Shown: positions 1-64,000 of the stretch, piece by piece
Position numbering within the stretch: position 1 is the stretch's first letter
Layout: each line of letters starts with the position of its first letter
Assembly (NCBI GenBank): GCA_002215645.1
Contig: NGFI01000002.1
Location: forward strand, 248,001-312,000
Length of the DNA: 64,000 bases
Reading direction: 5' to 3'
DNA from: Gemmatimonadetes bacterium 2013_60CM_65_52
GTDB lineage: Bacteria > Gemmatimonadota > Gemmatimonadetes > Gemmatimonadales > Gemmatimonadaceae
Program-made: the position numbers and the translations under genes
The notes under the pieces: model-generated
The model's input: the letters and a program-made list of their open reading frames with translations, nothing else
The model's database searches: none
Told to the model about the DNA's origin: nothing

Positions 1-374
1 ACGCAATGCGGATCGCGAAATGGTGCGCCGAGCGCCGCGAGGTGCGAGCGGTGAGCTATCCCGGGCTGCCCGATCATCCTGACCACGAGATCGCTCAGGC
101 TCACTTGAGCGGATTCGGGGGGATGCTTGGCATCGAGCTGACAGGGGGCGGACGCGGGGCCGACCGCTTCATCCGCAAGCTGCGGCTCATCCGCCATGCC
201 CCCAGCCTCGGAGGGGTCGATTCCCTCGTGAGCGAGCCGCGGCACTCCTCTCACACCGATCTCGCGGCCGATGAGCGCGCCAAGCTCGGCATTCCCGATG
301 GATTCCTCCGCCTCAGCATTGGTCTTGAAGATGCGGACGATCTCATCGCGGATATCGAGCAGGCTCTGCACTGA
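1..374 (+). CDS. Cys/Met-metabolism PLP-dependent enzyme, C-terminal part (cut by window edge)
   Basis: This is the C-terminal ~124 residues of a trans-sulfuration type, PLP-dependent enzyme (cystathionine gamma-synthase, cystathionine beta/gamma-lyase or methionine gamma-lyase family). Visible family signatures are the active-site loop SLGGVDSLVSEPR followed by HSSHT, and the closing segment GIPDGFLRLSIGLEDADDL. The open frame runs off the left edge, so the Lys-PLP motif is outside the window and the exact reaction cannot be told. Its stop overlaps the next start (TGATG), so it is probably the first part of a transcription unit leading into the permease and ftsEX. Confidence 0.9.
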   Translation, partial: AMRIAKWCAERREVRAVSYPGLPDHPDHEIAQAHLSGFGGMLGIELTGGGRGADRFIRKLRLIRHAPSLGGVDSLVSEPRHSSHTDLAADERAKLGIPDGFLRLSIGLEDADDLIADIEQALH

Positions 375-1519
375 TGGCCCAGATCATACTTCCTGATAGC
401 CTCGCGGAACGCGAGCGACGCCGGATCGAGCGACGCCAGAACGCCGCCATCGCGGAGCTGACGCTCCCCGAGGTGCGTCGGATTCTCATCACGACGCTGC
501 TCGGCGCCGCCGTCCTGTCGCTGTTCCTCTGGATGGTGAAGTCGGTGGTCATTGCCGCGGTGCTCGGCGTGATCATCGGCTTCTACCTGCGGCCATTGCA
601 TCTGTACCTCGTGGAGAAGACCGGGCGCCCCAGCCTTTCCGGGATCCTCACCTTGCTGGGGGTCCTCCTGCCCGTGATGGCCGTGCTCGTGTACAGCTAC
701 GAGGAGATGGCCGATGTGGTGGCGTATGCCAGCACGCATCAGGAGTTCATCGTGCGCAAGGTGGACGCCGCCATGCAGCGCATTCCATTCCTCGGCACGG
801 CGCGCGCCGGCGACATGCTTGGACGCTCCGTTGCCGACGCGACGGCGTATGGCACGCGGCTGCCGCTTCTCATCCGCGCCGCCCTGAAAGACTTCACCAT
901 TTCGGCGACGATCTTTCTTTTCACCGCGTACTACATCCTGCTCGAGGCCGAATCGCTCGGAGCCTATTTCGCGAGCAAGATTCCGCCGCGGTACGAACGC
1001 CTGCGCCAGGCGCTCGAGGTGAACGTGCGCGGCGTGCTCTATGGAGCGATCTACTCCACGCTGCTCACCCAGACGCTCAAGTCGCTGATCATCCTGGCGA
1101 TGAATCTGGCCTTCCGCGTCCCCTTGGCGGGCGCGCTCGCCGTCGTGTCGTTCATCATCGGCTTCTTCCCGATCGTGGGTTCGTGGAGCGTCTACGTGCC
1201 CGTCGCCATCTGGCTGGTGATCTTCCGTGACGCGGTGGGCTCGGCGCTCGCCATGATCGCGATCGGCACCATCGTCAACACGGTGTTCATTTCCACCTAC
1301 CTGCGGCCAAAGATCGCGGCAGAGCGGTCCGGTGTGCTAAACTTCTACTGGATGCTCGTGGCCCTCATCACCGGCGTCTACACGTTCGGCCTCGCGGGCA
1401 TCCTGCTCGGTCCCATCCTCATCGGTCTGCTGAAGGCCATCATCGACACGGTCACCGCGGGCTCCTCCTGGAAACTGCTCGAGAGCGCAGAGCCGGACAT
1501 CGTCTCTTCGGCTGAATGA
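374..1519 (+). CDS. AI-2E family transporter (PF01594-type permease)
   Basis: A 381-residue polytopic inner-membrane protein. After a charged N-terminus (residues 1-35) come two closely spaced hydrophobic segments (about 40-85), a third near 90-110, a central soluble region, then a cluster of membrane helices from about 175 to 370. This matches the AI-2E/PerM permease layout. The family includes the TqsA autoinducer exporter and Na+/H+-type antiporters, so the substrate cannot be assigned. Start ATG overlaps the preceding stop by one base, and its own stop overlaps the ftsE start (ATGA), so it is co-expressed with ftsE-ftsX. Confidence 0.85.
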   Translation: MAQIILPDSLAERERRRIERRQNAAIAELTLPEVRRILITTLLGAAVLSLFLWMVKSVVIAAVLGVIIGFYLRPLHLYLVEKTGRPSLSGILTLLGVLLPVMAVLVYSYEEMADVVAYASTHQEFIVRKVDAAMQRIPFLGTARAGDMLGRSVADATAYGTRLPLLIRAALKDFTISATIFLFTAYYILLEAESLGAYFASKIPPRYERLRQALEVNVRGVLYGAIYSTLLTQTLKSLIILAMNLAFRVPLAGALAVVSFIIGFFPIVGSWSVYVPVAIWLVIFRDAVGSALAMIAIGTIVNTVFISTYLRPKIAAERSGVLNFYWMLVALITGVYTFGLAGILLGPILIGLLKAIIDTVTAGSSWKLLESAEPDIVSSAE

Positions 1520-2211
1520 TCCGTTTCTCGCACGTCACGAAAACCTATCCACGCACCGGAACGGCCGTCGACGACGTGTCGCTGCACGTGGCGCGGGGCG
1601 AGTTCGTGTTCTTCACGGGCCCGAGCGGCGCGGGCAAGACCACGCTGCTGAAGATGGTGTACCTCGACGAACGGCCGACGACTGGAGAGGTGCGCGTGAG
1701 CGGCACCAGCTCGCGCATCGCCCGCGGACGAGACGTGGCGACGCTGCGCCGCAAGCTCGGCATCGTGTTTCAGGACTTCCGCCTCCTCGAGAACCGCACG
1801 GCCGAACAGAACGTGGCCTTCGCGCTGGAGGTCACGGGCGCGTCCCCGTCGGCCATTCCATCCAAGGTGGCGCGAGTGCTCGCCGAGGTCGGTCTCGCCG
1901 GCAAGGGCACCGCGTATCCACCCGAGCTATCCGGCGGTGAGCAGCAGCGTGTCGCCATTGCACGCGCCCTCGTGAACGATCCATTCGTCCTCATCGCAGA
2001 CGAGCCTACCGGCAATCTCGACGAGCGTGCCACGCGCGGCATCTTCCAACTGCTGCGCGAGATCAACGCCGGCGGCACGGCGGTCTTGATGGCCACGCAC
2101 AACCTCGAGCTGATCAGGCGCCAGGAGTTTCGCACGGTGGAGATGGATCGCGGCGCCGTGGTCTTCGATTCGGCGGAGGGGTCCAACGGCCCCGCCGCGA
2201 AGGCGCCCTGA
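1516..2211 (+). CDS. ftsE: Cell-division ATP-binding protein FtsE
   Basis: A 231-residue ABC ATPase that with FtsX forms the divisome ABC-type complex controlling septal peptidoglycan hydrolysis. Walker A GPSGAGKTTLLK is near residue 36, the Q-loop FQDFRLLENRTAEQNV near 87, the signature LSGGEQQRVAIARAL near 137, and Walker B VLIADEPTGNLD near 158, with the H-loop in MATHNLEL. The Q-loop DFRLL is typical of FtsE rather than LolD or MacB. ATGA overlap on the upstream side and TGATG overlap with ftsX downstream indicate one operon. Confidence 0.95.
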   Translation: MIRFSHVTKTYPRTGTAVDDVSLHVARGEFVFFTGPSGAGKTTLLKMVYLDERPTTGEVRVSGTSSRIARGRDVATLRRKLGIVFQDFRLLENRTAEQNVAFALEVTGASPSAIPSKVARVLAEVGLAGKGTAYPPELSGGEQQRVAIARALVNDPFVLIADEPTGNLDERATRGIFQLLREINAGGTAVLMATHNLELIRRQEFRTVEMDRGAVVFDSAEGSNGPAAKAP

Positions 2212-3059
2212 TGCCCCGTACGCTGCGCGACGCGCTCATCACCTTCCAGCGCTCGCCGCTGCTCAGCGCATTGAGCATCGTCACCATCGCGTTCTCGCTG
2301 TTCGCCTTCGGGCTCTTCGGTCTCGTGGCATTGAACATCCGCGACGTGCTCAACCGGCTCGAGGAGCGTGTCGAGATCCGGGCATTCGTCGCGGAAGGAA
2401 CAGAGCCGGAGGCCATGGCCGTGGCGGCCGGAGACGTGGCGCGGTATCCCGAAGTGCAGCGCGCGATGCTCGTCACGCAGGAGCAGGCGCTCGCCCGCGC
2501 GCAACGGGAGCTGGGTGAATTCCGCGACGTGTTCGAGGGCGCCACGCTGCCCGCGTCGATCGACGTACAGCTCAAGCCGGGCTTTCGCGACCCCGCCGCA
2601 GTGCGGCGCGTGGCGGCACGCATTCGGGCGTTCACGTTCATCGACGACGTTCGCTACGGCGAAGACTGGATAGAGAAGCTGTACGCGCTTCGCAACGTCG
2701 CCGGCGTCGCTGGCATCGCCCTCGGACTGACGTTCGCGTGCGTGTCCATGATCATCATCGGAACCACAATCCGGATGGCCGTCCTGGCGCGCGCACGAGA
2801 GATCGCGATCATGCGCCTCGTCGGCGCGACGGACGACTTCATCCGCCGCCCATTCCTCCTCGAGGGGATCATCAAGGGCGTGCTCGGCGGGCTCCTCGCG
2901 CTTCTCATGACGTATGTCGCACGCGCGCTCATCAACACCTACCTGATCCAGACCGTCTTCTTCGATCGTCGCGTCGCGCTCCTCGGCTTGCTCTTTGGCG
3001 CGATGCTGGGCTTCATGGGCAGTGCCATCTCGGTGGGGAGGCATCTACGCCGCGTGTAG
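2211..3059 (+). CDS. ftsX: Cell-division protein FtsX (permease-like)
   Basis: A 282-residue membrane partner of FtsE. It has a first transmembrane helix at about 20-45, then a ~120-residue extracytoplasmic domain (EIRAFVAEGTEP and following), and three helices in the C-terminal half (about 165-190, 215-240 and 255-275) preceding and following the cytoplasmic AREIAIMRLVGATDDFIRRPF segment that is characteristic of FtsX. The extracytoplasmic loop of FtsX is known to recruit EnvC-type activators, and such a gene follows directly. The stop at 3057-3059 lies inside the probable start region of that next gene. Confidence 0.93.
   Translation: MPRTLRDALITFQRSPLLSALSIVTIAFSLFAFGLFGLVALNIRDVLNRLEERVEIRAFVAEGTEPEAMAVAAGDVARYPEVQRAMLVTQEQALARAQRELGEFRDVFEGATLPASIDVQLKPGFRDPAAVRRVAARIRAFTFIDDVRYGEDWIEKLYALRNVAGVAGIALGLTFACVSMIIIGTTIRMAVLARAREIAIMRLVGATDDFIRRPFLLEGIIKGVLGGLLALLMTYVARALINTYLIQTVFFDRRVALLGLLFGAMLGFMGSAISVGRHLRRV
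3035..3049 (+). promoter_or_regulatory. Shine-Dalgarno GGGGAGG and possible ACG start for the EnvC-like gene
   Basis: GGGGAGG lies at 3035-3041. Five bases later, at 3047, the EnvC frame reads ACG-CCG-CGT. Beginning there gives a textbook signal peptide with an arginine in the n-region (residues TPRVAALAALYVAALILV). No ATG or GTG occurs in this frame at a useful distance; the next usable codons are TTG 3074 and GTG 3080, both inside the hydrophobic core. The site is therefore either a rare ACG start or a base error for ATG. Confidence 0.4.
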
Positions 3060-4240
3060 CAGCGCTCGCGGCGTTGTACGTGGCCGCGTTGATCCTCGTG
3101 ACGCCGCTGGGTGCTCAGTCTGCCGACGCGCGCCTTCGCGCCCAGCGCGACGAGCTCGAACGCATTCGTCATGAGCGCGCCGCGCTCGAGCAACGGATGG
3201 CCAACCTCCGCGGAAGCGTGCACGAGTTGAGCGAGGAGGTCGCGAATCTCGACCGCCAGCGTCGCGCGACCGAAGAGGTCCTGCGGACACTCGACCGTCA
3301 GCTCGCGGCCATTACCGCGGACGTCGCGGAGACGACCAATCGGATGGCGCTCGCCGAAGGGGATCTGACATATCGTCGCACGACGCTTCAGAAGCGGGTC
3401 GTCGACATTTACAAGCGCGGCCCGCTCTATTCCACCGAGGCGCTGTTCACCGCGCATTCCTTCGGCGAGCTCGTCGCGCGGTACAAATATCTCCACGAGA
3501 TCGCCGCGTACGACCGCGCGGTCATGCGCCGCGTGGAAGCGCTGCGCGACGCCATCGCCCGCCAACGGACCGAGTTGATCAAGCTTCGCGACGCGGTGGA
3601 GGAGAACCGCAGCGACAAGCAGCGTGAAGAGGAGCGCCTCGCGCTGCTGACACGCATGCGCTCGACCAGCCTCCAGCAGGCGCAGCGCTCCACGAAGCAG
3701 GTCGAGGACCGCCTCTCCCGCATTCGCGCGTCAGAATCTCGATTGTCGGGCGTCATCGCGTCACTCGATGCCGAGCGTCGCCGCGCGGAGGGAGCGCGCC
3801 CGAATGCATCGCGCGCGCCGAGCACCCTCAGAACGACGGACCTGGGCCGGCTGGACTGGCCAGTGGACGGCGCATTCCTGTTTCGCTTCGGCCGCGTCAT
3901 CAACCCGAACAACACGACCACGCGGTGGAACGGCGTCGGCATCTCGGCGCCCGTGGGAACAGCCGTCAGGTCCGTGGCGCCAGGCACCGTGGTGAGCGCC
4001 GCACCACTCGGCACCTACGGACTCACGGTGATTCTCGATCACGGCGGCGGCTACTTCTCCATCTACGCGTCGCTCAACACGGCTGCCGTGCGCAAGGGTG
4101 CCGTGGTGCGAAAGGGAGACGTCATCGGAACGGTCGGTGTCTCGGATCCCGACCTGGCGCCGCATCTGCACTTCGAGATTCGCACGCCGCCGGACGGACG
4201 CGCGGTGGACCCGGAGACCTGGTTGCGGGGAGCGCGCTAG
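3047..4240 (+). CDS. EnvC-like murein hydrolase activator (coiled coil plus degenerate M23/LytM domain)
   Basis: About 397 residues: a signal peptide ending near AQS-A, a long heptad-rich coiled coil (about residues 25-255, rich in Arg, Glu and Leu), and a C-terminal LytM/M23 domain (about 270-395). Catalytic M23 enzymes carry a zinc-ligating H-x3-D in the first motif. Here that segment reads TTTRWNGVGIS, so both ligands are missing, although HLHFE is kept near the end. This is the pattern of EnvC, which activates amidases rather than cutting peptidoglycan itself. Position directly after ftsEX supports that role. The start is uncertain: ACG 3047 with a good ribosome site, or TTG 3074. Confidence 0.85.
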   Translation, partial: TPRVAALAALYVAALILVTPLGAQSADARLRAQRDELERIRHERAALEQRMANLRGSVHELSEEVANLDRQRRATEEVLRTLDRQLAAITADVAETTNRMALAEGDLTYRRTTLQKRVVDIYKRGPLYSTEALFTAHSFGELVARYKYLHEIAAYDRAVMRRVEALRDAIARQRTELIKLRDAVEENRSDKQREEERLALLTRMRSTSLQQAQRSTKQVEDRLSRIRASESRLSGVIASLDAERRRAEGARPNASRAPSTLRTTDLGRLDWPVDGAFLFRFGRVINPNNTTTRWNGVGISAPVGTAVRSVAPGTVVSAAPLGTYGLTVILDHGGGYFSIYASLNTAAVRKGAVVRKGDVIGTVGVSDPDLAPHLHFEIRTPPDGRAVDPETWLRGAR

Positions 4241-4243
4241 GCA

Positions 4244-5086
4244 TTGCTGCTCGGCGCACATGTGAGCGCGGCCGGCGGCGTGCCCAATGCACCGGCACGC
4301 GCCGAAGCCATCGGAGCAACGGCAATGCAGCTCTTCACCAAGATGGCGAGCCGCTGGGCCGAGCGTGATTGCGCCGACGATGAGCGCCTCGCGTTTCGTG
4401 CGAACCTCCAGGCAACCGGCGTGCAGGCCACCATGGCGCACGACTCCTACTTGATCAATCTCGCGTCTCCCGACGCGGTGTTACGCGCGCGCTCCATCGA
4501 GTCGTTCACGCGCGAGCTCCGTCGGTGCGCGGCGCTCGGACTCCAGTTCCTCGTCTCGCATCCGGGGAACTACATGGACGACCGTCCGTCCGGCATCGCG
4601 CGCAACGCGGACGCCATCAGCGAGTGTCTCGCGGCCGTACCGGACGCGCCGACACTCTGTCTCGAGACCACCGCGGGCTCCGGCACGGCCCTTGGCGCCA
4701 CGTTCGAGGAGCTCGCCGAGATCATCGGTCGAGTAGACGTTGCCCTTCGCGCGCGCGTCGGCGTTTGCGTGGACACGTGCCACGTCTATTCCGCGGGCTA
4801 CGATCTCGTGAACGACTTCGACGGTGTGATGGCGCGCTTCGCGGACACGCTCGGTCCGGAACGACTCTGCGTGATGCACCTCAACGACTCGAAGACGGCC
4901 TTCGGGTCGCGTCGCGATCGGCACGAGCTCATCGCGGAGGGATCGCTGGGTGAGACGCCGTTCCGCCGCGTCATGACTGACCAGCGACTCGCGAGCGTAC
5001 CCAAGGTGATTGAAACGCCCAAACTCGATGACGCAACGGCGACCGATACACGAATGCTTGCTCGGTTGCGGAGCTACGCGACGTAG
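4244..5086 (+). CDS. nfo: Deoxyribonuclease IV (AP endonuclease, Nfo family)
   Basis: A 280-residue TIM-barrel apurinic/apyrimidinic endonuclease of base-excision repair. Family motifs are GAHVSAAGG at the N-terminus, HPGNYMD near 105, LETTAGSG near 140, the zinc-ligand stretch GVCVDTCHVYSAGYD near 175, MHLNDSKTAFGS...RHELIAEGSLG near 210-235 and a closing IETPK. Length matches the family. The start is TTG, three bases after the upstream stop and followed at once by LLGAHVS, so no longer N-terminus is expected. It is probably read through from the ftsEX unit; a functional link to division is not evident. Confidence 0.95.
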   Translation: MLLGAHVSAAGGVPNAPARAEAIGATAMQLFTKMASRWAERDCADDERLAFRANLQATGVQATMAHDSYLINLASPDAVLRARSIESFTRELRRCAALGLQFLVSHPGNYMDDRPSGIARNADAISECLAAVPDAPTLCLETTAGSGTALGATFEELAEIIGRVDVALRARVGVCVDTCHVYSAGYDLVNDFDGVMARFADTLGPERLCVMHLNDSKTAFGSRRDRHELIAEGSLGETPFRRVMTDQRLASVPKVIETPKLDDATATDTRMLARLRSYAT

Positions 5087-5149
5087 ATACTCGTCCTGGC
5101 GGCCCCGCCCGCCTCAGGCGCTGACCACGGTTCGGGCACCCCGGGATGC

Positions 5150-5178
5150 TGGACCATAGCCGCGACTTCTGCCAGATT
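5150..5178 (+). promoter_or_regulatory. Putative promoter of the acyl-ACP desaturase gene
   Basis: TGGACC at 5150-5155, a 17-base spacer, then CAGATT at 5173-5178, ending five bases before the ATG at 5184. Neither hexamer is a strong match on its own. The geometry agrees with other proposed leaderless starts in this window, and there is no Shine-Dalgarno sequence at a normal distance. Confidence 0.35.
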
Positions 5179-5183
5179 TCAGG

Positions 5184-6149
5184 ATGCCCATTCAGGAAGC
5201 CGACACCCTCGCCAAGGTCGAAGTCCTCGCGGACCTCGAGCCCGTCGTTCACGAGCTCATGGAGCAACACGAGGCCAAGCGCGTGCTCTGGTTTCCGAGC
5301 GAGCTGCTGTCGCCCGAGCCGGATACGGACCCCGATCTGCATATCCGCCATCTTCGGAAGCGCGCGGAGGGCATCAGCCTGCCGGCTCGCGTCGCGCTGG
5401 CCCTCAACCTCCTCACCGAGGAGGGACTGCCGCATTTTCACCGCCTGCTGGCCACCTACCTAGGCGGCGACACGTTCTGGGCGCGCTGGACAAATCTTTG
5501 GACAGCGGAAGAGGATCGGCACGGCGCGGTGCTGCACGACTATGCGCGCGACAGCAGGATCCTCGACAATCCGGTGCTGGAGCGGATGCAGTTCGAGTAC
5601 CTGAAGGCGGGGTTCGAGCCCTCGTGGGACAAGGACCCATATCGCGTGTTCGTGTACACCACGCTCCAGGAGCGGGCGACGCAGGTGAGCCACGCCAACA
5701 CCGGCAAGCTCGCGGGCAGGACCGAGCCGATGATCGGCACCGTGCTCCAGAACGTCGCGAAGGAGGAGGCGCGGCACTACACGTTCTACCGCCGCATCTT
5801 CAAGGAAGTGCTCGTACGCGATCCGAACAACGCGCTCGTATCGGCCGCCGAGCTCATGCCCTCCATCGACATGCCGGGTGTGAACATGCCGCACTTTCGC
5901 GAGATGGCGGACGTCATCCGCCGCGCCGGCATCTACGGGCCGCGCGACTATCTCGCCATCGTGGAGGAGCAGATCAAGTTCTGGGCAATCGAGGCCATGG
6001 AGGGGCTCGACGAGATCGGCAAGCGCGCGCAGGAGAAGATTCTCAGCATCCCCAAACGGCTCGAGCGCGTAGCCGACGTGCTGGAGACGCGCAGCCGCGC
6101 CAAGACGTTCGCCTTCGCCGTCGCCTTCGCGCACGAATTCGAGATGTAG
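5184..6149 (+). CDS. Acyl-[acyl-carrier-protein] desaturase (di-iron, FAB2 family)
   Basis: A 321-residue soluble desaturase that introduces a cis double bond into acyl-ACP for membrane lipid fluidity. The two di-iron EExxH-type ligand motifs are visible: TAEEDRHG near residue 110 and KEEARHYTF near 195. The surrounding helices (WTNLWTAEEDRHGAVLHDYA; EEQIKFWAIEAM) fit the family. No membrane segments are present, as expected for this class. It stands alone between nfo and the malic enzyme gene and has its own short upstream region. Confidence 0.93.
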   Translation: MPIQEADTLAKVEVLADLEPVVHELMEQHEAKRVLWFPSELLSPEPDTDPDLHIRHLRKRAEGISLPARVALALNLLTEEGLPHFHRLLATYLGGDTFWARWTNLWTAEEDRHGAVLHDYARDSRILDNPVLERMQFEYLKAGFEPSWDKDPYRVFVYTTLQERATQVSHANTGKLAGRTEPMIGTVLQNVAKEEARHYTFYRRIFKEVLVRDPNNALVSAAELMPSIDMPGVNMPHFREMADVIRRAGIYGPRDYLAIVEEQIKFWAIEAMEGLDEIGKRAQEKILSIPKRLERVADVLETRSRAKTFAFAVAFAHEFEM

Positions 6150-6152
6150 CAA

Positions 6153-6168
6153 GGGGCGCTGGCGCCCC
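6153..6168. terminator. GC-rich hairpin after the desaturase gene
   Basis: GGGGCG / CGCCCC with a four-base loop CTGG, starting four bases after the desaturase stop. No T-tract follows, so it would be at best a weak or factor-assisted terminator. The -10-like box of the next gene begins nine bases later. Confidence 0.35.
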
Positions 6169-6176
6169 GCCCCGGC

Positions 6177-6182
6177 TATCTT
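6177..6182 (+). promoter_or_regulatory. -10-like box TATCTT upstream of the malic enzyme gene
   Basis: The stretch GGCTATCTTTGG (6175-6186) is identical to one upstream of purE. The box ends 11 bases before the ATG at 6194. No -35 hexamer is recognisable because the preceding bases form a GC hairpin. It may be an extended -10 type promoter. Confidence 0.4.
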
Positions 6183-6193
6183 TGGGGTCTCTC

Positions 6194-8506
6194 ATGACCA
6201 AGCGCGACGACGCCCTGGACTACCACGCGCGCGGACGGCCCGGCAAGATTGCCGTCGTCCCGACCAAACCGCTGACCAATCAGCGGGACTTGGCGCTCGC
6301 GTACTCGCCCGGCGTTGCCGAGCCCTGCCTTGCGATTCAGGCCAATCCCGAGGACGCGTACAAGTACACGTCCAAGGGAAACCTCGTCGCCGTCGTCACC
6401 AACGGAACGGCGGTGCTCGGCCTCGGCAACATCGGCGCGCTTGCCGGCAAGCCGGTGATGGAAGGCAAGGGTAATCTCTTCAAGCAGTTTGCCGACATCG
6501 ACGTATTCGACCTCGAGGTCGGTTCCGAGACGCCCGACGACGTCATTCGCTTCTGCCAGCTGCTCGAGCCCACCGTCGGCGGAATCAATCTGGAAGACAT
6601 CCGGGCTCCCGATTGTTTCTACATCGAGGAGACGCTGCGGAAGACGATGGGCATCCCCGTCTTTCACGACGATCAGCACGGCACGGCCATCATTTCGGGT
6701 GCCGCACTGCTCAACGCGCTCGAGATCGTCGCCAAGGACATCGATCAGGTGAAGGTGGTGTTCTCCGGAGCGGGCGCCGCGGCGATCAGCACGGCGGAGC
6801 ATTACGTCCGGCTCGGAGTGAAGCGCGAGAACATCCTCATGTGCGACCGGAGCGGTGTCATTCGCGAAGGCCGGAGCGCGGAGGAGTTGGATCCGTACAA
6901 GGCGCGCTTCGTGGCGAAGACGACTGCGACGACTCTGGCCGAAGCACTCGTGGGTGCCGACGTCTTCGTTGGCCTCAGCGTCGCAGGCGCGGTAACGCGG
7001 GAGATGATCACCCAGATGGCAGCGCGTCCGATCGTCTTCGCGCTCGCCAATCCCGTCCCCGAGGTTCTTCCGGATGAGGTGCGCGCCGCGCGCGCCGATG
7101 CCATCATCGCCACCGGACGCAGCGACTATCCCAATCAGGTCAACAACGTCCTCGGGTTCCCGTTCATCTTCCGCGGTGCGCTCGACGTGCGCGCCACCGA
7201 GATCAACGAGGAGATGAAGATGGCCGCGACGCGTGCGCTGGCCCTCCTCGCGAAAGAGGACGTGCCGGACTCGGTCGCGGCGCTGTACGGGCTGCGCAAC
7301 GTGAAGTTCGGCGCCGACTACCTCATTCCCTTCCCGTTCGACCCACGCGTGCTGCTGTGGGTGGCGCCGGCGGTGGCCTGGGCTGCCGTCGCCAGCGGTG
7401 TGGCGCGCGAGTTCATCGATCTCGAGGGATATCGCGAGCGTCTCGAGGAGCGGCTCGGCCGCGCACGCGGCATCATGCGAGGGCTCATCAATCGCGCGAT
7501 GCGCGCGCCGAAGCGCATCGTGTTTCCGGAGGGTGAGGAGCCGAAGATCATCCGCGCTGCCGCCATCCTCGTGGACGATGCCATCGCGCATCCCATTCTG
7601 CTGGGCAACCGCCAGACCATCGAGCGCATCGCGTGTGAAAGCAGGATCTCGCTCGAGGGCATCGCCATCGACGATCCGGCAAGCTCCGACAACCGCGACG
7701 TCTACGCGCATTTCATGTGGCAGTTGCGTCAACGCAAAGGGCTCTCGCTCGACGAAGCGCGCCGGCAGCTCTTCAACAGCAACTACTTCGGGTCGTGCAT
7801 GGTGGCCCGTGGCGACGCGGATGCGCTGCTGTCGGGCGTCACGATGCATTACCCCGAAACCATCCGTCCCGCGCTCCAGGTCATCGGCGCACACCCCAGC
7901 GCAAAGCTCGTAAGCGGGATGTACATGCTCGTGACCGAGCGGCATGTCGTCTTCTGCGCCGACACGACCGTGAACATCGATCCGACGGCGGAACAGCTTG
8001 CACAGATCGCGTACGCGGCCAGCCGCATCACGCGGACGATGGGCGTTACGCCGCGCATCGCCATGCTCTCGTTCTCCAACTTCGGGTCCGTCAAGCATCC
8101 CGACGCCGAGAAGATGGCGCGTGCCGCGCAGCTCCTGAAGGAACGTGATCCGGCGCTCGTCGTGGACGGCGAGATGCAGGCGGACACGGCGTTCGACGAG
8201 GAGATCCTGCGCCGCGACTATCCTTTCAACACACTGAAAGAGCAGGCGAATGTCCTGATCTTTCCGAACCTGAGCGCGGGCAACATCGCGTACAAGCTCC
8301 TGCATCATCTCGGCGGAGCGACGGCCATCGGACCCATCCTCGTCGGCATGCGTCGGCCGGTGCACGTGCTGGAGCGAGGTGCCGACGTTCAGGACATCGT
8401 CAACATGGCCGCTGTCGCCGTGGTGGACGCGCAGGAGCGCTCGCAATCCGCGGACCCGGCTTTCGCCGCGGGAACGCCGGCGACGGCGATTTTTTCCAGA
8501 CTCTGA
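6194..8506 (+). CDS. maeB: NADP-dependent malic enzyme with C-terminal phosphotransacetylase-like domain (MaeB type)
   Basis: A 770-residue enzyme that decarboxylates malate to pyruvate. Residues 1-~430 are the malic enzyme: [10 protein letters not shown] near 35, the substrate and metal region [14 protein letters not shown] near 130, [18 protein letters not shown] near 160 and a Rossmann segment [12 protein letters not shown]. Residues ~430-770 are a phosphate acetyltransferase-like domain ([27 protein letters not shown]), which in MaeB proteins is regulatory. ATG 6194 was chosen because [21 protein letters not shown] is the usual family N-terminus. The frame stays open further upstream, but only across the desaturase gene. 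With pckA downstream it suggests C4/C3 anaplerotic control. Confidence 0.95.
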
Positions 8507-8516
8507 CTCAGCCGGA

Positions 8517-8530
8517 CCGCCTCGAGGCGG
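8517..8530. other. Perfect palindrome between maeB and pckA
   Basis: CCGCCTCGAGGCGG reads the same on both strands and lies 11 bases after the maeB stop. It could be a small hairpin modulating readthrough or a protein-binding site. No T-tract follows. Confidence 0.35.
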
Positions 8531-8556
8531 CCCTGCACTCATAAGGACGACCTGCG

Positions 8557-10167
8557 ATGGCCACTCAGACCAAACCGCGCATCGATACGCAGCGACAGCA
8601 GAGCCTCACCGCGCAGGGAATGTCCCCTACGGGCGAGGTGTTCTGGAATCTCGTCCCGCCGGAGCTCATTCAGCACGCCGTCCGCCGCGGCGAAGGCCGT
8701 CTCGCGGACATGGGGCCGTTCTGCGCCGTCACGGCCCCGCACACTGGCCGCTCTCCGAACGACAAGTTCGTCGTGAAGGACCCGAGCTCGGAAGCGGATG
8801 TGGACTGGGGCAAGGTCAATCAGCCCATGACGCCGGCGCACTTCGACGTGTTGCGCGAGGACGTTCGGCGCTACCTCAATGGACTCCCGGAACTCTTCGT
8901 TCAGGATCTGTTCTGTGGAGCAGATCCGGCACACCAGCTCGCCGTGCGGTACGTGTCACCGAACGCGTGGCACATGGCGTTCGTGCGAAACATGTTCCTG
9001 CGTCCCGACGCCGCGGCACTGGCGTCCTTCGTGCCGAACTTCACGGTGCTGCACGCGCCGGAATATCAGGCCGACCCCGCGCGCCATGGCACGCGCACCG
9101 GAACGTTCATTGTTCTCAACTTCGCGGAGCGCACGATCCTCATCGGCGGCACACGCTACGCCGGTGAGCTCAAGAAGGCGATGTTCACCGTGATGAACTA
9201 CTTCATGCCAAGGCAGGGCGTCCTCTCGATGCACTGCTCCGCGAACATCGGTAAGGCCGGCGACACAGCCCTGTTCTTCGGTCTCTCGGGCACCGGCAAG
9301 ACGACGCTCTCCGCCGATCCGGAGCGCGCGCTCATCGGCGACGACGAGCACGGGTGGTCGCGCGACGGCACCTTCAACTACGAGGGCGGCTGCTACGCCA
9401 AGGTCATCAATCTCTCGCCGGAAGGAGAGCCGGACATCTACCGGACGACGCAGATGTTCGGCACCATCCTCGAGAACGTCGTGCTCGACGAGCAGCGCAG
9501 GGTCAGGTTCGACGACCGGACGATCACCGAGAACACGCGGGCGTCGTACCCGTTGCACTACATCCCGAACTTCGTTCCGGGCGGCCGTGGCGGACACCCT
9601 CGCACCATCGTCTTCCTCACCGCCGATGCCTTCGGCGTCCTGCCGCCGATCGCGCGACTCACGCACGATCAGGCGATGTACTACTTCCTCTCCGGCTACA
9701 CCGCCAAGGTGGCTGGAACGGAACGCGGCGTCACGGAGCCGCAGGCCACGTTCTCGGCATGCTTCGGCGCCGTGTTCCTCGTCTGGCACCCCACGAAATA
9801 CGCCGAGATGCTCGGCCGGCTCCTCGCCGATCACGATTCGCGTGTCTGGCTGGTAAACACCGGCTGGAGCGGCGGCCCCTTCGGCGTCGGCAAGCGAATG
9901 AAGCTGGCATACACGCGCGCCATGGTGCACGCGGCGCTGGACGGAAAGCTCGACACGGTGAAGACGCGCACCGACCCGGTGTTCGGCCTGGCCGTTCCGC
10001 AGACGGTCTACGGCGTGCCGAGCGACGTGCTCGATCCTCGCGGCACGTGGCCGGACGCGACGGCATACGACGCACAGGCGCGCAAGCTCGCCGAGATGTT
10101 CCGGAAGAACTTCGAGCGCTTCGACGGTGTGGCGGCCGCGGTGCGCGCGGCCGGCCCGCAGGGATGA
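8557..10167 (+). CDS. pckA: Phosphoenolpyruvate carboxykinase (ATP)
   Basis: A 536-residue gluconeogenic enzyme converting oxaloacetate and ATP to phosphoenolpyruvate, ADP and CO2. Diagnostic motifs are the PEPCK kinase 1a motif GLSGTGKTTLSAD near residue 250, the 2a metal-binding segment IGDDEHGWS, FNYEGGCYAK, and the adenine-binding region near NTGWSGGPFGVGKRM. The P-loop type and length identify the ATP-dependent class rather than the GTP class. An AAGGA sequence lies about eight bases before the ATG. It sits directly downstream of the malic enzyme, giving a phosphoenolpyruvate-pyruvate-oxaloacetate node pair. Confidence 0.97.
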   Translation: MATQTKPRIDTQRQQSLTAQGMSPTGEVFWNLVPPELIQHAVRRGEGRLADMGPFCAVTAPHTGRSPNDKFVVKDPSSEADVDWGKVNQPMTPAHFDVLREDVRRYLNGLPELFVQDLFCGADPAHQLAVRYVSPNAWHMAFVRNMFLRPDAAALASFVPNFTVLHAPEYQADPARHGTRTGTFIVLNFAERTILIGGTRYAGELKKAMFTVMNYFMPRQGVLSMHCSANIGKAGDTALFFGLSGTGKTTLSADPERALIGDDEHGWSRDGTFNYEGGCYAKVINLSPEGEPDIYRTTQMFGTILENVVLDEQRRVRFDDRTITENTRASYPLHYIPNFVPGGRGGHPRTIVFLTADAFGVLPPIARLTHDQAMYYFLSGYTAKVAGTERGVTEPQATFSACFGAVFLVWHPTKYAEMLGRLLADHDSRVWLVNTGWSGGPFGVGKRMKLAYTRAMVHAALDGKLDTVKTRTDPVFGLAVPQTVYGVPSDVLDPRGTWPDATAYDAQARKLAEMFRKNFERFDGVAAAVRAAGPQG

Positions 10168-10187
10168 CCGCGGACTGAACGCACGCC

Positions 10188-11462
10188 ATGGACGAGATCA
10201 TCCGTGATCCCCTCTGGAAGAACATCCGCGTGGACCCCGTGGCGCTCCAGCTCGTGGACACGCCGGTGTTCCAGCGCCTGCGGTACGTCCGGCAACTCGG
10301 CCTCGCGTACTACGTCTATCCGGGCGCGAGCCATACGCGCTTCGAGCATGCGCTCGGCACCTATCAGCTCGCGCGTCGCACGCTCGCCATGTTCGACGAG
10401 CTCGGCTACACGCGGGAGCTCGGACGGGCGGAGTGCGTCACCGCGCGCTGCGCCGCGCTGCTGCACGACATCGGCCATTATCCCTTCTCGCACGCGCTCG
10501 AGGAAATCGGCGCAATGCACCACGAGGAGGTGGCGCGTCCGCTGATCACCAAGGGCGAGATCGCGGACCTGCTGCGAGGCGCTCTCGGTGACGATGCGCC
10601 CGAGCGCATCATGGCCCTGGTGCGTGGGCAGAGCGACAGCCCGCTTCAGGGACTCATCTCGGGCTCTCTCGACCTCGACAAGATCGAGTATCTCAAGCGT
10701 GACGCCTTCATGTGCGGCGTCAATTACGGTGACATCGACGTGGATCGCCTCCTCAACTCGCTCACGCTGATGCGCGATCCGGAGCGCGGCACACTCGGCG
10801 TAGGAGTAAGTGAAAAAGGTCTGTCCGCGCTGGAGTCCTTGCTCTTCGCGAAGTATCAGATGTATCGCAACGTGTACTGGCATCACGCCGTGCGCAGCGC
10901 GACGGCCATGTACAAGCGCCTCGTGGACGGTGCGCTCCGCGCCGGCTCGCTCACCGCGGAGACGCTTGCCGGATTCACGGATGAGGGACTGCTGCACGAG
11001 CTCTCGAGCCGCGCCCCATCGCCACTGCTGGCCGCGTTGCGGGAGCGCCGGCTGTACAAGCGCGTGTTCGAGTGCCCCGCAGCCGAGCTTCCCGCCGACG
11101 TCGGCGAATGGATCGCGGAGGATCGTGTGCTCGTACTTTCCACCGAGGATCGTATCGCGGCCGAGATGGGATTGCGTCCCGGCGAACTGCTCCTCGACTA
11201 CCCCGTCAAAACGAAGATGCTCGGCCTCGACATGCCGGTGCGGCGGCGTGACGGCTCCGTCCGTCGCCTCACGGAGGCGGGCTGGGAAGGCGCCATCAAC
11301 CTCCCGAAGCTCTCCGAGGAGTTGTACGGCACCGCCCGATGGCTGAGAGTCTTCGCCGTGCGCCGAGTTCCGATTTCTCGTGAGGCGGTAATTCGTCTCG
11401 CATCCCTGCCGGCGGCGGAGGTTCGCGCGCGCCTCGACGCGGGCACGGCGCTGTTGTCCTAG
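10188..11462 (+). CDS. HD-domain phosphohydrolase, dNTPase/SAMHD1-like
   Basis: A 424-residue cytosolic protein. The HD metal-binding signature is clear: SHTRFEHALGTYQLA near residue 50, then CAALLHDIGHYPFSHALE near 90, and GSLDLDKIEYLKRDA near 160 supplies the later aspartate. This arrangement is that of the SAMHD1/YdhJ-like group, which hydrolyses dNTPs or related nucleotides. The true substrate cannot be read from sequence. It follows pckA by 20 bases and ends convergently, overlapping the stop of the small minus-strand ORF by four bases. Confidence 0.85.
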   Translation: MDEIIRDPLWKNIRVDPVALQLVDTPVFQRLRYVRQLGLAYYVYPGASHTRFEHALGTYQLARRTLAMFDELGYTRELGRAECVTARCAALLHDIGHYPFSHALEEIGAMHHEEVARPLITKGEIADLLRGALGDDAPERIMALVRGQSDSPLQGLISGSLDLDKIEYLKRDAFMCGVNYGDIDVDRLLNSLTLMRDPERGTLGVGVSEKGLSALESLLFAKYQMYRNVYWHHAVRSATAMYKRLVDGALRAGSLTAETLAGFTDEGLLHELSSRAPSPLLAALRERRLYKRVFECPAAELPADVGEWIAEDRVLVLSTEDRIAAEMGLRPGELLLDYPVKTKMLGLDMPVRRRDGSVRRLTEAGWEGAINLPKLSEELYGTARWLRVFAVRRVPISREAVIRLASLPAAEVRARLDAGTALLS

Positions 11463-11659
11463 CTGCCGGCGGTGGAGGGCGGTCCGTCGTCGCGCGTGCT
11501 CCGACCATGCGCGGTGGCCAACTTGCGGGCGATGGCACGATAGAACGCCGCGTCATCGGGCCGCTGGTGTTCCTCGAGGGAGAGCGCAGCCAGCTCGAGT
11601 GCGTAGAGGATGTTGCCCAGGTAGAGTTGCGCGAGCGACGCAACCGATTCGTCAGCCAA
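11459..11659 (-). CDS. Small conserved-looking ORF downstream of the PP2C gene (unknown function)
   Basis: I do not recognise this 66-residue protein. The frame can extend to 11752, but that part is an arginine/serine-rich shadow of the phosphatase gene. The likely start is TTG at 11659, just before the PP2C stop, preceded by GGAGG about nine bases away. The product is helical and acidic (ADESVASLAQLYLGNILYALEL and following), with a disordered Ser/Thr/Pro tail, and could be a small regulator or adaptor for the FHA/PP2C module. It ends convergently with the HD gene. Its reality rests on the overlap geometry and amino-acid composition. Confidence 0.5.
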   Translation of the reverse strand: MADESVASLAQLYLGNILYALELAALSLEEHQRPDDAAFYRAIARKLATAHGRSTRDDGPPSTAGS

Positions 11660-12440
11660 CCGCTCGAACCTCCATCGTGTCGTCGCCCGACGACACTGCT
11701 TCGCCCGACTCGACCACCTGGACGATGATGGCGGTGATGTTGTCGAGCCCACCGCGGCCGTTCGCCTCCGAGATCAACGCGTGCACCTTGCGATCCGGAT
11801 CGGCGCGCGAGCCGAGGAGCTGGCTCAGCCGCCGGTCGTCCACCATGCCCGTGAGGCCGTCGCTGGCCACGAGGAACAGATCGCCGGTGCGAACTTCACC
11901 CCGATAGATGTCCGGCTCGACCTCCGGACTGGCGCCCACGCAGCGCGTGATCACGTTGCTGTACGGATGGTAACGCGCCTGCTCCGGCGTGAGAAAGCCG
12001 GCGTCCACCTGCTCCTGCACGTACGAGTGATCCTTGGTGAGCTGCGTGAGCGCGCCGTCTCGCATCAGGTACACGCGCGAATCGCCGACCTGGCCGATGA
12101 GATAGCGGGTGGCCGCAATGAGAAGCACCGATGCGGTCGTGCCCATCCCCTGCTTGTCCACCTCCGTCAGCGTGCGATCGTGAATCGCCCGATTTGCCTT
12201 GCGCAGCGTTTCGGCGGTGAGCATCGCCACGTCGTCGCTCTCCAATGTCGTGACGCTTGCGAGCTCGCGCTGAATGATCTGCACGGCCATCTCGCTCGCG
12301 ACCTCGCCCGCCGCGTGCCCGCCCATGCCGTCCGCGACGACGAAGATGCCGCGCGTCACATTGGTGTCGACCGTGAAGTTGTCCTCGTTGCCGGATCGGA
12401 TCATGCCGACATCCGTCCGAGCCGCATGCAGAAGCTTCAC
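11652..12440 (-). CDS. PP2C-family protein serine/threonine phosphatase (Stp/PrpC type)
   Basis: A 262-residue metal-dependent phosphatase. Motifs are RSGNEDNF near residue 15, the metal-binding VVADGMGGHAAGE near 35, GTTASVLLI near 100, the QVGDSRVYL region near 115, LFLVASDGLTGMVDD near 185 and GGLDNITAIIVQ near 230. GTG 12440 gives the short family-like N-terminus VKLLHAARTDVG; the frame upstream runs into the FHA gene. Only two bases separate it from the FHA stop, so the two are co-translated. Such phosphatases usually oppose a Hanks-type kinase, and none is present in this window. Confidence 0.93.
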   Translation of the reverse strand: MKLLHAARTDVGMIRSGNEDNFTVDTNVTRGIFVVADGMGGHAAGEVASEMAVQIIQRELASVTTLESDDVAMLTAETLRKANRAIHDRTLTEVDKQGMGTTASVLLIAATRYLIGQVGDSRVYLMRDGALTQLTKDHSYVQEQVDAGFLTPEQARYHPYSNVITRCVGASPEVEPDIYRGEVRTGDLFLVASDGLTGMVDDRRLSQLLGSRADPDRKVHALISEANGRGGLDNITAIIVQVVESGEAVSSGDDTMEVRAVG

Positions 12441-12442
12441 GC

Positions 12443-13918
12443 TTATCTCTTGAGCAGGAAAAACGCCACGGCGGCCACAACCACGAGCCCGACGACGATC
12501 CATACCGCGGCCGGTATTCCGCCGCTCTTTTCTTCGGATGGCGCTGCGGCCGCCGGCGGGGCGGCGGCAGGTGCCTTTGCCGCAGGCTGGCCTGCTGGCG
12601 ATTTCGCCGTGGCCTGTGAAGATGCCGCTGCCGATGGGCGCATGGCCGCGATGGCTCGGGTTCCTTTTGCCTCGCTCGCAGCCCCCACAGGCGTGAATCG
12701 GAACTTGAGACCACCGAACCGCACGTCCGGTGCGCCCTCGAGACGGCGCTCACCGGTGATGCGTGTGCCGCCGACGTACGTGCCGTTCGTGGACTCCATG
12801 TCGACGACGAACCAGCCCTCCTCGCGGCGCTGCAGCTTCGCATGCACATCGCTGACGCTTTCGTCCGTGAGCACCACGTCGTTGTACGCGCCTCGCCCAA
12901 TGTGCGCGAGCGGTGTCCGGAGCTCGTGCTTCCTTCCCTTGTCCGGGCCTTCGTTCAGGGCCTCCAGCACGGCGAGCACGGGGCGCGGATCTTCGCGCGG
13001 CGGCGCAGATGCCTTAGGTGCGGGAACCGAGGGCGGCGGCTGTTTTGGCGCTGGGGGCGGTGCGGGCGGCGCTGCGGCAGGTGGCGCCGGGGCCGCAACG
13101 GGCGGGGCCACTGGCGCCGCGGCCACCGGCTCCGCGACCAGTGGAAGTAAGTCGAGCTCCGCAAAATCAGCGGTCGATTCCACCTGGATCACGTCGGGCG
13201 TCGCCACCGGAACCGCAGGTGCAGCCACTTCCCGTGCGGCCGGTGCGACTGCAGCTCTCGCCGCGGGCGCCATGTCGGCATAGAATCGAAACTCCTCTGA
13301 GCCGATCCGGATGACGTCAGCACGCGCGAGCAGATGCGAGCCCTGTATGCGCTCTCCGTTCACGAAGAGCCCATTCGCGCTGATGTCGCGCACCACGTAG
13401 CCCCGCTCCTCGGGAACAATCTCGGCATGGCGACGTGAGACCTCCGCCTGTGCCACCACGACGTCACACGTTGCGTCGCGCCCGAAGACGAGCCCCGATT
13501 CCGCGATCGCGTACTCCTTGCCGTCCACCAGTGACACCACGCGGCCCCCCGATGCCGCCGTGGCTCGCGCAGCGCCCGTGCGTTTCGAACCGGCCAGAGC
13601 CGCGATCTCGCTCGCGCTCACATACTGCGTGGCACCGCCCTTTGCGTCATCCGCGAACCGCAGCTCCAACCCGGCGACCTCCACCTTGTCGCCATGAATC
13701 AGCGGCACCGGCTCCGCACCCAACAGCACGCCGTTGACGCGAACGTGCGCCTCCTCCACGGCTCTACGAATCGTCGGGGTCGCGCCGGTTTCAATGATGG
13801 CCTCGATCCCCAGCTCCGAATAACCGGGAACGACCACGTCCGCTCCGCCGCCCGCACCGATTCGGGTGAGACCGGCGCGTAGCGGAAACTGCTGATCGTC
13901 GAGCTGAAGGACGGGCAT
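12443..13918 (-). CDS. Triple-FHA protein with a C-terminal membrane anchor
   Basis: A 491-residue protein. A first FHA-like fold (residues 1-90) lacks the canonical GR and SxxH phosphothreonine-binding residues. A second FHA (about 126-215) has them (GRD at 146, SRRH at 161, NG at 182 and 187). A third FHA (about 333-425) has IGRG, SVSDVH and STNGTY. A Pro/Ala-rich linker (220-330) separates the second and third, and a Pro/Ala-rich stretch precedes one C-terminal helix (about 468-489) ending FFLLKR. That makes it a tail-anchored cytoplasmic phosphothreonine reader. ATG 13918 was chosen because upstream codons are low-complexity and out of family. It directly precedes the PP2C gene. Confidence 0.88.
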   Translation of the reverse strand: MPVLQLDDQQFPLRAGLTRIGAGGGADVVVPGYSELGIEAIIETGATPTIRRAVEEAHVRVNGVLLGAEPVPLIHGDKVEVAGLELRFADDAKGGATQYVSASEIAALAGSKRTGAARATAASGGRVVSLVDGKEYAIAESGLVFGRDATCDVVVAQAEVSRRHAEIVPEERGYVVRDISANGLFVNGERIQGSHLLARADVIRIGSEEFRFYADMAPAARAAVAPAAREVAAPAVPVATPDVIQVESTADFAELDLLPLVAEPVAAAPVAPPVAAPAPPAAAPPAPPPAPKQPPPSVPAPKASAPPREDPRPVLAVLEALNEGPDKGRKHELRTPLAHIGRGAYNDVVLTDESVSDVHAKLQRREEGWFVVDMESTNGTYVGGTRITGERRLEGAPDVRFGGLKFRFTPVGAASEAKGTRAIAAMRPSAAASSQATAKSPAGQPAAKAPAAAPPAAAAPSEEKSGGIPAAVWIVVGLVVVAAVAFFLLKR

Positions 13919-14003
13919 GGCGTGAGGGTGCGCGGACGGCGGCGGGGCGCAAGCGACGCTGAAGGCCCTCGCGCCTTCGCGCCGGACCCGGTAGCGGCGG
14001 AAG

Positions 14004-15854
14004 CTATCGGGCGCCCAAAGGGCTGGCAAGCGTGGCGGAATGCGATGCACCGTGTGGTGTTTCGCCCGTCAACAGTCGATACAGGCGCGAGTAAAGCCCA
14101 CCCAGCGCCAACAGCGACGAGTGCACGCCACGCTCGCGCACTTCGCCATGGTGCAGCACCAGAATCTCGTTCGCGTCGATGATCGTGCTGATCCGATGCG
14201 CGATTGCAATCGTCGTGCGGCCGCCCATCAGCGCGGCAAGCCCGCGCTGAATTTCCGCCTCGGCTTCACTATCCACGGCGCTCGTGGCCTCGTCGAGCAC
14301 GAGAACGGCGGGATCGAGCGCGACCGCCCGCGCGAACGAGAGCAGTTGCCGCTCGCCCACGCTGACCGTGGCGCCCCGCTCGCCGAGCGTCTCGTTCAGC
14401 CCGCGAGGCAGCCGGCGGATCACGCGGTCCGCGCCAACGCTGGCCGCGGATTCCATGAGGTCGCCGTCAGTCAACGGAGCGTCCAGCCGGAGGTTGGACC
14501 GCACGTCGGCCGCAAACAGAAAGATATCCTGCTGGACGTAGCCGATGAGCCGCCGCCAATCGTCGAGCGGAATCTCGCGGATGTCCACGTCGTTGGCCGT
14601 AATGCGACCACGCTGCGGCTCGTAAAACCGGAGCAGCAGGCTGACGATCGTAGTCTTTCCCGCGCCCGTGTGGCCGACGAGCGCGAGCGTCTCTCCCGCC
14701 CGTGCAACGAACGAGACGTCCTTGAGCACCCACGTGGGCTCCGACCTCCGATCACCGTAATGAAACCACACGCCCTCGAAGGCGATGGTCACCGGCCGGA
14801 TCGGCACTACATGGTGGGGCGTCTCCGGCCGCGTCAGCTCCTCTCGCTCCGTGTCGAGCAGCAGGAAGATGCGCTCGGACGCAGCCATCGCCTGTTGGAG
14901 CGTGTTGAACTTGTCCGCCAGATCCTGAAGCGGCTGATAGAATCGCCGCATGAGCTGGAGAAAAGCCGCAACGACGCCCACGGTGAGCGATCCGACGCCA
15001 ACTCGATGCGCGCCAGCGACGAGCAGAATCGCCAGCGCTACAGACGTCAAAAATTCAATCGCTGGAAAGTACAGGGCGTAAATCGTGATCGAGCGCAGGT
15101 TCGCGTCCAGATGCGCCCGATTCAGAGCGGCAAATCGGGCCGACTCGGCGCGCTCACGGTTGAACAGTTGCACCACGCGCATGCCCGTGATGCGCTCCTG
15201 GAGGTACGCGTTGATGCGCGCGAGCCTGGTGCGGATCTCCCGGTATGCGATTCTCACGCGCGTTTGAAATACATGCGACGTGAGATAGACGAGGGGAATC
15301 ACGGCGAATGCCGCGAGCGCAAGGCGCCAGTCGGTGACGATCATCATCACCGCGATCGCGAGCAGGGTGAAGAGATCGCCGAGGCCGGCGACGACGCCCG
15401 CGGTGAACAGCTCGTTCAGCGACTCGACGTCCGACGTCACGCGTGTGACGAGTCGTCCGACCGGCGTGCGATCGTAGAACGCGATGGACAACTGCTGCAC
15501 GTGTTCGAAGAGCTGCTGCCTCAGGTCGCGCATCACGCGCTGACCGAGGATCGCGGTCAGGATCGTCTCTCCGTAGGAGCAGACGAACGCGAGCACCAGC
15601 GACGCCGCGTACACCAGGGCCGCGCGCATCGCCATGCCGGCGTCGTGCGCGGGCAATGCGACGTCGATCACGCGCTGCGTCAGCGTTGGTCCGACGAGCT
15701 GAAGGAGGCCCTCGAGCATGAGCAGCGAGAGCGCCCCCGCCACGAGTGTCCGGTAAGGCCGGACGTAGGTCAGCAGTCGGCGCGCCAGACGTTTATCGTA
15801 GCGTCGCGCCCCGAAGTCCTCGTCGCTCGCGTGCGGTGACAGAGATGCGGCCAC
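14004..15854 (-). CDS. ABC exporter, fused membrane and ATPase domains (MsbA/multidrug type)
   Basis: A 616-residue half-transporter. Six transmembrane helices lie in residues ~30-320 (for example VAGALSLLMLEGLLQLVG and FTLLAIAVMMIVTDWRLALA). The nucleotide-binding domain follows: Walker A VGHTGAGKTTIVSL near 395, Q-loop GYVQQDIFLFAADVRSN, a signature region VSVGERQLLSFARAV and Walker B VLVLDEATSAVDSEAE. The ABC signature reads VSVGERQ rather than LSGGQ, a common variant. The start is GTG, with TAGCTT ending six bases before it and no Shine-Dalgarno. The substrate (lipid, drug or peptide) cannot be assigned. The FHA gene starts 85 bases downstream on the same strand. Confidence 0.92.
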   Translation of the reverse strand: MAASLSPHASDEDFGARRYDKRLARRLLTYVRPYRTLVAGALSLLMLEGLLQLVGPTLTQRVIDVALPAHDAGMAMRAALVYAASLVLAFVCSYGETILTAILGQRVMRDLRQQLFEHVQQLSIAFYDRTPVGRLVTRVTSDVESLNELFTAGVVAGLGDLFTLLAIAVMMIVTDWRLALAAFAVIPLVYLTSHVFQTRVRIAYREIRTRLARINAYLQERITGMRVVQLFNRERAESARFAALNRAHLDANLRSITIYALYFPAIEFLTSVALAILLVAGAHRVGVGSLTVGVVAAFLQLMRRFYQPLQDLADKFNTLQQAMAASERIFLLLDTEREELTRPETPHHVVPIRPVTIAFEGVWFHYGDRRSEPTWVLKDVSFVARAGETLALVGHTGAGKTTIVSLLLRFYEPQRGRITANDVDIREIPLDDWRRLIGYVQQDIFLFAADVRSNLRLDAPLTDGDLMESAASVGADRVIRRLPRGLNETLGERGATVSVGERQLLSFARAVALDPAVLVLDEATSAVDSEAEAEIQRGLAALMGGRTTIAIAHRISTIIDANEILVLHHGEVRERGVHSSLLALGGLYSRLYRLLTGETPHGASHSATLASPLGAR

Positions 15855-15960
15855 AATTCCAAGCTAGCGCGCGACGCCGAAAATGGCGTCCTCGTCTGCC
15901 CCGTGGTACAACGGTTGCGATACACGAGCCCGTCGTCCACTTCCACTTGGAGGCTGTGCT

Positions 15961-16230
15961 ATGGGTATCCTCGCTTGGATCGTGCTCGGCTTGATTGCCG
16001 GTGCGATCGCCAAAGCGCTCATGCCGGGGAAGGATCCCGGAGGCATCATCGTAACGATGCTGATCGGTATCGTGGGCGCGTTCATCGGCGGATTCATCGG
16101 CAACGCCATCACCGGCTCAGGCCTGAACGGGTTCTCGCTCTGGAGCATCCTCCTCGCGGTCATTGGCGCGATGCTGCTGCTCTGGGTCTATCGTCTCACG
16201 ACCCGCAACCGCACGACGACACCGCTGTAG
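15961..16230 (+). CDS. GlsB/YeaQ/YmgE-family small membrane protein
   Basis: An 89-residue integral membrane protein with three hydrophobic segments: ILAWIVLGLIAGAIAKALMPG, GIIVTMLIGIVGAFIGGFIG with Gly-zipper spacing, and ILLAVIGAMLLLWVY. This is the transglycosylase-associated/GlsB family, often induced by stress, whose biochemical role is unknown. ATG 15961 is preceded by GGAGG with eight bases of spacing. It is transcribed divergently from the ABC exporter. Confidence 0.88.
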   Translation: MGILAWIVLGLIAGAIAKALMPGKDPGGIIVTMLIGIVGAFIGGFIGNAITGSGLNGFSLWSILLAVIGAMLLLWVYRLTTRNRTTTPL

Positions 16231-16298
16231 GTGCACCATACGGCCGGCAGCGTACAGCCGGCACGGTTCCACAGAGCCCGCGCACGGCAGGCGGGCCG

Positions 16299-16336
16299 CT
16301 CAGGGCGCGATTGCGGTGATGCAAGAGCGCCCTGAG
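16299..16336. promoter_or_regulatory. Perfect 10-bp inverted repeat over the uvrA promoter (operator candidate)
   Basis: CTCAGGGCGC at 16299-16308 is the exact reverse complement of GCGCCCTGAG at 16327-16336, with 18 bases between. The right arm abuts the -10-like TATCTT (16337-16342), and a TTGCGG (16311-16316) lies in the loop. No T-tract follows, so an operator is more likely than a terminator. The motif does not resemble the well-known enterobacterial or Gram-positive LexA boxes. Confidence 0.5.
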
Positions 16337-16342
16337 TATCTT
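16311..16342 (+). promoter_or_regulatory. Putative uvrA promoter (TTGCGG ... TATCTT)
   Basis: TATCTT at 16337-16342 ends five bases before the ATG at 16348 with no ribosome site between. TTGCGG at 16311-16316 is the only -35-like hexamer, but its 20-base spacing is long. The promoter lies within the inverted repeat described for this region. Confidence 0.4.
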
Positions 16343-16347
16343 GCAGC

Positions 16348-19254
16348 ATGAAGGACAGGATCATCGTCCGCGGGGCGCGACAACATAATCTCAAAGGCTT
16401 CGACCTCGAGATCCCCCGGCGGGCGTTTACGGTCATCACCGGCCCGTCCGGCTCGGGCAAATCTTCCCTGGCCTTCGATACCATCTATGCCGAAGGACAG
16501 CGCCGCTACGTCGAGTCGCTTTCCGCGTACGCCCGGCAGTTTCTCGAGCGCATGGAAAAGCCGGACGTCGACCATGTGGATGGCCTCTCGCCGGCCGTGG
16601 CCATCGAGCAGAAGAATCCCACGAAGACGTCGCGATCGACGGTCGGGACCGCCACCGAGATCTACGACTACCTGCGCCTCCTCTGGGCCCGCGTGGGACA
16701 CACCACCTGCCCCATCTGCGGCCGCGAGCTACGCCCCGATACGGTGCAGTCCGTCACAGACGCCCTGCTGAGCCTGCCCCTTGGCACGCGCTTCTCAGTC
16801 GCGGCACCGCTGATACTGTCGGACGAAGTCTCGCACGAGGTCGTCGTCGAGAATCTCCGCGAGCAGGGATTCGTGCGCCTGAGCATCGACGGCGTGGTCA
16901 TGCACCTCGATGAGCTCGAGACCAGGAATCTGGACGTCACGTTCGCGACGGAGCTGTTGGTCGTCGTCGACCGGCTCGTCGTGGCCGAGGACGCACGTGG
17001 GCGCATCGCGGATTCCGTGGCTACCGCGTTTCGCGATGGAGACGGCGACGCAGTCGTTCTCTTTACAGAGCCCGTCGTCTCCTCGCTCGACGGCGCACAC
17101 GTCACTCGTCTTCGCTTCACCGAACGGCTCCAGTGCCCCAACGACGGCACCACGGCGCCCGTACCGACGCCGCAGTTGTTCTCGTTCAACTCGCCCAGAG
17201 GCGCCTGTCCGCGCTGCAACGGCTTTGGTGCCATTCTCGAGTACGACGAGGCGTTGATTGTCCCGTACCCCGACCGCACGCTGCGCGACGGCGCCATCGA
17301 TCCGTGGACCAAGCCACGCTACGACAACAAGCGGCGTGCGCTCGCGGAATTCGCCTCACGCGAGGGCATCCCGATGGACGTCCCGTGGCGCGACCTTCCG
17401 GGCAGGCACCGTGAACGGCTGCTGAACGCCAAGGTCAAAGGCTACAAGGGCATCCTGCCCTTTCTCCGGGATCTCGAGGAGAAGCGGTACAAGCAGTACA
17501 TCCGCGTTTTCCTCCGGCAGTATCAGACCGCCAAGGAATGCCCGGAGTGCCACGGCGCCAAGCTGCGTCCCGAGTCTCTCCGCGTGAAGGTCGCAGGGCG
17601 AAGCATCGCCGAGGTCTGCGAGCTGCCCGTGAGCGCTCTTGCGGCGTGGCTCGACGCATTGACCCTGAGCGCATTCGAGCAGGAAATCGCCGCCCACATT
17701 CTGCGCGAAGTACGCGACCGCGTGCAGTTCCTGTGCGACGTCGGGCTTACCTACCTCTCGCTCAATCGTGCGACGCGCACGCTGTCCGGCGGAGAGGCAC
17801 AACGGATCGGGCTGGCCAACTCGCTGGGATCTCGCCTCGTGGACACGCTGTATGTCCTCGACGAGCCGTCGATCGGACTGCACTCGCGCGACATGGCCCG
17901 CCTGCTCGGACTGTTGCACCGGCTGCGCGACGGCGGCAACACGGTGCTCGTCGTCGAGCACGACCTCGACGCCATTCGCGCGGCCGACTACATGGTGGAG
18001 CTTGGGCCACAAAGTGGCGAGCACGGAGGGCAGGTCGTTTTCAGCGGACCGATGTCACGTGTGGCGGAGAGTCCGCTCACGGGCGCGTATCTCACGGGAA
18101 CGCGCAGCATCCCGGTTCCCGAGTCGCGACGACGGCTGGGCCCCCAATGGCTCACGCTCACCGGCGCTCGCGAGCATAACCTCCAGAACGTCAGCGTGAA
18201 AATTCCGCTTGGCGCCGTCACCGCGGTCACCGGCGTGTCCGGCAGTGGCAAGAGCACGCTCGTTCACGATGTGCTCATGCGCGCATTGGAGACGAAGCTC
18301 ACGGGCGAGCACTCAGCCAAACAGCATCTCGGCGAACGCGTGGGCGCGTACGATACGCTCACCGGATATGAAGCGCTTCAGGATGTGGTGCTCGTCGATC
18401 AGAGCCCCATCGGCAAGTCGCCGCGCTCGAATCCTGTCACGTACGTGAAGGCCTTCGACGAAATCCGGCGCATCTTCGCGGACCTGCCGATCTCGCGGCA
18501 GCGCGGCTACACACCGGGCACTTTCAGCTTCAACGTCGCCGGCGGCCGCTGTGACACCTGCGAGGGTGCGGGATACCTCGAGGTGGAGATGGTGTTCATG
18601 GCCGACGTGTACGTGCCGTGCGACGAGTGCGGCGGCCGCCGCTTCAAGCCCGAGGTCCTCGAGGTCAAGTACTTCGGTCGGAGCATCACCGACGTACTGG
18701 ATCTCACCGTGGACGCGGCCATTCGCTTTTTTCCGTACGAGGAGAAGCTTGGCCAGGCGCTGTGGCAGTTGCAGCAGGTCGGACTCGGCTACCTTCGGCT
18801 CGGCCAGCCTGCAACGACATTGTCGGGCGGCGAGGCGCAGCGGCTCAAGATCGCGCGCGAGCTCGCCTTCGGTGCGAAGCGCCCCGGCCGGAAGCTCTAC
18901 ATCATGGATGAGCCCACCACGGGGCTGCATCTCGAGGACATCCGCCGCCTCGCCGGCGTGTTCGACCGGTTGGTGGACGCCGGGCATACGCTGCTGCTCA
19001 TCGAGCACAATCTCGATGTCATCAAGCTCGCGGATTGGGTCGTCGACCTCGGTCCGGAAGCCGGCAGCGAGGGCGGCGACGTGGTGGTCATGGGCCGACC
19101 GGAAGAAGTGGCGGCCTACGAGGGGTCGCATACGGGGCACTGGCTGCGTACCGTGCTGCCCGATTGGAATGCGCCTGAGGGTGCACGGCGTGCCGCGCAC
19201 GGCGGTCTCGACGCGGTGGCGTCGGCGGCCCGACGCAGAGCTCGCGCGTCCTGA
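16348..19254 (+). CDS. uvrA: Excinuclease ABC subunit A
   Basis: A 968-residue damage-recognition ATPase of nucleotide-excision repair. There are two ABC modules: Walker [13 protein letters not shown] near residue 31 and [14 protein letters not shown] near 630; signatures LSGGEAQR near 480 and near 830; Walker [11 protein letters not shown] and [10 protein letters not shown]. Zinc-binding cysteine clusters are [10 protein letters not shown] near 112, the CP...C..C set near 255-290 and [10 protein letters not shown]...CDECGG near 735-760. The length is typical. No uvrB or uvrC lies nearby. The upstream inverted repeat suggests regulated expression. Confidence 0.98.
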
Positions 19255-19257
19255 CAA

Positions 19258-19286
19258 TTGACCCATCCGGCCGGTCCGGCTAACTT
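19258..19286 (+). promoter_or_regulatory. Promoter of tRNA-Asn
   Basis: TTGACC (19258-19263), a 17-base spacer and TAACTT (19281-19286) form the clearest sigma-70-like promoter in the window. Transcription would begin near 19293, giving a short 5' leader before the tRNA at 19311. It starts four bases after the uvrA stop. Confidence 0.75.
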
Positions 19287-19310
19287 TTATGGTCTGTATC
19301 GGAACATCAT

Positions 19311-19384
19311 TCCCCAGTAGCTCAGTTGGTCAGAGCATCCGACTGTTAATCGGAGGGTCGTAGGTTCAAGTCCTACCTGGGGAG
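19311..19384 (+). tRNA. tRNA-Asn (anticodon GTT)
   Basis: A complete cloverleaf. The acceptor stem is TCCCCAG / CTGGGGA with discriminator G, the D-arm is GCTC...GAGC, the anticodon loop CTGTTAA carries GTT, and the T-arm contains GTTCAAG. CCA is not encoded. A promoter precedes it and an intrinsic terminator follows. Confidence 0.97.
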
Positions 19385-19388
19385 CTCC

Positions 19389-19419
19389 ACCGGCCGCCGT
19401 TGCGCGGCCGGTTTTTTTT
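19389..19419 (+). terminator. Intrinsic terminator after tRNA-Asn
   Basis: A nine-base-pair stem, ACCGGCCGC (19389-19397) with GCGGCCGGT (19404-19412), a six-base loop, then a run of eight T. It starts within five bases of the tRNA 3' end. Confidence 0.92.
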
Positions 19420-19429
19420 GCTCGCACGT

Positions 19430-21133
19430 CTACTCGACCACGAACTCCGTCAACCGCTCGCGCACCCGGCGCGCCGAGTCGTTCAACATGTGGCTCGTGG
19501 CCTCAAGCTCCTGCACCGACGCCGATGTCTCCTGCGTCGCAGCCGCCACTTCCTGAGCCGACGCCGCATGGCTCTGCGCGGTGTCGGCAGCCTTGGAGAT
19601 GGCTTCCTCCACCTGGCCGATGGCCTGCACGTTGTCGCTTACCGCCTCCGACACGCGCGTCGACGCGTCATCCACGCGCTCCGACGCCGCCTGAATCTGC
19701 GCCAGTGCCTGGCGCGCCGAATCGGCCACCTTGGTGACGTCGCGCATCTGCGTCGTACCGCTCTCCACAGCGCGCGACGTCCCCTGCACGCCTTCGCGAA
19801 TTCGGCCCACGTTGGCCGCGACTTCATGCGCCGCGCGCGAGCTCTGCTCGGCGAGCTTGCGTACCTCTTCTGCCACGACCGCGAATCCGCGGCCGGCGTC
19901 ACCCGCTCGCGCCGCCTCGATGGCCGCGTTCAGGGCAAGCAGATTCGTCTGCGACGCAATCTCGGAGATCGTCGTCGCGAACTCGTCCACGACGCCAAGC
20001 GATTCGCGAAGGCCCTGGATTTCTCGCGCGCTGCGATCGAACACCTCGCGTGCCGCCAATAGCGTATCCACGGCACGTCCGATCTCGAGTGCGGTGCTGT
20101 TCGCCGATTCCTTGATCTCGCGGCCGCGCAGCTGGCTCTCGCGCACCGCCTCCTGAATCGTGCGGCCGGCTTCCGAAAGTTGCGTCACCGCCGAGCTGGC
20201 GGATCCGAGCACGTCGAGCTGGAGGCCGGCGCCGTGCGCCATCTCCGTCACCGCGGTGGCCACATGTTGCGTGCTGCCCGACGCGCCCCCCGCGGCCGCC
20301 GCAAGCTCCGCCGCCGCCGCTGCGACGTCGTCGGACTGCCGCTTCATCTCGCCGAGGAGTCCGCGCAGACGATCACGCGCCTGATCGAACGCCGTCGCGA
20401 GCGTCTCGTACTCCGCCGTGCCCATGGTCGCGCGCTTCAGATCACTCTGCCGAAGATCACCGCGGCCGATGGCAAGCAGGTCCCGCGTGAGCGCCGCCAT
20501 TGGACGGGTCACGGCGCGCGACGTCGTGATGCTCGAGAAGATGCCAACGGCGAGTGCCGCGACGATGGCAACGGCGAGCAACACGAGATTACGCCGGAGC
20601 AGGACCGCGGCCTCCGCCTGCCGGTCGGTCAGTCGACGTGCCCCTTCCTGTCGCAGCAGCTCGAGCGTCTTGTCGACCTGGTCGAGCGCGCTCGCGATGC
20701 GGCCCAGCATCGCGGTCGCGTCCGCGGACCGTCCCACTGCCTGATAGGCGTGCGCGGCGCCGATTCCCGCTTCCACGGTAGCCTGCAACGTGCCGAGGTC
20801 CTTGAGCTTCTCGCGCTCCACGGCGCTGAGCGCCTCCAGCTTGATGGCATCGCGCCGCAGGCGGTCCGCTTCGTCCGCCAGCACGTCGTATCGCGTCTGG
20901 TCCGCCGGACTCCCGGTGTTCAGGTAGCGCATGCCAGCCGCGGTCTCGCGCAGGATGCGAAACGCCACCTGCTGCATTGTCTCCTGCTGCAGCCGCATCT
21001 CGGCCACGAGCGCTTCGTTGCGCGAGCCGGCGCGCAGAAGACCGAGCGCCGCCAGCAGTCCGGCTGTGAGAATGAGAGCGAGGGTGACGCCGAAGCCCGC
21101 GCGGAGACGTCCGCGAATGGTGGTGAGCCTCAC
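19430..21133 (-). CDS. Methyl-accepting chemotaxis protein (chemoreceptor)
   Basis: A 567-residue transmembrane receptor. TM1 is at about 14-34, then a ~150-residue helical periplasmic sensor (four-helix-bundle type), TM2 at about 180-205 ([17 protein letters not shown]), a HAMP domain ([16 protein letters not shown] and following) and a long cytoplasmic signalling coiled coil. The hairpin tip [32 protein letters not shown] that docks CheA/CheW is intact. No C-terminal CheR-binding pentapeptide is seen. Its GTG start overlaps the stop of the upstream binding-protein gene (GTGA). No che genes are in the window. Confidence 0.95.
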
Positions 21134-22257
21134 TTGCCCACCTGCACGACCACCACCGGCTTGTTCACGGCATCGTGCTTTTCATCGAACTTGATCGTTC
21201 CCGCCACACCATCCATCGCGGGCCGCGATCCGCCAATGGACTCGATGTAGTCGCGGATCTTGGCGCGATCCGGACCAACGTCCATCGCCGCGCGCGCGAT
21301 GATCATCGCGGCATCATATGCGAGAGCCGCGCGCTGATCGGGGTCCTCCTTGAAGGCCGCCCTGTAGGCTGCGATGAACGCCTTGGCGTTGGGCGTTGTG
21401 GCGCGGCGCGCGAGGAAGAACGCCACGTAGCGTGCGTTGGGAAACTCCGCGGCGTTGGCCTCGAGGCCCGACGTCGCATCACCGCCCACGAGCGGCGTGG
21501 AGACGCCCACGGCTCGCATGGCGCGCAGTGCGGCGACCGCGTCCTCCGTGCTCCCCGGAAACAGGACGACGTCCGGCTTCAGCTTCTTGACGTACTCCGC
21601 GTACGCATCCCACGGCGTCACGCCCGCCAGATAGGGATCTCGCTCGACGATCGTTCCCTTCCCCTGTCGATAGGCATCGCTGAAGGACTTCGACCAGTCG
21701 CGCCCGTACGCGTCGTTGCGGTAGATGACGCTCGCGCGCATCGCACGCAGCGAGTCGAGCGCAAACTGCGCGAGGGTGCGGCTCGTGTACGCATCACTCG
21801 GGCACAGGCGAAAGAGCCAGTGATTCGCGCCCGACAGCGCGGCGCTCGTCCCCGTCGGCGTGATGGCGACGACCGCATTGCGTCCACCGTTCTTGGTGTC
21901 CGCGTACTCGCCGATCGCGTCCAGCGTCGTACCACTCTCGGGATGCCCCACCACGCCGACCACGGCCGGATTGTCGCGGAGGGTCTCGGCGATGCGAATC
22001 GGATCGCTCACGTCGGGCGCGCCTTTGATCATGCGCGCCGGCGCATGACCCTCCCGCTGCGCGTTCAGTTGATCGACGGCGAGCTGCACTCCGTTGTAGA
22101 TGGACTGCATGCCGGCGCGGTGCGGATCGAGGGCGACACCGATGCCGATTTCTCCTCCGCCATCACCGCGACGAGCGCAGCCGGCGAGGAGAAGTTGACT
22201 GAGTACGAGAACGCCTGTCTGGAGAGAGTTGCGCAGGTGGTGGGACGGAACGGCCAT
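21130..22257 (-). CDS. Periplasmic ligand-binding lipoprotein, branched-chain amino acid (Leu/Ile/Val) receptor type
   Basis: A 375-residue type I periplasmic binding protein. A signal with lipobox LLAGC anchors it near residue 27. The mature chain starts [29 protein letters not shown], followed by [16 protein letters not shown], a typical LivJ-family ligand loop, and [25 protein letters not shown]. The ATG at 22257 was chosen for the signal peptide; the open frame extends far upstream only as a shadow of purEK. No permease or ATPase genes accompany it. Instead it overlaps a chemoreceptor gene, so it may present a ligand to that receptor. Confidence 0.88.
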
Positions 22258-22368
22258 GCGGCGGTGCAAAAAGCGGGGGCGGCGTCGCCCGCCAACAGTA
22301 TGACACACGTGCGCACGGGCGCAAGCGACAGCGCGTGGCTCCGACCGGCAGGTGGCCGTGTGAACGGC

Positions 22369-22374
22369 TATCTT
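22369..22374 (+). promoter_or_regulatory. -10-like box TATCTT upstream of purE
   Basis: Part of GGCTATCTTTGG, shared base for base with the sequence upstream of maeB. It ends 31 bases before the purE start. No -35 hexamer is evident at 16-18 bases, so an extended -10 promoter is possible. Confidence 0.4.
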
Positions 22375-22405
22375 TGGCGCTACAATCCCATCGCACACAC
22401 CACCC

Positions 22406-22936
22406 GTGCCGACCACATCCACCTCCGCCGCCTCGAGCGACGCGCCGCTCGTCGGCGTGATCATGGGCAGCCGCAGCGACCTCCCGGTGATGACGGCCGC
22501 CACCGAGCTGCTCACCGAGCTCGCGATTCCGCACGAGGTGCGCGTCGTTTCGGCGCACCGCACGCCCGACTGGATGTTCGAGTATTCGCGCTCCGCGGAA
22601 GCGCGCGGGCTGCGCGTCATCATCGCGGCCGCGGGCGGCGCGGCGCACCTGCCCGGAATGGTTGCCGCGTCCACCATCCTTCCGGTCCTCGGCGTCCCTA
22701 TTTCCGCAACACAGCTCAACGGCATTGATGCGCTCCTCTCCATCGTGCAGATGCCCAAAGGCGTTCCCGTGGGAACGCTCGCCATCGGCGAAGCAGGTGC
22801 GGCGAACGCCGCGCTGCTTGCCGCGTCCATACTCTCCGAGGGTCGCCCCGACCTGAGAGAGCGACTCCGCGCGTGGCGCGCGGCACGCAGCGCGGCCGTA
22901 CTCGCGGACACGGATCTCTCGACGCCCGGTCGCTGA
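22406..22936 (+). CDS. purE: N5-carboxyaminoimidazole ribonucleotide mutase
   Basis: A 176-residue class I PurE of de novo purine synthesis, converting N5-CAIR to CAIR. Motifs are [14 protein letters not shown] near residue 15, [16 protein letters not shown] near 45, [14 protein letters not shown] near 70, and PVLGVPI...[23 protein letters not shown]. The start is GTG. The gene has an Ala/Ser-rich N-terminal extension of about a dozen residues. It overlaps purK by one base (TGATG), the standard purE-purK pair. Confidence 0.96.
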
Positions 22937-24063
22937 TGACGATTCTCCCACCGTCGAGTATCGGCATCCTGGGCGGCGGACAACTGGGGCGTATGACGGC
23001 CCTCGCGGCACGGCAGATGGGCTACGGTGTACAGGTGCTCGATCCATTGGCCGACTGCGCGGCGCGCCCTGTCGTCGATCGGGTGGTCGCCGCGCGGTTC
23101 GACGATCCTGACGGAGCCGCGGAGCTGGCACGTGAGTGTGCGGTCGTAACGCTCGAGATCGAGCAGATTGCCCCCGCTGCCCTCGAGGCCGTCCTTGCGC
23201 ATGCACTGCTCCGGCCCGGCGCCGAGGCACTCCGCATCATCCGCGACAGGCAGCTCCAGAAGGAGTGGCTCGCCGCACAGGGATTTCCCATCGGGCGATA
23301 CGCAGTCGTCAGCAGCGTGGACGATCTGGCCGCTGCGCAGCGGGACCTCGGTCCACTCTTGTTCGTGAAAGCATGCGAGGGCGGATACGATGGACGAAGC
23401 CAGGTTCGACTTGGCGCGGCGGAGAGCGCGGCCGATGCGTTCGCCCTGCTCGGCAATCGACGCTCGGTGGCTGAACAGGGACTCGATCTGGCGCTCGAGC
23501 TCAGTGTGCTCGTCGCGCGGCGTCCGTCGGGAGATACGCGCACGTACCCGGCCGCCTTCAATCAGCACGAGCGGCAGATTCTTGCGTGGAGCGTGCTGCC
23601 GGCCGAGCTGCCGCCAAACGTCGCGGCGCACGCCGAACGCATGGCCGAGGAAATCGCCCGCGCCGTGCGGCTCGAGGGCATCCTGGCCGTCGAGATGTTC
23701 GTGCTGCGAAGCGGAGAGCTGCTGGTGAACGAGCTGGCGCCCCGGCCGCACAACTCCTATCACGCGTCCGAGCTTGCGTGTCCCACGAGTCAGTTCGAAC
23801 AGCTCGTGCGTGCCGTGTGCGATCTCCCTCTCGGCGACGTGACGCCCGCGCGTCCCAGCGCGATCGTCAACCTGTTTGGCGATCTGTGGCTCGAAGGGCG
23901 GACGCCGGCATTCGCGCGCGCACTCGAAGTCGAGGGCACGCGTCTTTTTCTCTATGGAAAGCACACGCCGCGTGAAGGACGCAAGATGGGGCATCTCGCC
24001 GCGATCGGGGACACGGCGCAGCAGGCTCTTGAGCGCGTCCAGCGAGCCGCAGCGCGATTGTAG
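22936..24063 (+). CDS. purK: N5-carboxyaminoimidazole ribonucleotide synthase
   Basis: A 375-residue ATP-grasp enzyme that makes N5-CAIR from AIR, ATP and bicarbonate, the substrate for PurE. The nucleotide fold begins with IGILGGGQLGRMTALAARQMGY, VTLEIEQI is near 70, and the ATP-grasp core contains KACEGGYDGRSQ near 148 and VEMFVL...VNELAPRPHNSYHASELACPTSQFEQ near 250-290. ATG 22936 overlaps the purE stop, and the open frame upstream is only purE shadow. Confidence 0.97.
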   Translation: MTILPPSSIGILGGGQLGRMTALAARQMGYGVQVLDPLADCAARPVVDRVVAARFDDPDGAAELARECAVVTLEIEQIAPAALEAVLAHALLRPGAEALRIIRDRQLQKEWLAAQGFPIGRYAVVSSVDDLAAAQRDLGPLLFVKACEGGYDGRSQVRLGAAESAADAFALLGNRRSVAEQGLDLALELSVLVARRPSGDTRTYPAAFNQHERQILAWSVLPAELPPNVAAHAERMAEEIARAVRLEGILAVEMFVLRSGELLVNELAPRPHNSYHASELACPTSQFEQLVRAVCDLPLGDVTPARPSAIVNLFGDLWLEGRTPAFARALEVEGTRLFLYGKHTPREGRKMGHLAAIGDTAQQALERVQRAAARL

Positions 24064-24109
24064 CGAGCCCGGCCGCGCGCGCGGCACCTGGTTTGCCGCT
24101 GCGCCTGGC

Positions 24110-24817
24110 ATGCCCCACGACGTCGCGGTGCCTGCTCCTCCCCAATCCTCCCATCACGTCGACCGGCTCGTTGCGGCAATCGTGGCCGGAGTTCTCCTCG
24201 GTTCTCGAAGCGACGACCGCTCGTTCGCGCGGTCCGCGGTGCGTGTCGCGGCCGGAGCGTTCGCCGCCTTCGCCCTCTATCGATCGGCGAGATCTTCCGT
24301 ACGTCGCGCCGGAACGCGCCGTCGCGCGGCGCATCTCCGCTTCTCCTTCACCGTGGATCGCCCCGTCGAGCAGGTGTTCGCATTCTGCGCCGACTTCGAG
24401 AACTTTCCGAAGTTCATCGGCTCGTTGCGCGAGGTCGTGGACTCACGGGATGGACGCTCGCACTGGCGCGCCAGGACACCGGGTGGCGGATCGCTCGAGT
24501 GGGATGCCGTCACCACGAAGTTCGTCACCAATTCCGTCATCGGTTGGCGCAGTGTGCCTGGCTCGGCCGTGGAAACGACCGGAGTCCTCCGCTTCAGTCC
24601 CGAGAATGGAGGCACCTGCGTGCGTGTCGCGATCGACTACCGGGTTTCGGCGAGCGGCACGCGCGAGGCGCTTGCCGCGCTTGTGCGCCACGGGGAAAGC
24701 GGCGAGTTGGAGAGCGAGTTCCGCGCCTTCGAGACGCAGATTCCAGCCGCCGTCGTCGACAAGATCGCCGCGGAAATTCCTGTCATCGTGACGCCGGGAG
24801 CCACGCCAGTCGCCTAG
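24110..24817 (+). CDS. SRPBCC-superfamily (polyketide cyclase/START-like) membrane-associated protein
   Basis: A 235-residue protein. The N-terminal region (about 15-65) contains moderately hydrophobic segments (RLVAAIVAGVLLGS, VAAGAFAAFALYRSA) that may form one or two membrane helices. Residues 75-215 form a helix-grip fold typical of SRPBCC/coenzyme Q-binding Coq10-like proteins (FTVDRPVEQVFAFCADFENFPKFIGSLREVV, then the W-R-S-V-P-G-S strand). Ligand and role are unknown. It starts 46 bases after purK and ends convergently, overlapping the metallophosphoesterase stop by four bases. Confidence 0.8.
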   Translation: MPHDVAVPAPPQSSHHVDRLVAAIVAGVLLGSRSDDRSFARSAVRVAAGAFAAFALYRSARSSVRRAGTRRRAAHLRFSFTVDRPVEQVFAFCADFENFPKFIGSLREVVDSRDGRSHWRARTPGGGSLEWDAVTTKFVTNSVIGWRSVPGSAVETTGVLRFSPENGGTCVRVAIDYRVSASGTREALAALVRHGESGELESEFRAFETQIPAAVVDKIAAEIPVIVTPGATPVA

Positions 24818-25650
24818 GAGGTTGACGGCACCTGCGTCACCTCGTTCTCCCGATCCCTCGCGCGTCGTCCGCCGTGACGGCGATCGCCTTCGTCGCCCGG
24901 GGGTGACGCAGACTCGCGCGGCAGCTCGAATAGGCGGAAGCTCGGCCGATCGGGATACCGCTCCCTGAGCAGCATGAGCGACACGTTGTACACGGGAATG
25001 CCCTTGCTCGTGCGGCCCTCGGGAGAGCCCTTGTGCGCATGTCCGTGAAATACGGCGCTGACGTCGAACCGCGTCAGTGGCTCCTCGAGGCGGCTCGAGC
25101 CGAGCCATGGAAAGATCTCCGGCGGTTCGCCCTCGACCGTTTCTCGAATTGGCGCATAGTGCATCACTGCGATGCGATGAGTCGTCTGCAGCCGCGCGAG
25201 CGCCGTCTCGAGCTTCAACGACTCGGTCACGGCCTCCTGGACGAACCGCTTGATCGACTCCTCGCCCCACGGGCCGAGCGCTCCGCGTCCGAAGCCGCCG
25301 CCGAATCCCTTTACGCCCGCGAAGCCGACGCCCAGCAGCTCGATGGAATCACCATCGAGCAGATGCACGCCCGCGTCGGTGAGAATGCCGTGAATCGCCG
25401 CCGCCTCGCCGCTTTCGTAATCATGGTTGCCGAGCACCGCGACGATCGGAATCTTCACGGTCGACGTGAGATCCCGCGCGAGCACGCGCGCTTCCTCAGC
25501 GAATCCGTAGTCCGTGAGATCACCGGGGATCACGAGGATGTCCGCCTGCCGCGTGACTTCGGCGAATAGCTGTTGCAGCGTTCCCTGCGACGTCTTGCCG
25601 TAGTGGACGTCGCTGACGGCGGCGATGCGAACGGTGTCGCGTGACGGCAT
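24814..25650 (-). CDS. Metallophosphoesterase (calcineurin-like)
   Basis: A 278-residue phosphoesterase with the five-block metal-binding pattern: AVSDVHYG near residue 12, VIPGDLTDYG near 42, VLGNHDYESGE near 73, the buried histidine region VMHYAPI near 165 and VFHGHAHKG near 204. It lacks a signal peptide, so it should be cytoplasmic. The substrate is unknown; the group includes cAMP, UDP-sugar and general phosphodiesterases. The C-terminus is a hydrophilic Arg/Asp-rich tail. Confidence 0.88.
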   Translation of the reverse strand: MPSRDTVRIAAVSDVHYGKTSQGTLQQLFAEVTRQADILVIPGDLTDYGFAEEARVLARDLTSTVKIPIVAVLGNHDYESGEAAAIHGILTDAGVHLLDGDSIELLGVGFAGVKGFGGGFGRGALGPWGEESIKRFVQEAVTESLKLETALARLQTTHRIAVMHYAPIRETVEGEPPEIFPWLGSSRLEEPLTRFDVSAVFHGHAHKGSPEGRTSKGIPVYNVSLMLLRERYPDRPSFRLFELPRESASPPGDEGDRRHGGRRARDRENEVTQVPSTS

Positions 25651-25758
25651 GGAGTTCTGTAAGAGTTGCGCCCATGCACTGAAGGATTCGGGCCAGCGTG
25701 CCCCTCCCTAGCCCCACTCTTGCTCCAGAGCGAGGTCGGCTGTCACCGATCAGGCATC

Positions 25759-26562
25759 ATGTCCGGCCAATCCACGCTGGAGCTTCTGTCCCAGGACACC
25801 AACAACTTCTATCGGCGGACGCTGCACGTGCTGAGCGACGCCGCGGTGCCGTTCATGGTCGGCGGCTCGCACGCGTTCCTGGAATACACGGGCATCGTTC
25901 GCAACACGAAGGACTTCGACGTCTTCCTGCGCCGCACCGATCTCGATCGGGCCATGCGCGCGCTCGGCGACGCGGGCTACCGGACGGAGCTGACCTTTCC
26001 CCACTGGCTTGGCAAGGCGTGGCAGAACGAAGACTTCGTGGATCTCGTCTTCAGCTCGGGCAACGGCGTCTGCGTCGTGGACGACGTCTGGTTCGAGCAC
26101 GCCGTCGAGAGTCAGGTGCTCGGCATGCCCGTGAAAATCGTGCCCTGTGAAGAGCTGCTGTGGCAGAAGTCGTTCGTCATGGAGCGCGAGCGTTACGATG
26201 GCGCGGACGTGATGCACATCCTGCGCTCACGCGCGAGCGACATTCACTGGGGACGCTTGAGCGAGCGATTCGGGCCGCACTGGCCGCTGTTGTACGCGTA
26301 TCTCCTGCTCTTTTCCTTCACGTATCCGAGCGATGCGGCGTCCCTGCCGCCAGGCATCCTCGACGATCTCGCGAGTCGCTACGCCACGCTACGCTCGACG
26401 ACACCGACCGATCGGGTGTGCCAGGGCACGCTGCTCAGCAGAGCACAATATCTCGTGGACATCGGGCAGCACGGCTACGCGGATGCGCGCGTCGCGCCAT
26501 ACGGCCGCATGAGCGCCGAGGAAGTGATTTTCTGGACGTGGGCAATCGACCACGTCAAATGA
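25759..26562 (+). CDS. Nucleotidyltransferase-fold protein (unknown role)
   Basis: A 267-residue protein. Residues ~30-140 fit the minimal nucleotidyltransferase fold: VPFMVGGSHAFLEYTG (the GG/GS step), TKDFDVFLRRTDL (the paired carboxylates DFDVF) and a later FVDLVFSS strand that supplies another carboxylate. The C-terminal half is helical (YAYLLLFSFTYPSDA). This resembles antibiotic-type and AbiEii-like nucleotidyltransferases, but there is no adjacent antitoxin-like gene, so neither role is supported. ATG 25759 is preferred; the longer frame runs into unrelated upstream sequence. Confidence 0.7.
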   Translation: MSGQSTLELLSQDTNNFYRRTLHVLSDAAVPFMVGGSHAFLEYTGIVRNTKDFDVFLRRTDLDRAMRALGDAGYRTELTFPHWLGKAWQNEDFVDLVFSSGNGVCVVDDVWFEHAVESQVLGMPVKIVPCEELLWQKSFVMERERYDGADVMHILRSRASDIHWGRLSERFGPHWPLLYAYLLLFSFTYPSDAASLPPGILDDLASRYATLRSTTPTDRVCQGTLLSRAQYLVDIGQHGYADARVAPYGRMSAEEVIFWTWAIDHVK

Positions 26563-26595
26563 CGCTGAGGCGTCGCCATTTCGATCGGGCGTCAA

Positions 26596-26661
26596 GTACA
26601 GGATACGCTGTCTTACCGAGTGCCGGATACCGGGTACTGTCTTTCACTACTGGTCTTCACA
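26596..26661 (+). repeat. 66-bp dispersed intergenic repeat, copy A (heptamer-based)
   Basis: Matches 44211-44276 in the opposite orientation at 56 of 66 positions without gaps. Its core is a run of related heptamers: TACCGAG, TGCCGGA, TACCGGG, TACTGTC. It lies between the convergent 3' ends of the nucleotidyltransferase-like gene and the cytochrome gene. It is less GC-rich than its surroundings and has no coding potential. Confidence 0.8.
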
Positions 26662-26671
26662 AGCCCGCACC

Positions 26672-27568
26672 TCAGGTGGCTACCGGTTGCACCGTCCGCA
26701 GATAGAAAAAGATCGCCGTGATCTCGTCGTCGGTCATGTTCCGGAAGTGCCTCCACGGCATGGCCGCGTTCACCGCTGAGCCGTCGGGGCGTTTGCCCTC
26801 TCGCAAGAGTCGGCGGAAGTCCTCTTCCGTCCAGGTCTTCGTCGGGCCCGCCGGTGTCAAATTCGCCGCCGGCGGCCACTCGGGCGGACCGTTTGCTATC
26901 CTGCCACCATTCAGCTTGGGACCATGGCAGCCCTTGCAGGACACGCTAGCGAGGTACGCACCGTATCCCGCCATCGGCGTCCTCGAGACCGACAGGACGT
27001 GGAGACGCTCATGGTCGATGTGCTCCGCCTCGAGCAGCGGAATCTTGCCCGCGACCATCAGCGCGCGAGCCACCGGACCCACCGTCGAGAGCGGCAGTTC
27101 GTTGTCGACAGGTGGGATGGAACGAACGAATGCGATGACCGCCGCCAAATCCTCGTCCGACAGATTCGCGTAGTCGGTTGAGGGCATGATCTTGAGCGCC
27201 CGCCCCGTCGGCGCGAGACCGTGCCGGATGGCGCGATCGAAATCCGCGTCACTCAGCGTCGAGCCGACGCCACCTTTTCCGCGCGTGAGGTTCAAGGCGT
27301 AGATGCGACCGAACGCCGGATCGTCGATCATCTTGGTGCCGGCGAGGTTGTCGCCGTGACACGAGGTGCAGCCGCCCAGAGCATGCACGACATGCGCGCC
27401 TCGCGCGATCGTGGCGGAATCCCGCTGCACCGTCACGGGCTTGGCGACGACCGGCCACTCCTTGCGATATCTCGCTTCCGACGCGCCGTAGACGCCTGCG
27501 GCAAGCAGGAGCACGAGCGTCGCCAATCCGCCGGCCAGATAGCCGAGCCATTTTGCCACTCTGCGCAT
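26672..27568 (-). CDS. Diheme c-type cytochrome, membrane-anchored
   Basis: A 298-residue protein with an N-terminal membrane helix (about 8-30) and two cytochrome c domains in the periplasm. Heme motifs are CTSCH at 67-71 and CKGCH at 211-215. Likely axial methionines are in KIMPSTDYANLSDEDLAA and AAMPWRHFRNMTDDEI, the latter near the C-terminus. The layout resembles the cytochrome subunits of alcohol/aldehyde dehydrogenases and similar electron-transfer proteins. No dehydrogenase gene is adjacent, so the donor is unknown. Confidence 0.9.
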   Translation of the reverse strand: MRRVAKWLGYLAGGLATLVLLLAAGVYGASEARYRKEWPVVAKPVTVQRDSATIARGAHVVHALGGCTSCHGDNLAGTKMIDDPAFGRIYALNLTRGKGGVGSTLSDADFDRAIRHGLAPTGRALKIMPSTDYANLSDEDLAAVIAFVRSIPPVDNELPLSTVGPVARALMVAGKIPLLEAEHIDHERLHVLSVSRTPMAGYGAYLASVSCKGCHGPKLNGGRIANGPPEWPPAANLTPAGPTKTWTEEDFRRLLREGKRPDGSAVNAAMPWRHFRNMTDDEITAIFFYLRTVQPVAT

Positions 27569-27637
27569 GAATTACCCCGGGTGAGTGCGGCTAATTCTGC
27601 CGCCAGCGCGCCGATCCGTCCAGAGAGGCAAACGTGG

Positions 27638-27657
27638 GTGAACGGCGCACCGTTCAC
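27638..27657. terminator. Hairpin after uppS
   Basis: A perfect 8-bp inverted repeat GTGAACGG / CCGTTCAC with a CGCA loop, beginning four bases past the uppS stop on the minus strand. The following bases are only weakly T-rich, so it is a probable but modest terminator separating uppS from the cytochrome gene. Confidence 0.5.
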
Positions 27658-27660
27658 GAC

Positions 27661-28404
27661 CTAGGACGCGACTTGCTCCGGCGCCAATCCAAAACGGCGG
27701 TTTCGCCCACGGAAATCGGCGAGCGCTTCGGCCAGATCATCTCCCACGAACTCCGGCCACATCTTGTCGAGAAAGAGCAGCTCGGCGTAGGCGCACTCCC
27801 AGAGCAGAAAATCGCTGAGCCGCTGCTCGCCGCCCGTGCGGATGACGAGGTCCACGTCGCGCGCCGGCACCAGGTCGTGATCCACCCGCGCCAGAAGATC
27901 GGTGAACGCCTCACGCGACACGCTCTCGCCGCGCAACGCGGCGGACGCTCGCACCATCGCATCGCGGGCCGAATAGTCCATGGCGATGCGAAGATGCATC
28001 CGCGTCCCCGCCACGGTGACGGCTTCTACCTGGTCGATCGTCTCGCGCAACGATGACGAGAGGCGATCGCGTCGCCCGAGCACGGTGAGCCGCACGCCGT
28101 TTCGCAGGCAGCGCTTGGCCTCGTTGACGAGCGCCCGCCGAAACAGCCGCATCAACGCACTCACCTCGGCCGACGGCCGCTTCCAGTTGTCGGACGAGAA
28201 GGCGTAGAGCGTCAGGGTGCCCACACCCTCCTCCACTGCACGTTCCACGATCTCGCGCACGGTGCGTACGCCGGCTTCGTGACCGGCCGGGCGCGGAAGG
28301 CCATGGGCCGTCGCCCAGCGGCCGTTCCCGTCCATCACGATGGCGACGTGTGGTCCAGCGAACGCGGCGTGCGCGCTCGAGCTGCCGTGACGTGCGATGG
28401 ACAT
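27661..28404 (-). CDS. uppS: Isoprenyl transferase (undecaprenyl diphosphate synthase family)
   Basis: A 247-residue cis-prenyltransferase making the C55 lipid carrier for peptidoglycan and surface glycans. Signatures are HVAIVMDGNGRWA near residue 19, RPAGHEAGVRTVREIV, LTLYAFSSDNWKRP near 75, and the C-terminal DLVIRTGGEQRLSDFLLWECAYAEL and FLDKMWPEF. All catalytic motifs (first Asp, RxG...E, SxxNxxRP-like) are intact. It begins five bases after the regulator gene stop, so it is in an operon with the regulator and the membrane protein upstream. Confidence 0.96.
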   Translation of the reverse strand: MSIARHGSSSAHAAFAGPHVAIVMDGNGRWATAHGLPRPAGHEAGVRTVREIVERAVEEGVGTLTLYAFSSDNWKRPSAEVSALMRLFRRALVNEAKRCLRNGVRLTVLGRRDRLSSSLRETIDQVEAVTVAGTRMHLRIAMDYSARDAMVRASAALRGESVSREAFTDLLARVDHDLVPARDVDLVIRTGGEQRLSDFLLWECAYAELLFLDKMWPEFVGDDLAEALADFRGRNRRFGLAPEQVAS

Positions 28405-28409
28405 GCCGA

Positions 28410-28823
28410 TCAGCGATCCCGCGTGGCGCGGATGAGCGCCTCCATGTGATCCAGGTAGCGCTCGAGCGCCCGCCGGCCCACCGGCGTGATGCGGTACTCG
28501 GTGCGGGGAACGCGGCCCTCGAACGACTTGGTGCAGGTCACGTACGCGGCATCCTCGAGCTTGCGGGCGTGCACGCTGAGATTTCCGTCAGTCGTGTTCA
28601 TCAGCCGCTTGAGCTCATTGAAGGTGAGAGACTCATTCACGGCAAGCGCGCTGACGATGCCGAGGCGAAGCCGCTCGTGAATCAGCCGGTCCAGCGCGAG
28701 CGCACCGCCCTCGCCGGCAGCAACGCCTGCTTCTCCGTTGACACGCCGAAGGCCCGCGGCGTTCTTGCCGCGCTCGTCGCCTGAATCATTCGGCTTTCGT
28801 GAGGCCGCGCCCGGCTTAACCAC
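28410..28823 (-). CDS. Winged-helix transcriptional regulator (HTH_34/ArsR-like)
   Basis: A 137-residue protein. The N-terminal ~40 residues are low-complexity and basic. The rest is a winged helix: LIHERLRLGIVSALAVNESLTFNELKRLM, then NTTDGNLSVHARKLEDAAYV (recognition helix) and SFEGRVPRTEYRITPVGRRALERYLDHME (wing and dimer helix). This fits PF13601-like regulators of membrane or stress genes. GTG 28823 overlaps the stop of the upstream gene by eight bases and has GGAGG four bases upstream. It commonly pairs with a DUF-type membrane protein, as here. Confidence 0.85.
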   Translation of the reverse strand: MVKPGAASRKPNDSGDERGKNAAGLRRVNGEAGVAAGEGGALALDRLIHERLRLGIVSALAVNESLTFNELKRLMNTTDGNLSVHARKLEDAAYVTCTKSFEGRVPRTEYRITPVGRRALERYLDHMEALIRATRDR

Positions 28824-29424
28824 CGTGCCTCCGCGCGATGAGGGTTCCGAAAACAATGTGGAGGACGCCAAATCCAACCACCATGCTTGCCGTCCTCCAC
28901 GAGTACGGAGCGAACAGCGCAAGCGAACCCACACCCATGAATGCGAATCCCATCACCGGAATGATGCGCACGGAAAACGTGCCCGCGGCGACGACGCCGA
29001 CGCCGTAGAGAAGCATCCACACGCCCGGTACCAGGCTCAGCATGCCATGCTCGTAGAACACGAGCGTGAGCAACGCGCCGGCCATCATTGGCGGCGCGAA
29101 GCTGAACACCATCTTTCGCGCGGGCTCCGACCACAGCGGCAGGTGCGCGGCCCGCGCCTTCAGAATCATCGCATAGAAGGTGATGACGATCGAGAGACAC
29201 GCTTCTGCCAGCCAGATGAACATCCAGCGGGCCGAGCTGTGCGTCGCGGCCGACAATGCGGCAGCGCCGAGTGCCGTGGCGCCAATGAACACCGTACCCC
29301 AGCCGGAGACGGCCGTGAACGTCCCGGCGGCCTCCATCGTCTGGCGGATGTAGCGCAGGTTGTCCATCGCCCGCGCCTGCATCTCGGGCGGGTCGGTAGG
29401 ACGGAACGGCAGGACACGCGACAT
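28816..29424 (-). CDS. Multi-pass membrane protein of unknown function (partner of the winged-helix regulator)
   Basis: A 202-residue protein with about six hydrophobic helices: TVFIGATALGAAALSAAT, MFIWLAEACLSIVITFYAMIL, FSFAPPMMAGALLTLVFY, LVPGVWMLLYGVGVVAAGTF, IIPVMGFAFMGVGSLALFA and MVVGFGVLHIVFGTLIA. I do not recognise a named family beyond this layout. ATG 29424 is preferred because a TTGACA-N17-CAAACT promoter ends seven bases before it. Its stop lies inside the regulator gene start, so the two are translationally coupled and the regulator may control the pair. Confidence 0.75.
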   Translation of the reverse strand: MSRVLPFRPTDPPEMQARAMDNLRYIRQTMEAAGTFTAVSGWGTVFIGATALGAAALSAATHSSARWMFIWLAEACLSIVITFYAMILKARAAHLPLWSEPARKMVFSFAPPMMAGALLTLVFYEHGMLSLVPGVWMLLYGVGVVAAGTFSVRIIPVMGFAFMGVGSLALFAPYSWRTASMVVGFGVLHIVFGTLIARRHGG

Positions 29425-29431
29425 GACGGGA

Positions 29432-29460
29432 AGTTTGGCGTCGCAGACCCGTTCTGTCAA
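29432..29460 (-). promoter_or_regulatory. Promoter of the membrane protein/regulator/uppS unit
   Basis: On the minus strand TTGACA (29455-29460), 17 bases, then CAAACT (29432-29437), ending seven bases before the ATG at 29424. The -35 is a perfect consensus while the -10 is weak. There is no ribosome site, so a leaderless transcript is predicted. Confidence 0.6.
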
Positions 29461-29478
29461 GTGCTTTATGTCACAAAG

Positions 29479-30150
29479 CTAGACGGGATGATCCTCCGCC
29501 GAATCGCCACCCTTCGCTGCGCCGGTACCGCCAATGGCTGTCGGGCCAGGTGGAGGATCGCTCGCGGGAAAGCTCTGCTCGCCGACTGAATCCACACGGC
29601 GGTCCTCAATGCGCGCCGCAAATTCGCGCACAATGGCCGCGCAGAAATGCGGGAGATCGTCCGGCTTCCGACTCGTCACGAGCGCATCATCCACCTGCAC
29701 CGGCGAATCGACCCACTTTCCACCCGCATTGCGAATGTCCGTCTGAAGCGATGGCCACGAGGTGAGCGTGCGGCCAGCCACGGCGCCCGCCTCCACGAGC
29801 ATCCACGGGGCATGGCAAATCGCCGCCACAGGTTTCTCGGACAGCATGAACTCACGGACGAACTGCACCGCCGCCTGATCGGTCCGCAGGCGATCCGGAT
29901 TCGCAACGCCCCCGGGCAACAACAGCGCATCGTAGTCCGCCACCTTCACGTCGGCGAGAACCCGGTCCACCGGAATGCGCGCGCCCTTGTCGTCGTGATT
30001 CATCGCCTGAATGGAATCGCCCTTTGGGGCGATCAGGTGCGTAATCGCTCCCGCCGCATCGAGCGCGCGCCTCGGTTCCTCGAGCTCGATCTGTTCGACA
30101 CCGTCCGTGGCGACGATCGCCACTCTCTTCTGCTTCAGATCGGCATTCAT
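29479..30150 (-). CDS. DJ-1/PfpI-family type 1 glutamine amidotransferase-like protein
   Basis: A 223-residue protein. The DJ-1/PfpI fold spans ~8-180: VAIVATDGVEQIELEEPRRAL, the YDALLLPGGVANPDRLR loop with the conserved nucleophile-elbow partner, and AAICHAPWML carrying the reactive cysteine next to histidine. Members act as deglycases, chaperones or proteases; specificity is not readable. The C-terminal ~45 residues are a disordered Pro/Gly/Asp tail with SFPASDPP, seen appended to some family members. ATG 30150 was chosen over an upstream TTG. Confidence 0.88.
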   Translation of the reverse strand: MNADLKQKRVAIVATDGVEQIELEEPRRALDAAGAITHLIAPKGDSIQAMNHDDKGARIPVDRVLADVKVADYDALLLPGGVANPDRLRTDQAAVQFVREFMLSEKPVAAICHAPWMLVEAGAVAGRTLTSWPSLQTDIRNAGGKWVDSPVQVDDALVTSRKPDDLPHFCAAIVREFAARIEDRRVDSVGEQSFPASDPPPGPTAIGGTGAAKGGDSAEDHPV

Positions 30151-30223
30151 GTGCAACCTCGTCGTTGACGCTGCAATCGTCGCCTCACGTTCCGTGCCGG
30201 TTCACGGCCGCCGCACACTACCG

Positions 30224-30253
30224 TTGCGCCGCTCATCCACACAGCCTTATCTG
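30224..30253 (+). promoter_or_regulatory. Putative holB promoter
   Basis: TTGCGC (30224-30229), an 18-base spacer and TATCTG (30248-30253). The same TTGCGC-N18-TATCT form occurs before lon. Transcription would begin about 20 bases before the GTG start at 30279. Confidence 0.5.
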
Positions 30254-30278
30254 CACACGCCACCACACGAAATCTCCC

Positions 30279-31352
30279 GTGCCGCTTCTTCCACTCCACG
30301 GCCACGGCGGGCTCCGCGCCCGCTTCGACGACGCAATTCGTCGCGACGTCCTTCCCGGCTCCTTGTTGCTTCACGGGCCGGCAGGCGTGGGCAAGCAGCG
30401 GCTTGCGCTCTGGCTGGGGCAGCGGCTGCTCTGCACCGGAGCCGAGCCGCGGCCATGCGGAACCTGTCAGCATTGCCGGTACGCGCTCGCCGGAAATCAT
30501 CCGGACATTCACTGGTATTTTCCGCGTCCACGCCCGCGAGACGCGGACTCCACCCCCTCGCGAATCGACGATGATTTGCGCGAAGCTGTCGCCGATCGGA
30601 TCGCGACGGGTGCCTATGCCCCGCCGCCGCCGGAGGAAGCGATCTTCGTGTCCACCGTTCGCGCCATCGTCCGATCGGCTGCCATGAACCCGGCGCTCGG
30701 TGCGAGAAAGATCTATCTCATCGGCGAAGCCGACCGCATGGTCGTGCGCGAGGACGCCGAGGAAGCCGCCGGTGCGTTCCTCAAGATGTTGGAGGAGCCG
30801 TCACCGCGCGCAACCGTGGTGCTCACGACCGCCGAGCCCGGCGCGCTGATTCCGACCATCCGATCGCGCCTCGTCGCGGTGCGCGTACCACCGCTCGGTG
30901 ACCGGGACGTCGACGCCGTGCTTCAGGAGCCGGCAATGCAGGAAGCGATAAAGGAAGCGAACGGCCCCAAGGGGCTCGCGGAACAGCGGCGCCTTGCGAA
31001 TGGAGCGCCGGGCTCCCTCCTCGGAAGCCGCGAATGGAGCGACGCCATCGCCCGCGCGCAACGGATTCTGGATGCGGCGGGCAGTCACGACCGCCGCAAG
31101 CAGATGAAGACGGCGCTTCAGCAGGGCGCCACCGGGTCACGCGGAGCATTCAGTACCGCGCTGGATGCCCTGACCAGCCTTCTTCACGAGCGGCTGAAGG
31201 CCACGATCGAACGCGGCCACCTGTCGGCAGCGGCTTCCGCTTCGCGCGCATTCGACGCCGTGGAGGCAGCGAAGGAGCGCGCAGCCGCCAACACCAATCC
31301 ACGGCTGGTGACGAGCGAGCTGCTTCGGCAGCTCGCCGAGCACGTGGCGTGA
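30279..31352 (+). CDS. holB: DNA polymerase III delta-prime subunit (clamp loader)
   Basis: A 357-residue clamp-loader subunit. The P-loop-like [15 protein letters not shown] is near residue 30, the four-cysteine zinc module (C...C..C..C in GTCQHC) near 50-64, and the sensor segment [18 protein letters not shown] is followed by IPTIRSR (the SRC-like motif). These fit delta-prime rather than DnaX because the protein is short and lacks the gamma/tau C-terminus. GTG 30279 begins the family N-terminus [15 protein letters not shown]. It overlaps moaC by four bases (GTGA). Confidence 0.9.
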
Positions 31353-31837
31353 AGCGCGACGCCGAAGACCTCGCGCACGTCGCGCCCGACGGAACAGCCA
31401 GGATGGTGGACGTCGGGGGCAAGCCCGAAACGGATCGGACGGCGCGCGCCAGCGGCCACATTCGCATGAAGCCGGAGACTCTGGAGGCCATCCTCGCCAA
31501 CACACTGAAAAAGGGGGACGTGCTGGCCGCGGCCCGCCTGGCCGGGATCATGGCAGCCAAGCGCACGTCCGACCTCATCCCGCTTTGCCACCCCATCGCG
31601 CTCACGGACGTCCAGGTCGACCTTCGGCCAGACCCCGCCCTGCCTGGACTTCGCGCCGAAGCCGTCGCGCGGACGGTCGGGCGCACCGGCGTCGAGATGG
31701 AGGCCCTGATGGCAGTCTCCGTCGCACTGCTGACGGTGTACGACATGGCCAAATCCATGGACCGCGAGATGACCCTGCTGGGTATCGTTCTGGACCAAAA
31801 AACAGGTGGAGGTTCCGGCCCGTTTTCAAGGGGTTGA
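31349..31837 (+). CDS. moaC: Cyclic pyranopterin monophosphate synthase
   Basis: A 162-residue molybdenum-cofactor enzyme acting after MoaA to form cyclic pyranopterin monophosphate. Signatures are [18 protein letters not shown] near the N-terminus, [28 protein letters not shown] near 50-75, the [27 protein letters not shown] segment near 110-135 and KTGGGSGPF at the end. Catalytic Lys and His residues are conserved. It is coupled to holB by a GTGA overlap. No moaA or other cofactor genes are near. Confidence 0.96.
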
Positions 31838-31862
31838 TGGCACGGCCGTTGCGCAGTATGCT
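31834..31862 (+). promoter_or_regulatory. Promoter of the lytic transglycosylase gene at 31916
   Basis: TTGATG (31834-31839), 17 bases, TATGCT (31857-31862). The -35 overlaps the moaC stop. The predicted 5' leader is about 47 bases and ends in a hairpin directly before the ATG. Confidence 0.6.
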
Positions 31863-31892
31863 GAAGGAGCAGCGAGCTGTACCTGAGAAGCT

Positions 31893-31909
31893 AACCCTTT
31901 ACCAGGGTT
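31893..31909 (+). promoter_or_regulatory. Leader hairpin abutting the lytic transglycosylase start
   Basis: AACCCT / AGGGTT with a five-base loop, ending six bases before the ATG at 31916. It would occupy the ribosome-binding region and so could control translation. No known riboswitch class fits. Confidence 0.4.
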
Positions 31910-31915
31910 CAACTT

Positions 31916-32623
31916 ATGAAAACACTCCGAGGCACGTACGTGCATCGCGGAGATCGAATGCGGCGGCGCACCCGCGTAAAACAAATGGTGCTCGCCGCGA
32001 GTTTTTTTGTCACCGTGGGACTGCTCCTTGGCAACCGCGAGCCGGCCGCCCCGGCGGCGGAGGCGGCCCCGGTGTCCAGGGGCGCCGGTTTTCACATCGA
32101 TTTGAGCACCAATCGGTCGCTGACGGCTCAGCTTGACTCCGCCCGCGGAGAGCTGGATCTGGCGAAAGCACAGCTCGAGCGGGCCAACAAGATCATCTCG
32201 TATTCCACCCAGTACGGAATCGGGGCTGGCCTGGCCGGCACCATCGTCGATGTCGCCCGGGCCGAAGGCATCGATCCAGACCTGGCCTTCCGCTTGGTCA
32301 AGCTGGAGAGTGACTTCAACGCGCACGCCACCAGCCCCGTGGGCGCCATCGGCCTGACGCAGGTGATGCCCAGCACGGCCAGGTACTATCAGAAGGGCAT
32401 CAGCGTCCAGCGGCTCTACGAGCCCGGCCAGAACCTCAGAATCGGGTTCCGCTATCTGCGCGGGCTCGTCAACGAGTACCACGGAGACATGCACCTGGCG
32501 CTGCTGGTCTACAATCGCGGTCCGGCAGCTGTCGCGAAGTCTCGTGCGAACGGCGACAACCCGTCGAACGGGTACGATCGGATCGTCACCAAAGGGTACC
32601 GCGGAAAGGGCGTCGTGAACTAG
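31916..32623 (+). CDS. Lytic transglycosylase (SLT domain), exported
   Basis: A 235-residue peptidoglycan lytic transglycosylase. The N-terminus has a basic stretch and a hydrophobic signal or anchor helix (about 22-42). A short coiled region follows (QLDSARGELDLAKAQLERANKII). The SLT domain spans ~95-215: catalytic glutamate in FRLVKLESDFNAHATS, PVGAIGLTQVMPSTARY, and LLVYNRGPAAVAK. It is short, as in soluble SLT proteins without accessory domains. It ends convergently on the LysM protein gene; the two stops share a palindromic CTAG. Confidence 0.9.
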   Translation: MKTLRGTYVHRGDRMRRRTRVKQMVLAASFFVTVGLLLGNREPAAPAAEAAPVSRGAGFHIDLSTNRSLTAQLDSARGELDLAKAQLERANKIISYSTQYGIGAGLAGTIVDVARAEGIDPDLAFRLVKLESDFNAHATSPVGAIGLTQVMPSTARYYQKGISVQRLYEPGQNLRIGFRYLRGLVNEYHGDMHLALLVYNRGPAAVAKSRANGDNPSNGYDRIVTKGYRGKGVVN

Positions 32624-33993
32624 CCTTTCGGGCTCCCGGTAGTTCGGCGTCCCCCGTCGCGAGCTTTCTTCGTGGCGGGGGGCGTCTTTTTCCGCCTCGT
32701 CGAGCTCTTGTGAGCCTTGGCCTTGTGAGCGCGCACGTGGCGCGCGCTCTTGGCGTGACGCTCGATGGACGGATCCGGCACGTCGCGCGCTGCTTCCACG
32801 ACCGCCGTAGTCGGCACCAAAAGCCGTTGGCCGGTGGGCAATCTGCCGCTCCTCAACACACGCATGCCGGGATTGAACGCGCGAACGGCCCAGACCGGAA
32901 TTCCATGCCGGTCGGCTACGCGACGGGGCGTGTCGCCCTTTTTCGTTTCGACGTCGCGCGTGGCGACGCGAGCGTCGCGCGGTAACGCATCGAAGGCGGA
33001 ATCGAACTGAGAGGCCGTGCCCGGCGGCAGCCGGACCAGCGTCGTGGATTTCGGCGGCGTCATCCCCCGGAACAGGTGCGGATTCAACTCGGTGATGGCG
33101 GCCGTCTCCACACCGGCCGCGCGAGCCACGGCGGCCAACGGCGTCGACGCGGGCACTGACACGGAGTCGTACTGGAAGGGTGGCCGGACGTGGAGCTCCA
33201 TCCCGTATCGGGCGGGCTCCTTCGCAATGAGCGCGGCCGCGATCAACTGCGGCACGTAGTCTCGCGTCTCCGCCCGCAGGTAGTCCTTGTCCGCGAGGAC
33301 GAAGAAGGCGTCTTCGACATCCACGCCGTTGACGTCGTCCGCATAGCGTGCAATGCCGCGGGCCACGCGACCGGGTCCGCCATTGTACGCGGCTGCGGCC
33401 AGGTAGAGAGAGCCGAACTGATCACGCAGGCCGCGTATGAAGCGCACTGCTGCGGTCGTGGACTTCACCGGGTCGCGGCGCTCATCCACCCACCCGTCCA
33501 CGCGCATGCCCATGCCGCGCGCGGTGGATGTCATGAACTGCCACATCCCGACCGCCGCGGCCCGCGAGTAGGCATTGGGATCGAACCCGCTTTCGACGAG
33601 CGCCAGGTAGTAGAGATCCTCCGGCAGGCCGCCCGCGCGGAGCGAAGCGCGGATCATCGGTTCGTACCGTGTGCCGCGCTCGAGACGGTCGGTGATGCGT
33701 TCCCTGGCGCGTCCGGTGAACATGGTCACGTAATGCGCCACGCGTTCGCGCGTTTCGTACGCGCGCACGTCCATGTCCCAGGCTGGCACTGGCGCCAGCG
33801 AGTCGGGCTTGGCGGGATTGGTCGAGAGAAAGTCTCCCGGCATCTCGACCGAGCCCTTCGTGACGTCGCCGCGCGTGACGCCCGCGGGGACGACGTTGTG
33901 GCGCGAGGTATCGTTCGTCTGTGCCCGCGACGGTAATGGCGAAAGAGCGAGCGCCAGCACGGTCGTGGCGAGAATCAGCGAAGTATGCCGCAC
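32620..33993 (-). CDS. MltD-like lytic transglycosylase with LysM repeats
   Basis: A 457-residue exported peptidoglycan hydrolase. The signal peptide is RHTSLILATTVLALALS...RAQ. The SLT domain lies at about 120-260 with catalytic LALVESGFDPNAYSRAAAVGMWQFM and AAAAYNGGPGRVARG. Two LysM-type repeats follow (about 295-345 starting ASTPLAAVARAAG, and about 360-410 starting KKGDTPRRVADRHG). The C-terminal tail is Lys/Arg-rich. GTG 33993 was chosen because it starts the signal sequence. The order SLT then LysM matches MltD. Confidence 0.9.
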   Translation of the reverse strand: MRHTSLILATTVLALALSPLPSRAQTNDTSRHNVVPAGVTRGDVTKGSVEMPGDFLSTNPAKPDSLAPVPAWDMDVRAYETRERVAHYVTMFTGRARERITDRLERGTRYEPMIRASLRAGGLPEDLYYLALVESGFDPNAYSRAAAVGMWQFMTSTARGMGMRVDGWVDERRDPVKSTTAAVRFIRGLRDQFGSLYLAAAAYNGGPGRVARGIARYADDVNGVDVEDAFFVLADKDYLRAETRDYVPQLIAAALIAKEPARYGMELHVRPPFQYDSVSVPASTPLAAVARAAGVETAAITELNPHLFRGMTPPKSTTLVRLPPGTASQFDSAFDALPRDARVATRDVETKKGDTPRRVADRHGIPVWAVRAFNPGMRVLRSGRLPTGQRLLVPTTAVVEAARDVPDPSIERHAKSARHVRAHKAKAHKSSTRRKKTPPATKKARDGGRRTTGSPKG

Positions 33994-34037
33994 GTGCTGC
34001 CGGGAAACGGCGGCGCCTTTGGCGCCGCAGGTGGGGA

Positions 34038-34490
34038 TCAGCGGTTCAGGATGTACGAGCTCATGGTGCGGTTCGTGGCGTTGAGCACGGCGAGTGAAGC
34101 GCCTCGCACCAGATCGCCATCGGTGAGATAGCAGCCGAGCAGGCGTTCCGGGCCGTCGTGTCCGTGCTGATGCAGCGAGACGATGACGACGTGCGCGTCG
34201 AACGCGCGAACCACTTTGACGCCGATGAGCTCGAACGTGATGTCGCGCGACGTGAATGTCTCGAGCGCGCGCAGCGCGGCGTCGGCGCCAAGGCGTGTGT
34301 CGCCCGATGGGCTCGACTGGCCGGTCTGGCTGCCGGCGATGAGCTCGTCGCCGTACTCCAGGGTCACCTCGCACGCGACGCGGCCGGAGGTGGTACGCGA
34401 GAGCGTGAAGTTCCGGAATCGGAGCCGTTCCTGTTTGACCACGACGGCTGTCATCGGGCGGGCGGGGCCACTCTTATGCATGGTGGACAT
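34038..34490 (-). CDS. Conserved-looking hypothetical protein, alpha/beta
   Basis: About 150 residues, no signal or membrane segment. A possible weak similarity to the regulatory (LeuA-dimer-type) domain lies in the C-terminal half: GADAALRALETFTSRDITFEL, then VVIVSLHQ, and a closing segment RGASLAVLNATNRTMSSYIL. I cannot assign a function. Start is ambiguous among ATG 34490, 34481 and a later one. It lies in the gap between the MltD-like gene and a divergent serine hydrolase. Confidence 0.6.
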   Translation of the reverse strand: MSTMHKSGPARPMTAVVVKQERLRFRNFTLSRTTSGRVACEVTLEYGDELIAGSQTGQSSPSGDTRLGADAALRALETFTSRDITFELIGVKVVRAFDAHVVIVSLHQHGHDGPERLLGCYLTDGDLVRGASLAVLNATNRTMSSYILNR

Positions 34491-34587
34491 CTGCTGCCAT
34501 CTCGGTGTGGGACAGCGTGCCGGCATTTCCGGAGCGCCGTCGCCCCGAGGTGAGTAACGAATGAGTTGCAGAAAAGGCAACGGCGAT

Positions 34588-34616
34588 CTTGGCGCCGTCA
34601 AGGCCCTCCCTATATT
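34588..34616 (+). promoter_or_regulatory. Promoter of the serine hydrolase gene
   Basis: CTTGGC (34588-34593), 17 bases, TATATT (34611-34616), ending seven bases before the ATG at 34624. No ribosome site lies between, so a leaderless mRNA is expected. Confidence 0.55.
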
Positions 34617-34623
34617 CGCTCCT

Positions 34624-35556
34624 ATGGGGCGTCTCCGTACCGTGACGATGGTCACCTTCCTCGCGTGGTCTGCGACGCCGGCGTCCTCGCACGCGCAAAA
34701 TGCCGCCGTCAACGGGCTGCGCGATCGCATCGGGGCCCGCGTCGCGCGTGTCGGCGGCGCGGAAGTGGCGGTCAGTTTCCGGGATCTCGCCGGCGGAGAT
34801 TCCCTCGACATCGGCGCGAACGTGGACTTCCACGCCGCGAGCACCATGAAGATTCCGGTCATGCTCGAGGTGCTTCGTGCCACCGAAGCGGGACGTCTCG
34901 CGCTCGATCAGTCGATCCTTCTGGTCAACCATTTTCACTCCATCGTGGACGGCTCGCCGTACGCCCTCGACCCGCGTGACGACAGCGATTCGACCGTCTA
35001 CACGATGGTCGGGCGCCGCGTTCCCGTGCGCGACCTGCTCGGGCGCATGATCGTGCGGTCGAGCAACCTTGCCACGAACGCGCTCATCGCGCTGGTCGGC
35101 GCCGAGCAGGCAAACGCCACGGCGCACGCCCTCGGCGCGACGCACATTCGAGTCCTCCGAGGCGTCGAGGATGGCAAAGCGTACGCCGCGGGCTTGAACA
35201 ACACCACGACGTCCGCGGACCTCGCCGTCCTCCTCGCGCGCATCGAGCGTGGTGACGCGCTCAGCAGTCCCAATGCTCGATTGATGAAGGACATCCTGCT
35301 CCGACAGGAGTTCAACGATGAGATTCCGGCCGGACTGCCTCCAGGCACGCCTGTGGCGCACAAGACCGGATCCATCACGGCGACGCTTCACGACGCCGCG
35401 ATCGTGTATCCGCCGGGACACGCGCCCTACGTACTCGTGGTACTCACCAGGAAGATTCCGGAGGAAGCCACCGCGCGCACGCTCATCGCGGATGTATCGC
35501 GGCTCGTGTGGGCGCACGTGATGGGGCCGTCCATCGCCACGGTGCGGGCACAATGA
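34624..35556 (+). CDS. Beta-lactamase-fold serine hydrolase (class A-like), exported
   Basis: A 310-residue protein with a signal peptide (cleavage near SHA-QN). The fold motifs are STMK (AASTMKIPVML, nucleophile serine), a second motif SSN in IVRSSNLATNALI where class A enzymes have SDN, and HKTGSI. The omega-loop region reads GVEDGKAYAAGLNNTTTSAD, without the canonical ExxLN. This fits PF13354-type hydrolases of unclear substrate, such as carboxypeptidase or esterase-like enzymes; beta-lactamase activity is not established. It overlaps rpiB by four bases. Confidence 0.88.
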   Translation: MGRLRTVTMVTFLAWSATPASSHAQNAAVNGLRDRIGARVARVGGAEVAVSFRDLAGGDSLDIGANVDFHAASTMKIPVMLEVLRATEAGRLALDQSILLVNHFHSIVDGSPYALDPRDDSDSTVYTMVGRRVPVRDLLGRMIVRSSNLATNALIALVGAEQANATAHALGATHIRVLRGVEDGKAYAAGLNNTTTSADLAVLLARIERGDALSSPNARLMKDILLRQEFNDEIPAGLPPGTPVAHKTGSITATLHDAAIVYPPGHAPYVLVVLTRKIPEEATARTLIADVSRLVWAHVMGPSIATVRAQ

Positions 35557-36005
35557 GAGTGGCCTTCGCGGCCGACCATGCCGGATGGCCCCTCCGGCAG
35601 CGCATCCTCTCGGAAATCGCGGGCGCGGGCCACGAGCCGGTAGACTGCGGTCCCGCGGCCATGGAGCCGGGCGACGACTATCCCGATCGGTCGGCGGCCG
35701 TTGCGTCCGCGGTCGTCGACGGGCGCGCTGATCGCGGAATCGTGTTGTGTGGGAGCGGCGTCGGCGCCGCTGTCGCCGCGAACAAGGTGCGCGGCATCCG
35801 CTCGTGCATGTGTCACGACACGTTTTCCGCACGGCAGGGCGTGGAGGATGACGACATGAACGTCCTGTGCCTGGGTGCGCGGGTCATCGGTGAGGAGTTG
35901 GCTGCCGAACTCGTCCGGGCGTTCCTCGGCGGGCGTTTTTCGGGGCTCGAGCGCCACCGCCGGCGCCTCCGCAAGGTCCAGGCGATGGAGGACGGCTTGG
36001 CCTGA
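35553..36005 (+). CDS. rpiB: Ribose-5-phosphate isomerase B
   Basis: A 150-residue LacA/RpiB-family isomerase of the pentose phosphate pathway. Hallmarks are FAADHAGWPLRQRI near residue 5, PDRSAAVASAVVDG near 47, GIVLCGSGVGAAVAANKVRGIRSCMCHD near 62-90 with the active-site cysteine, and NVLCLGARVIGEELA near 103. It starts with ATGA overlapping the serine hydrolase stop. Confidence 0.95.
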   Translation: MRVAFAADHAGWPLRQRILSEIAGAGHEPVDCGPAAMEPGDDYPDRSAAVASAVVDGRADRGIVLCGSGVGAAVAANKVRGIRSCMCHDTFSARQGVEDDDMNVLCLGARVIGEELAAELVRAFLGGRFSGLERHRRRLRKVQAMEDGLA

Positions 36006-36113
36006 GCGCATTTCCAATGGCGCACTCAACCGCGGGCACTAGCTTTGCGATACAATGGACGTCGTCGCCATTGCCCCGCCTTGTCCACACGTTTTGTGGA
36101 AAAATCAGCTCCC

Positions 36114-36500
36114 ATGGGACATACCGTTCTTCTCGTCGAAGACAACGAGGACAACCGGATCATCTACTCGACCGTGCTTCGGCATGTCGGATATCACGTG
36201 CTGGAAGCGGAGGACGGCGAGCAGGCCCTGGAGGTCGCACGTGCATCGCGGCCGAACCTGATCCTGATGGATATCTCCATTCCGAAGATCGATGGCTGGG
36301 AGGCGACGCGCGCCATCAGGCGTGATCCCCAGCTCAGGGACATTCCCATCATAGCGCTGACCGCGCATGCGCTGCCCGACGATCGCGAGCGAGCGGCCGA
36401 GATCGGGTTCTCCGCGTACCTCGCAAAACCAGTGGAACCGCGGGCGGTCGTCGCCGAGGTGCAGCGCTGGATCGGCGGTGGAGCGGGCGCTCCCGCCTGA
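36114..36500 (+). CDS. Stand-alone response regulator (receiver domain only)
   Basis: A 128-residue CheY-like receiver. The acidic pocket is VEDNEDN near residue 8, phospho-acceptor aspartate in LILMDISIPKIDGWEATR near 52, then IIALTAHALPDD with threonine and SAYLAKPVEP with lysine. There is no output domain, so it acts through protein contact or as part of a phosphorelay. A cognate kinase is not adjacent. ATG 36114 is chosen; an in-frame GTG a few codons upstream is possible. Confidence 0.92.
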   Translation: MGHTVLLVEDNEDNRIIYSTVLRHVGYHVLEAEDGEQALEVARASRPNLILMDISIPKIDGWEATRAIRRDPQLRDIPIIALTAHALPDDRERAAEIGFSAYLAKPVEPRAVVAEVQRWIGGGAGAPA

Positions 36501-37224
36501 CTCGGTGGCGGCGCCAGCGACGGAGGCGTGGAAGCGACTCATCGTTGGGGTTGGCGTCGGCTACCTCGCCGCCTGGGCCATCGGCGTGGGGTTCGGCCTT
36601 GTGCTTCAGGGCATGGGTATATGGCAGGGCGGCGCGGCGTGGGAACACTCGATGCTCGCGTGGATCCACGATCGTCCACTTCCTCCGTTCCTCGATTCGC
36701 TGATGCTCGCGGTGGTGTACGCGGGCACGAATCTCACCCTGTTGCCGCTGATTCTTGTCGTCGGCTTCGTGCTCTGGCGCCGCTACCACGCGCGGCTCGT
36801 AGCCATCCAGCTAATCGTCGTGGCGCTCGGCTCGCTCTCGCTGAATCCCACGATGAAGCACCTGTTGGCGCGTCCGCGCCCGCCGCTCTATCCCATGCGC
36901 GGCATGTGGACGTGGGAGGCATATCCGAGCGGCCACCTCATTCTGACGCCAGCGCTGTACTTCACGATCTCTCTCATGTTGTACAGGAAGTATGGCTGGC
37001 GGTGGCCGTTCGTGGTGACGGTGGCCGTGATGGCGACGACGGCCTATTCGCGGTTGTACCTTGCAGTCCACTGGCCCACGGATCTGGTGGGTGGGCTGCT
37101 GATCGGCATCACGTGGCTCGTAATGAGCTGGCGCGCGTTCCACACCTACTTTCTGGAGACGCGCGGCGGTCTATCTTTAGCGGCGGGACCGGATAGCTCA
37201 GTTGGCAGAGCAGGAGACTTTTAA
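36478..37224 (+). CDS. PAP2-family membrane phosphatase
   Basis: A 248-residue polytopic enzyme of the lipid phosphatase/undecaprenyl pyrophosphatase-like group. The three catalytic blocks are present: MKHLLARPRPP (KxxxxxxRP) near residue 130, YPSGHLIL (PSGH) near 152 and SRLYLAVHWPTDLVGG (SRxxxxxHxxxD) near 195. About six membrane helices surround them. The start is uncertain: GTG 36478, overlapping the receiver gene, or GTG 36505. The 3' end is unusual, running 38 bases into tRNA-Lys with the stop at the anticodon. Confidence 0.88.
   Translation: MERALPPDSVAAPATEAWKRLIVGVGVGYLAAWAIGVGFGLVLQGMGIWQGGAAWEHSMLAWIHDRPLPPFLDSLMLAVVYAGTNLTLLPLILVVGFVLWRRYHARLVAIQLIVVALGSLSLNPTMKHLLARPRPPLYPMRGMWTWEAYPSGHLILTPALYFTISLMLYRKYGWRWPFVVTVAVMATTAYSRLYLAVHWPTDLVGGLLIGITWLVMSWRAFHTYFLETRGGLSLAAGPDSSVGRAGDF
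37172..37177 (+). promoter_or_regulatory. -10-like box TATCTT before tRNA-Lys
   Basis: TATCTT in CTATCTTTAGCGG ends nine bases before the tRNA 5' end, which would place transcription start at or near the mature tRNA end. A -35 is not clear. The box lies inside the PAP2 coding frame. Confidence 0.45.
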
Positions 37225-37259
37225 TCTTCAGGTCGTGGGTTCGATTCCCACTCCGGTCA
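37187..37259 (+). tRNA. tRNA-Lys (anticodon TTT)
   Basis: A complete cloverleaf. The acceptor stem is GACCGGA / TCCGGTC with discriminator A, the D-arm is GCTC...GAGC, the anticodon loop CTTTTAA carries TTT, and the T-arm contains GTTCGATTCC. CCA is not encoded. It overlaps the end of the PAP2 reading frame. Confidence 0.97.
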
Positions 37260-37279
37260 TCTCCGAATGAGAAGAGAAA

Positions 37280-37310
37280 GGCCCCGCACCATCGGTGCGG
37301 GGCCATTCTT
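37280..37310. terminator. Bidirectional terminator between tRNA-Lys and the SusD-like gene
   Basis: An 11-bp perfect stem GGCCCCGCACC / GGTGCGGGGCC with an ATC loop. It is followed by ATTCTTT on the plus strand and by TTTCTCTTCT on the minus strand. It serves both the tRNA and the convergent susD transcript. Confidence 0.9.
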
Positions 37311-37326
37311 TGTGCCAGCGTTCTCT

Positions 37327-38715
37327 CTACGCCTTCGTATCGATACAGCCGTGGAAGCTCGGGTTGCTGAACTCCGCATCGGGTACCGGGAAGGTCACGT
37401 TGGTGCCGTAGTTACCGTTCTTATGGAACGGTCCGGTGGGATAGACGTTGTCCTGCGTCCGCCCGTACTGGCGCACGAGACGGCGCAGATCGCTGAGGCG
37501 CTCGCCACGACCGAACTGCCACAGCGCCTTCTCACGGAAAAATACGTCAACCGCCGCGGACAGCGTGGCCGGCGGCGTGAGCGGAGCCATTGCGGCCGGT
37601 TGATAGTTGCCGATCTTCGGGGGTGCAGCGCGCAGCGCGTTGAGGATCGTGAATGCACCGGCGATGTCTGTACCAGTCGACTGGAGCTTGACCTCCGCCT
37701 CGATGAGCCGCGCATCGGTGCCGGAAACGAGTGCGATCGGATCTTCACGCGCATAGTTCTGGAGCTCGACGTACGGCGTGAGGTTGTCGAACGACCTCGT
37801 GCCGTTCGCCACAGCCTTTACGCGCGGGTCCTTCATCGACGCGAACGGAATCGAGTTCTTCACGATGCCGGTGATGTCCACGCTGTCGCCTACCGCATAC
37901 CGCTTGGTGCTGGTGCTCATCTGCCACCACTCGTTGCTCTGCGTGGTCTGCGAGTAGGTGACGAGATACTGATACCCGGTAGCGACGCCGGCGATGGTGG
38001 TTGCGGCCGCGGAGAACTGGCCGAGGTCCACCTGCGCACGTGCCTTTGACACGAGCGTGGCGTTGCGGATATGGGTCGCTGCTGCGCTCGCATCACTGCC
38101 GAGCGATGCCAACGCCGAGTCGAACCGCGCGATCGCCGTCGTGAAGACTTGGGCGTTCGTGAGCGGATCCGTGTAGACCGGCTGTCCCGACACCGTTTCG
38201 CCAAGCGGAATGCCGTTGCAGAAGTCCTGCCCCAGGGTCATCTCCATGAAGCCCATCTCGAGATACATCTCGGCGATCTTGACGGTCTCGGTGGGCGCGT
38301 ACTGCTTCAGGGCCACGATGGCGTCGCGTGCGCGGCCGCGCGACTGCTGCACGGCGTTGTACGTGGACGCCATGACGCCGTCATTGCTCTGCGTTACGCG
38401 CTGATCGGCATCGTTGCGCTGCGAGAAGGTGTCACCGGACTTGAACTCGTCGGTCATGAGACCGGCGAAGTTCCAGATGGTCTCCTGGTTGTTGTTGCCG
38501 CCGTTGAGCGCCGACCGAAAGCGGCCGAGCGCACCGGTGTAGAGTCCCACAGCCGCTGTCGGATTCTGCACGTCGCCGGGGAGAATGACTTGCGGCTGCT
38601 GTTGCTCGAGCAACACGTCCTGCGGATTGTCGCACGCTCCGACCGCCAGCAGGGCGAGCGCCACTGCGCTCACACCAGCTGCCCGTCGAGCACGACCTGA
38701 ATATCTGGTATGCAT
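37327..38715 (-). CDS. RagB/SusD-family outer-membrane nutrient-binding lipoprotein
   Basis: A 462-residue lipoprotein (lipobox LLAVGAC near residue 28) that would cover the pore of its SusC partner and deliver ligand. The mature chain is helical and TPR-like, rich in Gln, Asn and Ala, with QNPTAAVGLYTGALGRFRSAL near 50 and the closing RGERLSDLRRLVRQYGR segment typical of SusD. It follows the SusC gene by 25 bases on the same strand, with GAGG before the ATG. No hydrolase, sensor or anti-sigma gene is next to the pair, so the imported substrate is unknown. Confidence 0.9.
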   Translation of the reverse strand: MHTRYSGRARRAAGVSAVALALLAVGACDNPQDVLLEQQQPQVILPGDVQNPTAAVGLYTGALGRFRSALNGGNNNQETIWNFAGLMTDEFKSGDTFSQRNDADQRVTQSNDGVMASTYNAVQQSRGRARDAIVALKQYAPTETVKIAEMYLEMGFMEMTLGQDFCNGIPLGETVSGQPVYTDPLTNAQVFTTAIARFDSALASLGSDASAAATHIRNATLVSKARAQVDLGQFSAAATTIAGVATGYQYLVTYSQTTQSNEWWQMSTSTKRYAVGDSVDITGIVKNSIPFASMKDPRVKAVANGTRSFDNLTPYVELQNYAREDPIALVSGTDARLIEAEVKLQSTGTDIAGAFTILNALRAAPPKIGNYQPAAMAPLTPPATLSAAVDVFFREKALWQFGRGERLSDLRRLVRQYGRTQDNVYPTGPFHKNGNYGTNVTFPVPDAEFSNPSFHGCIDTKA

Positions 38716-38740
38716 GTCTATCGTCCTCGTCGGGGTTGGC

Positions 38741-41700
38741 TCAGTAGTGGAGATTCAGGCGCACCGTGAAGTACGTCGGTGGTGCGGTCGTCGAGAAATC
38801 CGTCTGCACGTTGCCCGTGGAGTAGTTCGACTCCGGGTCGGTGCCCTTGTAGGCGGTCCAGACGTGCAGGTTGCGCCCCGTGAACGTCAACGACGCATCG
38901 CGAGCGCGCAGCGCATCGTTGATTGCCTGCGGCACGGTGAGCGTCGCGCCCACTTCGCGCAGCCGCCAGAACTGGCCGTTCTCCCAGTACCCGCGGTTCG
39001 TCGTGAATGCGCCGGGAACCGTCGGGTTCGCATAGCGCTGCGCCACGCTGCGCGCCTGATCTTCCAGCGGCGTGTCCTTGTTCGTCTCGTCGTGGCAGAG
39101 ATTCGACTGCTGGCAGTAGAAGCTCATGGTGTTGTTGAAGAGACTGAAGCCTCCCTTGTAGTCCAGCAGGACGCTCAGGTGCAGCTTGCGCTGGAACACA
39201 TCGAATCCGTTCTGCACGGTGACGATGTCGCGCGGCACGGAATAGCCCAGGAAGGTGAAGAAATTGTCCACCGTGACTTCATTGGGCTCGATGATGCCGT
39301 TGTTGTTCGCGTCGTTGTACGTGAAGTTGCGCGCGAACACGCCGCGAATCGGCAGGCCGAGCGAATCGCGGTTCGCACCGGTTCCGATGGTCGGGTTCGG
39401 CTTGCCGGTCGGATCGAGACCCAGCGACTCGATGATGTTGGAGTTGTGCGAGCCGCCCACGGTCATGTCCCACGCGAAGTTGCGGGTGTCGAGAATGGTC
39501 GTGGTGACCGTCGCCTCGATGCCGCTGTTGCGCACCGAGCCGAGGTTGCGCGTCACGGCCAATGCTGAAGCGCCAGCCGACGCTGCGATCGGCTGATTGA
39601 TGAGCGCGTCCTTCGTCACGTTGTTGTAGTAGGTGACATCGAGGTTCACGCGGCTGCCGAACATCCGCGACTCGAAGCCGAACTCACGCTCGGTGGAGCG
39701 CTCGGGCTTGAGGTCGGGATTGCCGAGCGAGTCGGCGCGGAGACCGGGAGAGTCGGTGCCGGTGACGGCCACGGTCGATCCGGCGATGTTCACCGTCTGC
39801 GACGCGTACGTCTGAAGCGCAGTCGTGGCGCCGGGCTGCACACCGGAGGCGCCGTACGCGCCGCGCAGGCGCAGAGAATTCAGGAACGCGATGCGCGGAA
39901 AGAACGATTCATCCGAGATGATGTACGAGACGCTCGCCTTCGGATACAGCACGCTCTGGAACTTGGTGCCGAATGCGCTGTTCTGATCACTGCGCGCCGC
40001 GACGGTGAGGAACAGGCGGTCACGCACCGCGATCTGCTCCTGCGCGTAGTAGCCGAGCGTCTTGTTCGCCTGCGGCAGACGGCTGTCGGCAGTCTGAATG
40101 GCCGCCTGTCCAACGTTTTGTGCGCCCGGGGGAAGCTGGTTGCCGTTCGCCGTGGCGAACTCCGACTGCTGGTTCACATAGTCGGCGCCGATGGTTGTCT
40201 GCAAATTGAGCGTCGCCCGCGGCTGCCAGGTCGACGCACCGCTGGCCTTGAGCGACAGATTGCGATCGCTCGCACGCGTGTCGCCGACGAAGCCCAGGCG
40301 CGTAGTGCCCGAAGCGGGACACTCGGCGAAGCGGCAGAGCTGGAAGCGATCGCGCTGCGCATAGTCGAAGCCACCCGTGGCGTTCACCGAGATCCAGGGG
40401 ATCGGACGATACTGCGCTGTGGCGCTGTTGATGAAGCGATCGACGTCGAGATTGTTGAAGACCTGGAAGAGCTGTCCCGGCGTGAACTGAACGAAACCGC
40501 CGAGGATCTCGCCCAGACCGCCCTTGTTCGTGTATCCAAGGCAGCTGGCCGAGTTGGTCTGACAGCCGACCGTGGGCTTGAAGCCCGGGTTGTTGAAGGC
40601 CTGATAGATGTAGCTGAACGTGTTGTTATCGACCTGCGGCAGGCGCTGGTCGGTCTTCGTGTACCCCGCGTTGACGCTCACGTCGAGCTTCGGCGTCAGG
40701 ACGGCGTTCACGTTCGCACGCATCGAATTCCGCTTGAAGCTCTCGGGGTGCAGCCACTCCTCGCGGACTTTCTGGCCGAGGCTGTCGAAGTACTGGCGAT
40801 AGAAGGCCGGCATCTCGAGCGGCCCACGCTCGTGCTCCGCGTCGCCGCTGATGAAATAACGGACCATGTCCGTGCCGCCGCTCACCTGTCCGCCGCCCTG
40901 CTGCCGAAGGCCATGCGACTTCGGCGACACCTGCTCGTCGGCAAGCAGGTTATAGGAGGTGATGCTGTCCGCCGTGCACGCGCCAGAGGCAACGGTCACG
41001 AGCACGCAGCGCGAGAGCGCGCCGGCGGCGTTGTGGCCCCACAGCGCATACTGCGTCGGATACTTGTTGCGATCCTGCACCGAACCGAGATCGCCGTGCC
41101 AGGTCCAACGCGTCGCGCCGGCCTGACCTTTCTTCGTCGTGATCACGATGACGCCGTTCGCGGCATCGGTGCCGTACAGCGTGGCAGCCGAGGGACCCTT
41201 CACGATCTCGATGTCGGAGATCTCTTCGGGGTTGAGCGTGTTGAGCAAGCTCACCGTGGTGCCGCCCGTCCCGAGTGCCAACGCCGAAGAATTCAGTCGA
41301 ACGCCGTCGATGACGTAGATCGGTTCACTCGAGAGCGACAGCGACTTGATTCCGCGGATGCGAACGGTCGGCGCGGAGCCGGTCATGTTGCCGGGGAGCA
41401 CCACGACGCCGGGCGCCTTCGCGACCATCAGGTCGGCGAGGTTGGTCACTGGTTGCGTCTCGACCTTGTTGCCAATGTCACCGAGCGTTTGCACGGAGTG
41501 CCCGAGCTCGATGCGGCGTTGCTCGCCGGTGGCCGTCGTGACGATTTCCGTCAGCTTCACGATGGCCACTGCCATGGAGAAGTCGACGACCGCGCTTCCG
41601 TTGGCTGCAACGGTCACGGGCTTCTTCTGCTCCTGGAAGCCCACGCGGATGACGCGAACCTCGAATGTGCCGGGTGCGGTGCGCAGCGTGTACCGCCCAT

Positions 41701-41899
41701 CGGCGTTCGTTGTGGCCACCGCCTGCGTTCCCACCACGAACACGCGACTCTCGGCGAGCGGCTGTCCATTGCTCGCCGCAACGACGCGGCCCGTGATCGT
41801 GCCGGACTGCGCCGCGGCGAGCGCAGGAGCGCTCAGCGCGACAGTCACGAGCGCGGCTCGCAGCCTGGCGACCACACTACTCCGTCGAAACGATGTCAT
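38741..41899 (-). CDS. SusC/RagA-family TonB-linked outer-membrane protein
   Basis: A 1052-residue TonB-dependent transporter. A signal peptide is followed by a carboxypeptidase-D-like domain (about 33-105, GTITGRVVAASNGQPLAESRV), then a plug domain (VTNLADLMVAKAPGVVV... TVRIRGIKSLSLSSEPIYVIDGV) and a 22-strand-type barrel ending in the aromatic residue of VRLNLHY. The ATG at 41899 has AAGGA upstream; the frame upstream of it is not family-like. It is paired with the SusD gene. Together they should import a large ligand such as an oligosaccharide or peptide. Confidence 0.95.
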   Translation of the reverse strand: MTSFRRSSVVARLRAALVTVALSAPALAAAQSGTITGRVVAASNGQPLAESRVFVVGTQAVATTNADGRYTLRTAPGTFEVRVIRVGFQEQKKPVTVAANGSAVVDFSMAVAIVKLTEIVTTATGEQRRIELGHSVQTLGDIGNKVETQPVTNLADLMVAKAPGVVVLPGNMTGSAPTVRIRGIKSLSLSSEPIYVIDGVRLNSSALALGTGGTTVSLLNTLNPEEISDIEIVKGPSAATLYGTDAANGVIVITTKKGQAGATRWTWHGDLGSVQDRNKYPTQYALWGHNAAGALSRCVLVTVASGACTADSITSYNLLADEQVSPKSHGLRQQGGGQVSGGTDMVRYFISGDAEHERGPLEMPAFYRQYFDSLGQKVREEWLHPESFKRNSMRANVNAVLTPKLDVSVNAGYTKTDQRLPQVDNNTFSYIYQAFNNPGFKPTVGCQTNSASCLGYTNKGGLGEILGGFVQFTPGQLFQVFNNLDVDRFINSATAQYRPIPWISVNATGGFDYAQRDRFQLCRFAECPASGTTRLGFVGDTRASDRNLSLKASGASTWQPRATLNLQTTIGADYVNQQSEFATANGNQLPPGAQNVGQAAIQTADSRLPQANKTLGYYAQEQIAVRDRLFLTVAARSDQNSAFGTKFQSVLYPKASVSYIISDESFFPRIAFLNSLRLRGAYGASGVQPGATTALQTYASQTVNIAGSTVAVTGTDSPGLRADSLGNPDLKPERSTEREFGFESRMFGSRVNLDVTYYNNVTKDALINQPIAASAGASALAVTRNLGSVRNSGIEATVTTTILDTRNFAWDMTVGGSHNSNIIESLGLDPTGKPNPTIGTGANRDSLGLPIRGVFARNFTYNDANNNGIIEPNEVTVDNFFTFLGYSVPRDIVTVQNGFDVFQRKLHLSVLLDYKGGFSLFNNTMSFYCQQSNLCHDETNKDTPLEDQARSVAQRYANPTVPGAFTTNRGYWENGQFWRLREVGATLTVPQAINDALRARDASLTFTGRNLHVWTAYKGTDPESNYSTGNVQTDFSTTAPPTYFTVRLNLHY

Positions 41900-41939
41900 A
41901 GTCCTTTTCCCGTAGGAGGAAGAGTCCAACAAAGCCCGC

Positions 41940-41957
41940 GGCGTCCAGGAGGACGCC
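41940..41957. promoter_or_regulatory. Hairpin in the susC leader
   Basis: A perfect 7-bp inverted repeat GGCGTCC / GGACGCC with an AGGA loop lies about 40-58 bases before the susC start. Its loop sequence resembles a ribosome-binding core on the opposite strand. Function unknown; a leader structure or operator are both possible. I see no convincing promoter in the rest of 41958-42143. Confidence 0.35.
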
Positions 41958-42143
41958 GATTTGAAGGCCAGAACCGTGTCCGCACCCGGAATTTGACCGA
42001 GCCCTCGCACGCAGCCGCGGGAGCGGCAGTACGCGTCCCCTTTCCGGCAGGACGGCGCCGCTAGGGCTCACCCCACAATGCCCGCAACCGTCACATGGGT
42101 CGGGAAAAAAGTCGCCGCGCGAACAAAAGGCGCGCCACAAGCG

Positions 42144-43004
42144 CTATTCCGGCCGGCCCTGCGGCGGCCTCGCGAGCCACTCCCCCCCATCCACCACCAT
42201 GATGGCGCCCGTGATCCACGACGCACCCGGTGAGCTCAGGAAGGCCACCATGTTCGCGATGTCCGCCGGCGAACCGAAGCGCCGTAGCGGAATCATCGTG
42301 CGCGCATGGCTGTCCATCGCCTTCTCGATCGCGAATACGTCCGGCACGCCGGACGACGTGGGCGGCGTGAACGCCTTGCGCACACCCTCCGTCGGAATCG
42401 GACCCGGCGCGACGGCATTCATTCGCACTCCGTACGCCGCCCACTCCAGTGCCAGCGTGCGCGTGAGCGCATCGATCCCCGCTTTCGCGGCGGTGGCATG
42501 CGCCATCAGCGGCCACCCGCGATAGTGCAGCGTCATCGAGATGTTCACGATGGAGCCACCCCCGTGCTCCCGCATCACGGGCAGCACAGCCTGCGCGCAG
42601 AAAAAGGTTCCGTAGAGGTCGATCTCGATCACGCTCCGCCACGCGTTCGGCGACAGCGACTCCGACGGCGCGTAGAAGTTTCCCGCGGCGTTGTTCACCA
42701 GATGGTCGATGCGCCCGTGCGCGGCCTTCACCTCGGCCACCATCGCCTGCACGCGATCGACGTCGCGAACGTCCACCGCAATCGCGCTCGCCCTTCTTCC
42801 TGATGCACGGATCTGGGCGGCGGCCGCCTCCACACGCTCCAGCTTGCGGCTCGCAAGCACCACGTGGGCGCCGAGGGACGCGAGCAGCTCCGCGATGCCG
42901 AGCCCGATGCCGCTGCCGCCGCCGGTGACGAGCGCTACCTGTCCCTCAAAGAGGCCCGGACGAAAAACGCCGGCGTCCTGCGCCGGCGGAAACTTTTCGG
43001 TCAT
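42144..43004 (-). CDS. SDR-family oxidoreductase, 2,4-dienoyl-CoA reductase-like
   Basis: A 286-residue short-chain dehydrogenase. The NAD(P)-binding motif VTGGGSGIGLGIAELLASLGA is near residue 22, NNAAGNFYAP (NNAG motif) near 100, and GSIVNISMTLHYRGWPLMAHATAAKAGIDAL near 145-175. Instead of the classical YxxxK, this last segment reads HATAAK with the Tyr replaced, as in the peroxisomal dienoyl-CoA reductase group. That suggests a role in unsaturated fatty-acid degradation. It overlaps rnhB by four bases. Confidence 0.85.
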   Translation of the reverse strand: MTEKFPPAQDAGVFRPGLFEGQVALVTGGGSGIGLGIAELLASLGAHVVLASRKLERVEAAAAQIRASGRRASAIAVDVRDVDRVQAMVAEVKAAHGRIDHLVNNAAGNFYAPSESLSPNAWRSVIEIDLYGTFFCAQAVLPVMREHGGGSIVNISMTLHYRGWPLMAHATAAKAGIDALTRTLALEWAAYGVRMNAVAPGPIPTEGVRKAFTPPTSSGVPDVFAIEKAMDSHARTMIPLRRFGSPADIANMVAFLSSPGASWITGAIMVVDGGEWLARPPQGRPE

Positions 43005-43723
43005 GCCAGAAGCTCCGGGTCGAGCGCGTGGTTGTGCTCGAGCGCATCCAGCAGTGCCGCCGACAGCGCAGGCTCCTTGTCAGATGGCGCAAACGACAGC
43101 TCGAGCGTGAGCTGCTGTAGCACGGGGAACGACCGACGATGATGGGAGGTCAGGCCGCGCGCGTTCACCGCGGCGTAGTGATCGCGAGTGCCATACCCGA
43201 CGTTGGTGTCCCATCTATAAAATGGGTGCCGCTTCGCGAGCGCGTGCATCAGTCGGTCGCGTGTCACCTTCGCCACGATCGACGCGCAAGCCACCGAGTG
43301 ACAGCGCGCGTCTCCGCCGACGACCGCCGTGTGCTCGATGCCGAGGGTGCGGATGCGGTTTCCGTCGATGACCACGTGATCCGGTGTCACGGACAACCGT
43401 TGAATCGCGCGGCGCATGGCGAGCACCGACGCATGGTAGATGTTCAGCCGGTCGATCTCACGCACGCTGGCAGCGCCAATCGCGAGCGCGAGACAGCGTT
43501 CACGAATGCGGACGGCGAGCTTGTCGCGCACCGCCGCGGTAAGCGCCTTCGAGTCGTCCACTCCGCGGATGGCCTGCGCATCGGCCGGCATGACGACCGC
43601 ACATGCGACGACGGGGCCCGCGAGAGGGCCCCGTCCGACTTCATCGACACCCGCGAGAAGCGGCCCGCGGGCGTCGCGCAACTCGCGCTCGATCCGGCTC
43701 CAGCGGCCACCGCCCCGCGGCAC
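43001..43723 (-). CDS. rnhB: Ribonuclease HII
   Basis: A 240-residue enzyme removing ribonucleotides from DNA. Catalytic residues are in LLAGVDEVGRGPLAGPVVACAVVM near residue 22 (DE), the aspartate in HVVIDGNRI near 120 and the segment VAKVTRDRLMHALAKRHPFYRWDTNVGYGTRDHYAAV near 150-185. The N-terminus MPRGGGRWSRIERELRDARG precedes the domain and starts with GTG. It belongs to the classic rplS-rnhB arrangement and is 19 bases from rplS. Confidence 0.95.
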   Translation of the reverse strand: MPRGGGRWSRIERELRDARGPLLAGVDEVGRGPLAGPVVACAVVMPADAQAIRGVDDSKALTAAVRDKLAVRIRERCLALAIGAASVREIDRLNIYHASVLAMRRAIQRLSVTPDHVVIDGNRIRTLGIEHTAVVGGDARCHSVACASIVAKVTRDRLMHALAKRHPFYRWDTNVGYGTRDHYAAVNARGLTSHHRRSFPVLQQLTLELSFAPSDKEPALSAALLDALEHNHALDPELLA

Positions 43724-43742
43724 GAGGCCGTGCCTCGAGCGC

Positions 43743-44108
43743 TTACTCGGCCGCGACGGGCGCGGTCTTGGCCTTCATTTCCTTGATGCGCGTGGCCTTG
43801 CCCGTGAGGTGGCGCAGGTAGTACAGCTTGGCGCGGCGCACGCGGCCACGGCGCACGACGTCGATCTCTGCCAGCATGGGGCTGTGCAGCGGGAAGATGC
43901 GCTCGACACCTACACCGTTGGAGATCTTCCGGACCGTGAACGTCGCGCTCACGCCGGCTCCGCGACGCGCAATGCAGACGCCCTCGAAGGCCTGAATGCG
44001 CTCCTTCTCACCTTCCTTGACGCGAACGTTGACACGAACGGTGTCACCGGCGCGAAAGGGAGGGACGTCGCGGAGCCACTCTTTCTGGGTTTCGATGAAG
44101 GCATGCAT
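43743..44108 (-). CDS. rplS: 50S ribosomal protein L19
   Basis: A 121-residue ribosomal protein at the 30S/50S interface. The family core is clear: [91 protein letters not shown]. The gene begins with ATG at 44108 and has a promoter-like element and inverted repeat upstream rather than the usual direct trmD junction. Confidence 0.97.
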
Positions 44109-44136
44109 ATGACGCTCGGGGCAGGGCCCGGTTGGA

Positions 44137-44167
44137 GGCTAACTGATAGAGACTGGGGAAGTTAGCC
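44137..44167. promoter_or_regulatory. Inverted repeat GGCTAAC-N17-GTTAGCC at the rplS promoter
   Basis: A perfect 7-bp arm pair at 44137-44143 and 44161-44167. On the minus strand the first arm overlaps the proposed -10 TAACTT. It may be an operator or a leader hairpin; autoregulation of ribosomal protein genes by leader structure is known in general. Confidence 0.45.
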
Positions 44168-44187
44168 GGATTCGGGCTGGACGTCCA
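44159..44187 (-). promoter_or_regulatory. Putative rplS promoter
   Basis: On the minus strand TGGACG (44182-44187), 17 bases, TAACTT (44159-44164). The 12-base string TCCGGCTAACTT is identical to the one at the tRNA-Asn promoter. It would give a leader of about 44 bases before the rplS ATG. Confidence 0.5.
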
Positions 44188-44210
44188 GTGTTGGCAGGGC
44201 CCGAATAGCC

Positions 44211-44276
44211 TGCGAAGACCAGTAGTGAAGACCAGTATCCGGTATCCGGCACTCGGTAAACGAGCGTATCTGGTAC
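44211..44276 (-). repeat. 66-bp dispersed intergenic repeat, copy B (heptamer-based)
   Basis: The reverse complement of this stretch matches copy A at 26596-26661 at 56 of 66 positions, ungapped. It contains TACCGAG, TGCCGGA, TACCGGA heptamers and a 13-base direct repeat (GAAGACCAGTAGT then GAAGACCAGTATC on the plus strand). Confidence 0.8.
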
Positions 44277-44353
44277 GACCACCAACGCGTGGCTGCCAAC
44301 GGCGGAATGATATACAGCGACGCCCGACCCGAAAACGCAGTTACGGAATACTC

Positions 44354-44405
44354 CAATACCGAGTGCCGAGTTCCGAGTACTGGTGTTCCCTCCGGGTACT
44401 GCTGT
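44354..44405 (+). repeat. Heptamer array facing copy B
   Basis: Consecutive related heptamers TACCGAG, TGCCGAG, TTCCGAG, TACTGGT, then a shorter echo ending CCGGGTACTG. It runs in the opposite direction to copy B, so the two could pair as a long imperfect inverted repeat with about 80 bases between them. Confidence 0.65.
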
Positions 44406-44423
44406 TGTGTCGTTACTTGCTCG

Positions 44424-45905
44424 TCAATGCTCCTCCGCGCTGCCGAAAAGCAGCTCCACCTCGGGCCTGCTTTCCTCCGGCGCGATGACGTACACGTAGT
44501 CTCCGGGCTCGATGCGCGTGGAGCCCGACGGCGCAATCAGTGCCCCTCCCCGCTCGATCATGCTGACGGCGGCGCCCGTCGGAAACGGTACGTCGCGAAT
44601 ATGCGCGCCACTCACGGCAAGCTGCGGCGACACGAAGTAGCTGCGTAGCTCGTCGCCGAGATGCGAACGGACGTCCACCTCGATGGATGTCTTCGGCGGC
44701 GGAGGTGCGTCCGAACGGACGCCGAGCACTCGCGTCACCCATGGGACCGTGGCACCCGGCACCACCGCGCCGGCAACCACGATGAAGAACACCATGTCGA
44801 AGAGCTCGCGCGCGCCGGGCAACCTCGCCATGACGGGAATGGTGGCGAGCACGATGGGGACTGCGCCGCGCAGCCCCACCCAGCCGACGTACGCGGACTC
44901 GCGCCACTCATAGCGGAACGGCGCAAGCAACAACACGGTCACGAGCGGACGCGCCACGATGGCGAGGAAAATGGCGAGCGCAAGCCCGGTCCCCGCGACC
45001 AGCAGCAGCCGCGACGGATACACCAGAAGGCCGAGCAACAGGAACATCAACACCTGGCTGAGCCATCCGAGTGCATCGTGCACGCGCCTGATGCCGACCG
45101 CGTGCGGCAGGGTACGGGCGCCGAGCGTCATGCCGGTGAGATAGACGGCGAGAAATCCGCTGCCGCGAAGCAGCGTCGCGACGCCGAACGAGAGACAGCA
45201 AATGGCAAGTGTGAACGCGGGATAGAGGCCGGCGGCGGGCAGGCGGATGCGGAGAATGGCCCAATGCGCCGCGATGCCCGCTGCGAAACCAACCGCCGCT
45301 CCCACGGCAAGCTGCAAAGCGATTTCGCCGGCCAATGGAAGCGCAGCGAGATGGCCGCCTCCGATGAGCGCGGCCGTCAGCGACGTGGTGAGGATGACGG
45401 CCATCGGGTCGTTGAAGCCCGACTCGAGCTCGAGGGTGTGTCCCACGCGCTGCCGAAGCCGGGTGCCCGTGGCCTTCAGCACGGAGAATACGGCGGCGGC
45501 GTCCGTGGACGACACGATGGCGCCGAGCAGCAGTGCCTTCGTCCAGGCGATGCCGAGGGCGTGCGCAGCGGCCGACACGAGGCCGGTCGTGGCCAGCACA
45601 CCGAGCGTCGCGAGCACGATGGAGGGCGCGAGCACCGCGCGCGCGGCGCCGACCGGCGTGTTGAGCCCTCCGTCGAACAGAATCAGGACGAGGGCCGCCG
45701 TGCCCACGCGAAACGCGAAGTGATAGTCGTCGAACGCGATGTGGCCGAGTCCCTCGGTGCCCGCGGCGACGCCGACGAAGAGGAACAGCAGGGCGACTGG
45801 CACGCCGAATCGCGCCGACGCGCGGCTCAGGACGACACTGGACGCGAGCAGCGCGCCGAATGCCGTGAGCATCGCGGCCGTGGCAAACGGCTCGCCGGGG
45901 CTCAC
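44424..45905 (-). CDS. Cation/proton antiporter with TrkA-C domain (NhaP2/CvrA-like)
   Basis: A 493-residue CPA-type antiporter. About 12-13 membrane helices occupy residues 5-395, including the ion-binding region FNDPMAVILTTSLTAALIGGG (ND motif near 160) and SSTDAAAVFSVLKATGTRLRQRVGHTLELESGFNDPMA. A cytoplasmic TrkA_C/RCK_C domain lies at about 405-490 (YFVSPQLAVSGAHIRDVPFP... GDYVYVIAPEE). This fits K+/H+ antiport of the NhaP2 type. It starts with GTG overlapping the trmD stop and separates trmD from rplS, which are usually adjacent. Confidence 0.9.
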   Translation of the reverse strand: MSPGEPFATAAMLTAFGALLASSVVLSRASARFGVPVALLFLFVGVAAGTEGLGHIAFDDYHFAFRVGTAALVLILFDGGLNTPVGAARAVLAPSIVLATLGVLATTGLVSAAAHALGIAWTKALLLGAIVSSTDAAAVFSVLKATGTRLRQRVGHTLELESGFNDPMAVILTTSLTAALIGGGHLAALPLAGEIALQLAVGAAVGFAAGIAAHWAILRIRLPAAGLYPAFTLAICCLSFGVATLLRGSGFLAVYLTGMTLGARTLPHAVGIRRVHDALGWLSQVLMFLLLGLLVYPSRLLLVAGTGLALAIFLAIVARPLVTVLLLAPFRYEWRESAYVGWVGLRGAVPIVLATIPVMARLPGARELFDMVFFIVVAGAVVPGATVPWVTRVLGVRSDAPPPPKTSIEVDVRSHLGDELRSYFVSPQLAVSGAHIRDVPFPTGAAVSMIERGGALIAPSGSTRIEPGDYVYVIAPEESRPEVELLFGSAEEH

Positions 45906-46567
45906 GTCGAGTCGCTCGCCCCGCGTTCTCGCGTCAGCCGCAGTCCTTCGCGCTCACGCCACTCGGCGATGCGTGCGTGATCGCCGCTCAGCAGGACGTC
46001 AGGCACCGGATGGCCGCGAAACTCTGGTGGACGCGTGTAGCTTGGCGCGGACAATCCGCGTTCCCAGAACGAGTCGCTGAATGCGCTCTCGTGATCGGTC
46101 ATCGCGCCGGGCAGAAGCCGCACGGTGGCATCGATGACGGCGAGCGCAGCGGGCTCGCCGCCGGTCAGCACGAAATCGCCGAGTGACAACTCCTCGGTGG
46201 CGAGATGATCCGCGACCCGTTGGTCGACGTCCTTGTAGTGACCGCAGAGAATCGTCAGCTCGTCGCCCGCGGCGAAGCGCACGGCGTCGGCCTGCGTGAA
46301 CCTGCGGCCACGGGCGCTCATGAGGACAATCGGCGCGCGTACGTCCAGCGACTCGACGGCCTCGAAGAACGGCGGGGCCTTCATGATCATCCCTGCCCCG
46401 CCGCCGTATGGGTAATCGTCCACCGTGCGGTGACGATCGTGCGTGAAGTCGCGGAGATCGACGACGTTGTACGACACGAGCGCCGCGGCCGATGCGCGGG
46501 CCGGAATACTCAGCGCGAGCGGCGTGGCAAAGAACTCCGGGAAGATCGTGACGACGTTGATCTTCAC
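45902..46567 (-). CDS. trmD: tRNA (guanine-37-N1)-methyltransferase
   Basis: A 221-residue SPOUT methyltransferase making m1G37 to prevent frameshifting. Signatures are INVVTIFPEFFATPLALSI, RDFTHDRHRTVDDYPYGGGAGMIMKAPP near 40-70, LCGHYKDVDQRVADHLATEELSLGDFVLTGGEPAALAVIDA near 110-150 and YTRPPEFRGHPVPDVLLSGDHARIAEWR near 180-205. GTG start overlaps rimM. Standard order within the rpsP-rimM-trmD cluster. Confidence 0.97.
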   Translation of the reverse strand: MKINVVTIFPEFFATPLALSIPARASAAALVSYNVVDLRDFTHDRHRTVDDYPYGGGAGMIMKAPPFFEAVESLDVRAPIVLMSARGRRFTQADAVRFAAGDELTILCGHYKDVDQRVADHLATEELSLGDFVLTGGEPAALAVIDATVRLLPGAMTDHESAFSDSFWERGLSAPSYTRPPEFRGHPVPDVLLSGDHARIAEWREREGLRLTRERGASDST

Positions 46568-47106
46568 TCGAGCAGCCCCTCCGGCGGTGTCACGACGATC
46601 GTGCGTGCGTCCTTGTCGACGGACGCGATCGTCGCATCATCGTACAGCAGAATCACCGTCTCCGCATCGCGGGGAGGCGTGCGTCGGACGTCGATGGCGA
46701 GTCCTTGGGGCAGCTCGTACAGCTCTTCCACAGTGCCGACGACCTCGCCGGACGGATGCGTCACGCGCATGCCGATGAGGTCATGCACGTAAATCTCGTT
46801 CTCATCCGGTGGCGGAAGCTCCCCTGCGGGAGTGAGGAGATACCGTCCGCGCCAGGTATCTGCCGCAGTGCGATCCGCGATGCCGTCAAATCGAATCAGC
46901 AGCCCCTCATTGAACGGGCGCGACGACTGCACGCGCAGCTCCAGCCGCGACGGCAAGGGATCGCCCGTGACGGTGCCGGCAAAGACACGACGGCCGGACG
47001 CGAAGACGACGTCCGGCGCATCGGTGATCGGCTCCACGACGAGTTCCCCGCGGATGCCGTGTGCCTTGCGGACCCGCCCGACGATGATGAACTCGGGCGC
47101 TGTCAT
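46564..47106 (-). CDS. rimM: 16S rRNA processing protein RimM
   Basis: A 180-residue ribosome maturation factor for the 30S head. The N-terminal RimM barrel starts EFIIVGRVRKAHGIRGELVVEPITD, and the C-terminal PRC barrel is EIYVHDLIGMRVTHPSGEVVGTVEELYELPQ. It is 16 bases from rpsP and overlaps trmD by four bases (GTGA). Confidence 0.95.
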   Translation of the reverse strand: MTAPEFIIVGRVRKAHGIRGELVVEPITDAPDVVFASGRRVFAGTVTGDPLPSRLELRVQSSRPFNEGLLIRFDGIADRTAADTWRGRYLLTPAGELPPPDENEIYVHDLIGMRVTHPSGEVVGTVEELYELPQGLAIDVRRTPPRDAETVILLYDDATIASVDKDARTIVVTPPEGLLE

Positions 47107-47122
47107 GGCACTCGCGTCGGCG

Positions 47123-47443
47123 CTAGGCCTCGTCGCCCTTCTCGGCGAGCGGCACGGCCTTGCTCTGGAGCTTCGCGGCCAGCCTGCCCTCGTGTCGCTG
47201 CTTCAGCACGCCCGCCTTGCGGAGGAGCGAGCGGACGGTGTCCGTGGGCTGCGCACCGTTGTCCAGCCAGTAGTTGACGCGCTCGGCTTTGAGATTGAGC
47301 GCCTGCTCACCGATCCGCGGCGCATACTGGCCGACGATCTCGATGAACTTTCCGTCGCGCGGGCTCTTGGAGTCTGCGACGACGATACGGTAGGTCGGTG
47401 CCTTCTTTCTGCCAACGCGGCGAAGGCGGATCTTGACGGCCAT
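47123..47443 (-). CDS. rpsP: 30S ribosomal protein S16
   Basis: A 106-residue S16. [21 protein letters not shown] is the family N-terminus, followed by [17 protein letters not shown] and [22 protein letters not shown]. The start is ATG 47443, not the longer frame, whose first 22 residues are unlike the family. No KH-domain (ylqC) gene lies between it and rimM, unlike many Gram-positives. Confidence 0.97.
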
Positions 47444-47523
47444 GGGTCTCTCTGCTGACTGGGTTTCCTGCTTCGGGCTCCTCGCGTACCCGGCATTTCC
47501 GGGTCGCACCCGATTGAACGGTC

Positions 47524-48858
47524 CTACCTGAACTTAAGCGGTGGCATCCTCATCCGACCACCTGCTCCACCGGCTGCCTTCTTCATCATCTTCTGCATTT
47601 CGCGGAACTGTTCCAGCAGCCGGTTCACTTCGCTGATGGGACGTCCGCTGCCCTTCGCCACGCGCGCGCGGCGTGAGCCGTTCATGACGTCCGGCTTTTT
47701 TCGCTCCGCCGGCGTCATGGAAAGGACGATCGCCTCCAGGTGCTTCATCCGCCTGGGATCCGCGTCCTTCACCTGCTTCAGCATCTTCGTGTTGACGCCC
47801 GGCATGAGCTTCAACAGCCCCTCGAGCGGTCCAAGCTTTTCGATCTGCTTCATTGCCCCGAGAAAATCCTGAAGGTCCATGCCCTCCTTGCGGACCTTCC
47901 GCTCCATCTTCTTCGCTTCGTCGGCGTCGAAGGTGGACTGCGCTTTCTCCACGAGCGAGACGATATCGCCCTGCTGGAGAATGCGGCCGGCCATGCGGTC
48001 GGGATGGAAGTCCTCGAGCGCGTCCGTCTTCTCGCCTACGCCGATGTACTTGATCGGCTTCCCGAGCACGCCGTAGATCGAGAGCGCTGCACCGCCTCGT
48101 GCGTCGCCGTCCATCTTCGTGAGAATCACGCCGGTGACCGCGAGCTTTTCGTCGAATCCCTGCGCGATCTTCACGGCGTCCTGACCCGTCATGCCGTCGG
48201 CCACGAGCAGAATCTCGTCCGGCTTGATGGCCGCCTTGAGGCGCTCGAGCTCGGCCATCATCGTCTCGTCGATCTGGAGACGACCGGCCGTGTCGACCAG
48301 AACGACCCGATCGCGTGCCCGGCGCGCCTGATCGAGGCCGTCGCGCGCGATCTTCACCACGTCCTGCTCGCCGCGCTCGGCGTAGACGGGAATGTCGAGC
48401 TGCCGACCGAGCGTCTCGAGCTGATCGATGGCCGCTGGACGGTAGACGTCGCACGCAATGAGGCGCGTCTGTCGCCCTTCGCCCTTGAGCTTGTTCGCGA
48501 GCTTCGCGGCCGTGGTCGTCTTGCCCGAGCCCTGGAGGCCGACGAGCATCACCACGGTGGGTGGAACAGTGCTGAGCTTGAGGCCTTCGCGCCGTTCGCC
48601 GAGCATGTGCGTCAACTCGTCGTGGACGATCTTGACGAGCTGCTGAGCCGGAGAGACGGTCCGGAGCTGGGCAACGCCGAGGGCGCGCTTTTCGACCCGC
48701 TCGAGAAACTCGCGGGTCAGTGCGAAGTTGACGTCCGCCTCGAGCAGGACGCGACGGACCTCACGCAGACCTTCCTTGATGTCTGCTTCAGTGAGGACGC
48801 CGCGCCCGCGGAGCTTCGCAAATGCGGCCTCGAGGCTTTCGGAGAGCTGATCGAACAT
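47524..48858 (-). CDS. ffh: Signal recognition particle protein Ffh
   Basis: A 444-residue GTPase that targets nascent membrane proteins to FtsY/SecYEG. The N domain starts [18 protein letters not shown] motifs are [15 protein letters not shown] near 107, the [12 protein letters not shown] segment, [10 protein letters not shown] near 187 and [14 protein letters not shown] near 245. The M domain follows ([29 protein letters not shown]), and the closing segment is the methionine-rich [19 protein letters not shown]. Its promoter lies back to back with that of lon. Confidence 0.98.
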
Positions 48859-48866
48859 AGCCGTTA

Positions 48867-48895
48867 AACGTAAGTGAGCGTGAGGCTTAGGTCAA
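48867..48895 (-). promoter_or_regulatory. ffh promoter (leaderless arrangement)
   Basis: On the minus strand TTGACC (48890-48895), 17 bases, TACGTT (48867-48872), ending eight bases before the ATG at 48858. No Shine-Dalgarno lies between. The strength and spacing make this the best-supported leaderless candidate. Confidence 0.7.
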
Positions 48896-48903
48896 CTCGG
48901 CGT

Positions 48904-48933
48904 TTGCGCGACACGCCTCTGCGCCCTTATCTT
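48904..48933 (+). promoter_or_regulatory. lon promoter (leaderless arrangement)
   Basis: TTGCGC (48904-48909), 18 bases, TATCTT (48928-48933), ending eight bases before the ATG at 48942. It is divergent from the ffh promoter, and the two -35 boxes are only eight bases apart. No CIRCE-type heat-shock inverted repeat is seen. Confidence 0.6.
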
Positions 48934-48941
48934 CCGCACCC

Positions 48942-51440
48942 ATGGCCAAGCCCCAGCGCAAAGAGGAAATCCTGAAGTCCGAGCTGCCGCCATCGCTCCC
49001 GCTGATGGCGCTCCGCTCGACCATCGTCTATCCGCTCGGCACCATCGCCGTGCAGATGGGCGCGCCGGAGAATCTCTCGCTGCTGCGCGCGTACGACGAG
49101 CCGGGTCTCGTCGTCGCGCTCGTCGTCGCCAGCGGGGATCACGACGATCCGATCGACTCACAGAAGTTCATCGGCCGCGTGGGCGTCGCGGCGCGCGTGC
49201 ACGAGCGCATCAACCTCCCTGGCGACACGGTGCAGATCACCCTCCAGGGGCTGCGCCGCATCGTGGTCGAGGGAATCGATCAGAACGAGCCGTATCCCGT
49301 CGCGGCCATTCGGCCCACCAAGGAGACGCCGCCGGAACCGGCGGAGCTGGACGACCTCGTCGCTCGCGTGATCTCCGCCGCGGAAACCCTCGCGGAGCTG
49401 GTGGACCGCATTCCGGACGAGGTGCCCGCGATTCTCAAGATGAATGTCTCCGATCCAGGACGTTTTGCAGACCTGGCGGCGACGAACATGAACTTCCGCA
49501 TCGCCGACAAGGACGAAGTGCTCCAGCGGCTCGACGTCGGCCAGCGACTTCGGTTCATCCTGAACCGGCTCGAGCGGGAGGTAGCGCGCGCAAAGGTGAT
49601 GGAGGACGTGAAGCGCCAGACGGAGATCAAGATCGAGCAGCATCAGCGCGAGTTCTATCTCCGCCAGCAATTGCGCGCGATTCAGGCGGAGCTCGGCGAG
49701 ACCGACCCCGGGGAGAAGGAAGCCGTCGAACTCCTGAAGAAGATCGAGGACGCAAAGCTTCCCGATCGCGTGGCGCAGGAAGCGCGGCGTGAGACGGAGC
49801 GGCTTCGCCAGTTGAGCAATGCGTCCAGCGAATACCAGGTGATCCGCACGTATCTCGACTGGGTGCTTTCTCTTCCGTGGAACAAGCGCAGTGGCGACGA
49901 GGAGATCGCGCTCATAAAGGTCGAGGCCGCGCTCGACGACCGGCACTACGGGTTGAGCGAGGCGAAGGAGCGCATCATTGAGTTCCTTGCCGTGCGAAAG
50001 TTGCGCGGCGGCGATCCGCACGGACCGATCCTCTGCTTCGTCGGACCGCCGGGCACCGGCAAGACATCGCTCGGCGAAGCCATCGCCACGTCGATCGGAC
50101 GCGAGTTCTATCGGATATCCGTCGGCGGCGTGCGCGACGAGGCGGAGATCCGCGGTCATCGGCGCACCTACGTTGGCGCGATGCCCGGGCTGCTCATCCA
50201 GGCTCTGCGTCGCGTGCAGGTGAGGGATCCCGTACTGATGATCGATGAGATCGACAAGATGTCCGGGGGCGGACCGAGTGGAGATCCCACCGCGGCAATG
50301 CTCGAAGTGCTCGACCCCAACCAGAACGACGATTTCGTCGACCACTACCTCAACCTGCCGTTCGACCTGAGTGGCGTGCTCTTCATCTGCACGGCGAACA
50401 ACCTGTACGACATCCCCGCCCCGCTGCGCGACCGGATGGAGATCATCCGCATTGCGGGCTACACGGTGGAGGAAAAGGTCGAGATCGCGTGGCGCTACCT
50501 GTTACCGCGACTGCTCGAGGAGCACGGCATCACCGACACGGACATCCAGTTCACGGACGAGTCGCTGTCGTTCATCTCCAATCGCTATTCTCGCGAGGCG
50601 GGGCTCCGCAACTTCGAGCGCAACCTCGCCGCCATCATGCGCAAGCGCGCGCGAAAAAAGGCCGAGGGTGAAGAGGGCGCGTGGGTGATCGATGCGGAGA
50701 AAGTCGAGGAGTATCTCGGCATTCCGCGTTATGCCGTGGAAGAGGCGGAGATGATTCCGGAAATCGGCGTGGTCACCGGACTCGCCTGGACTGCGACGGG
50801 CGGCGACATCATGGTGATCGAAGCCCTTCGGATGCCCGGCCAAGGGCGCCTCACGGTCACGGGACAGCTCGGCGACGTCATGCGCGAGAGCGTCGATGCG
50901 GCGCACTCGTACGTGCGCTCACGCGCGTCGAGCATCGGCATTCCTGACGCGGCGTTCAAGGAGTACGACGTCCACGTGCACCTGCCGGCCGGCGCAATTC
51001 CGAAGGACGGCCCCAGCGCGGGCATCACGCTGACGCTCGCCATCGCGAGCGCGCTCTCCCAGCGTCCGGTGCGGCGTGATCTCGCAATGACCGGCGAGGT
51101 TACGCTCCGCGGAAAAGTGCTGGAGATCGGAGGCGTGAAGGAAAAGGTTCTCGCCGCCTATCGCGCGGGGCTGCGCAAGCTCATCCTCCCGGCGTCGAAC
51201 GAGAAGGACCTCCGCGACGTGCCGGAGGAAGTGAAGAAACAGATATCCTTTACGTTCGTCGCGACGATGGACGAGGTCCTGCGGCTGGCACTGTTGCCCA
51301 CGGAGTCCGACTCGGCGCCGCAGGAGGAGCCGCGTAACGAGGTGCCGGCCGAGACCGCGGCCCCTGTACCGGTGGTACGCGAGGGTGTGGCGCCGGCGAC
51401 GCTCAGCGCGGAGTCACAGCAATCGCGGCCGGATCGATGA
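48942..51440 (+). CDS. lon: ATP-dependent protease La (Lon)
   Basis: An 832-residue AAA+ serine protease for damaged and regulatory proteins. An N-terminal substrate-binding LAN domain (about 20-215) is followed by a coiled coil, then Walker A GPPGTGKTSLGEA near 366, Walker B PVLMIDEIDKM near 430, and the C-terminal protease with the Ser-Lys dyad: serine in KDGPSAGIT near 690 and lysine in EIGGVKEKVLAAYRAGLRKLILP near 735. The last ~45 residues are a Pro/Glu-rich tail. Its 3' end overlaps the convergent HExxH gene by 38 bases. Confidence 0.98.
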   Translation: MAKPQRKEEILKSELPPSLPLMALRSTIVYPLGTIAVQMGAPENLSLLRAYDEPGLVVALVVASGDHDDPIDSQKFIGRVGVAARVHERINLPGDTVQITLQGLRRIVVEGIDQNEPYPVAAIRPTKETPPEPAELDDLVARVISAAETLAELVDRIPDEVPAILKMNVSDPGRFADLAATNMNFRIADKDEVLQRLDVGQRLRFILNRLEREVARAKVMEDVKRQTEIKIEQHQREFYLRQQLRAIQAELGETDPGEKEAVELLKKIEDAKLPDRVAQEARRETERLRQLSNASSEYQVIRTYLDWVLSLPWNKRSGDEEIALIKVEAALDDRHYGLSEAKERIIEFLAVRKLRGGDPHGPILCFVGPPGTGKTSLGEAIATSIGREFYRISVGGVRDEAEIRGHRRTYVGAMPGLLIQALRRVQVRDPVLMIDEIDKMSGGGPSGDPTAAMLEVLDPNQNDDFVDHYLNLPFDLSGVLFICTANNLYDIPAPLRDRMEIIRIAGYTVEEKVEIAWRYLLPRLLEEHGITDTDIQFTDESLSFISNRYSREAGLRNFERNLAAIMRKRARKKAEGEEGAWVIDAEKVEEYLGIPRYAVEEAEMIPEIGVVTGLAWTATGGDIMVIEALRMPGQGRLTVTGQLGDVMRESVDAAHSYVRSRASSIGIPDAAFKEYDVHVHLPAGAIPKDGPSAGITLTLAIASALSQRPVRRDLAMTGEVTLRGKVLEIGGVKEKVLAAYRAGLRKLILPASNEKDLRDVPEEVKKQISFTFVATMDEVLRLALLPTESDSAPQEEPRNEVPAETAAPVPVVREGVAPATLSAESQQSRPDR

Positions 51441-52674
51441 CGCCGGAAAGTCCCGCGGGCAAGTCGCTGTAAAGAACGACGGCCCGCCCGCCGATGATGC
51501 GCGGGAAGACCGACACCGTGCGTCCCTCAGGATGGAAGGTCGCGCCGCCGGCAGCCTCGCGACGCTCCTGCATCCCCGTCCGTCGACCCGTGGCTCTTAT
51601 GAGCGCGTCGGAGAAGTTTGCGGCCTCCATCGTGGAATCCCAGACGGATGCCCAAACAATGCCGCGTCCACTGGCACCCTGCACCACGACGTAGCGGTCC
51701 CCATCCCACCCCATGGCGGCGCGGGCGGCTGTCTGTTCGTCCTTCAGGTGTTGGTACAGAAACAGCCGAACGCCGAACTCGCCGAGGTCGTTCTCGTACA
51801 CCTTGCGCGCACCGCGTGGCGCTGGAAGCGTCACCACGCTCGGCTCGTCACGAGGCGTCTTGAAAAACGCATCGGTGTGGAGAATCTGCTCGGTGGACGT
51901 CGGAAGATCGGCGAAGATGTTGGCTTTGCCGCGCTTCTCCTTGTACCGCTGCACGAAGTCCGCGCCGGCGAGGTATGGAAAGAGAAGCGACTCCTGAATG
52001 ACCATCGGCGCCGTGGCGAAGACGGGCATGGCGCTCTGGTTCTCACGGATCATCTCGCGAATGCGGTCGCGGCCGCCCACGCGCAGCGCGACGTTGGTGG
52101 GCCCGCCGACCATGATGGACAACTGCTCGAATTGCGCCTCACCCTCGACCACGGCCTGCGCCGCGCTCAGGCGGTCGTTGTCGGATGTCGTCCGTTGAAG
52201 TGAATCGAGGCTGATGTACTGATCCTGAAGCGCGTGGACGAGCTCGTGTGTCAGCGTAATGTTCACGGTCTTCTCATCGGCACCCTTCACCACGTAGAGC
52301 ACCTTCGTACCCGGGTCGTAGTAGCCAATCACCTGCTCCGTGAGCACGGCCAGATAGAACTTGCGGAGGTCGAGCGAGTCGGGCAGCATGCCGAGCATCT
52401 TGTACGCCGCCTCTTCGCCCGCAATGTCCGCCGCGGGCGACGTCTCCTCGAACTTCTTCACCAGGAAGTCGCGCACCTGCTCCTTCGTGCGCACTTCGAC
52501 CTTCGGCGGCCGCTTGTATTTCAGCCCGGTTGCCGCCTCGATGCGCGGCACTGCGTCGGCGATCTCGCGCGCGTATGGCCCTTCGCCAACCGGACGACCT
52601 CGCCGGCTGAGAATTATGGTGACAGCCGCGCCCATGGAAGCGACGAAGGCAGCGGTGCGGGCACGGCGCTTCAT
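51403..52674 (-). CDS. HExxH zincin-type metallopeptidase-like protein, exported or membrane-anchored
   Basis: A 423-residue protein. A hydrophobic N-terminal segment (AAFVASMGAAVTIIL) suggests a signal or anchor. The zinc motif TLTHELVHALQD is near residue 140, and AVVEGEAQFEQL about 35 residues later could supply the third ligand, giving a gluzincin-like site. I do not recognise a named family. ATG 52674 follows the prepilin peptidase stop by two bases; a TTG six bases earlier would overlap it. It ends 38 bases inside lon on the other strand. Confidence 0.75.
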   Translation of the reverse strand: MKRRARTAAFVASMGAAVTIILSRRGRPVGEGPYAREIADAVPRIEAATGLKYKRPPKVEVRTKEQVRDFLVKKFEETSPAADIAGEEAAYKMLGMLPDSLDLRKFYLAVLTEQVIGYYDPGTKVLYVVKGADEKTVNITLTHELVHALQDQYISLDSLQRTTSDNDRLSAAQAVVEGEAQFEQLSIMVGGPTNVALRVGGRDRIREMIRENQSAMPVFATAPMVIQESLLFPYLAGADFVQRYKEKRGKANIFADLPTSTEQILHTDAFFKTPRDEPSVVTLPAPRGARKVYENDLGEFGVRLFLYQHLKDEQTAARAAMGWDGDRYVVVQGASGRGIVWASVWDSTMEAANFSDALIRATGRRTGMQERREAAGGATFHPEGRTVSVFPRIIGGRAVVLYSDLPAGLSGVIDPAAIAVTPR

Positions 52675-52676
52675 CC

Positions 52677-53531
52677 TCAAAACGGAAACACCCTTCCGAG
52701 AATGTGGTCCCCCCAGATCAGCATGATGGCGGCGGCCGGAGCCAGGAACACGCCGAAGGGGACGAGCGGCAATTCTACCGGCGCAGCGGCGCCGCCTCCG
52801 AGCGCGAGCTCCGTCTGCGGCGTAACTCGTCCCCTTCGCAGGAGCGCGATGGGATAGACAATTGCAAGAAATGCGACCGCGCCGATGGTGGCGCCGAGAA
52901 AGACCGTGGCAATGGCGCGCGTTGGTCCGAGCGCCGCGCCAACGAACGCCATGAGCGTCATGTCGCCCATGCCCATGGCCTCGCGCTTCAGCGCTGCCTC
53001 ACCCAGCCATCCGATGACAGCGATGAGACCGGCGCCAGCGCACGCACCCACCAGCGCGTCATAGGGACCCGCGAAGAGCACGGAGTCTCCGACGAACGGC
53101 GCGAGCGCCGCCGTGCCGAGCGACCAGAGCAACCCGCTCACGGTGAAGCCGTCGGGAATGAGATAGTGCTGAAGGTCGGTCATCGCGACGCCCGTGAGCA
53201 GCGTCAGGAAGACCGCCACGCGAAGTGCCGTGAACGTCACCCCAAAGTGCCCGAAGCATAGAGCCCACAAGAGACCGATGGTCAGCTCACCGGCCGGATA
53301 GATCAGCGAGATGGATTCCTCGCAGCAGCGGCAACGGCCACGCAGCGCCAGCCAACTGATGACGGGAACGTTCTCGAACCACGCGAGCTGGTGGCCGCAG
53401 TGCGGACAGCGCGAGCGAGGGCGCACGACGCTGAGATCACGGGGCCAGCGGGCGACGCAGACGTTCAGGAACGACCCGACACACAGGCCGACGATGAACG
53501 CGAAGAATGTGAAGAAAGTCGATGGGGTCAC
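52677..53531 (-). CDS. Prepilin peptidase (type IV leader peptidase, A24)
   Basis: A 284-residue polytopic aspartyl protease that cleaves and may N-methylate type IV prepilins and pseudopilins. The cytoplasmic zinc-binding region has paired cysteines CPHCGHQ and CRCCEES near 42-70. The active-site aspartates are in MTDLQHYLIPDGF near 118 and GMGDMTLMAFVGA near 200 (GxGD motif). The bifunctional methyltransferase domain is present. GTG start overlaps the methyltransferase gene stop. No pilin genes are in the window. Confidence 0.93.
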   Translation of the reverse strand: MTPSTFFTFFAFIVGLCVGSFLNVCVARWPRDLSVVRPRSRCPHCGHQLAWFENVPVISWLALRGRCRCCEESISLIYPAGELTIGLLWALCFGHFGVTFTALRVAVFLTLLTGVAMTDLQHYLIPDGFTVSGLLWSLGTAALAPFVGDSVLFAGPYDALVGACAGAGLIAVIGWLGEAALKREAMGMGDMTLMAFVGAALGPTRAIATVFLGATIGAVAFLAIVYPIALLRRGRVTPQTELALGGGAAAPVELPLVPFGVFLAPAAAIMLIWGDHILGRVFPF

Positions 53532-54286
53532 GAGCGAAGCTGATAGAGGAGGATTCCCGTTGCGACGGCGACGTTGAGCGACTCCACTCCGCCTTCGATC
53601 GGCAGCGCCACGAGAAGATCCGCGCGCTGCCGGGCGTCCTGTGACAGTCCGGCGCCTTCGTTTCCTACCGCGAGCGCAAGCCGGGCCGGCGTACGCGAAG
53701 CGTCGAGCGGTGCTCCGCCGGCATCGGCACCCCAGAGGGGCATCTCATGCCGCCGGCGAAAGGCGTCGAGCTCGGCCCAGGTTCCGGAGAGTGTCGGGAA
53801 CCGGAAGCTCGCTCCCATCGCACTACGGACGACTTTGGGATTCCAGAGGTCAACGGTTCCTGGAAGAGCCACGGCAGCCGAAGCACCCAGAGCGGCCGCC
53901 GTGCGGACGATCGTGCCGGCGTTTCCGGGGTCCTGGACGGCGTCCAGCACGACGACGCGCGCTTTGCCTCCGAGCTCGAGAGTATCGAGCGTGAGACGCG
54001 GGATCTCGCCGATCGCAAGCACGCCCTGCGGCGAATCCGTATCGGACGCACTGTCGAACTCGGGCTCGGTGACCTCGAGGATCTGCGTGCCGGCGGCCCG
54101 CAGGCGAGCCAGGAGGGCCTCGCCCCGCGCGTCGTGCACGAGATGCGGCGCCACGAGCGCACCGCGCACCGTCAGCGGCGAACGGAGCAGCTCTTCGACC
54201 GCCCTGACGCCTTCCGCGGTGAAGAGGTGTTGATGCTCCCTGGACTTCCGGCGACGGAGGTCGCGAGCTAAAGTCAGCAGCTTCAA
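53528..54286 (-). CDS. TrmH/SpoU-family RNA 2'-O-methyltransferase
   Basis: A 252-residue SPOUT methyltransferase for tRNA or rRNA. The N-terminal substrate-binding domain (about 10-105) contains SREHQHLFTAEGVRAVEELL. The catalytic core has VVVLDAVQDPGNAGTIVRTAAALGA near 130, TVDLWNPKVVRSAMGASFRFP near 165, ALAVGNEGAGLSQ near 220 and IPIEGGVESLNVAVATGILLYQL near 235 (read as LPIEGG). TTG 54286 was chosen because upstream codons are not family-like. It diverges from the M48 gene. Confidence 0.9.
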   Translation of the reverse strand: MKLLTLARDLRRRKSREHQHLFTAEGVRAVEELLRSPLTVRGALVAPHLVHDARGEALLARLRAAGTQILEVTEPEFDSASDTDSPQGVLAIGEIPRLTLDTLELGGKARVVVLDAVQDPGNAGTIVRTAAALGASAAVALPGTVDLWNPKVVRSAMGASFRFPTLSGTWAELDAFRRRHEMPLWGADAGGAPLDASRTPARLALAVGNEGAGLSQDARQRADLLVALPIEGGVESLNVAVATGILLYQLRS

Positions 54287-54356
54287 GATGTTAGAATCGC
54301 GCGTCAGAGGAATGGGTCTTGCGCAATACGCCTCGGACTTTTTCGTGAGAGAACCG

Positions 54357-55172
54357 ATGAATCGCTTTGTCTCGGGCGTGGTGCTCGCGGTATCGTTGAC
54401 GGGCTGCGGGGTCTCGACGCAACAGGAAGTCGAGATGGGCTCGCAGTACGCCCAGCAGATCAACCAGCAGCTCCCCATCGTGCAGGACGTCGAGCTCAAT
54501 CGCTACGTCAACGTGATCGGCGACTCGATTGCCCGCCTGACCTCGCGCACGGATCTCACGGAGGCCAACTCCTGGCGGTTTTTCATCGTGGACAGCAGGG
54601 AGGTGAACGCCTTCGCCGTCCCCGGTGGCTTCATCTACGTCAACCGGGGCCTCATCGAGCGCACTCAGCGAATGGATCAGCTCGCGGGTGTGCTGGGACA
54701 CGAGATCGGACACGTCGTGCGTCGCCACTCGATCAAGCAGATGCAGCAGCAGCAGGGCGCGAACATCGGCGTGACCCTCGCCTGTGTGCTCACGAGCGTC
54801 TGCAACAGCCAGGTCGGCCAGGCGGCGATCCAGGTGGGAGGCGGTGCGATCTTCGCGCGCTTCAGCCGGCAGGACGAAGCCGAGGCCGACGCCGAAGGCG
54901 TGACGAATACCGTGCGCGCCGGCATCAGTCCGAATGGAATACCTGAGATGTTCAAGATCCTCATCGCCGAGCGGCAGTCAAATCCCTCGGCGGTAGCAGC
55001 GATGTTCGCGACACACCCGCTCGAGGAGGATCGCATCGTGGCGACGGAGGAGCTCATCGCGCAGTACAACCCGGCGATCATCCGCTCGCTGCCCACCGAC
55101 TCGCGCAACTACCAGACGTTCAAGCAGCGCATCCGGATGCTGCCGCCGTCTCCGACGCCGAGAAGTCGTTAG
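54357..55172 (+). CDS. M48-family metalloprotease, lipoprotein
   Basis: A 271-residue outer-membrane or periplasmic metallopeptidase of the BepA/LoiP type. The lipobox is SLTGC near residue 16. The M48 core holds LAGVLGHEIGHVVRRHS near 120 (HExxH) and SRQDEAEADAEGV near 175 with the third zinc ligand. It lacks the TPR tail of BepA, so it is closer to LoiP. Role: quality control of outer-membrane proteins, by family. ATG 54357 begins the signal peptide; an upstream frame start is less likely. Confidence 0.9.
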   Translation: MNRFVSGVVLAVSLTGCGVSTQQEVEMGSQYAQQINQQLPIVQDVELNRYVNVIGDSIARLTSRTDLTEANSWRFFIVDSREVNAFAVPGGFIYVNRGLIERTQRMDQLAGVLGHEIGHVVRRHSIKQMQQQQGANIGVTLACVLTSVCNSQVGQAAIQVGGGAIFARFSRQDEAEADAEGVTNTVRAGISPNGIPEMFKILIAERQSNPSAVAAMFATHPLEEDRIVATEELIAQYNPAIIRSLPTDSRNYQTFKQRIRMLPPSPTPRSR

Positions 55173-55223
55173 GCACAGCCGCGGTCGTCGTCGCGTCGTC
55201 TCGCTGCATGGCGACGGCTAGAT

Positions 55224-55240
55224 ACAAGGTCGCACCTTGT
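55224..55240. terminator. Hairpin between the convergent M48 and PNP genes
   Basis: ACAAGGT / ACCTTGT, a perfect 7-bp stem with a CGC loop, lies in the 74-base gap between two 3' ends. It lacks T-tracts on either side, but placement favours a shared terminator or end-processing structure. Confidence 0.5.
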
Positions 55241-55246
55241 CCCAGT

Positions 55247-56080
55247 CTACAGGTTCGCGACGAATCGTTCCACGAGGGGCTCGAAACGCTCGCGGACGCT
55301 TTGGCTGACGCCGAGGACCTCCTCGTGCGAGAGGGGATGTCCGGCATAGCCGGCGGCGGCATTCGTCACACAACTGACACCGGCGACGCGCATTCCCCGA
55401 GCCCGTGCAACGATCACCTCGGGCACGGTGGACATACCAACCGCGTCCACACCGAGCGCGGCCAGCATGCGGACCTCTGCAGGAGTCTCATATGAAGGGC
55501 CCAGCAGCCCACCGTAGACGCCTTCCTCGAGCGCAGTACCCAATGCAAGTGCGTGCGCCCGCAACCGATCGCAGAGGTGCGCGTCGTAGGCGTCGCTCAT
55601 GTCCGGAAACCGGTCGTCTCCCTGCTCGAGCGAGCCGATGAGCGGATTGCGAAAAGTGAGATTGATGTGATCGCGGATGAGCATGAGCTCTCCGCCGCGG
55701 AAGGTCCGACGAATCCCACCGGCGGCATTGGACACGAACAGCGTGCGGGCACCCAGCGCATGGAGCACGCGAACCGGGAAGCCCGCGAGCGCGGCATCGT
55801 GCCCCTCATACATATGAAAGCGGCCCGCGAGCGCGATCACCGGCCGGCCAGCCAGCTTCCCGGAAATAATCTTCCCGGAATGACCCACGATGGTCGCGGA
55901 CGGAAAGCCCGGAACGTCCTTGAAGGAGATCGCGCGGGAATCGGCGAAACGTTCGACGAGACCGCCCAGCCCCGAGCCGAGTATGATGGCCGCGACGGGA
56001 GCCTCCGAACCGAGCACCGCGGCGACGTGCAACGCCGCACGCGTGGCCGCTTCGGTGCCGTATGCAGACCCGCTCGTCAT
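55247..56080 (-). CDS. Purine-nucleoside phosphorylase
   Basis: A 277-residue trimeric-type phosphorylase that splits inosine/guanosine (and, with ADA, adenosine-derived inosine) to base and ribose-1-phosphate. Motifs are AIILGSGLGGLVERF near 35, GHSGKIISGKLAGRPVIALAGRFHMYEGH near 65-95 with the phosphate site, LFVSNAAGGI near 118 and GPSYETPAEVRMLAALGVDAVGMSTVPEVIVAR near 195-225. ATG 56080 overlaps the ADA stop (ATGA). It is the last gene of the salvage operon. Confidence 0.94.
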   Translation of the reverse strand: MTSGSAYGTEAATRAALHVAAVLGSEAPVAAIILGSGLGGLVERFADSRAISFKDVPGFPSATIVGHSGKIISGKLAGRPVIALAGRFHMYEGHDAALAGFPVRVLHALGARTLFVSNAAGGIRRTFRGGELMLIRDHINLTFRNPLIGSLEQGDDRFPDMSDAYDAHLCDRLRAHALALGTALEEGVYGGLLGPSYETPAEVRMLAALGVDAVGMSTVPEVIVARARGMRVAGVSCVTNAAAGYAGHPLSHEEVLGVSQSVRERFEPLVERFVANL

Positions 56081-57117
56081 GCGCTCGCCCGCAACGCAGC
56101 GATGTCGCGGCCGACGTCGGCGATCAGGCGCTGGCGATCGTCCCACGGCAGGAAGGCGCTCTCGAACCCATTGAGCGCCACCCGAGCGAGCTCGTCGAAC
56201 GAGAAGCCGAGCGATTGCGACGCATGCTGGAACTCGTCGGTGAGCGTCACGTTGCTCATGAGACGATTGTCGGTGTTCAACACGACGTTGAGGCCGCGAT
56301 CGAAGTATTCACGCAGCGGATGCGCGACGTACGAGTCGACAGCGCGCGTCTGTACGTTGCTCGTCAGACAGATCTCGAGAGGCACCCGGCGGTCGTTGCA
56401 ATAGTCGGTGAGCGACGTATCCTCGATGAGTCTGGTCGCGTGCCCCAGGCGATGTGCACCGCAGGCGTGCAGTGCCTGTCGCACGGAGTCGGCCCCATCG
56501 CCTTCGCCTGCGTGGCAGGTGCACGCGAGATCGTGCCGGTGTGCAATGGCGAAAGCGGCAGCGTGTTCCTCCGCCGGAAAACCCGCTTCACCTCCCGCGA
56601 GATCGAATCCGACAACGCCACGGTGACGATAGGCGACCGCGAGCTCGGCCAGCTCCTCCGACACCGACGGCGCCATGTTGCGGAGGGCCGTGACGATGAC
56701 GCGGCCGATCACACCGTGCTCTCGCTGCGCCCGCGCCAGACCGCGAAGGGTCGCGTCGACCGTATTCTCCAGGGGAAGTCCCTCGCGCACGTGAAGCACC
56801 GGCGCAAACCGCGTCTCGATGTACCGCACTCCGTCGCGCATCGCATCCTCGGCGAGCTCGTACGCGATCCGTTCGAGAGCCGCCTCGGTCTGCATCACGG
56901 ATAGCGTGACAGCGAACCGCTCGAGGTAATCCTCGAGGTGCCGCGCGTCGTCCACGGTCATGTACGATTGCAGCGCGTCCTCCTCCCACGCCGGCATCGG
57001 CTTGTCCATCTCACGGGCGAGATCGATCATCGTCTGCGGACGTACGGAGCCGTCGAGGTGGCAGTGGAGCTCCGCCTTCGGCAACCGAAGGAGGATGTCG
57101 CGGGAAACGGTCGTCAT
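56077..57117 (-). CDS. add: Adenosine deaminase
   Basis: A 346-residue zinc hydrolase converting adenosine (and deoxyadenosine) to inosine. Zinc ligands and active site are in LPKAELHCHLDGSVRP near 12, TCHAGEGDGADSV near 200, HRLGHATRLIED near 225 and VVLNTDNRLMSN near 280, where the aspartate is kept within TDN. It overlaps the downstream PNP by four bases and the upstream 83-residue ORF by one, so translation is coupled through the operon. Confidence 0.94.
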   Translation of the reverse strand: MTTVSRDILLRLPKAELHCHLDGSVRPQTMIDLAREMDKPMPAWEEDALQSYMTVDDARHLEDYLERFAVTLSVMQTEAALERIAYELAEDAMRDGVRYIETRFAPVLHVREGLPLENTVDATLRGLARAQREHGVIGRVIVTALRNMAPSVSEELAELAVAYRHRGVVGFDLAGGEAGFPAEEHAAAFAIAHRHDLACTCHAGEGDGADSVRQALHACGAHRLGHATRLIEDTSLTDYCNDRRVPLEICLTSNVQTRAVDSYVAHPLREYFDRGLNVVLNTDNRLMSNVTLTDEFQHASQSLGFSFDELARVALNGFESAFLPWDDRQRLIADVGRDIAALRASA

Positions 57118-57368
57118 CAGCTCTCGAACTGTGCTGCCGGGTCGGCGCCGTCCGGAGCCCGGTTCGGGACGAGCCGGAACAGCGCACCGTTGAACACCGC
57201 GGTGTCCGCCGGAATCGGAATGCCCCGGCTGTCGGTCACGATCATGGTGCCAGCGCGGACCGATCGCGCCGCATCCGCCGAGTGAAGCGCCACGGCATCG
57301 AGCGCGGTGCCGCCTTTGGGGGCATCGAGGCCGGTACCGTTCACGAAGACCCGCACGGTGTCACTCAC
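57117..57368 (-). CDS. Small ORF inside the nucleoside-salvage operon (unknown function)
   Basis: An 83-residue protein without signal or membrane segment. It is beta-rich: VRVFVNGTGLDAPKGGTALDAVALHSADAARSV, then a TMIVTDSRGIPIPADTAVF strand pair. The first part weakly recalls beta-grasp folds (VNG...G.TALDA as in ferredoxin-like or ThiS-like proteins), but the cysteines or C-terminal Gly-Gly expected of those are absent. It overlaps both neighbours (GTGA upstream, TGATG downstream), so it is almost certainly expressed with them. Confidence 0.7.
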   Translation of the reverse strand: MSDTVRVFVNGTGLDAPKGGTALDAVALHSADAARSVRAGTMIVTDSRGIPIPADTAVFNGALFRLVPNRAPDGADPAAQFES

Positions 57369-60300
57369 GGCGCCGGCGCCGCGGCAACGATGCGCGGTTC
57401 TCCCGGTGCGCGCACCGGCTGTGGGAGGGACCGCACATAGCGAATGATCGCGTCGAGATCCACGATATTGAGGGCTTCGGTTCGGACGGCGGTCGCGCCG
57501 AGTCCCAGTCCGTCGCCGCCGGCGAGAAGGAAGTCAGTCAATATCACCGTGTAGGTCGCGTCCTCGCGAATCTCGCGTCCATCGACGAAACGTGCCGACA
57601 CGAGACGCGGCCCCGTGGTGCGCGTGGAGTCGTACGTGAGCGTCACGCCGCTGACGTGCACGTTCGGCCGATGGACGACCAGCCGCTCGAGATACGCACG
57701 CAGCGCACGCCCCGTCACGGTGATGCGGTACAGCACATTGCCGAAGGGAGCCACCTCGAACAGCGAGCCGTACGTCGCCTGCCCCGCGCGAACGTTCGCG
57801 CGAATGCCGCCGTTATTCACCACCGCGACGTCGCCGCCACCGGCGCTGCGGAGCGCGTCGGCGAGGAGATTGCCGAGCGCGTATTGATTGCCCGTTCGAT
57901 TGAGATCTGTGGCGAAGACCGCGATTGGCCGATTTACGAGCGGTGCCACGCGGGTCACCGCGTCATCGACGATTGCCGCGACGGCCGGATCTGCGGACAG
58001 CGAATCCGGAATCACATCGAGGACGTGTGCGGTCGCGCCCTCCGGACCGATGTCGATCGTCTCGATGGCGGTTCCACTTGACCGTGCCTGCACGACGGCC
58101 ATTCCATTCACGACGGTGTTGACCAGCGTGTGCGTGTGTCCGCTCACGATGAGGCTCACCGGCTCGTGCAGTGCCCGTGCGAGATCCACGATCTCGCCAG
58201 CGCAATGTGATGTCGCGTCGCGATCGCAGGATGCCCCCGCATGTGCGAGCACGATCACGTAGTCCGCGCCGCGTTCACGCAGCGCGCGCGCCAGACTGTC
58301 CACGATGGGCGCCGGGGCGAGAAAGCGAAGGTCTGCGACGTTTGCCGCCATCGTCGTGGATGGCGTCGAGACCGTCGCGACGCCGATGATGCCGACCTTC
58401 ATAGCACCGCGAACGATCAACGTGTCCGGACGAATCCATGGTACGGGGCGGCCATCGGCGTAGCGCACGTTGGCAGCGAGCATCGCGTAGCGTGCGTCCC
58501 GCATGCGGGCACGAAGTGTGTCCTGTCCCCAGTCGAACTCGTGGTTGCCAATCGCCGCCGCTGCGACGCCGAGTTGATTGAAGATGGCAACTACGGGGCG
58601 GCCGTAGGCGAGATTGGAAGCCGGCGTACCCTGAAACTCGTCGCCTGCATCGAGAAGCAGCGACTCACAGGCCGGCGGCGCGCACGAAGCTGCTGCCGTC
58701 CGCACTGCGGTCGCCAGATACGCGGCACCGCCGTTCATCCGTCCCGTGACATCAGGCCTGGGCTCGAGCGCGCCGTGAAAATCATTCAACCCGATCACGC
58801 GCAGATGCGTGGAGGGTCGCGCGCGGCGCGTCGCGACACCGGTTGCGTGCGCATCCTCACGATTCTCGCGGCGAAGTTGAGCGTACAGCGACGAAACCGC
58901 TGTCGCTGGCCTCAAGCTCCAGTTGCGTGTGAAGTAATCCTGCGGAGCGATCGTGCCTTTTCGTCGAACCTCGTCGATGAGCAATTGCCGGATTTCCTGC
59001 TGTCGGTCATACACCACAGGGGCGCCACTCAGCATCGAGTAGCCACCCCCTCCCGTCTGCCGATAGTTGTTCAAGGCCATCGTAAAACTGTCGGTCGCCG
59101 CCACGGGCCCGCCCTTGAATGACAGTGTGGTGACGCGGTCGCCCATCGGCCGCGACAAATCAAGCACATAGTCGGCGCCCGCAACGATGTCGAAGTTGTA
59201 GCCCGGCACAGTGGGATCGACGCTGACGCTGCCATCAGGCGCCGTGCGATAGTAGCGCGCACTCCACTCCAGATAGTCGCGCAACTGTTTCCCTGAGATA
59301 CGGACTGCGCGCAGCGTGTTGTCGTACGGGTAAAGCGCCTGGAGTTGCGCCGCCGTGACGACGCCCGAGTCGAGCGACGCATTCGTGGAGAACACCGCCG
59401 TGGACGCCAAGTCGCTTCCCGCCGCATGGCGTTCCACCTCGAGAATGAAATCGACGAGGGGCGTGTCGGCGACACGCGCGGAGTCGGCGCTCCATTTCAC
59501 CGCGGTGCGCCCAAGTGGCTGGTTCACCCACGCGACCGTGGCACGATGCGCCTCGCCCGTCGTGGCCAGCACCTCCGCGCTTTCTGCATGATTCGCCGCC
59601 TGGATCACGCGCGACGACTTCCGCCCCACCGCCCAATGGCCTCCGGCGCGCGTCATCACGAGCTCGGCGACGCCGACCGACGTCGCCCAATTCTTGGGCT
59701 GGAAGAGAAGCACGCCGTCGATCAGCGTGTCCCCGATCTCCTGATGCGAGTGACCGTAGAGAATCAGGTCGAGCCCGGACACCTCACGTGCCACGCGCGC
59801 GGCGACGTTCTCGCTCGGCACGCCCGTGCGCACGGTGTCGTAGCTCGAAGCGCCGTCCAGTCCCGAATGCACCGTGAGCACGACGACGTCGGCGCCCGCG
59901 CTTCGCACCTCGGAGACAGCCTCGCGCACGGCTGGGACGATGTCACCGATGAGGAGGCGGCCAGTCAGGTTGTCGCGGTCCCAGACCATCGAACCGGGCG
60001 TCGTGGCGCCCACGATCCCAATGTGAACGCCGTTGCGCACCACGATCGTCCATGCGGGATACGCACGCTGGCCATCCAGACGGCGCGCATTGGCGGCAAG
60101 AAACGGAAACTGCGCCTGGGCAATGGCGCGATTGAGAAAGGGCAATCCGTAATTGAATTCGTGATTGCCGATGGCGGCCGCGTCGTAGTGCATCGCATTC
60201 ATCGCTGCGATGACCGGATGCGGCACCTCGGCGCCAGACACACGAGCCGCCATGTACGTCAGGGAGTTACCCTGCAACAGATCCCCGGCATCGAGCAGGA

Positions 60301-60535
60301 GGAAGCGCCCGGGCGCCGAGCGCCGGACCGAATCGACGATAGTGGCGGCGCGTGACAGCCCGCGGGCCGGATCGGCGCGATTGGTCTCGTAGTTCCAGCC
60401 TCGAACGCGGCCATGCACGTCGGTCGTCCCGGCGATGACGAGCGTAAAGCTGCTGTCGCCGGCGATCAGGGCGGCGGGAGGCGCGCACCCGACACCGACC
60501 AATACGGTGGCGATCAGAGCAGAGCGGAATCGCAT
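57365..60535 (-). CDS. Tandem (double) 5'-nucleotidase/2',3'-cyclic phosphodiesterase, lipoprotein
   Basis: A 1056-residue exported protein holding two complete 5'-nucleotidase-type units. A lipobox VGVGC near residue 17 anchors it. Unit 1 (about 30-540) has TTDVHGRVRGW, GNHEFNYGLPFL and YGHSHQEIGD. Unit 2 (about 580-1040) has GLNDFHGALEP, GNHEFDWGQDTL and SGHTHTLVN. Each carries a C-terminal substrate domain. Family members strip phosphate from nucleotides outside the cytoplasm. TAACTT ends five bases before the ATG. GTGA overlap leads into the 83-residue ORF. Confidence 0.9.
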   Translation of the reverse strand: MRFRSALIATVLVGVGCAPPAALIAGDSSFTLVIAGTTDVHGRVRGWNYETNRADPARGLSRAATIVDSVRRSAPGRFLLLDAGDLLQGNSLTYMAARVSGAEVPHPVIAAMNAMHYDAAAIGNHEFNYGLPFLNRAIAQAQFPFLAANARRLDGQRAYPAWTIVVRNGVHIGIVGATTPGSMVWDRDNLTGRLLIGDIVPAVREAVSEVRSAGADVVVLTVHSGLDGASSYDTVRTGVPSENVAARVAREVSGLDLILYGHSHQEIGDTLIDGVLLFQPKNWATSVGVAELVMTRAGGHWAVGRKSSRVIQAANHAESAEVLATTGEAHRATVAWVNQPLGRTAVKWSADSARVADTPLVDFILEVERHAAGSDLASTAVFSTNASLDSGVVTAAQLQALYPYDNTLRAVRISGKQLRDYLEWSARYYRTAPDGSVSVDPTVPGYNFDIVAGADYVLDLSRPMGDRVTTLSFKGGPVAATDSFTMALNNYRQTGGGGYSMLSGAPVVYDRQQEIRQLLIDEVRRKGTIAPQDYFTRNWSLRPATAVSSLYAQLRRENREDAHATGVATRRARPSTHLRVIGLNDFHGALEPRPDVTGRMNGGAAYLATAVRTAAASCAPPACESLLLDAGDEFQGTPASNLAYGRPVVAIFNQLGVAAAAIGNHEFDWGQDTLRARMRDARYAMLAANVRYADGRPVPWIRPDTLIVRGAMKVGIIGVATVSTPSTTMAANVADLRFLAPAPIVDSLARALRERGADYVIVLAHAGASCDRDATSHCAGEIVDLARALHEPVSLIVSGHTHTLVNTVVNGMAVVQARSSGTAIETIDIGPEGATAHVLDVIPDSLSADPAVAAIVDDAVTRVAPLVNRPIAVFATDLNRTGNQYALGNLLADALRSAGGGDVAVVNNGGIRANVRAGQATYGSLFEVAPFGNVLYRITVTGRALRAYLERLVVHRPNVHVSGVTLTYDSTRTTGPRLVSARFVDGREIREDATYTVILTDFLLAGGDGLGLGATAVRTEALNIVDLDAIIRYVRSLPQPVRAPGEPRIVAAAPAP

Positions 60536-60540
60536 GAGTG

Positions 60541-60546
60541 AAGTTA
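60541..60546 (-). promoter_or_regulatory. -10-like box TAACTT of the nucleoside-salvage operon
   Basis: TAACTT on the minus strand ends five bases before the ATG at 60535, with no ribosome site in between. A -35 hexamer at 17 bases is not recognisable. The geometry equals that of uvrA. Confidence 0.45.
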
Positions 60547-60725
60547 ATCTGGCCATGCGCGGCCACGGGAGGATACGGTTGACGCGTTCGCCGCGGCCGG
60601 ACACACTTCGAGCGTGGGCGCCACGTTCCGAGACTTGACACGACTGTGACAGACGAGCCCATGCGCCGTAGACGCGACCGTTGCGATGTTTCACGCGTTG
60701 TGGGTGATCACTGTCGGGTCCGCGC

Positions 60726-61352
60726 ATGAAGCCGCTCGTGATCGGCATCGCGGGGGGAACAGGCTCCGGGAAGAGCACCGTGGCGCGCAACGTCGCGGCG
60801 TCCCTCGGCGACGCGTCGGTGGCGTTCATCGACATGGATGCCTACTACCTGGACCAGGGGCATCTCTCCATCGAAGAGCGACGAAAGGTCAACTGGGATC
60901 ATCCGAACGCGTTCGACTGGGATCTGCTCGTCGAGCAGTTGGGGTGCCTCGCGGGGGGCGCCTCGATCGACAAGCCCGTGTACGACTTCCTGGAGCACGC
61001 GCGGAGCGTGGACACCGTACGGATTCCTCCCGCCGATGTGGTGGTGATCGACGGCATTCTGCTGTTCGTGGATGCGAGAGTGCGCGAGCTCTGCGACGTG
61101 AAGGTCTTCGTCGACGCCGACCCGGACGAGCGGCTGATCCGTCGCATCCGCCGCGACATGGCGAAGCGCGGACGACCGCTGAACGAAATCCTCGAGCAAT
61201 ACCTCTCGACCGTGCAACCCATGCATCTTGAATTCGTGGAGCCGAGCAAGCGCTACGCCGACGTGATCGTCCCTCGCGGCGGCCACAATCCTGTCGCCAT
61301 CCAGATGATCGTCGCCAAGATCTCGCGACGACTGCAGTCCGCCATCACATGA
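60726..61352 (+). CDS. udk: Uridine kinase
   Basis: A 208-residue nucleoside kinase of pyrimidine salvage. P-loop GIAGGTGSGKSTVARNVA near residue 7, AFIDMDAYYLDQG near 37, VNWDHPNAFDWDLL near 55, the aspartate in VVVIDGILLFVDARV near 105 and DADPDERLIRRIRRDMAKRGRP near 130. It is divergent from the salvage operon, with which it makes a coherent nucleoside scavenging locus. Its stop overlaps the following response regulator gene (ATGA). Confidence 0.95.
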   Translation: MKPLVIGIAGGTGSGKSTVARNVAASLGDASVAFIDMDAYYLDQGHLSIEERRKVNWDHPNAFDWDLLVEQLGCLAGGASIDKPVYDFLEHARSVDTVRIPPADVVVIDGILLFVDARVRELCDVKVFVDADPDERLIRRIRRDMAKRGRPLNEILEQYLSTVQPMHLEFVEPSKRYADVIVPRGGHNPVAIQMIVAKISRRLQSAIT

Positions 61353-62071
61353 CGACCACCATTCCCTCAACAGGCGAACGCATCCTCGTCGTCGACGACG
61401 AGGCGGACATCGTTGCGCTCGTTGCATACCATCTCGCGAAGAGCGGCTACCGCGTGTCCACGGCGAGCTCGGGGCCGGAGGCGCTCGAAGTCGCGAGACG
61501 CGATCGCCCTGCGCTCATCGTCCTCGACCTCATGCTGCCGGGCATCTCCGGCTACCAGGTGCTGGAGCAGCTCCGCGGCGCTGACTCTACGCGCGACATC
61601 GCCGTCCTGATGCTCACGGCGCGGCGCGAAGAGCCCGACCGCATTCAGGGTCTCTCCCTCGGCGCCGACGACTATCTCACCAAGCCCTTCAGCCCGCAGG
61701 AGCTCGTGCTCCGCGTGGGCGCCATCCTGCGCCGGGTCGGCGCAGGCGGTGGGTCGGGCGGAGAACAACTCCAGATCGGCCCACTTTCCATCGATCTCGC
61801 TGCGCACCTCGTGCAGGTGGACGGAGAGCCGGTGGAGTTGACGCCGACGGAGTTCAAGCTGCTGTTGACGCTCGCCGAGCGGCGTGGACGCGTGCAGGCG
61901 CGCGCACATCTGCTGCAGACCGTCTGGGAGGCCGCTCCGGACATCCAGACCCGCACCGTCGACATGCACGTCCAGCGGCTGCGCGCCAAGCTGGGTGCCG
62001 CCGGCGATCTCATCGAGACCGTGCGCGGATTCGGATATCGTATTCGCGCTCCGCAAAATCGTCCGGCGTGA
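61349..62071 (+). CDS. PhoB/OmpR-family response regulator
   Basis: A 240-residue transcription factor. The receiver (about 10-125) has VVDDEADIVAL, phospho-acceptor aspartate in IVLDLMLPGISGYQ, and the LMLTARREEPD and DDYLTKPFSPQEL switch residues. The winged-helix DNA-binding domain (about 145-235) contains VELTPTEFKLLLTLAERRGRVQARAHLLQTVW and RTVDMHVQRLRAKLG. It is coupled to the kinase gene by GTGA. Its similarity to PhoB suggests phosphate control, but no pst genes are in view. Confidence 0.93.
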   Translation: MTTTIPSTGERILVVDDEADIVALVAYHLAKSGYRVSTASSGPEALEVARRDRPALIVLDLMLPGISGYQVLEQLRGADSTRDIAVLMLTARREEPDRIQGLSLGADDYLTKPFSPQELVLRVGAILRRVGAGGGSGGEQLQIGPLSIDLAAHLVQVDGEPVELTPTEFKLLLTLAERRGRVQARAHLLQTVWEAAPDIQTRTVDMHVQRLRAKLGAAGDLIETVRGFGYRIRAPQNRPA

Positions 62072-63777
62072 CACTCGCGCGGCGGCTGCTGGCGGGCTCG
62101 CTGGTGCTCGTCGTGGCGCTCGTCGCGGCGATCGTCATCATCGCTGGCGGGCGGCTGCGCCGGCACCTGGACGATGAGCTCACCAGCCGGCTCGAGCACG
62201 AGGCGCGCCTCCTTTCCACGGAGTGGAAGCCGGGTGTGGACGTTGCCGCCCTTGCCGCGCGCGCCGGCGATGCGCTCGGACATCGCGTCACCATCATCGA
62301 CGACAATGGCGTCGTCATCGGTGACTCGGAATTCGATGAGGTCTCGCGACGCCGGCTCGAGAATCATTACGACCGCCCCGAGGTCGCCGAGGCCAGGCGC
62401 ACAGGACGCGGAACTTCTCGGCGCCTGAGCGTGTCGGCGGGCGACAACGAGGTCTATGTCGCCCTGAAGCATCCAATGGGCTACGTCCGTGTCTCCCTCG
62501 CCACGAGGAATCTCGACGACATCGTCGTTCGCGCACAGCGCGACGTGCTCGTGAGCGGTCTCATCGCTCTCCTTGGCGCCCTGGTGCTGACGGTCCTGTT
62601 CGCGCGAAGCATCTCACAGCCGGTCGTCGAGCTGCGTGACGTCGCTCGGGCGATCGCTGCCGGCGATCTGGAGCGGCGTCCCGCCTTGTCCGCTCCCGGC
62701 GAGATCGGTGACCTCGCCACGGCGCTGCATCGGATGGCAGAGCAGCTCGGCAATCGACTCCAGGCGCTCCAGGCCGACGACCTGCTGATGATCGCGCTCC
62801 TCGAATCGCTCGAGGAAGGCGTGCTCGCGTTTGACGAGCGTGGCTCGGTCGTGCGGATGAATCAGCGTGCGCGAACGCTGCTGAACGTCGCGGCGCCGGT
62901 GCCATTCGGCCGCGAGCTCCTGCCGCGGGAGCATACGATTCGTTCGGCAATCGATCACGCGCTCGCTGGAGAGAGCACCCCTCCGGCCGAAGTCACCCTG
63001 TTCGATCGCACCGTCTCGATCGCGTCGCGTCCGATGCCGCCCGCGGGCGTGGTCGTCACCCTGCTCGATCTCACCGTGCTGCGGAAGCTCGAGACCATCC
63101 GCCGCGATTTCGTGGCCAACGTCTCGCACGAGCTCAAGACGCCATTGACCGCCGTCAGTGGGTTCGCCGAGACGCTTCTCGACGACAGCATCCCCTCTGA
63201 CCAACGGCGGCGATTCGTGGAGACCATTCGCGACAACGCCGGCCGGATGCAGCGCATCGTGGACGATCTGCTGGACCTCTCCAGAATCGAGAGCGGTGGA
63301 TGGCAGCCGATGCTCGTGGAGGTCGACGTGTCGGGCAACGTGAGCGACCTCCTGACGACGCTGGACGCCAGCCCAGCGGCGAAGGGGCTCCAGCTGACGG
63401 CGGACATTGCCCCGGGTGCTGAAACCGCGTACGCCGATCCGACGGCCTTCCGTCAGATCCTCACCAACCTGGTGGAGAACGCGGTGAGGTACACCAGGCG
63501 AGGTAGCGTCACGGTTCGCGCGCGCGCCGGGGAGGGCGGCATCTGGATCGACGTGATCGATACTGGGGTCGGCATCGCGGCGGAGCACTTGCCGCGCATC
63601 TTCGAGCGATTTTATCGTGCCGACGCGAGCCGCTCGCGCGAGCAAGGTGGCACCGGACTCGGTCTCGCCATCGTTCGGCATCTCGTGGACGCGCACCATG
63701 GGCGCGTTGATGCTGCGAGCACGCTCAACGAGGGAACGACGATCAGTGTCTTCTTTCCCGCGCCGGCCAAGGTCTGA
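62068..63777 (+). CDS. PhoR-like sensor histidine kinase
   Basis: A 569-residue membrane kinase. TM1 is at about 9-30 (GSLVLVVALVAAIVIIA), then a periplasmic region to about 150, TM2 about 155-180 (LIALLGALVLTVLFA), HAMP (185-235), a PAS-like segment (245-340), HisKA with the phospho-histidine in FVANVSHELKTPLTAVSGFAETLL near 350, and HATPase_c (NLVENAVRYT, DTGVGIAAEHLPRIFERFYR, GGTGLGLAIVRHLV). The layout is that of PhoR. GTG start; ends 18 bases before a convergent ORF. Confidence 0.94.
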   Translation: MTLARRLLAGSLVLVVALVAAIVIIAGGRLRRHLDDELTSRLEHEARLLSTEWKPGVDVAALAARAGDALGHRVTIIDDNGVVIGDSEFDEVSRRRLENHYDRPEVAEARRTGRGTSRRLSVSAGDNEVYVALKHPMGYVRVSLATRNLDDIVVRAQRDVLVSGLIALLGALVLTVLFARSISQPVVELRDVARAIAAGDLERRPALSAPGEIGDLATALHRMAEQLGNRLQALQADDLLMIALLESLEEGVLAFDERGSVVRMNQRARTLLNVAAPVPFGRELLPREHTIRSAIDHALAGESTPPAEVTLFDRTVSIASRPMPPAGVVVTLLDLTVLRKLETIRRDFVANVSHELKTPLTAVSGFAETLLDDSIPSDQRRRFVETIRDNAGRMQRIVDDLLDLSRIESGGWQPMLVEVDVSGNVSDLLTTLDASPAAKGLQLTADIAPGAETAYADPTAFRQILTNLVENAVRYTRRGSVTVRARAGEGGIWIDVIDTGVGIAAEHLPRIFERFYRADASRSREQGGTGLGLAIVRHLVDAHHGRVDAASTLNEGTTISVFFPAPAKV

Positions 63778-63795
63778 GCCGTGTGTCGCGCGCGG

Positions 63796-64000
63796 TCAGT
63801 CGCCGCGATTGAAGCGCGCACCGCACCAGCGCTCCATCAGCGCCAGCCGCTCGCTCGCGGAGTCGCCAACGGCTGGTTCGGCGTCGTTTCTTACTGGGCG
63901 AGCCCGGGAACCGAGCGCACGAATCGTGTCGAGCGCACGCTCGAGGGATATCCCCTGCATACGAAAGAGATCCGCGAGCTGATCCACCAGCGGCCGGAGT
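63796..64000 (-). CDS. Hypothetical protein, C-terminal part (cut by window edge)
   Basis: At least 68 codons remain open to the right edge; a GTG at 63987 is an internal possibility. The visible residues (VDQLADLFRMQGISLERALDTIRALGSRARPVRN and an Ala/Glu/Ser tail ending CGARFNRGD) are helical, without a recognisable domain. The gene is convergent with the PhoR-like kinase. No function can be proposed. Confidence 0.5.
   Translation of the reverse strand, partial: LRPLVDQLADLFRMQGISLERALDTIRALGSRARPVRNDAEPAVGDSASERLALMERWCGARFNRGD

Follow-up and report, generated by a model that had tools for sequence, protein, structure and literature searches.

A 66-bp sequence at positions 26596 to 26661 of the window (the whole 64-kb stretch of DNA analyzed here) belongs, as originally predicted, to a repeat family. 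The family is genome-wide, with about 50 extragenic sites biased to the 3' ends of genes. The interpretation that we favor, with roughly even confidence, is a lineage-specific, extragenic, non-autonomous miniature element, REPIN- or MITE-like, that derives from heptad arrays. Heptad repeats between genes have been described in a few bacterial groups but lack an explanation. In the family studied here, several genera have heptads particular to their lineage, and one species has a dispersed inverted element, apparently made from such sequence, without the REPIN transposase. This natural case allows one to ask how simple repeats turn into mobile elements and whether a REPIN-like population can do without a RAYT.

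Two copies in the window

The 66-mer and the minus-strand sequence at 44211-44276 are identical at 56 of 66 positions (84.85% by BLAST, E = 6.4e-15 within the genome), in agreement with the original count. Copy A (26596..26661, plus strand) is a solo R arm, consisting of a 57-bp core (26596-26652) plus tail. As was stated before, it sits between two convergent 3' ends: those of a plus-strand gene (25759..26562; 267 aa, start uncertain and possibly at 25666), whose protein has no Pfam match and whose stop is 33 bp from the copy, and of a minus-strand gene with cytochrome c domains (26672..27559), at which the tail of copy A is directed.

Copy B (44213..44276, minus strand; 56 of 66 positions identical to copy A across 44211-44276) is the R arm of a full inverted unit, whose partner had been missed earlier. 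A 66-bp loop (44277..44342), homologous in the same orientation to the loops of other units, separates it from an L arm (44343..44406, plus strand), a diverged variant (TACCGAGTGCCGAGTTCCGAGTACTGGTGTTCCCTCCGGGTACTGCTGTT) with a profile E value of 2.5e-7. The unit, 202 nt long, folds with a z score of -4.3. It occupies a tandem spacer between two minus-strand genes, rplS (ribosomal protein L19; 43743..44108), which follows copy B in the direction of transcription, and a gene for a Na+/H+ exchanger (antiporter) with a TrkA_C domain (44424..45905), whose stop codon lies 17 bp from the tail of the L arm. No intrinsic terminator (a GC hairpin followed by a T run) was found at 26400-26800 or 44000-44600, and an Rfam search of the window returned two tRNAs only, with no RNA family match at the repeats.

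Size and anatomy of the family

In the genome (4.20 Mb in 14 contigs, 97% complete; Gemmatimonadaceae), the 66-mer gave 48 BLAST matches at E <= 1e-3, and a sequence-only profile built from 39 copies gave 77 matches at the same threshold, at 50 sites on 9 contigs. The family is thus far larger than the two copies first noticed, and it has a weaker counterpart in a sister species (see below). The predicted seven-base period in the core is borne out by the 39 aligned copies, in which core self-identity is 59% at lags 7 and 14 compared with 8 to 30% at the remaining lags between 2 and 13. The R module is a fixed 57-bp sequence, in which about 3.5 degenerate heptads (TRCCGRR) are followed by a non-heptad tail, TACTGGTCTTCACTACTG; its order is GTACCGGATACG, a few variable bases, and then TTACCGAGTGCCGGATACCGGGTACTGGTCTTCACTACTG. 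The non-heptad tails are common to the copies, and Tandem Repeats Finder did not call the window copies as tandem arrays.

Inverted units (L arm, loop, R arm) are present at 24 of the 50 sites, with L more diverged than R and with loops of 4 to 122 bp. The arm order is -+ in all 24, with the tails outward, and the +- order occurs in none. At 13 sites, R lies 3' of a second repeat, E2, with constant orientation and a similar junction, and two of these 13 composites carry an extra inverted E2 end past the R tail. Sites with neither an inverted unit nor E2, copy A among them, consist of an R arm by itself or, in the case of a direct duplicate, of a repeated arm.

The E2 repeat (GTCACCACTCTGAGACTCTCCGCCGCCGATGCCCCTGCGGCGATGGGACG..., starting with GTCACCACTCTGAGACTCTCCGCCGCCGATGCCCC) has 19 matches in the genome (for example, at the center of locus L167 and at L155, L157, L158, L028, and L014), and one copy near a tRNA gene (C2:218297) is reduced to a bare palindrome. 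Among 59 relatives, no copy of E2 was found save a weak partial match in G052. Tandem copies of a third repeat, CACCCATCAACCCGGTTT, exist in the loops of two inverted units, C2:388435-388539 (center of L169) and C13:82299-82410 (L040), and at about positions 1020-1080 of L040, tandem TTTTCTTTCGACG-like repeats adjoin an R arm.

Placement relative to genes

Gene positions were taken from a simple coding-potential caller trained on the genome's own sequence and are approximate. No called gene is overlapped at 42 of the 50 sites; at the other eight, the overlaps are mostly of 1 to 46 bases, and the single overlap of 187 bases probably reflects an over-extended gene call. Tail edges face gene 3' ends in 50 cases and 5' ends in 24. 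Of the 3'-facing tails, 42 of 50 are within 40 bp of a stop codon (median, 9 bp), compared with 8 of 24 of the 5'-facing tails within 40 bp. Because window spacers of 60 bp or more have 29 3' edges and 33 5' edges, the 3'-end bias looks real, with the base rate coming from this one window and the gene calls being approximate.

Sites are clustered: gaps of less than 5 kb number 8, where 2.8 would be expected. Local duplications were found at C13:59476-59725, C13:556432-556541, C12:72626-72914, and C4:16566-16746. The densest cluster (C4:10200-18200, L013) has four sites in 6 kb amid ordinary metabolic genes, including those for a transketolase, an aminotransferase, and a glycoside hydrolase; none of the six genes there encodes a transposase.

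Conservation and folding

Loops are far less conserved than arms, yet when compared in a common orientation they resemble one another (mean local score, 16.3; shuffled loops, 11.9; reversed orientation, 12.4). Because loops, E2-R junctions, non-heptad parts, and a fixed orientation are common to the units, sequence comparison shows that they were copied as wholes and not born separately. Mutual identity of R arms is 0.851 in inverted units, 0.857 in single copies, and 0.857 in E2-R composites, an apparently star-like picture with equal identity in all contexts; doublets better conserved than singlets, the signature of REPINs, were not found (0.851 versus 0.857). Within R, 20 of the 57 positions are invariant against 2.4 expected, and the variance-to-mean ratio of substitutions is about 6. 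Such unevenness fits either a constrained recognition sequence or biased mutation.

Paired arms are no more alike within a unit than between units (0.792 versus 0.789; P = 0.35) and show no coevolution, which gives no indication of selection for pairing; selection for hairpin formation was accordingly rejected. R arms were chosen by their likeness to the consensus, and their higher mutual identity is partly built in. Inverted units fold much better than shuffled sequences (mean z, -6.0), as expected of any inverted repeat, whereas solo arms do not (mean z, -0.3). No consensus fold of the single arm was obtained over 39 copies, and the single arm is not a palindrome. In a test for target-site duplications, the mean longest match was 5.4 compared with 5.0 for mismatched flanks (P of about 0.02), with ill-defined element ends.

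Distribution among relatives

Full-strength R copies were found, under strict filters, in this genome only among 179 genomes of the family. In a sister species (G005), there is a single, weaker inverted pair that is homologous, has the same tail, and likewise has its tails outward. Looser heptads (TRCYSRR three times) are present in 16 of 118 family genomes and in 12 of 35 genera; a backward-pattern control for TRCYSRR was also positive in a few genomes, above all in the heptad-rich G014. The heptad units vary by lineage (TACTGAG/TACTCAG, TGCCCGA, TACCCGA, and TGCTGAG). Where inspected, the heptads of relatives lie mostly in spacers, several of them directly 3' of stop codons, and those of G014 and G071 are inverted about a short loop or hairpin. 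In samples run through Tandem Repeats Finder, period-7 arrays are common in G014, G018 also has some, and none were called in G030 and G020. Long, near-perfect heptad arrays were seen in spacers of relatives at L241 (G070:C126), L240 (G014:C23), and L248; the longest, of the TGCTGAG type, is in G070 and spans around 300 bp. Regarding a phage or plasmid origin, no match was found in viral contigs (searched with one exact pattern), plasmids, or phages.

The interval from trmD to rplS (window positions 43743-46567) comprises the antiporter gene and a slot of 0.3 to 5.7 kb in this genome and four sister species. In the four sister species, the slot, which reaches from the antiporter gene to rplS, lacks the element and holds 1.6 to 5.7 kb of other DNA instead. 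A fifth relative, G009, has neither the antiporter gene nor the element, and its trmD-rplS gap is 1.05 kb. No clean empty site was seen at the copy B slot in the five relatives compared. The closest named relatives of the L19 protein come from Gemmatimonadetes/Gemmatimonadaceae metagenome assemblies. Just upstream of rplS, positions 44109-44170 of the window (gctaacttccccagtctctatcagttagcctcc, minus strand) look conserved in G009 by eye, and this segment is a possible L19 leader or promoter.

Proposed origin and spread of the element

The heptad arrays suggest themselves as the raw material for R, which would have arisen from the local arrays of the family as these expanded by slippage. Copies may then have spread by a transposition-like process acting in trans, with R as its putative recognition end, and would persist where insertion does least harm, that is, at gene 3' ends; the mobilizing enzyme may be lost. 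This mobile-element reading is favored by the 77 matches at 50 sites, the 24 units that are all -+, the orientation-specific likeness of their loops, the 13 E2-R composites with one orientation and a common junction, the overdispersed substitutions (R is conserved site-specifically while loops drift), the extragenic positions with tails at stop codons, and the confinement of full-strength R to this genome, with the weaker pair in G005. Against it, no mobilizing enzyme was found (Y1 is absent, and there is no transposase among the six genes at the densest cluster), neither a convincing target-site duplication nor a clean empty site was seen, and conservation is equal in solo and paired R arms, which picks out no single replicating unit. 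With arms about 85% identical, any spread must be old. A more specific version, to which we give only tentative credence, is that of a heptad-ended, REPIN-like population in the Gemmatimonadaceae, replicated in trans by a non-RAYT enzyme, the ends of which evolved from slippage-born arrays behind stop codons.

The main rival is a functional 3'-end element, protein binding or RNA, kept by selection behind genes after spreading by duplication, with a role in ending transcripts, stabilizing mRNA, or insulating convergent genes from each other. The strong 3'-end bias, the site-specific conservation in R, and the folding of paired units (mean z, -6.0) would all agree with such a function. However, neither window copy has a terminator-like site, arms that stand alone show no fold (mean z, -0.3), the folding of pairs is what any inverted repeat would give, with arms no more alike within units than between them (0.792 versus 0.789; P = 0.35), and the copy B slot has no element in four relatives of the same gene order or in the fifth without the antiporter gene. 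We regard this function as somewhat improbable. Polymerase slippage that creates a heptameric simple-sequence repeat separately at each site, with no copying between sites, would account for the heptad period and for the fact that 16 of 118 family genomes have tandem heptads, the units of which vary by lineage and which lie mostly in spacers where inspected; heptad slippage also has a precedent in the literature (PMC4692102). However, separate slippage cannot yield tails, loops, and an E2 junction that are non-heptad and yet common to copies, and Tandem Repeats Finder makes no array call at the window copies. Slippage is thus largely refuted as the route of dispersal, and as a full account it is unlikely, although the core itself probably arose in this way.

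The original prediction had also pointed to a RAYT-type transposase, and this part did not hold. A classical REPIN population mobilized by a RAYT (Y1 HUH transposase) would share the inverted doublets with variable loop, the extragenic position, and the 3' bias, but Y1_Tnp has no match in the 97%-complete genome. Among 118 family genomes, 21 have Y1_Tnp, and 2 of these are among the 16 heptad-bearing genomes, about the number expected by chance. As the arms are moreover not palindromic and singlets are as conserved as doublets, we consider this explanation very unlikely; both a RAYT as mobilizer and a standard REP/REPIN were rejected. The least probable account, in our estimate, involves no transposase: an old repeat would have been both homogenized and scattered through homologous recombination, gene conversion, or template switching during replication. 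Equal R-arm identity across contexts (0.85 to 0.86), local duplications at several sites, and the clustering (8 gaps under 5 kb versus 2.8 expected) would suit it, but it alone fails to explain 50 largely unlinked sites or the outward orientation of the tails.

Comparison with known repeats

Among the papers searched, none was found that mentions these sequences or deals with heptads in Gemmatimonas, in line with the initial remark that no published description was known. REPINs are doublets of REP sequences that form hairpins (PLoS Genet 2011, PMC3116915). The present element resembles them in its extragenic inverted doublets with one relative orientation, its less conserved spacer, and its additional singlets, but its arms are 57 bp long, built of heptads, and not palindromic, no RAYT was found, doublets are not better conserved than singlets, and a second composite form, E2-R, exists. 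The suggested likeness to REP sequences therefore stands for extragenic location, 3' bias, and inverted doublets and fails for the single copy, which is no palindrome; the element is REPIN-like in layout, yet it is not classed as a REPIN. With MITEs, it shares short, non-coding, dispersed copies with inverted ends (L and R arms at 24 sites); unlike for MITEs, no convincing target-site duplication was found, nor a parent transposon, with no transposase among the six genes at the densest cluster.

The nearest published parallel is the GGGNATC heptads of Xanthomonas, which lie in spacers near stop codons, form about 70 inverted pairs per genome, and have relatives in Nostoc (Rehm et al. 2015, PMC4692102). 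Both families are made of seven-base units that occupy spacers a short distance 3' of stop codons and form inverted pairs, whereas the sequence here differs and has no G-runs of the G-quadruplex kind. The proposed similarity to heptameric repeats thus applies to the Xanthomonas and cyanobacterial heptads only in part: unlike GGGNATC or STRR repeats, which are simple arrays, the element is a fixed 57-bp module in composite units, with non-heptad tails and homologous loops. The TAACTGA repeats of Beggiatoaceae, which are direct repeats mostly just upstream of start codons (MacGregor 2015, PMC4679880), and the cyanobacterial STRRs likewise form many intergenic heptamer sets; in contrast to TAACTGA, the units described here are inverted and lie behind stop codons.
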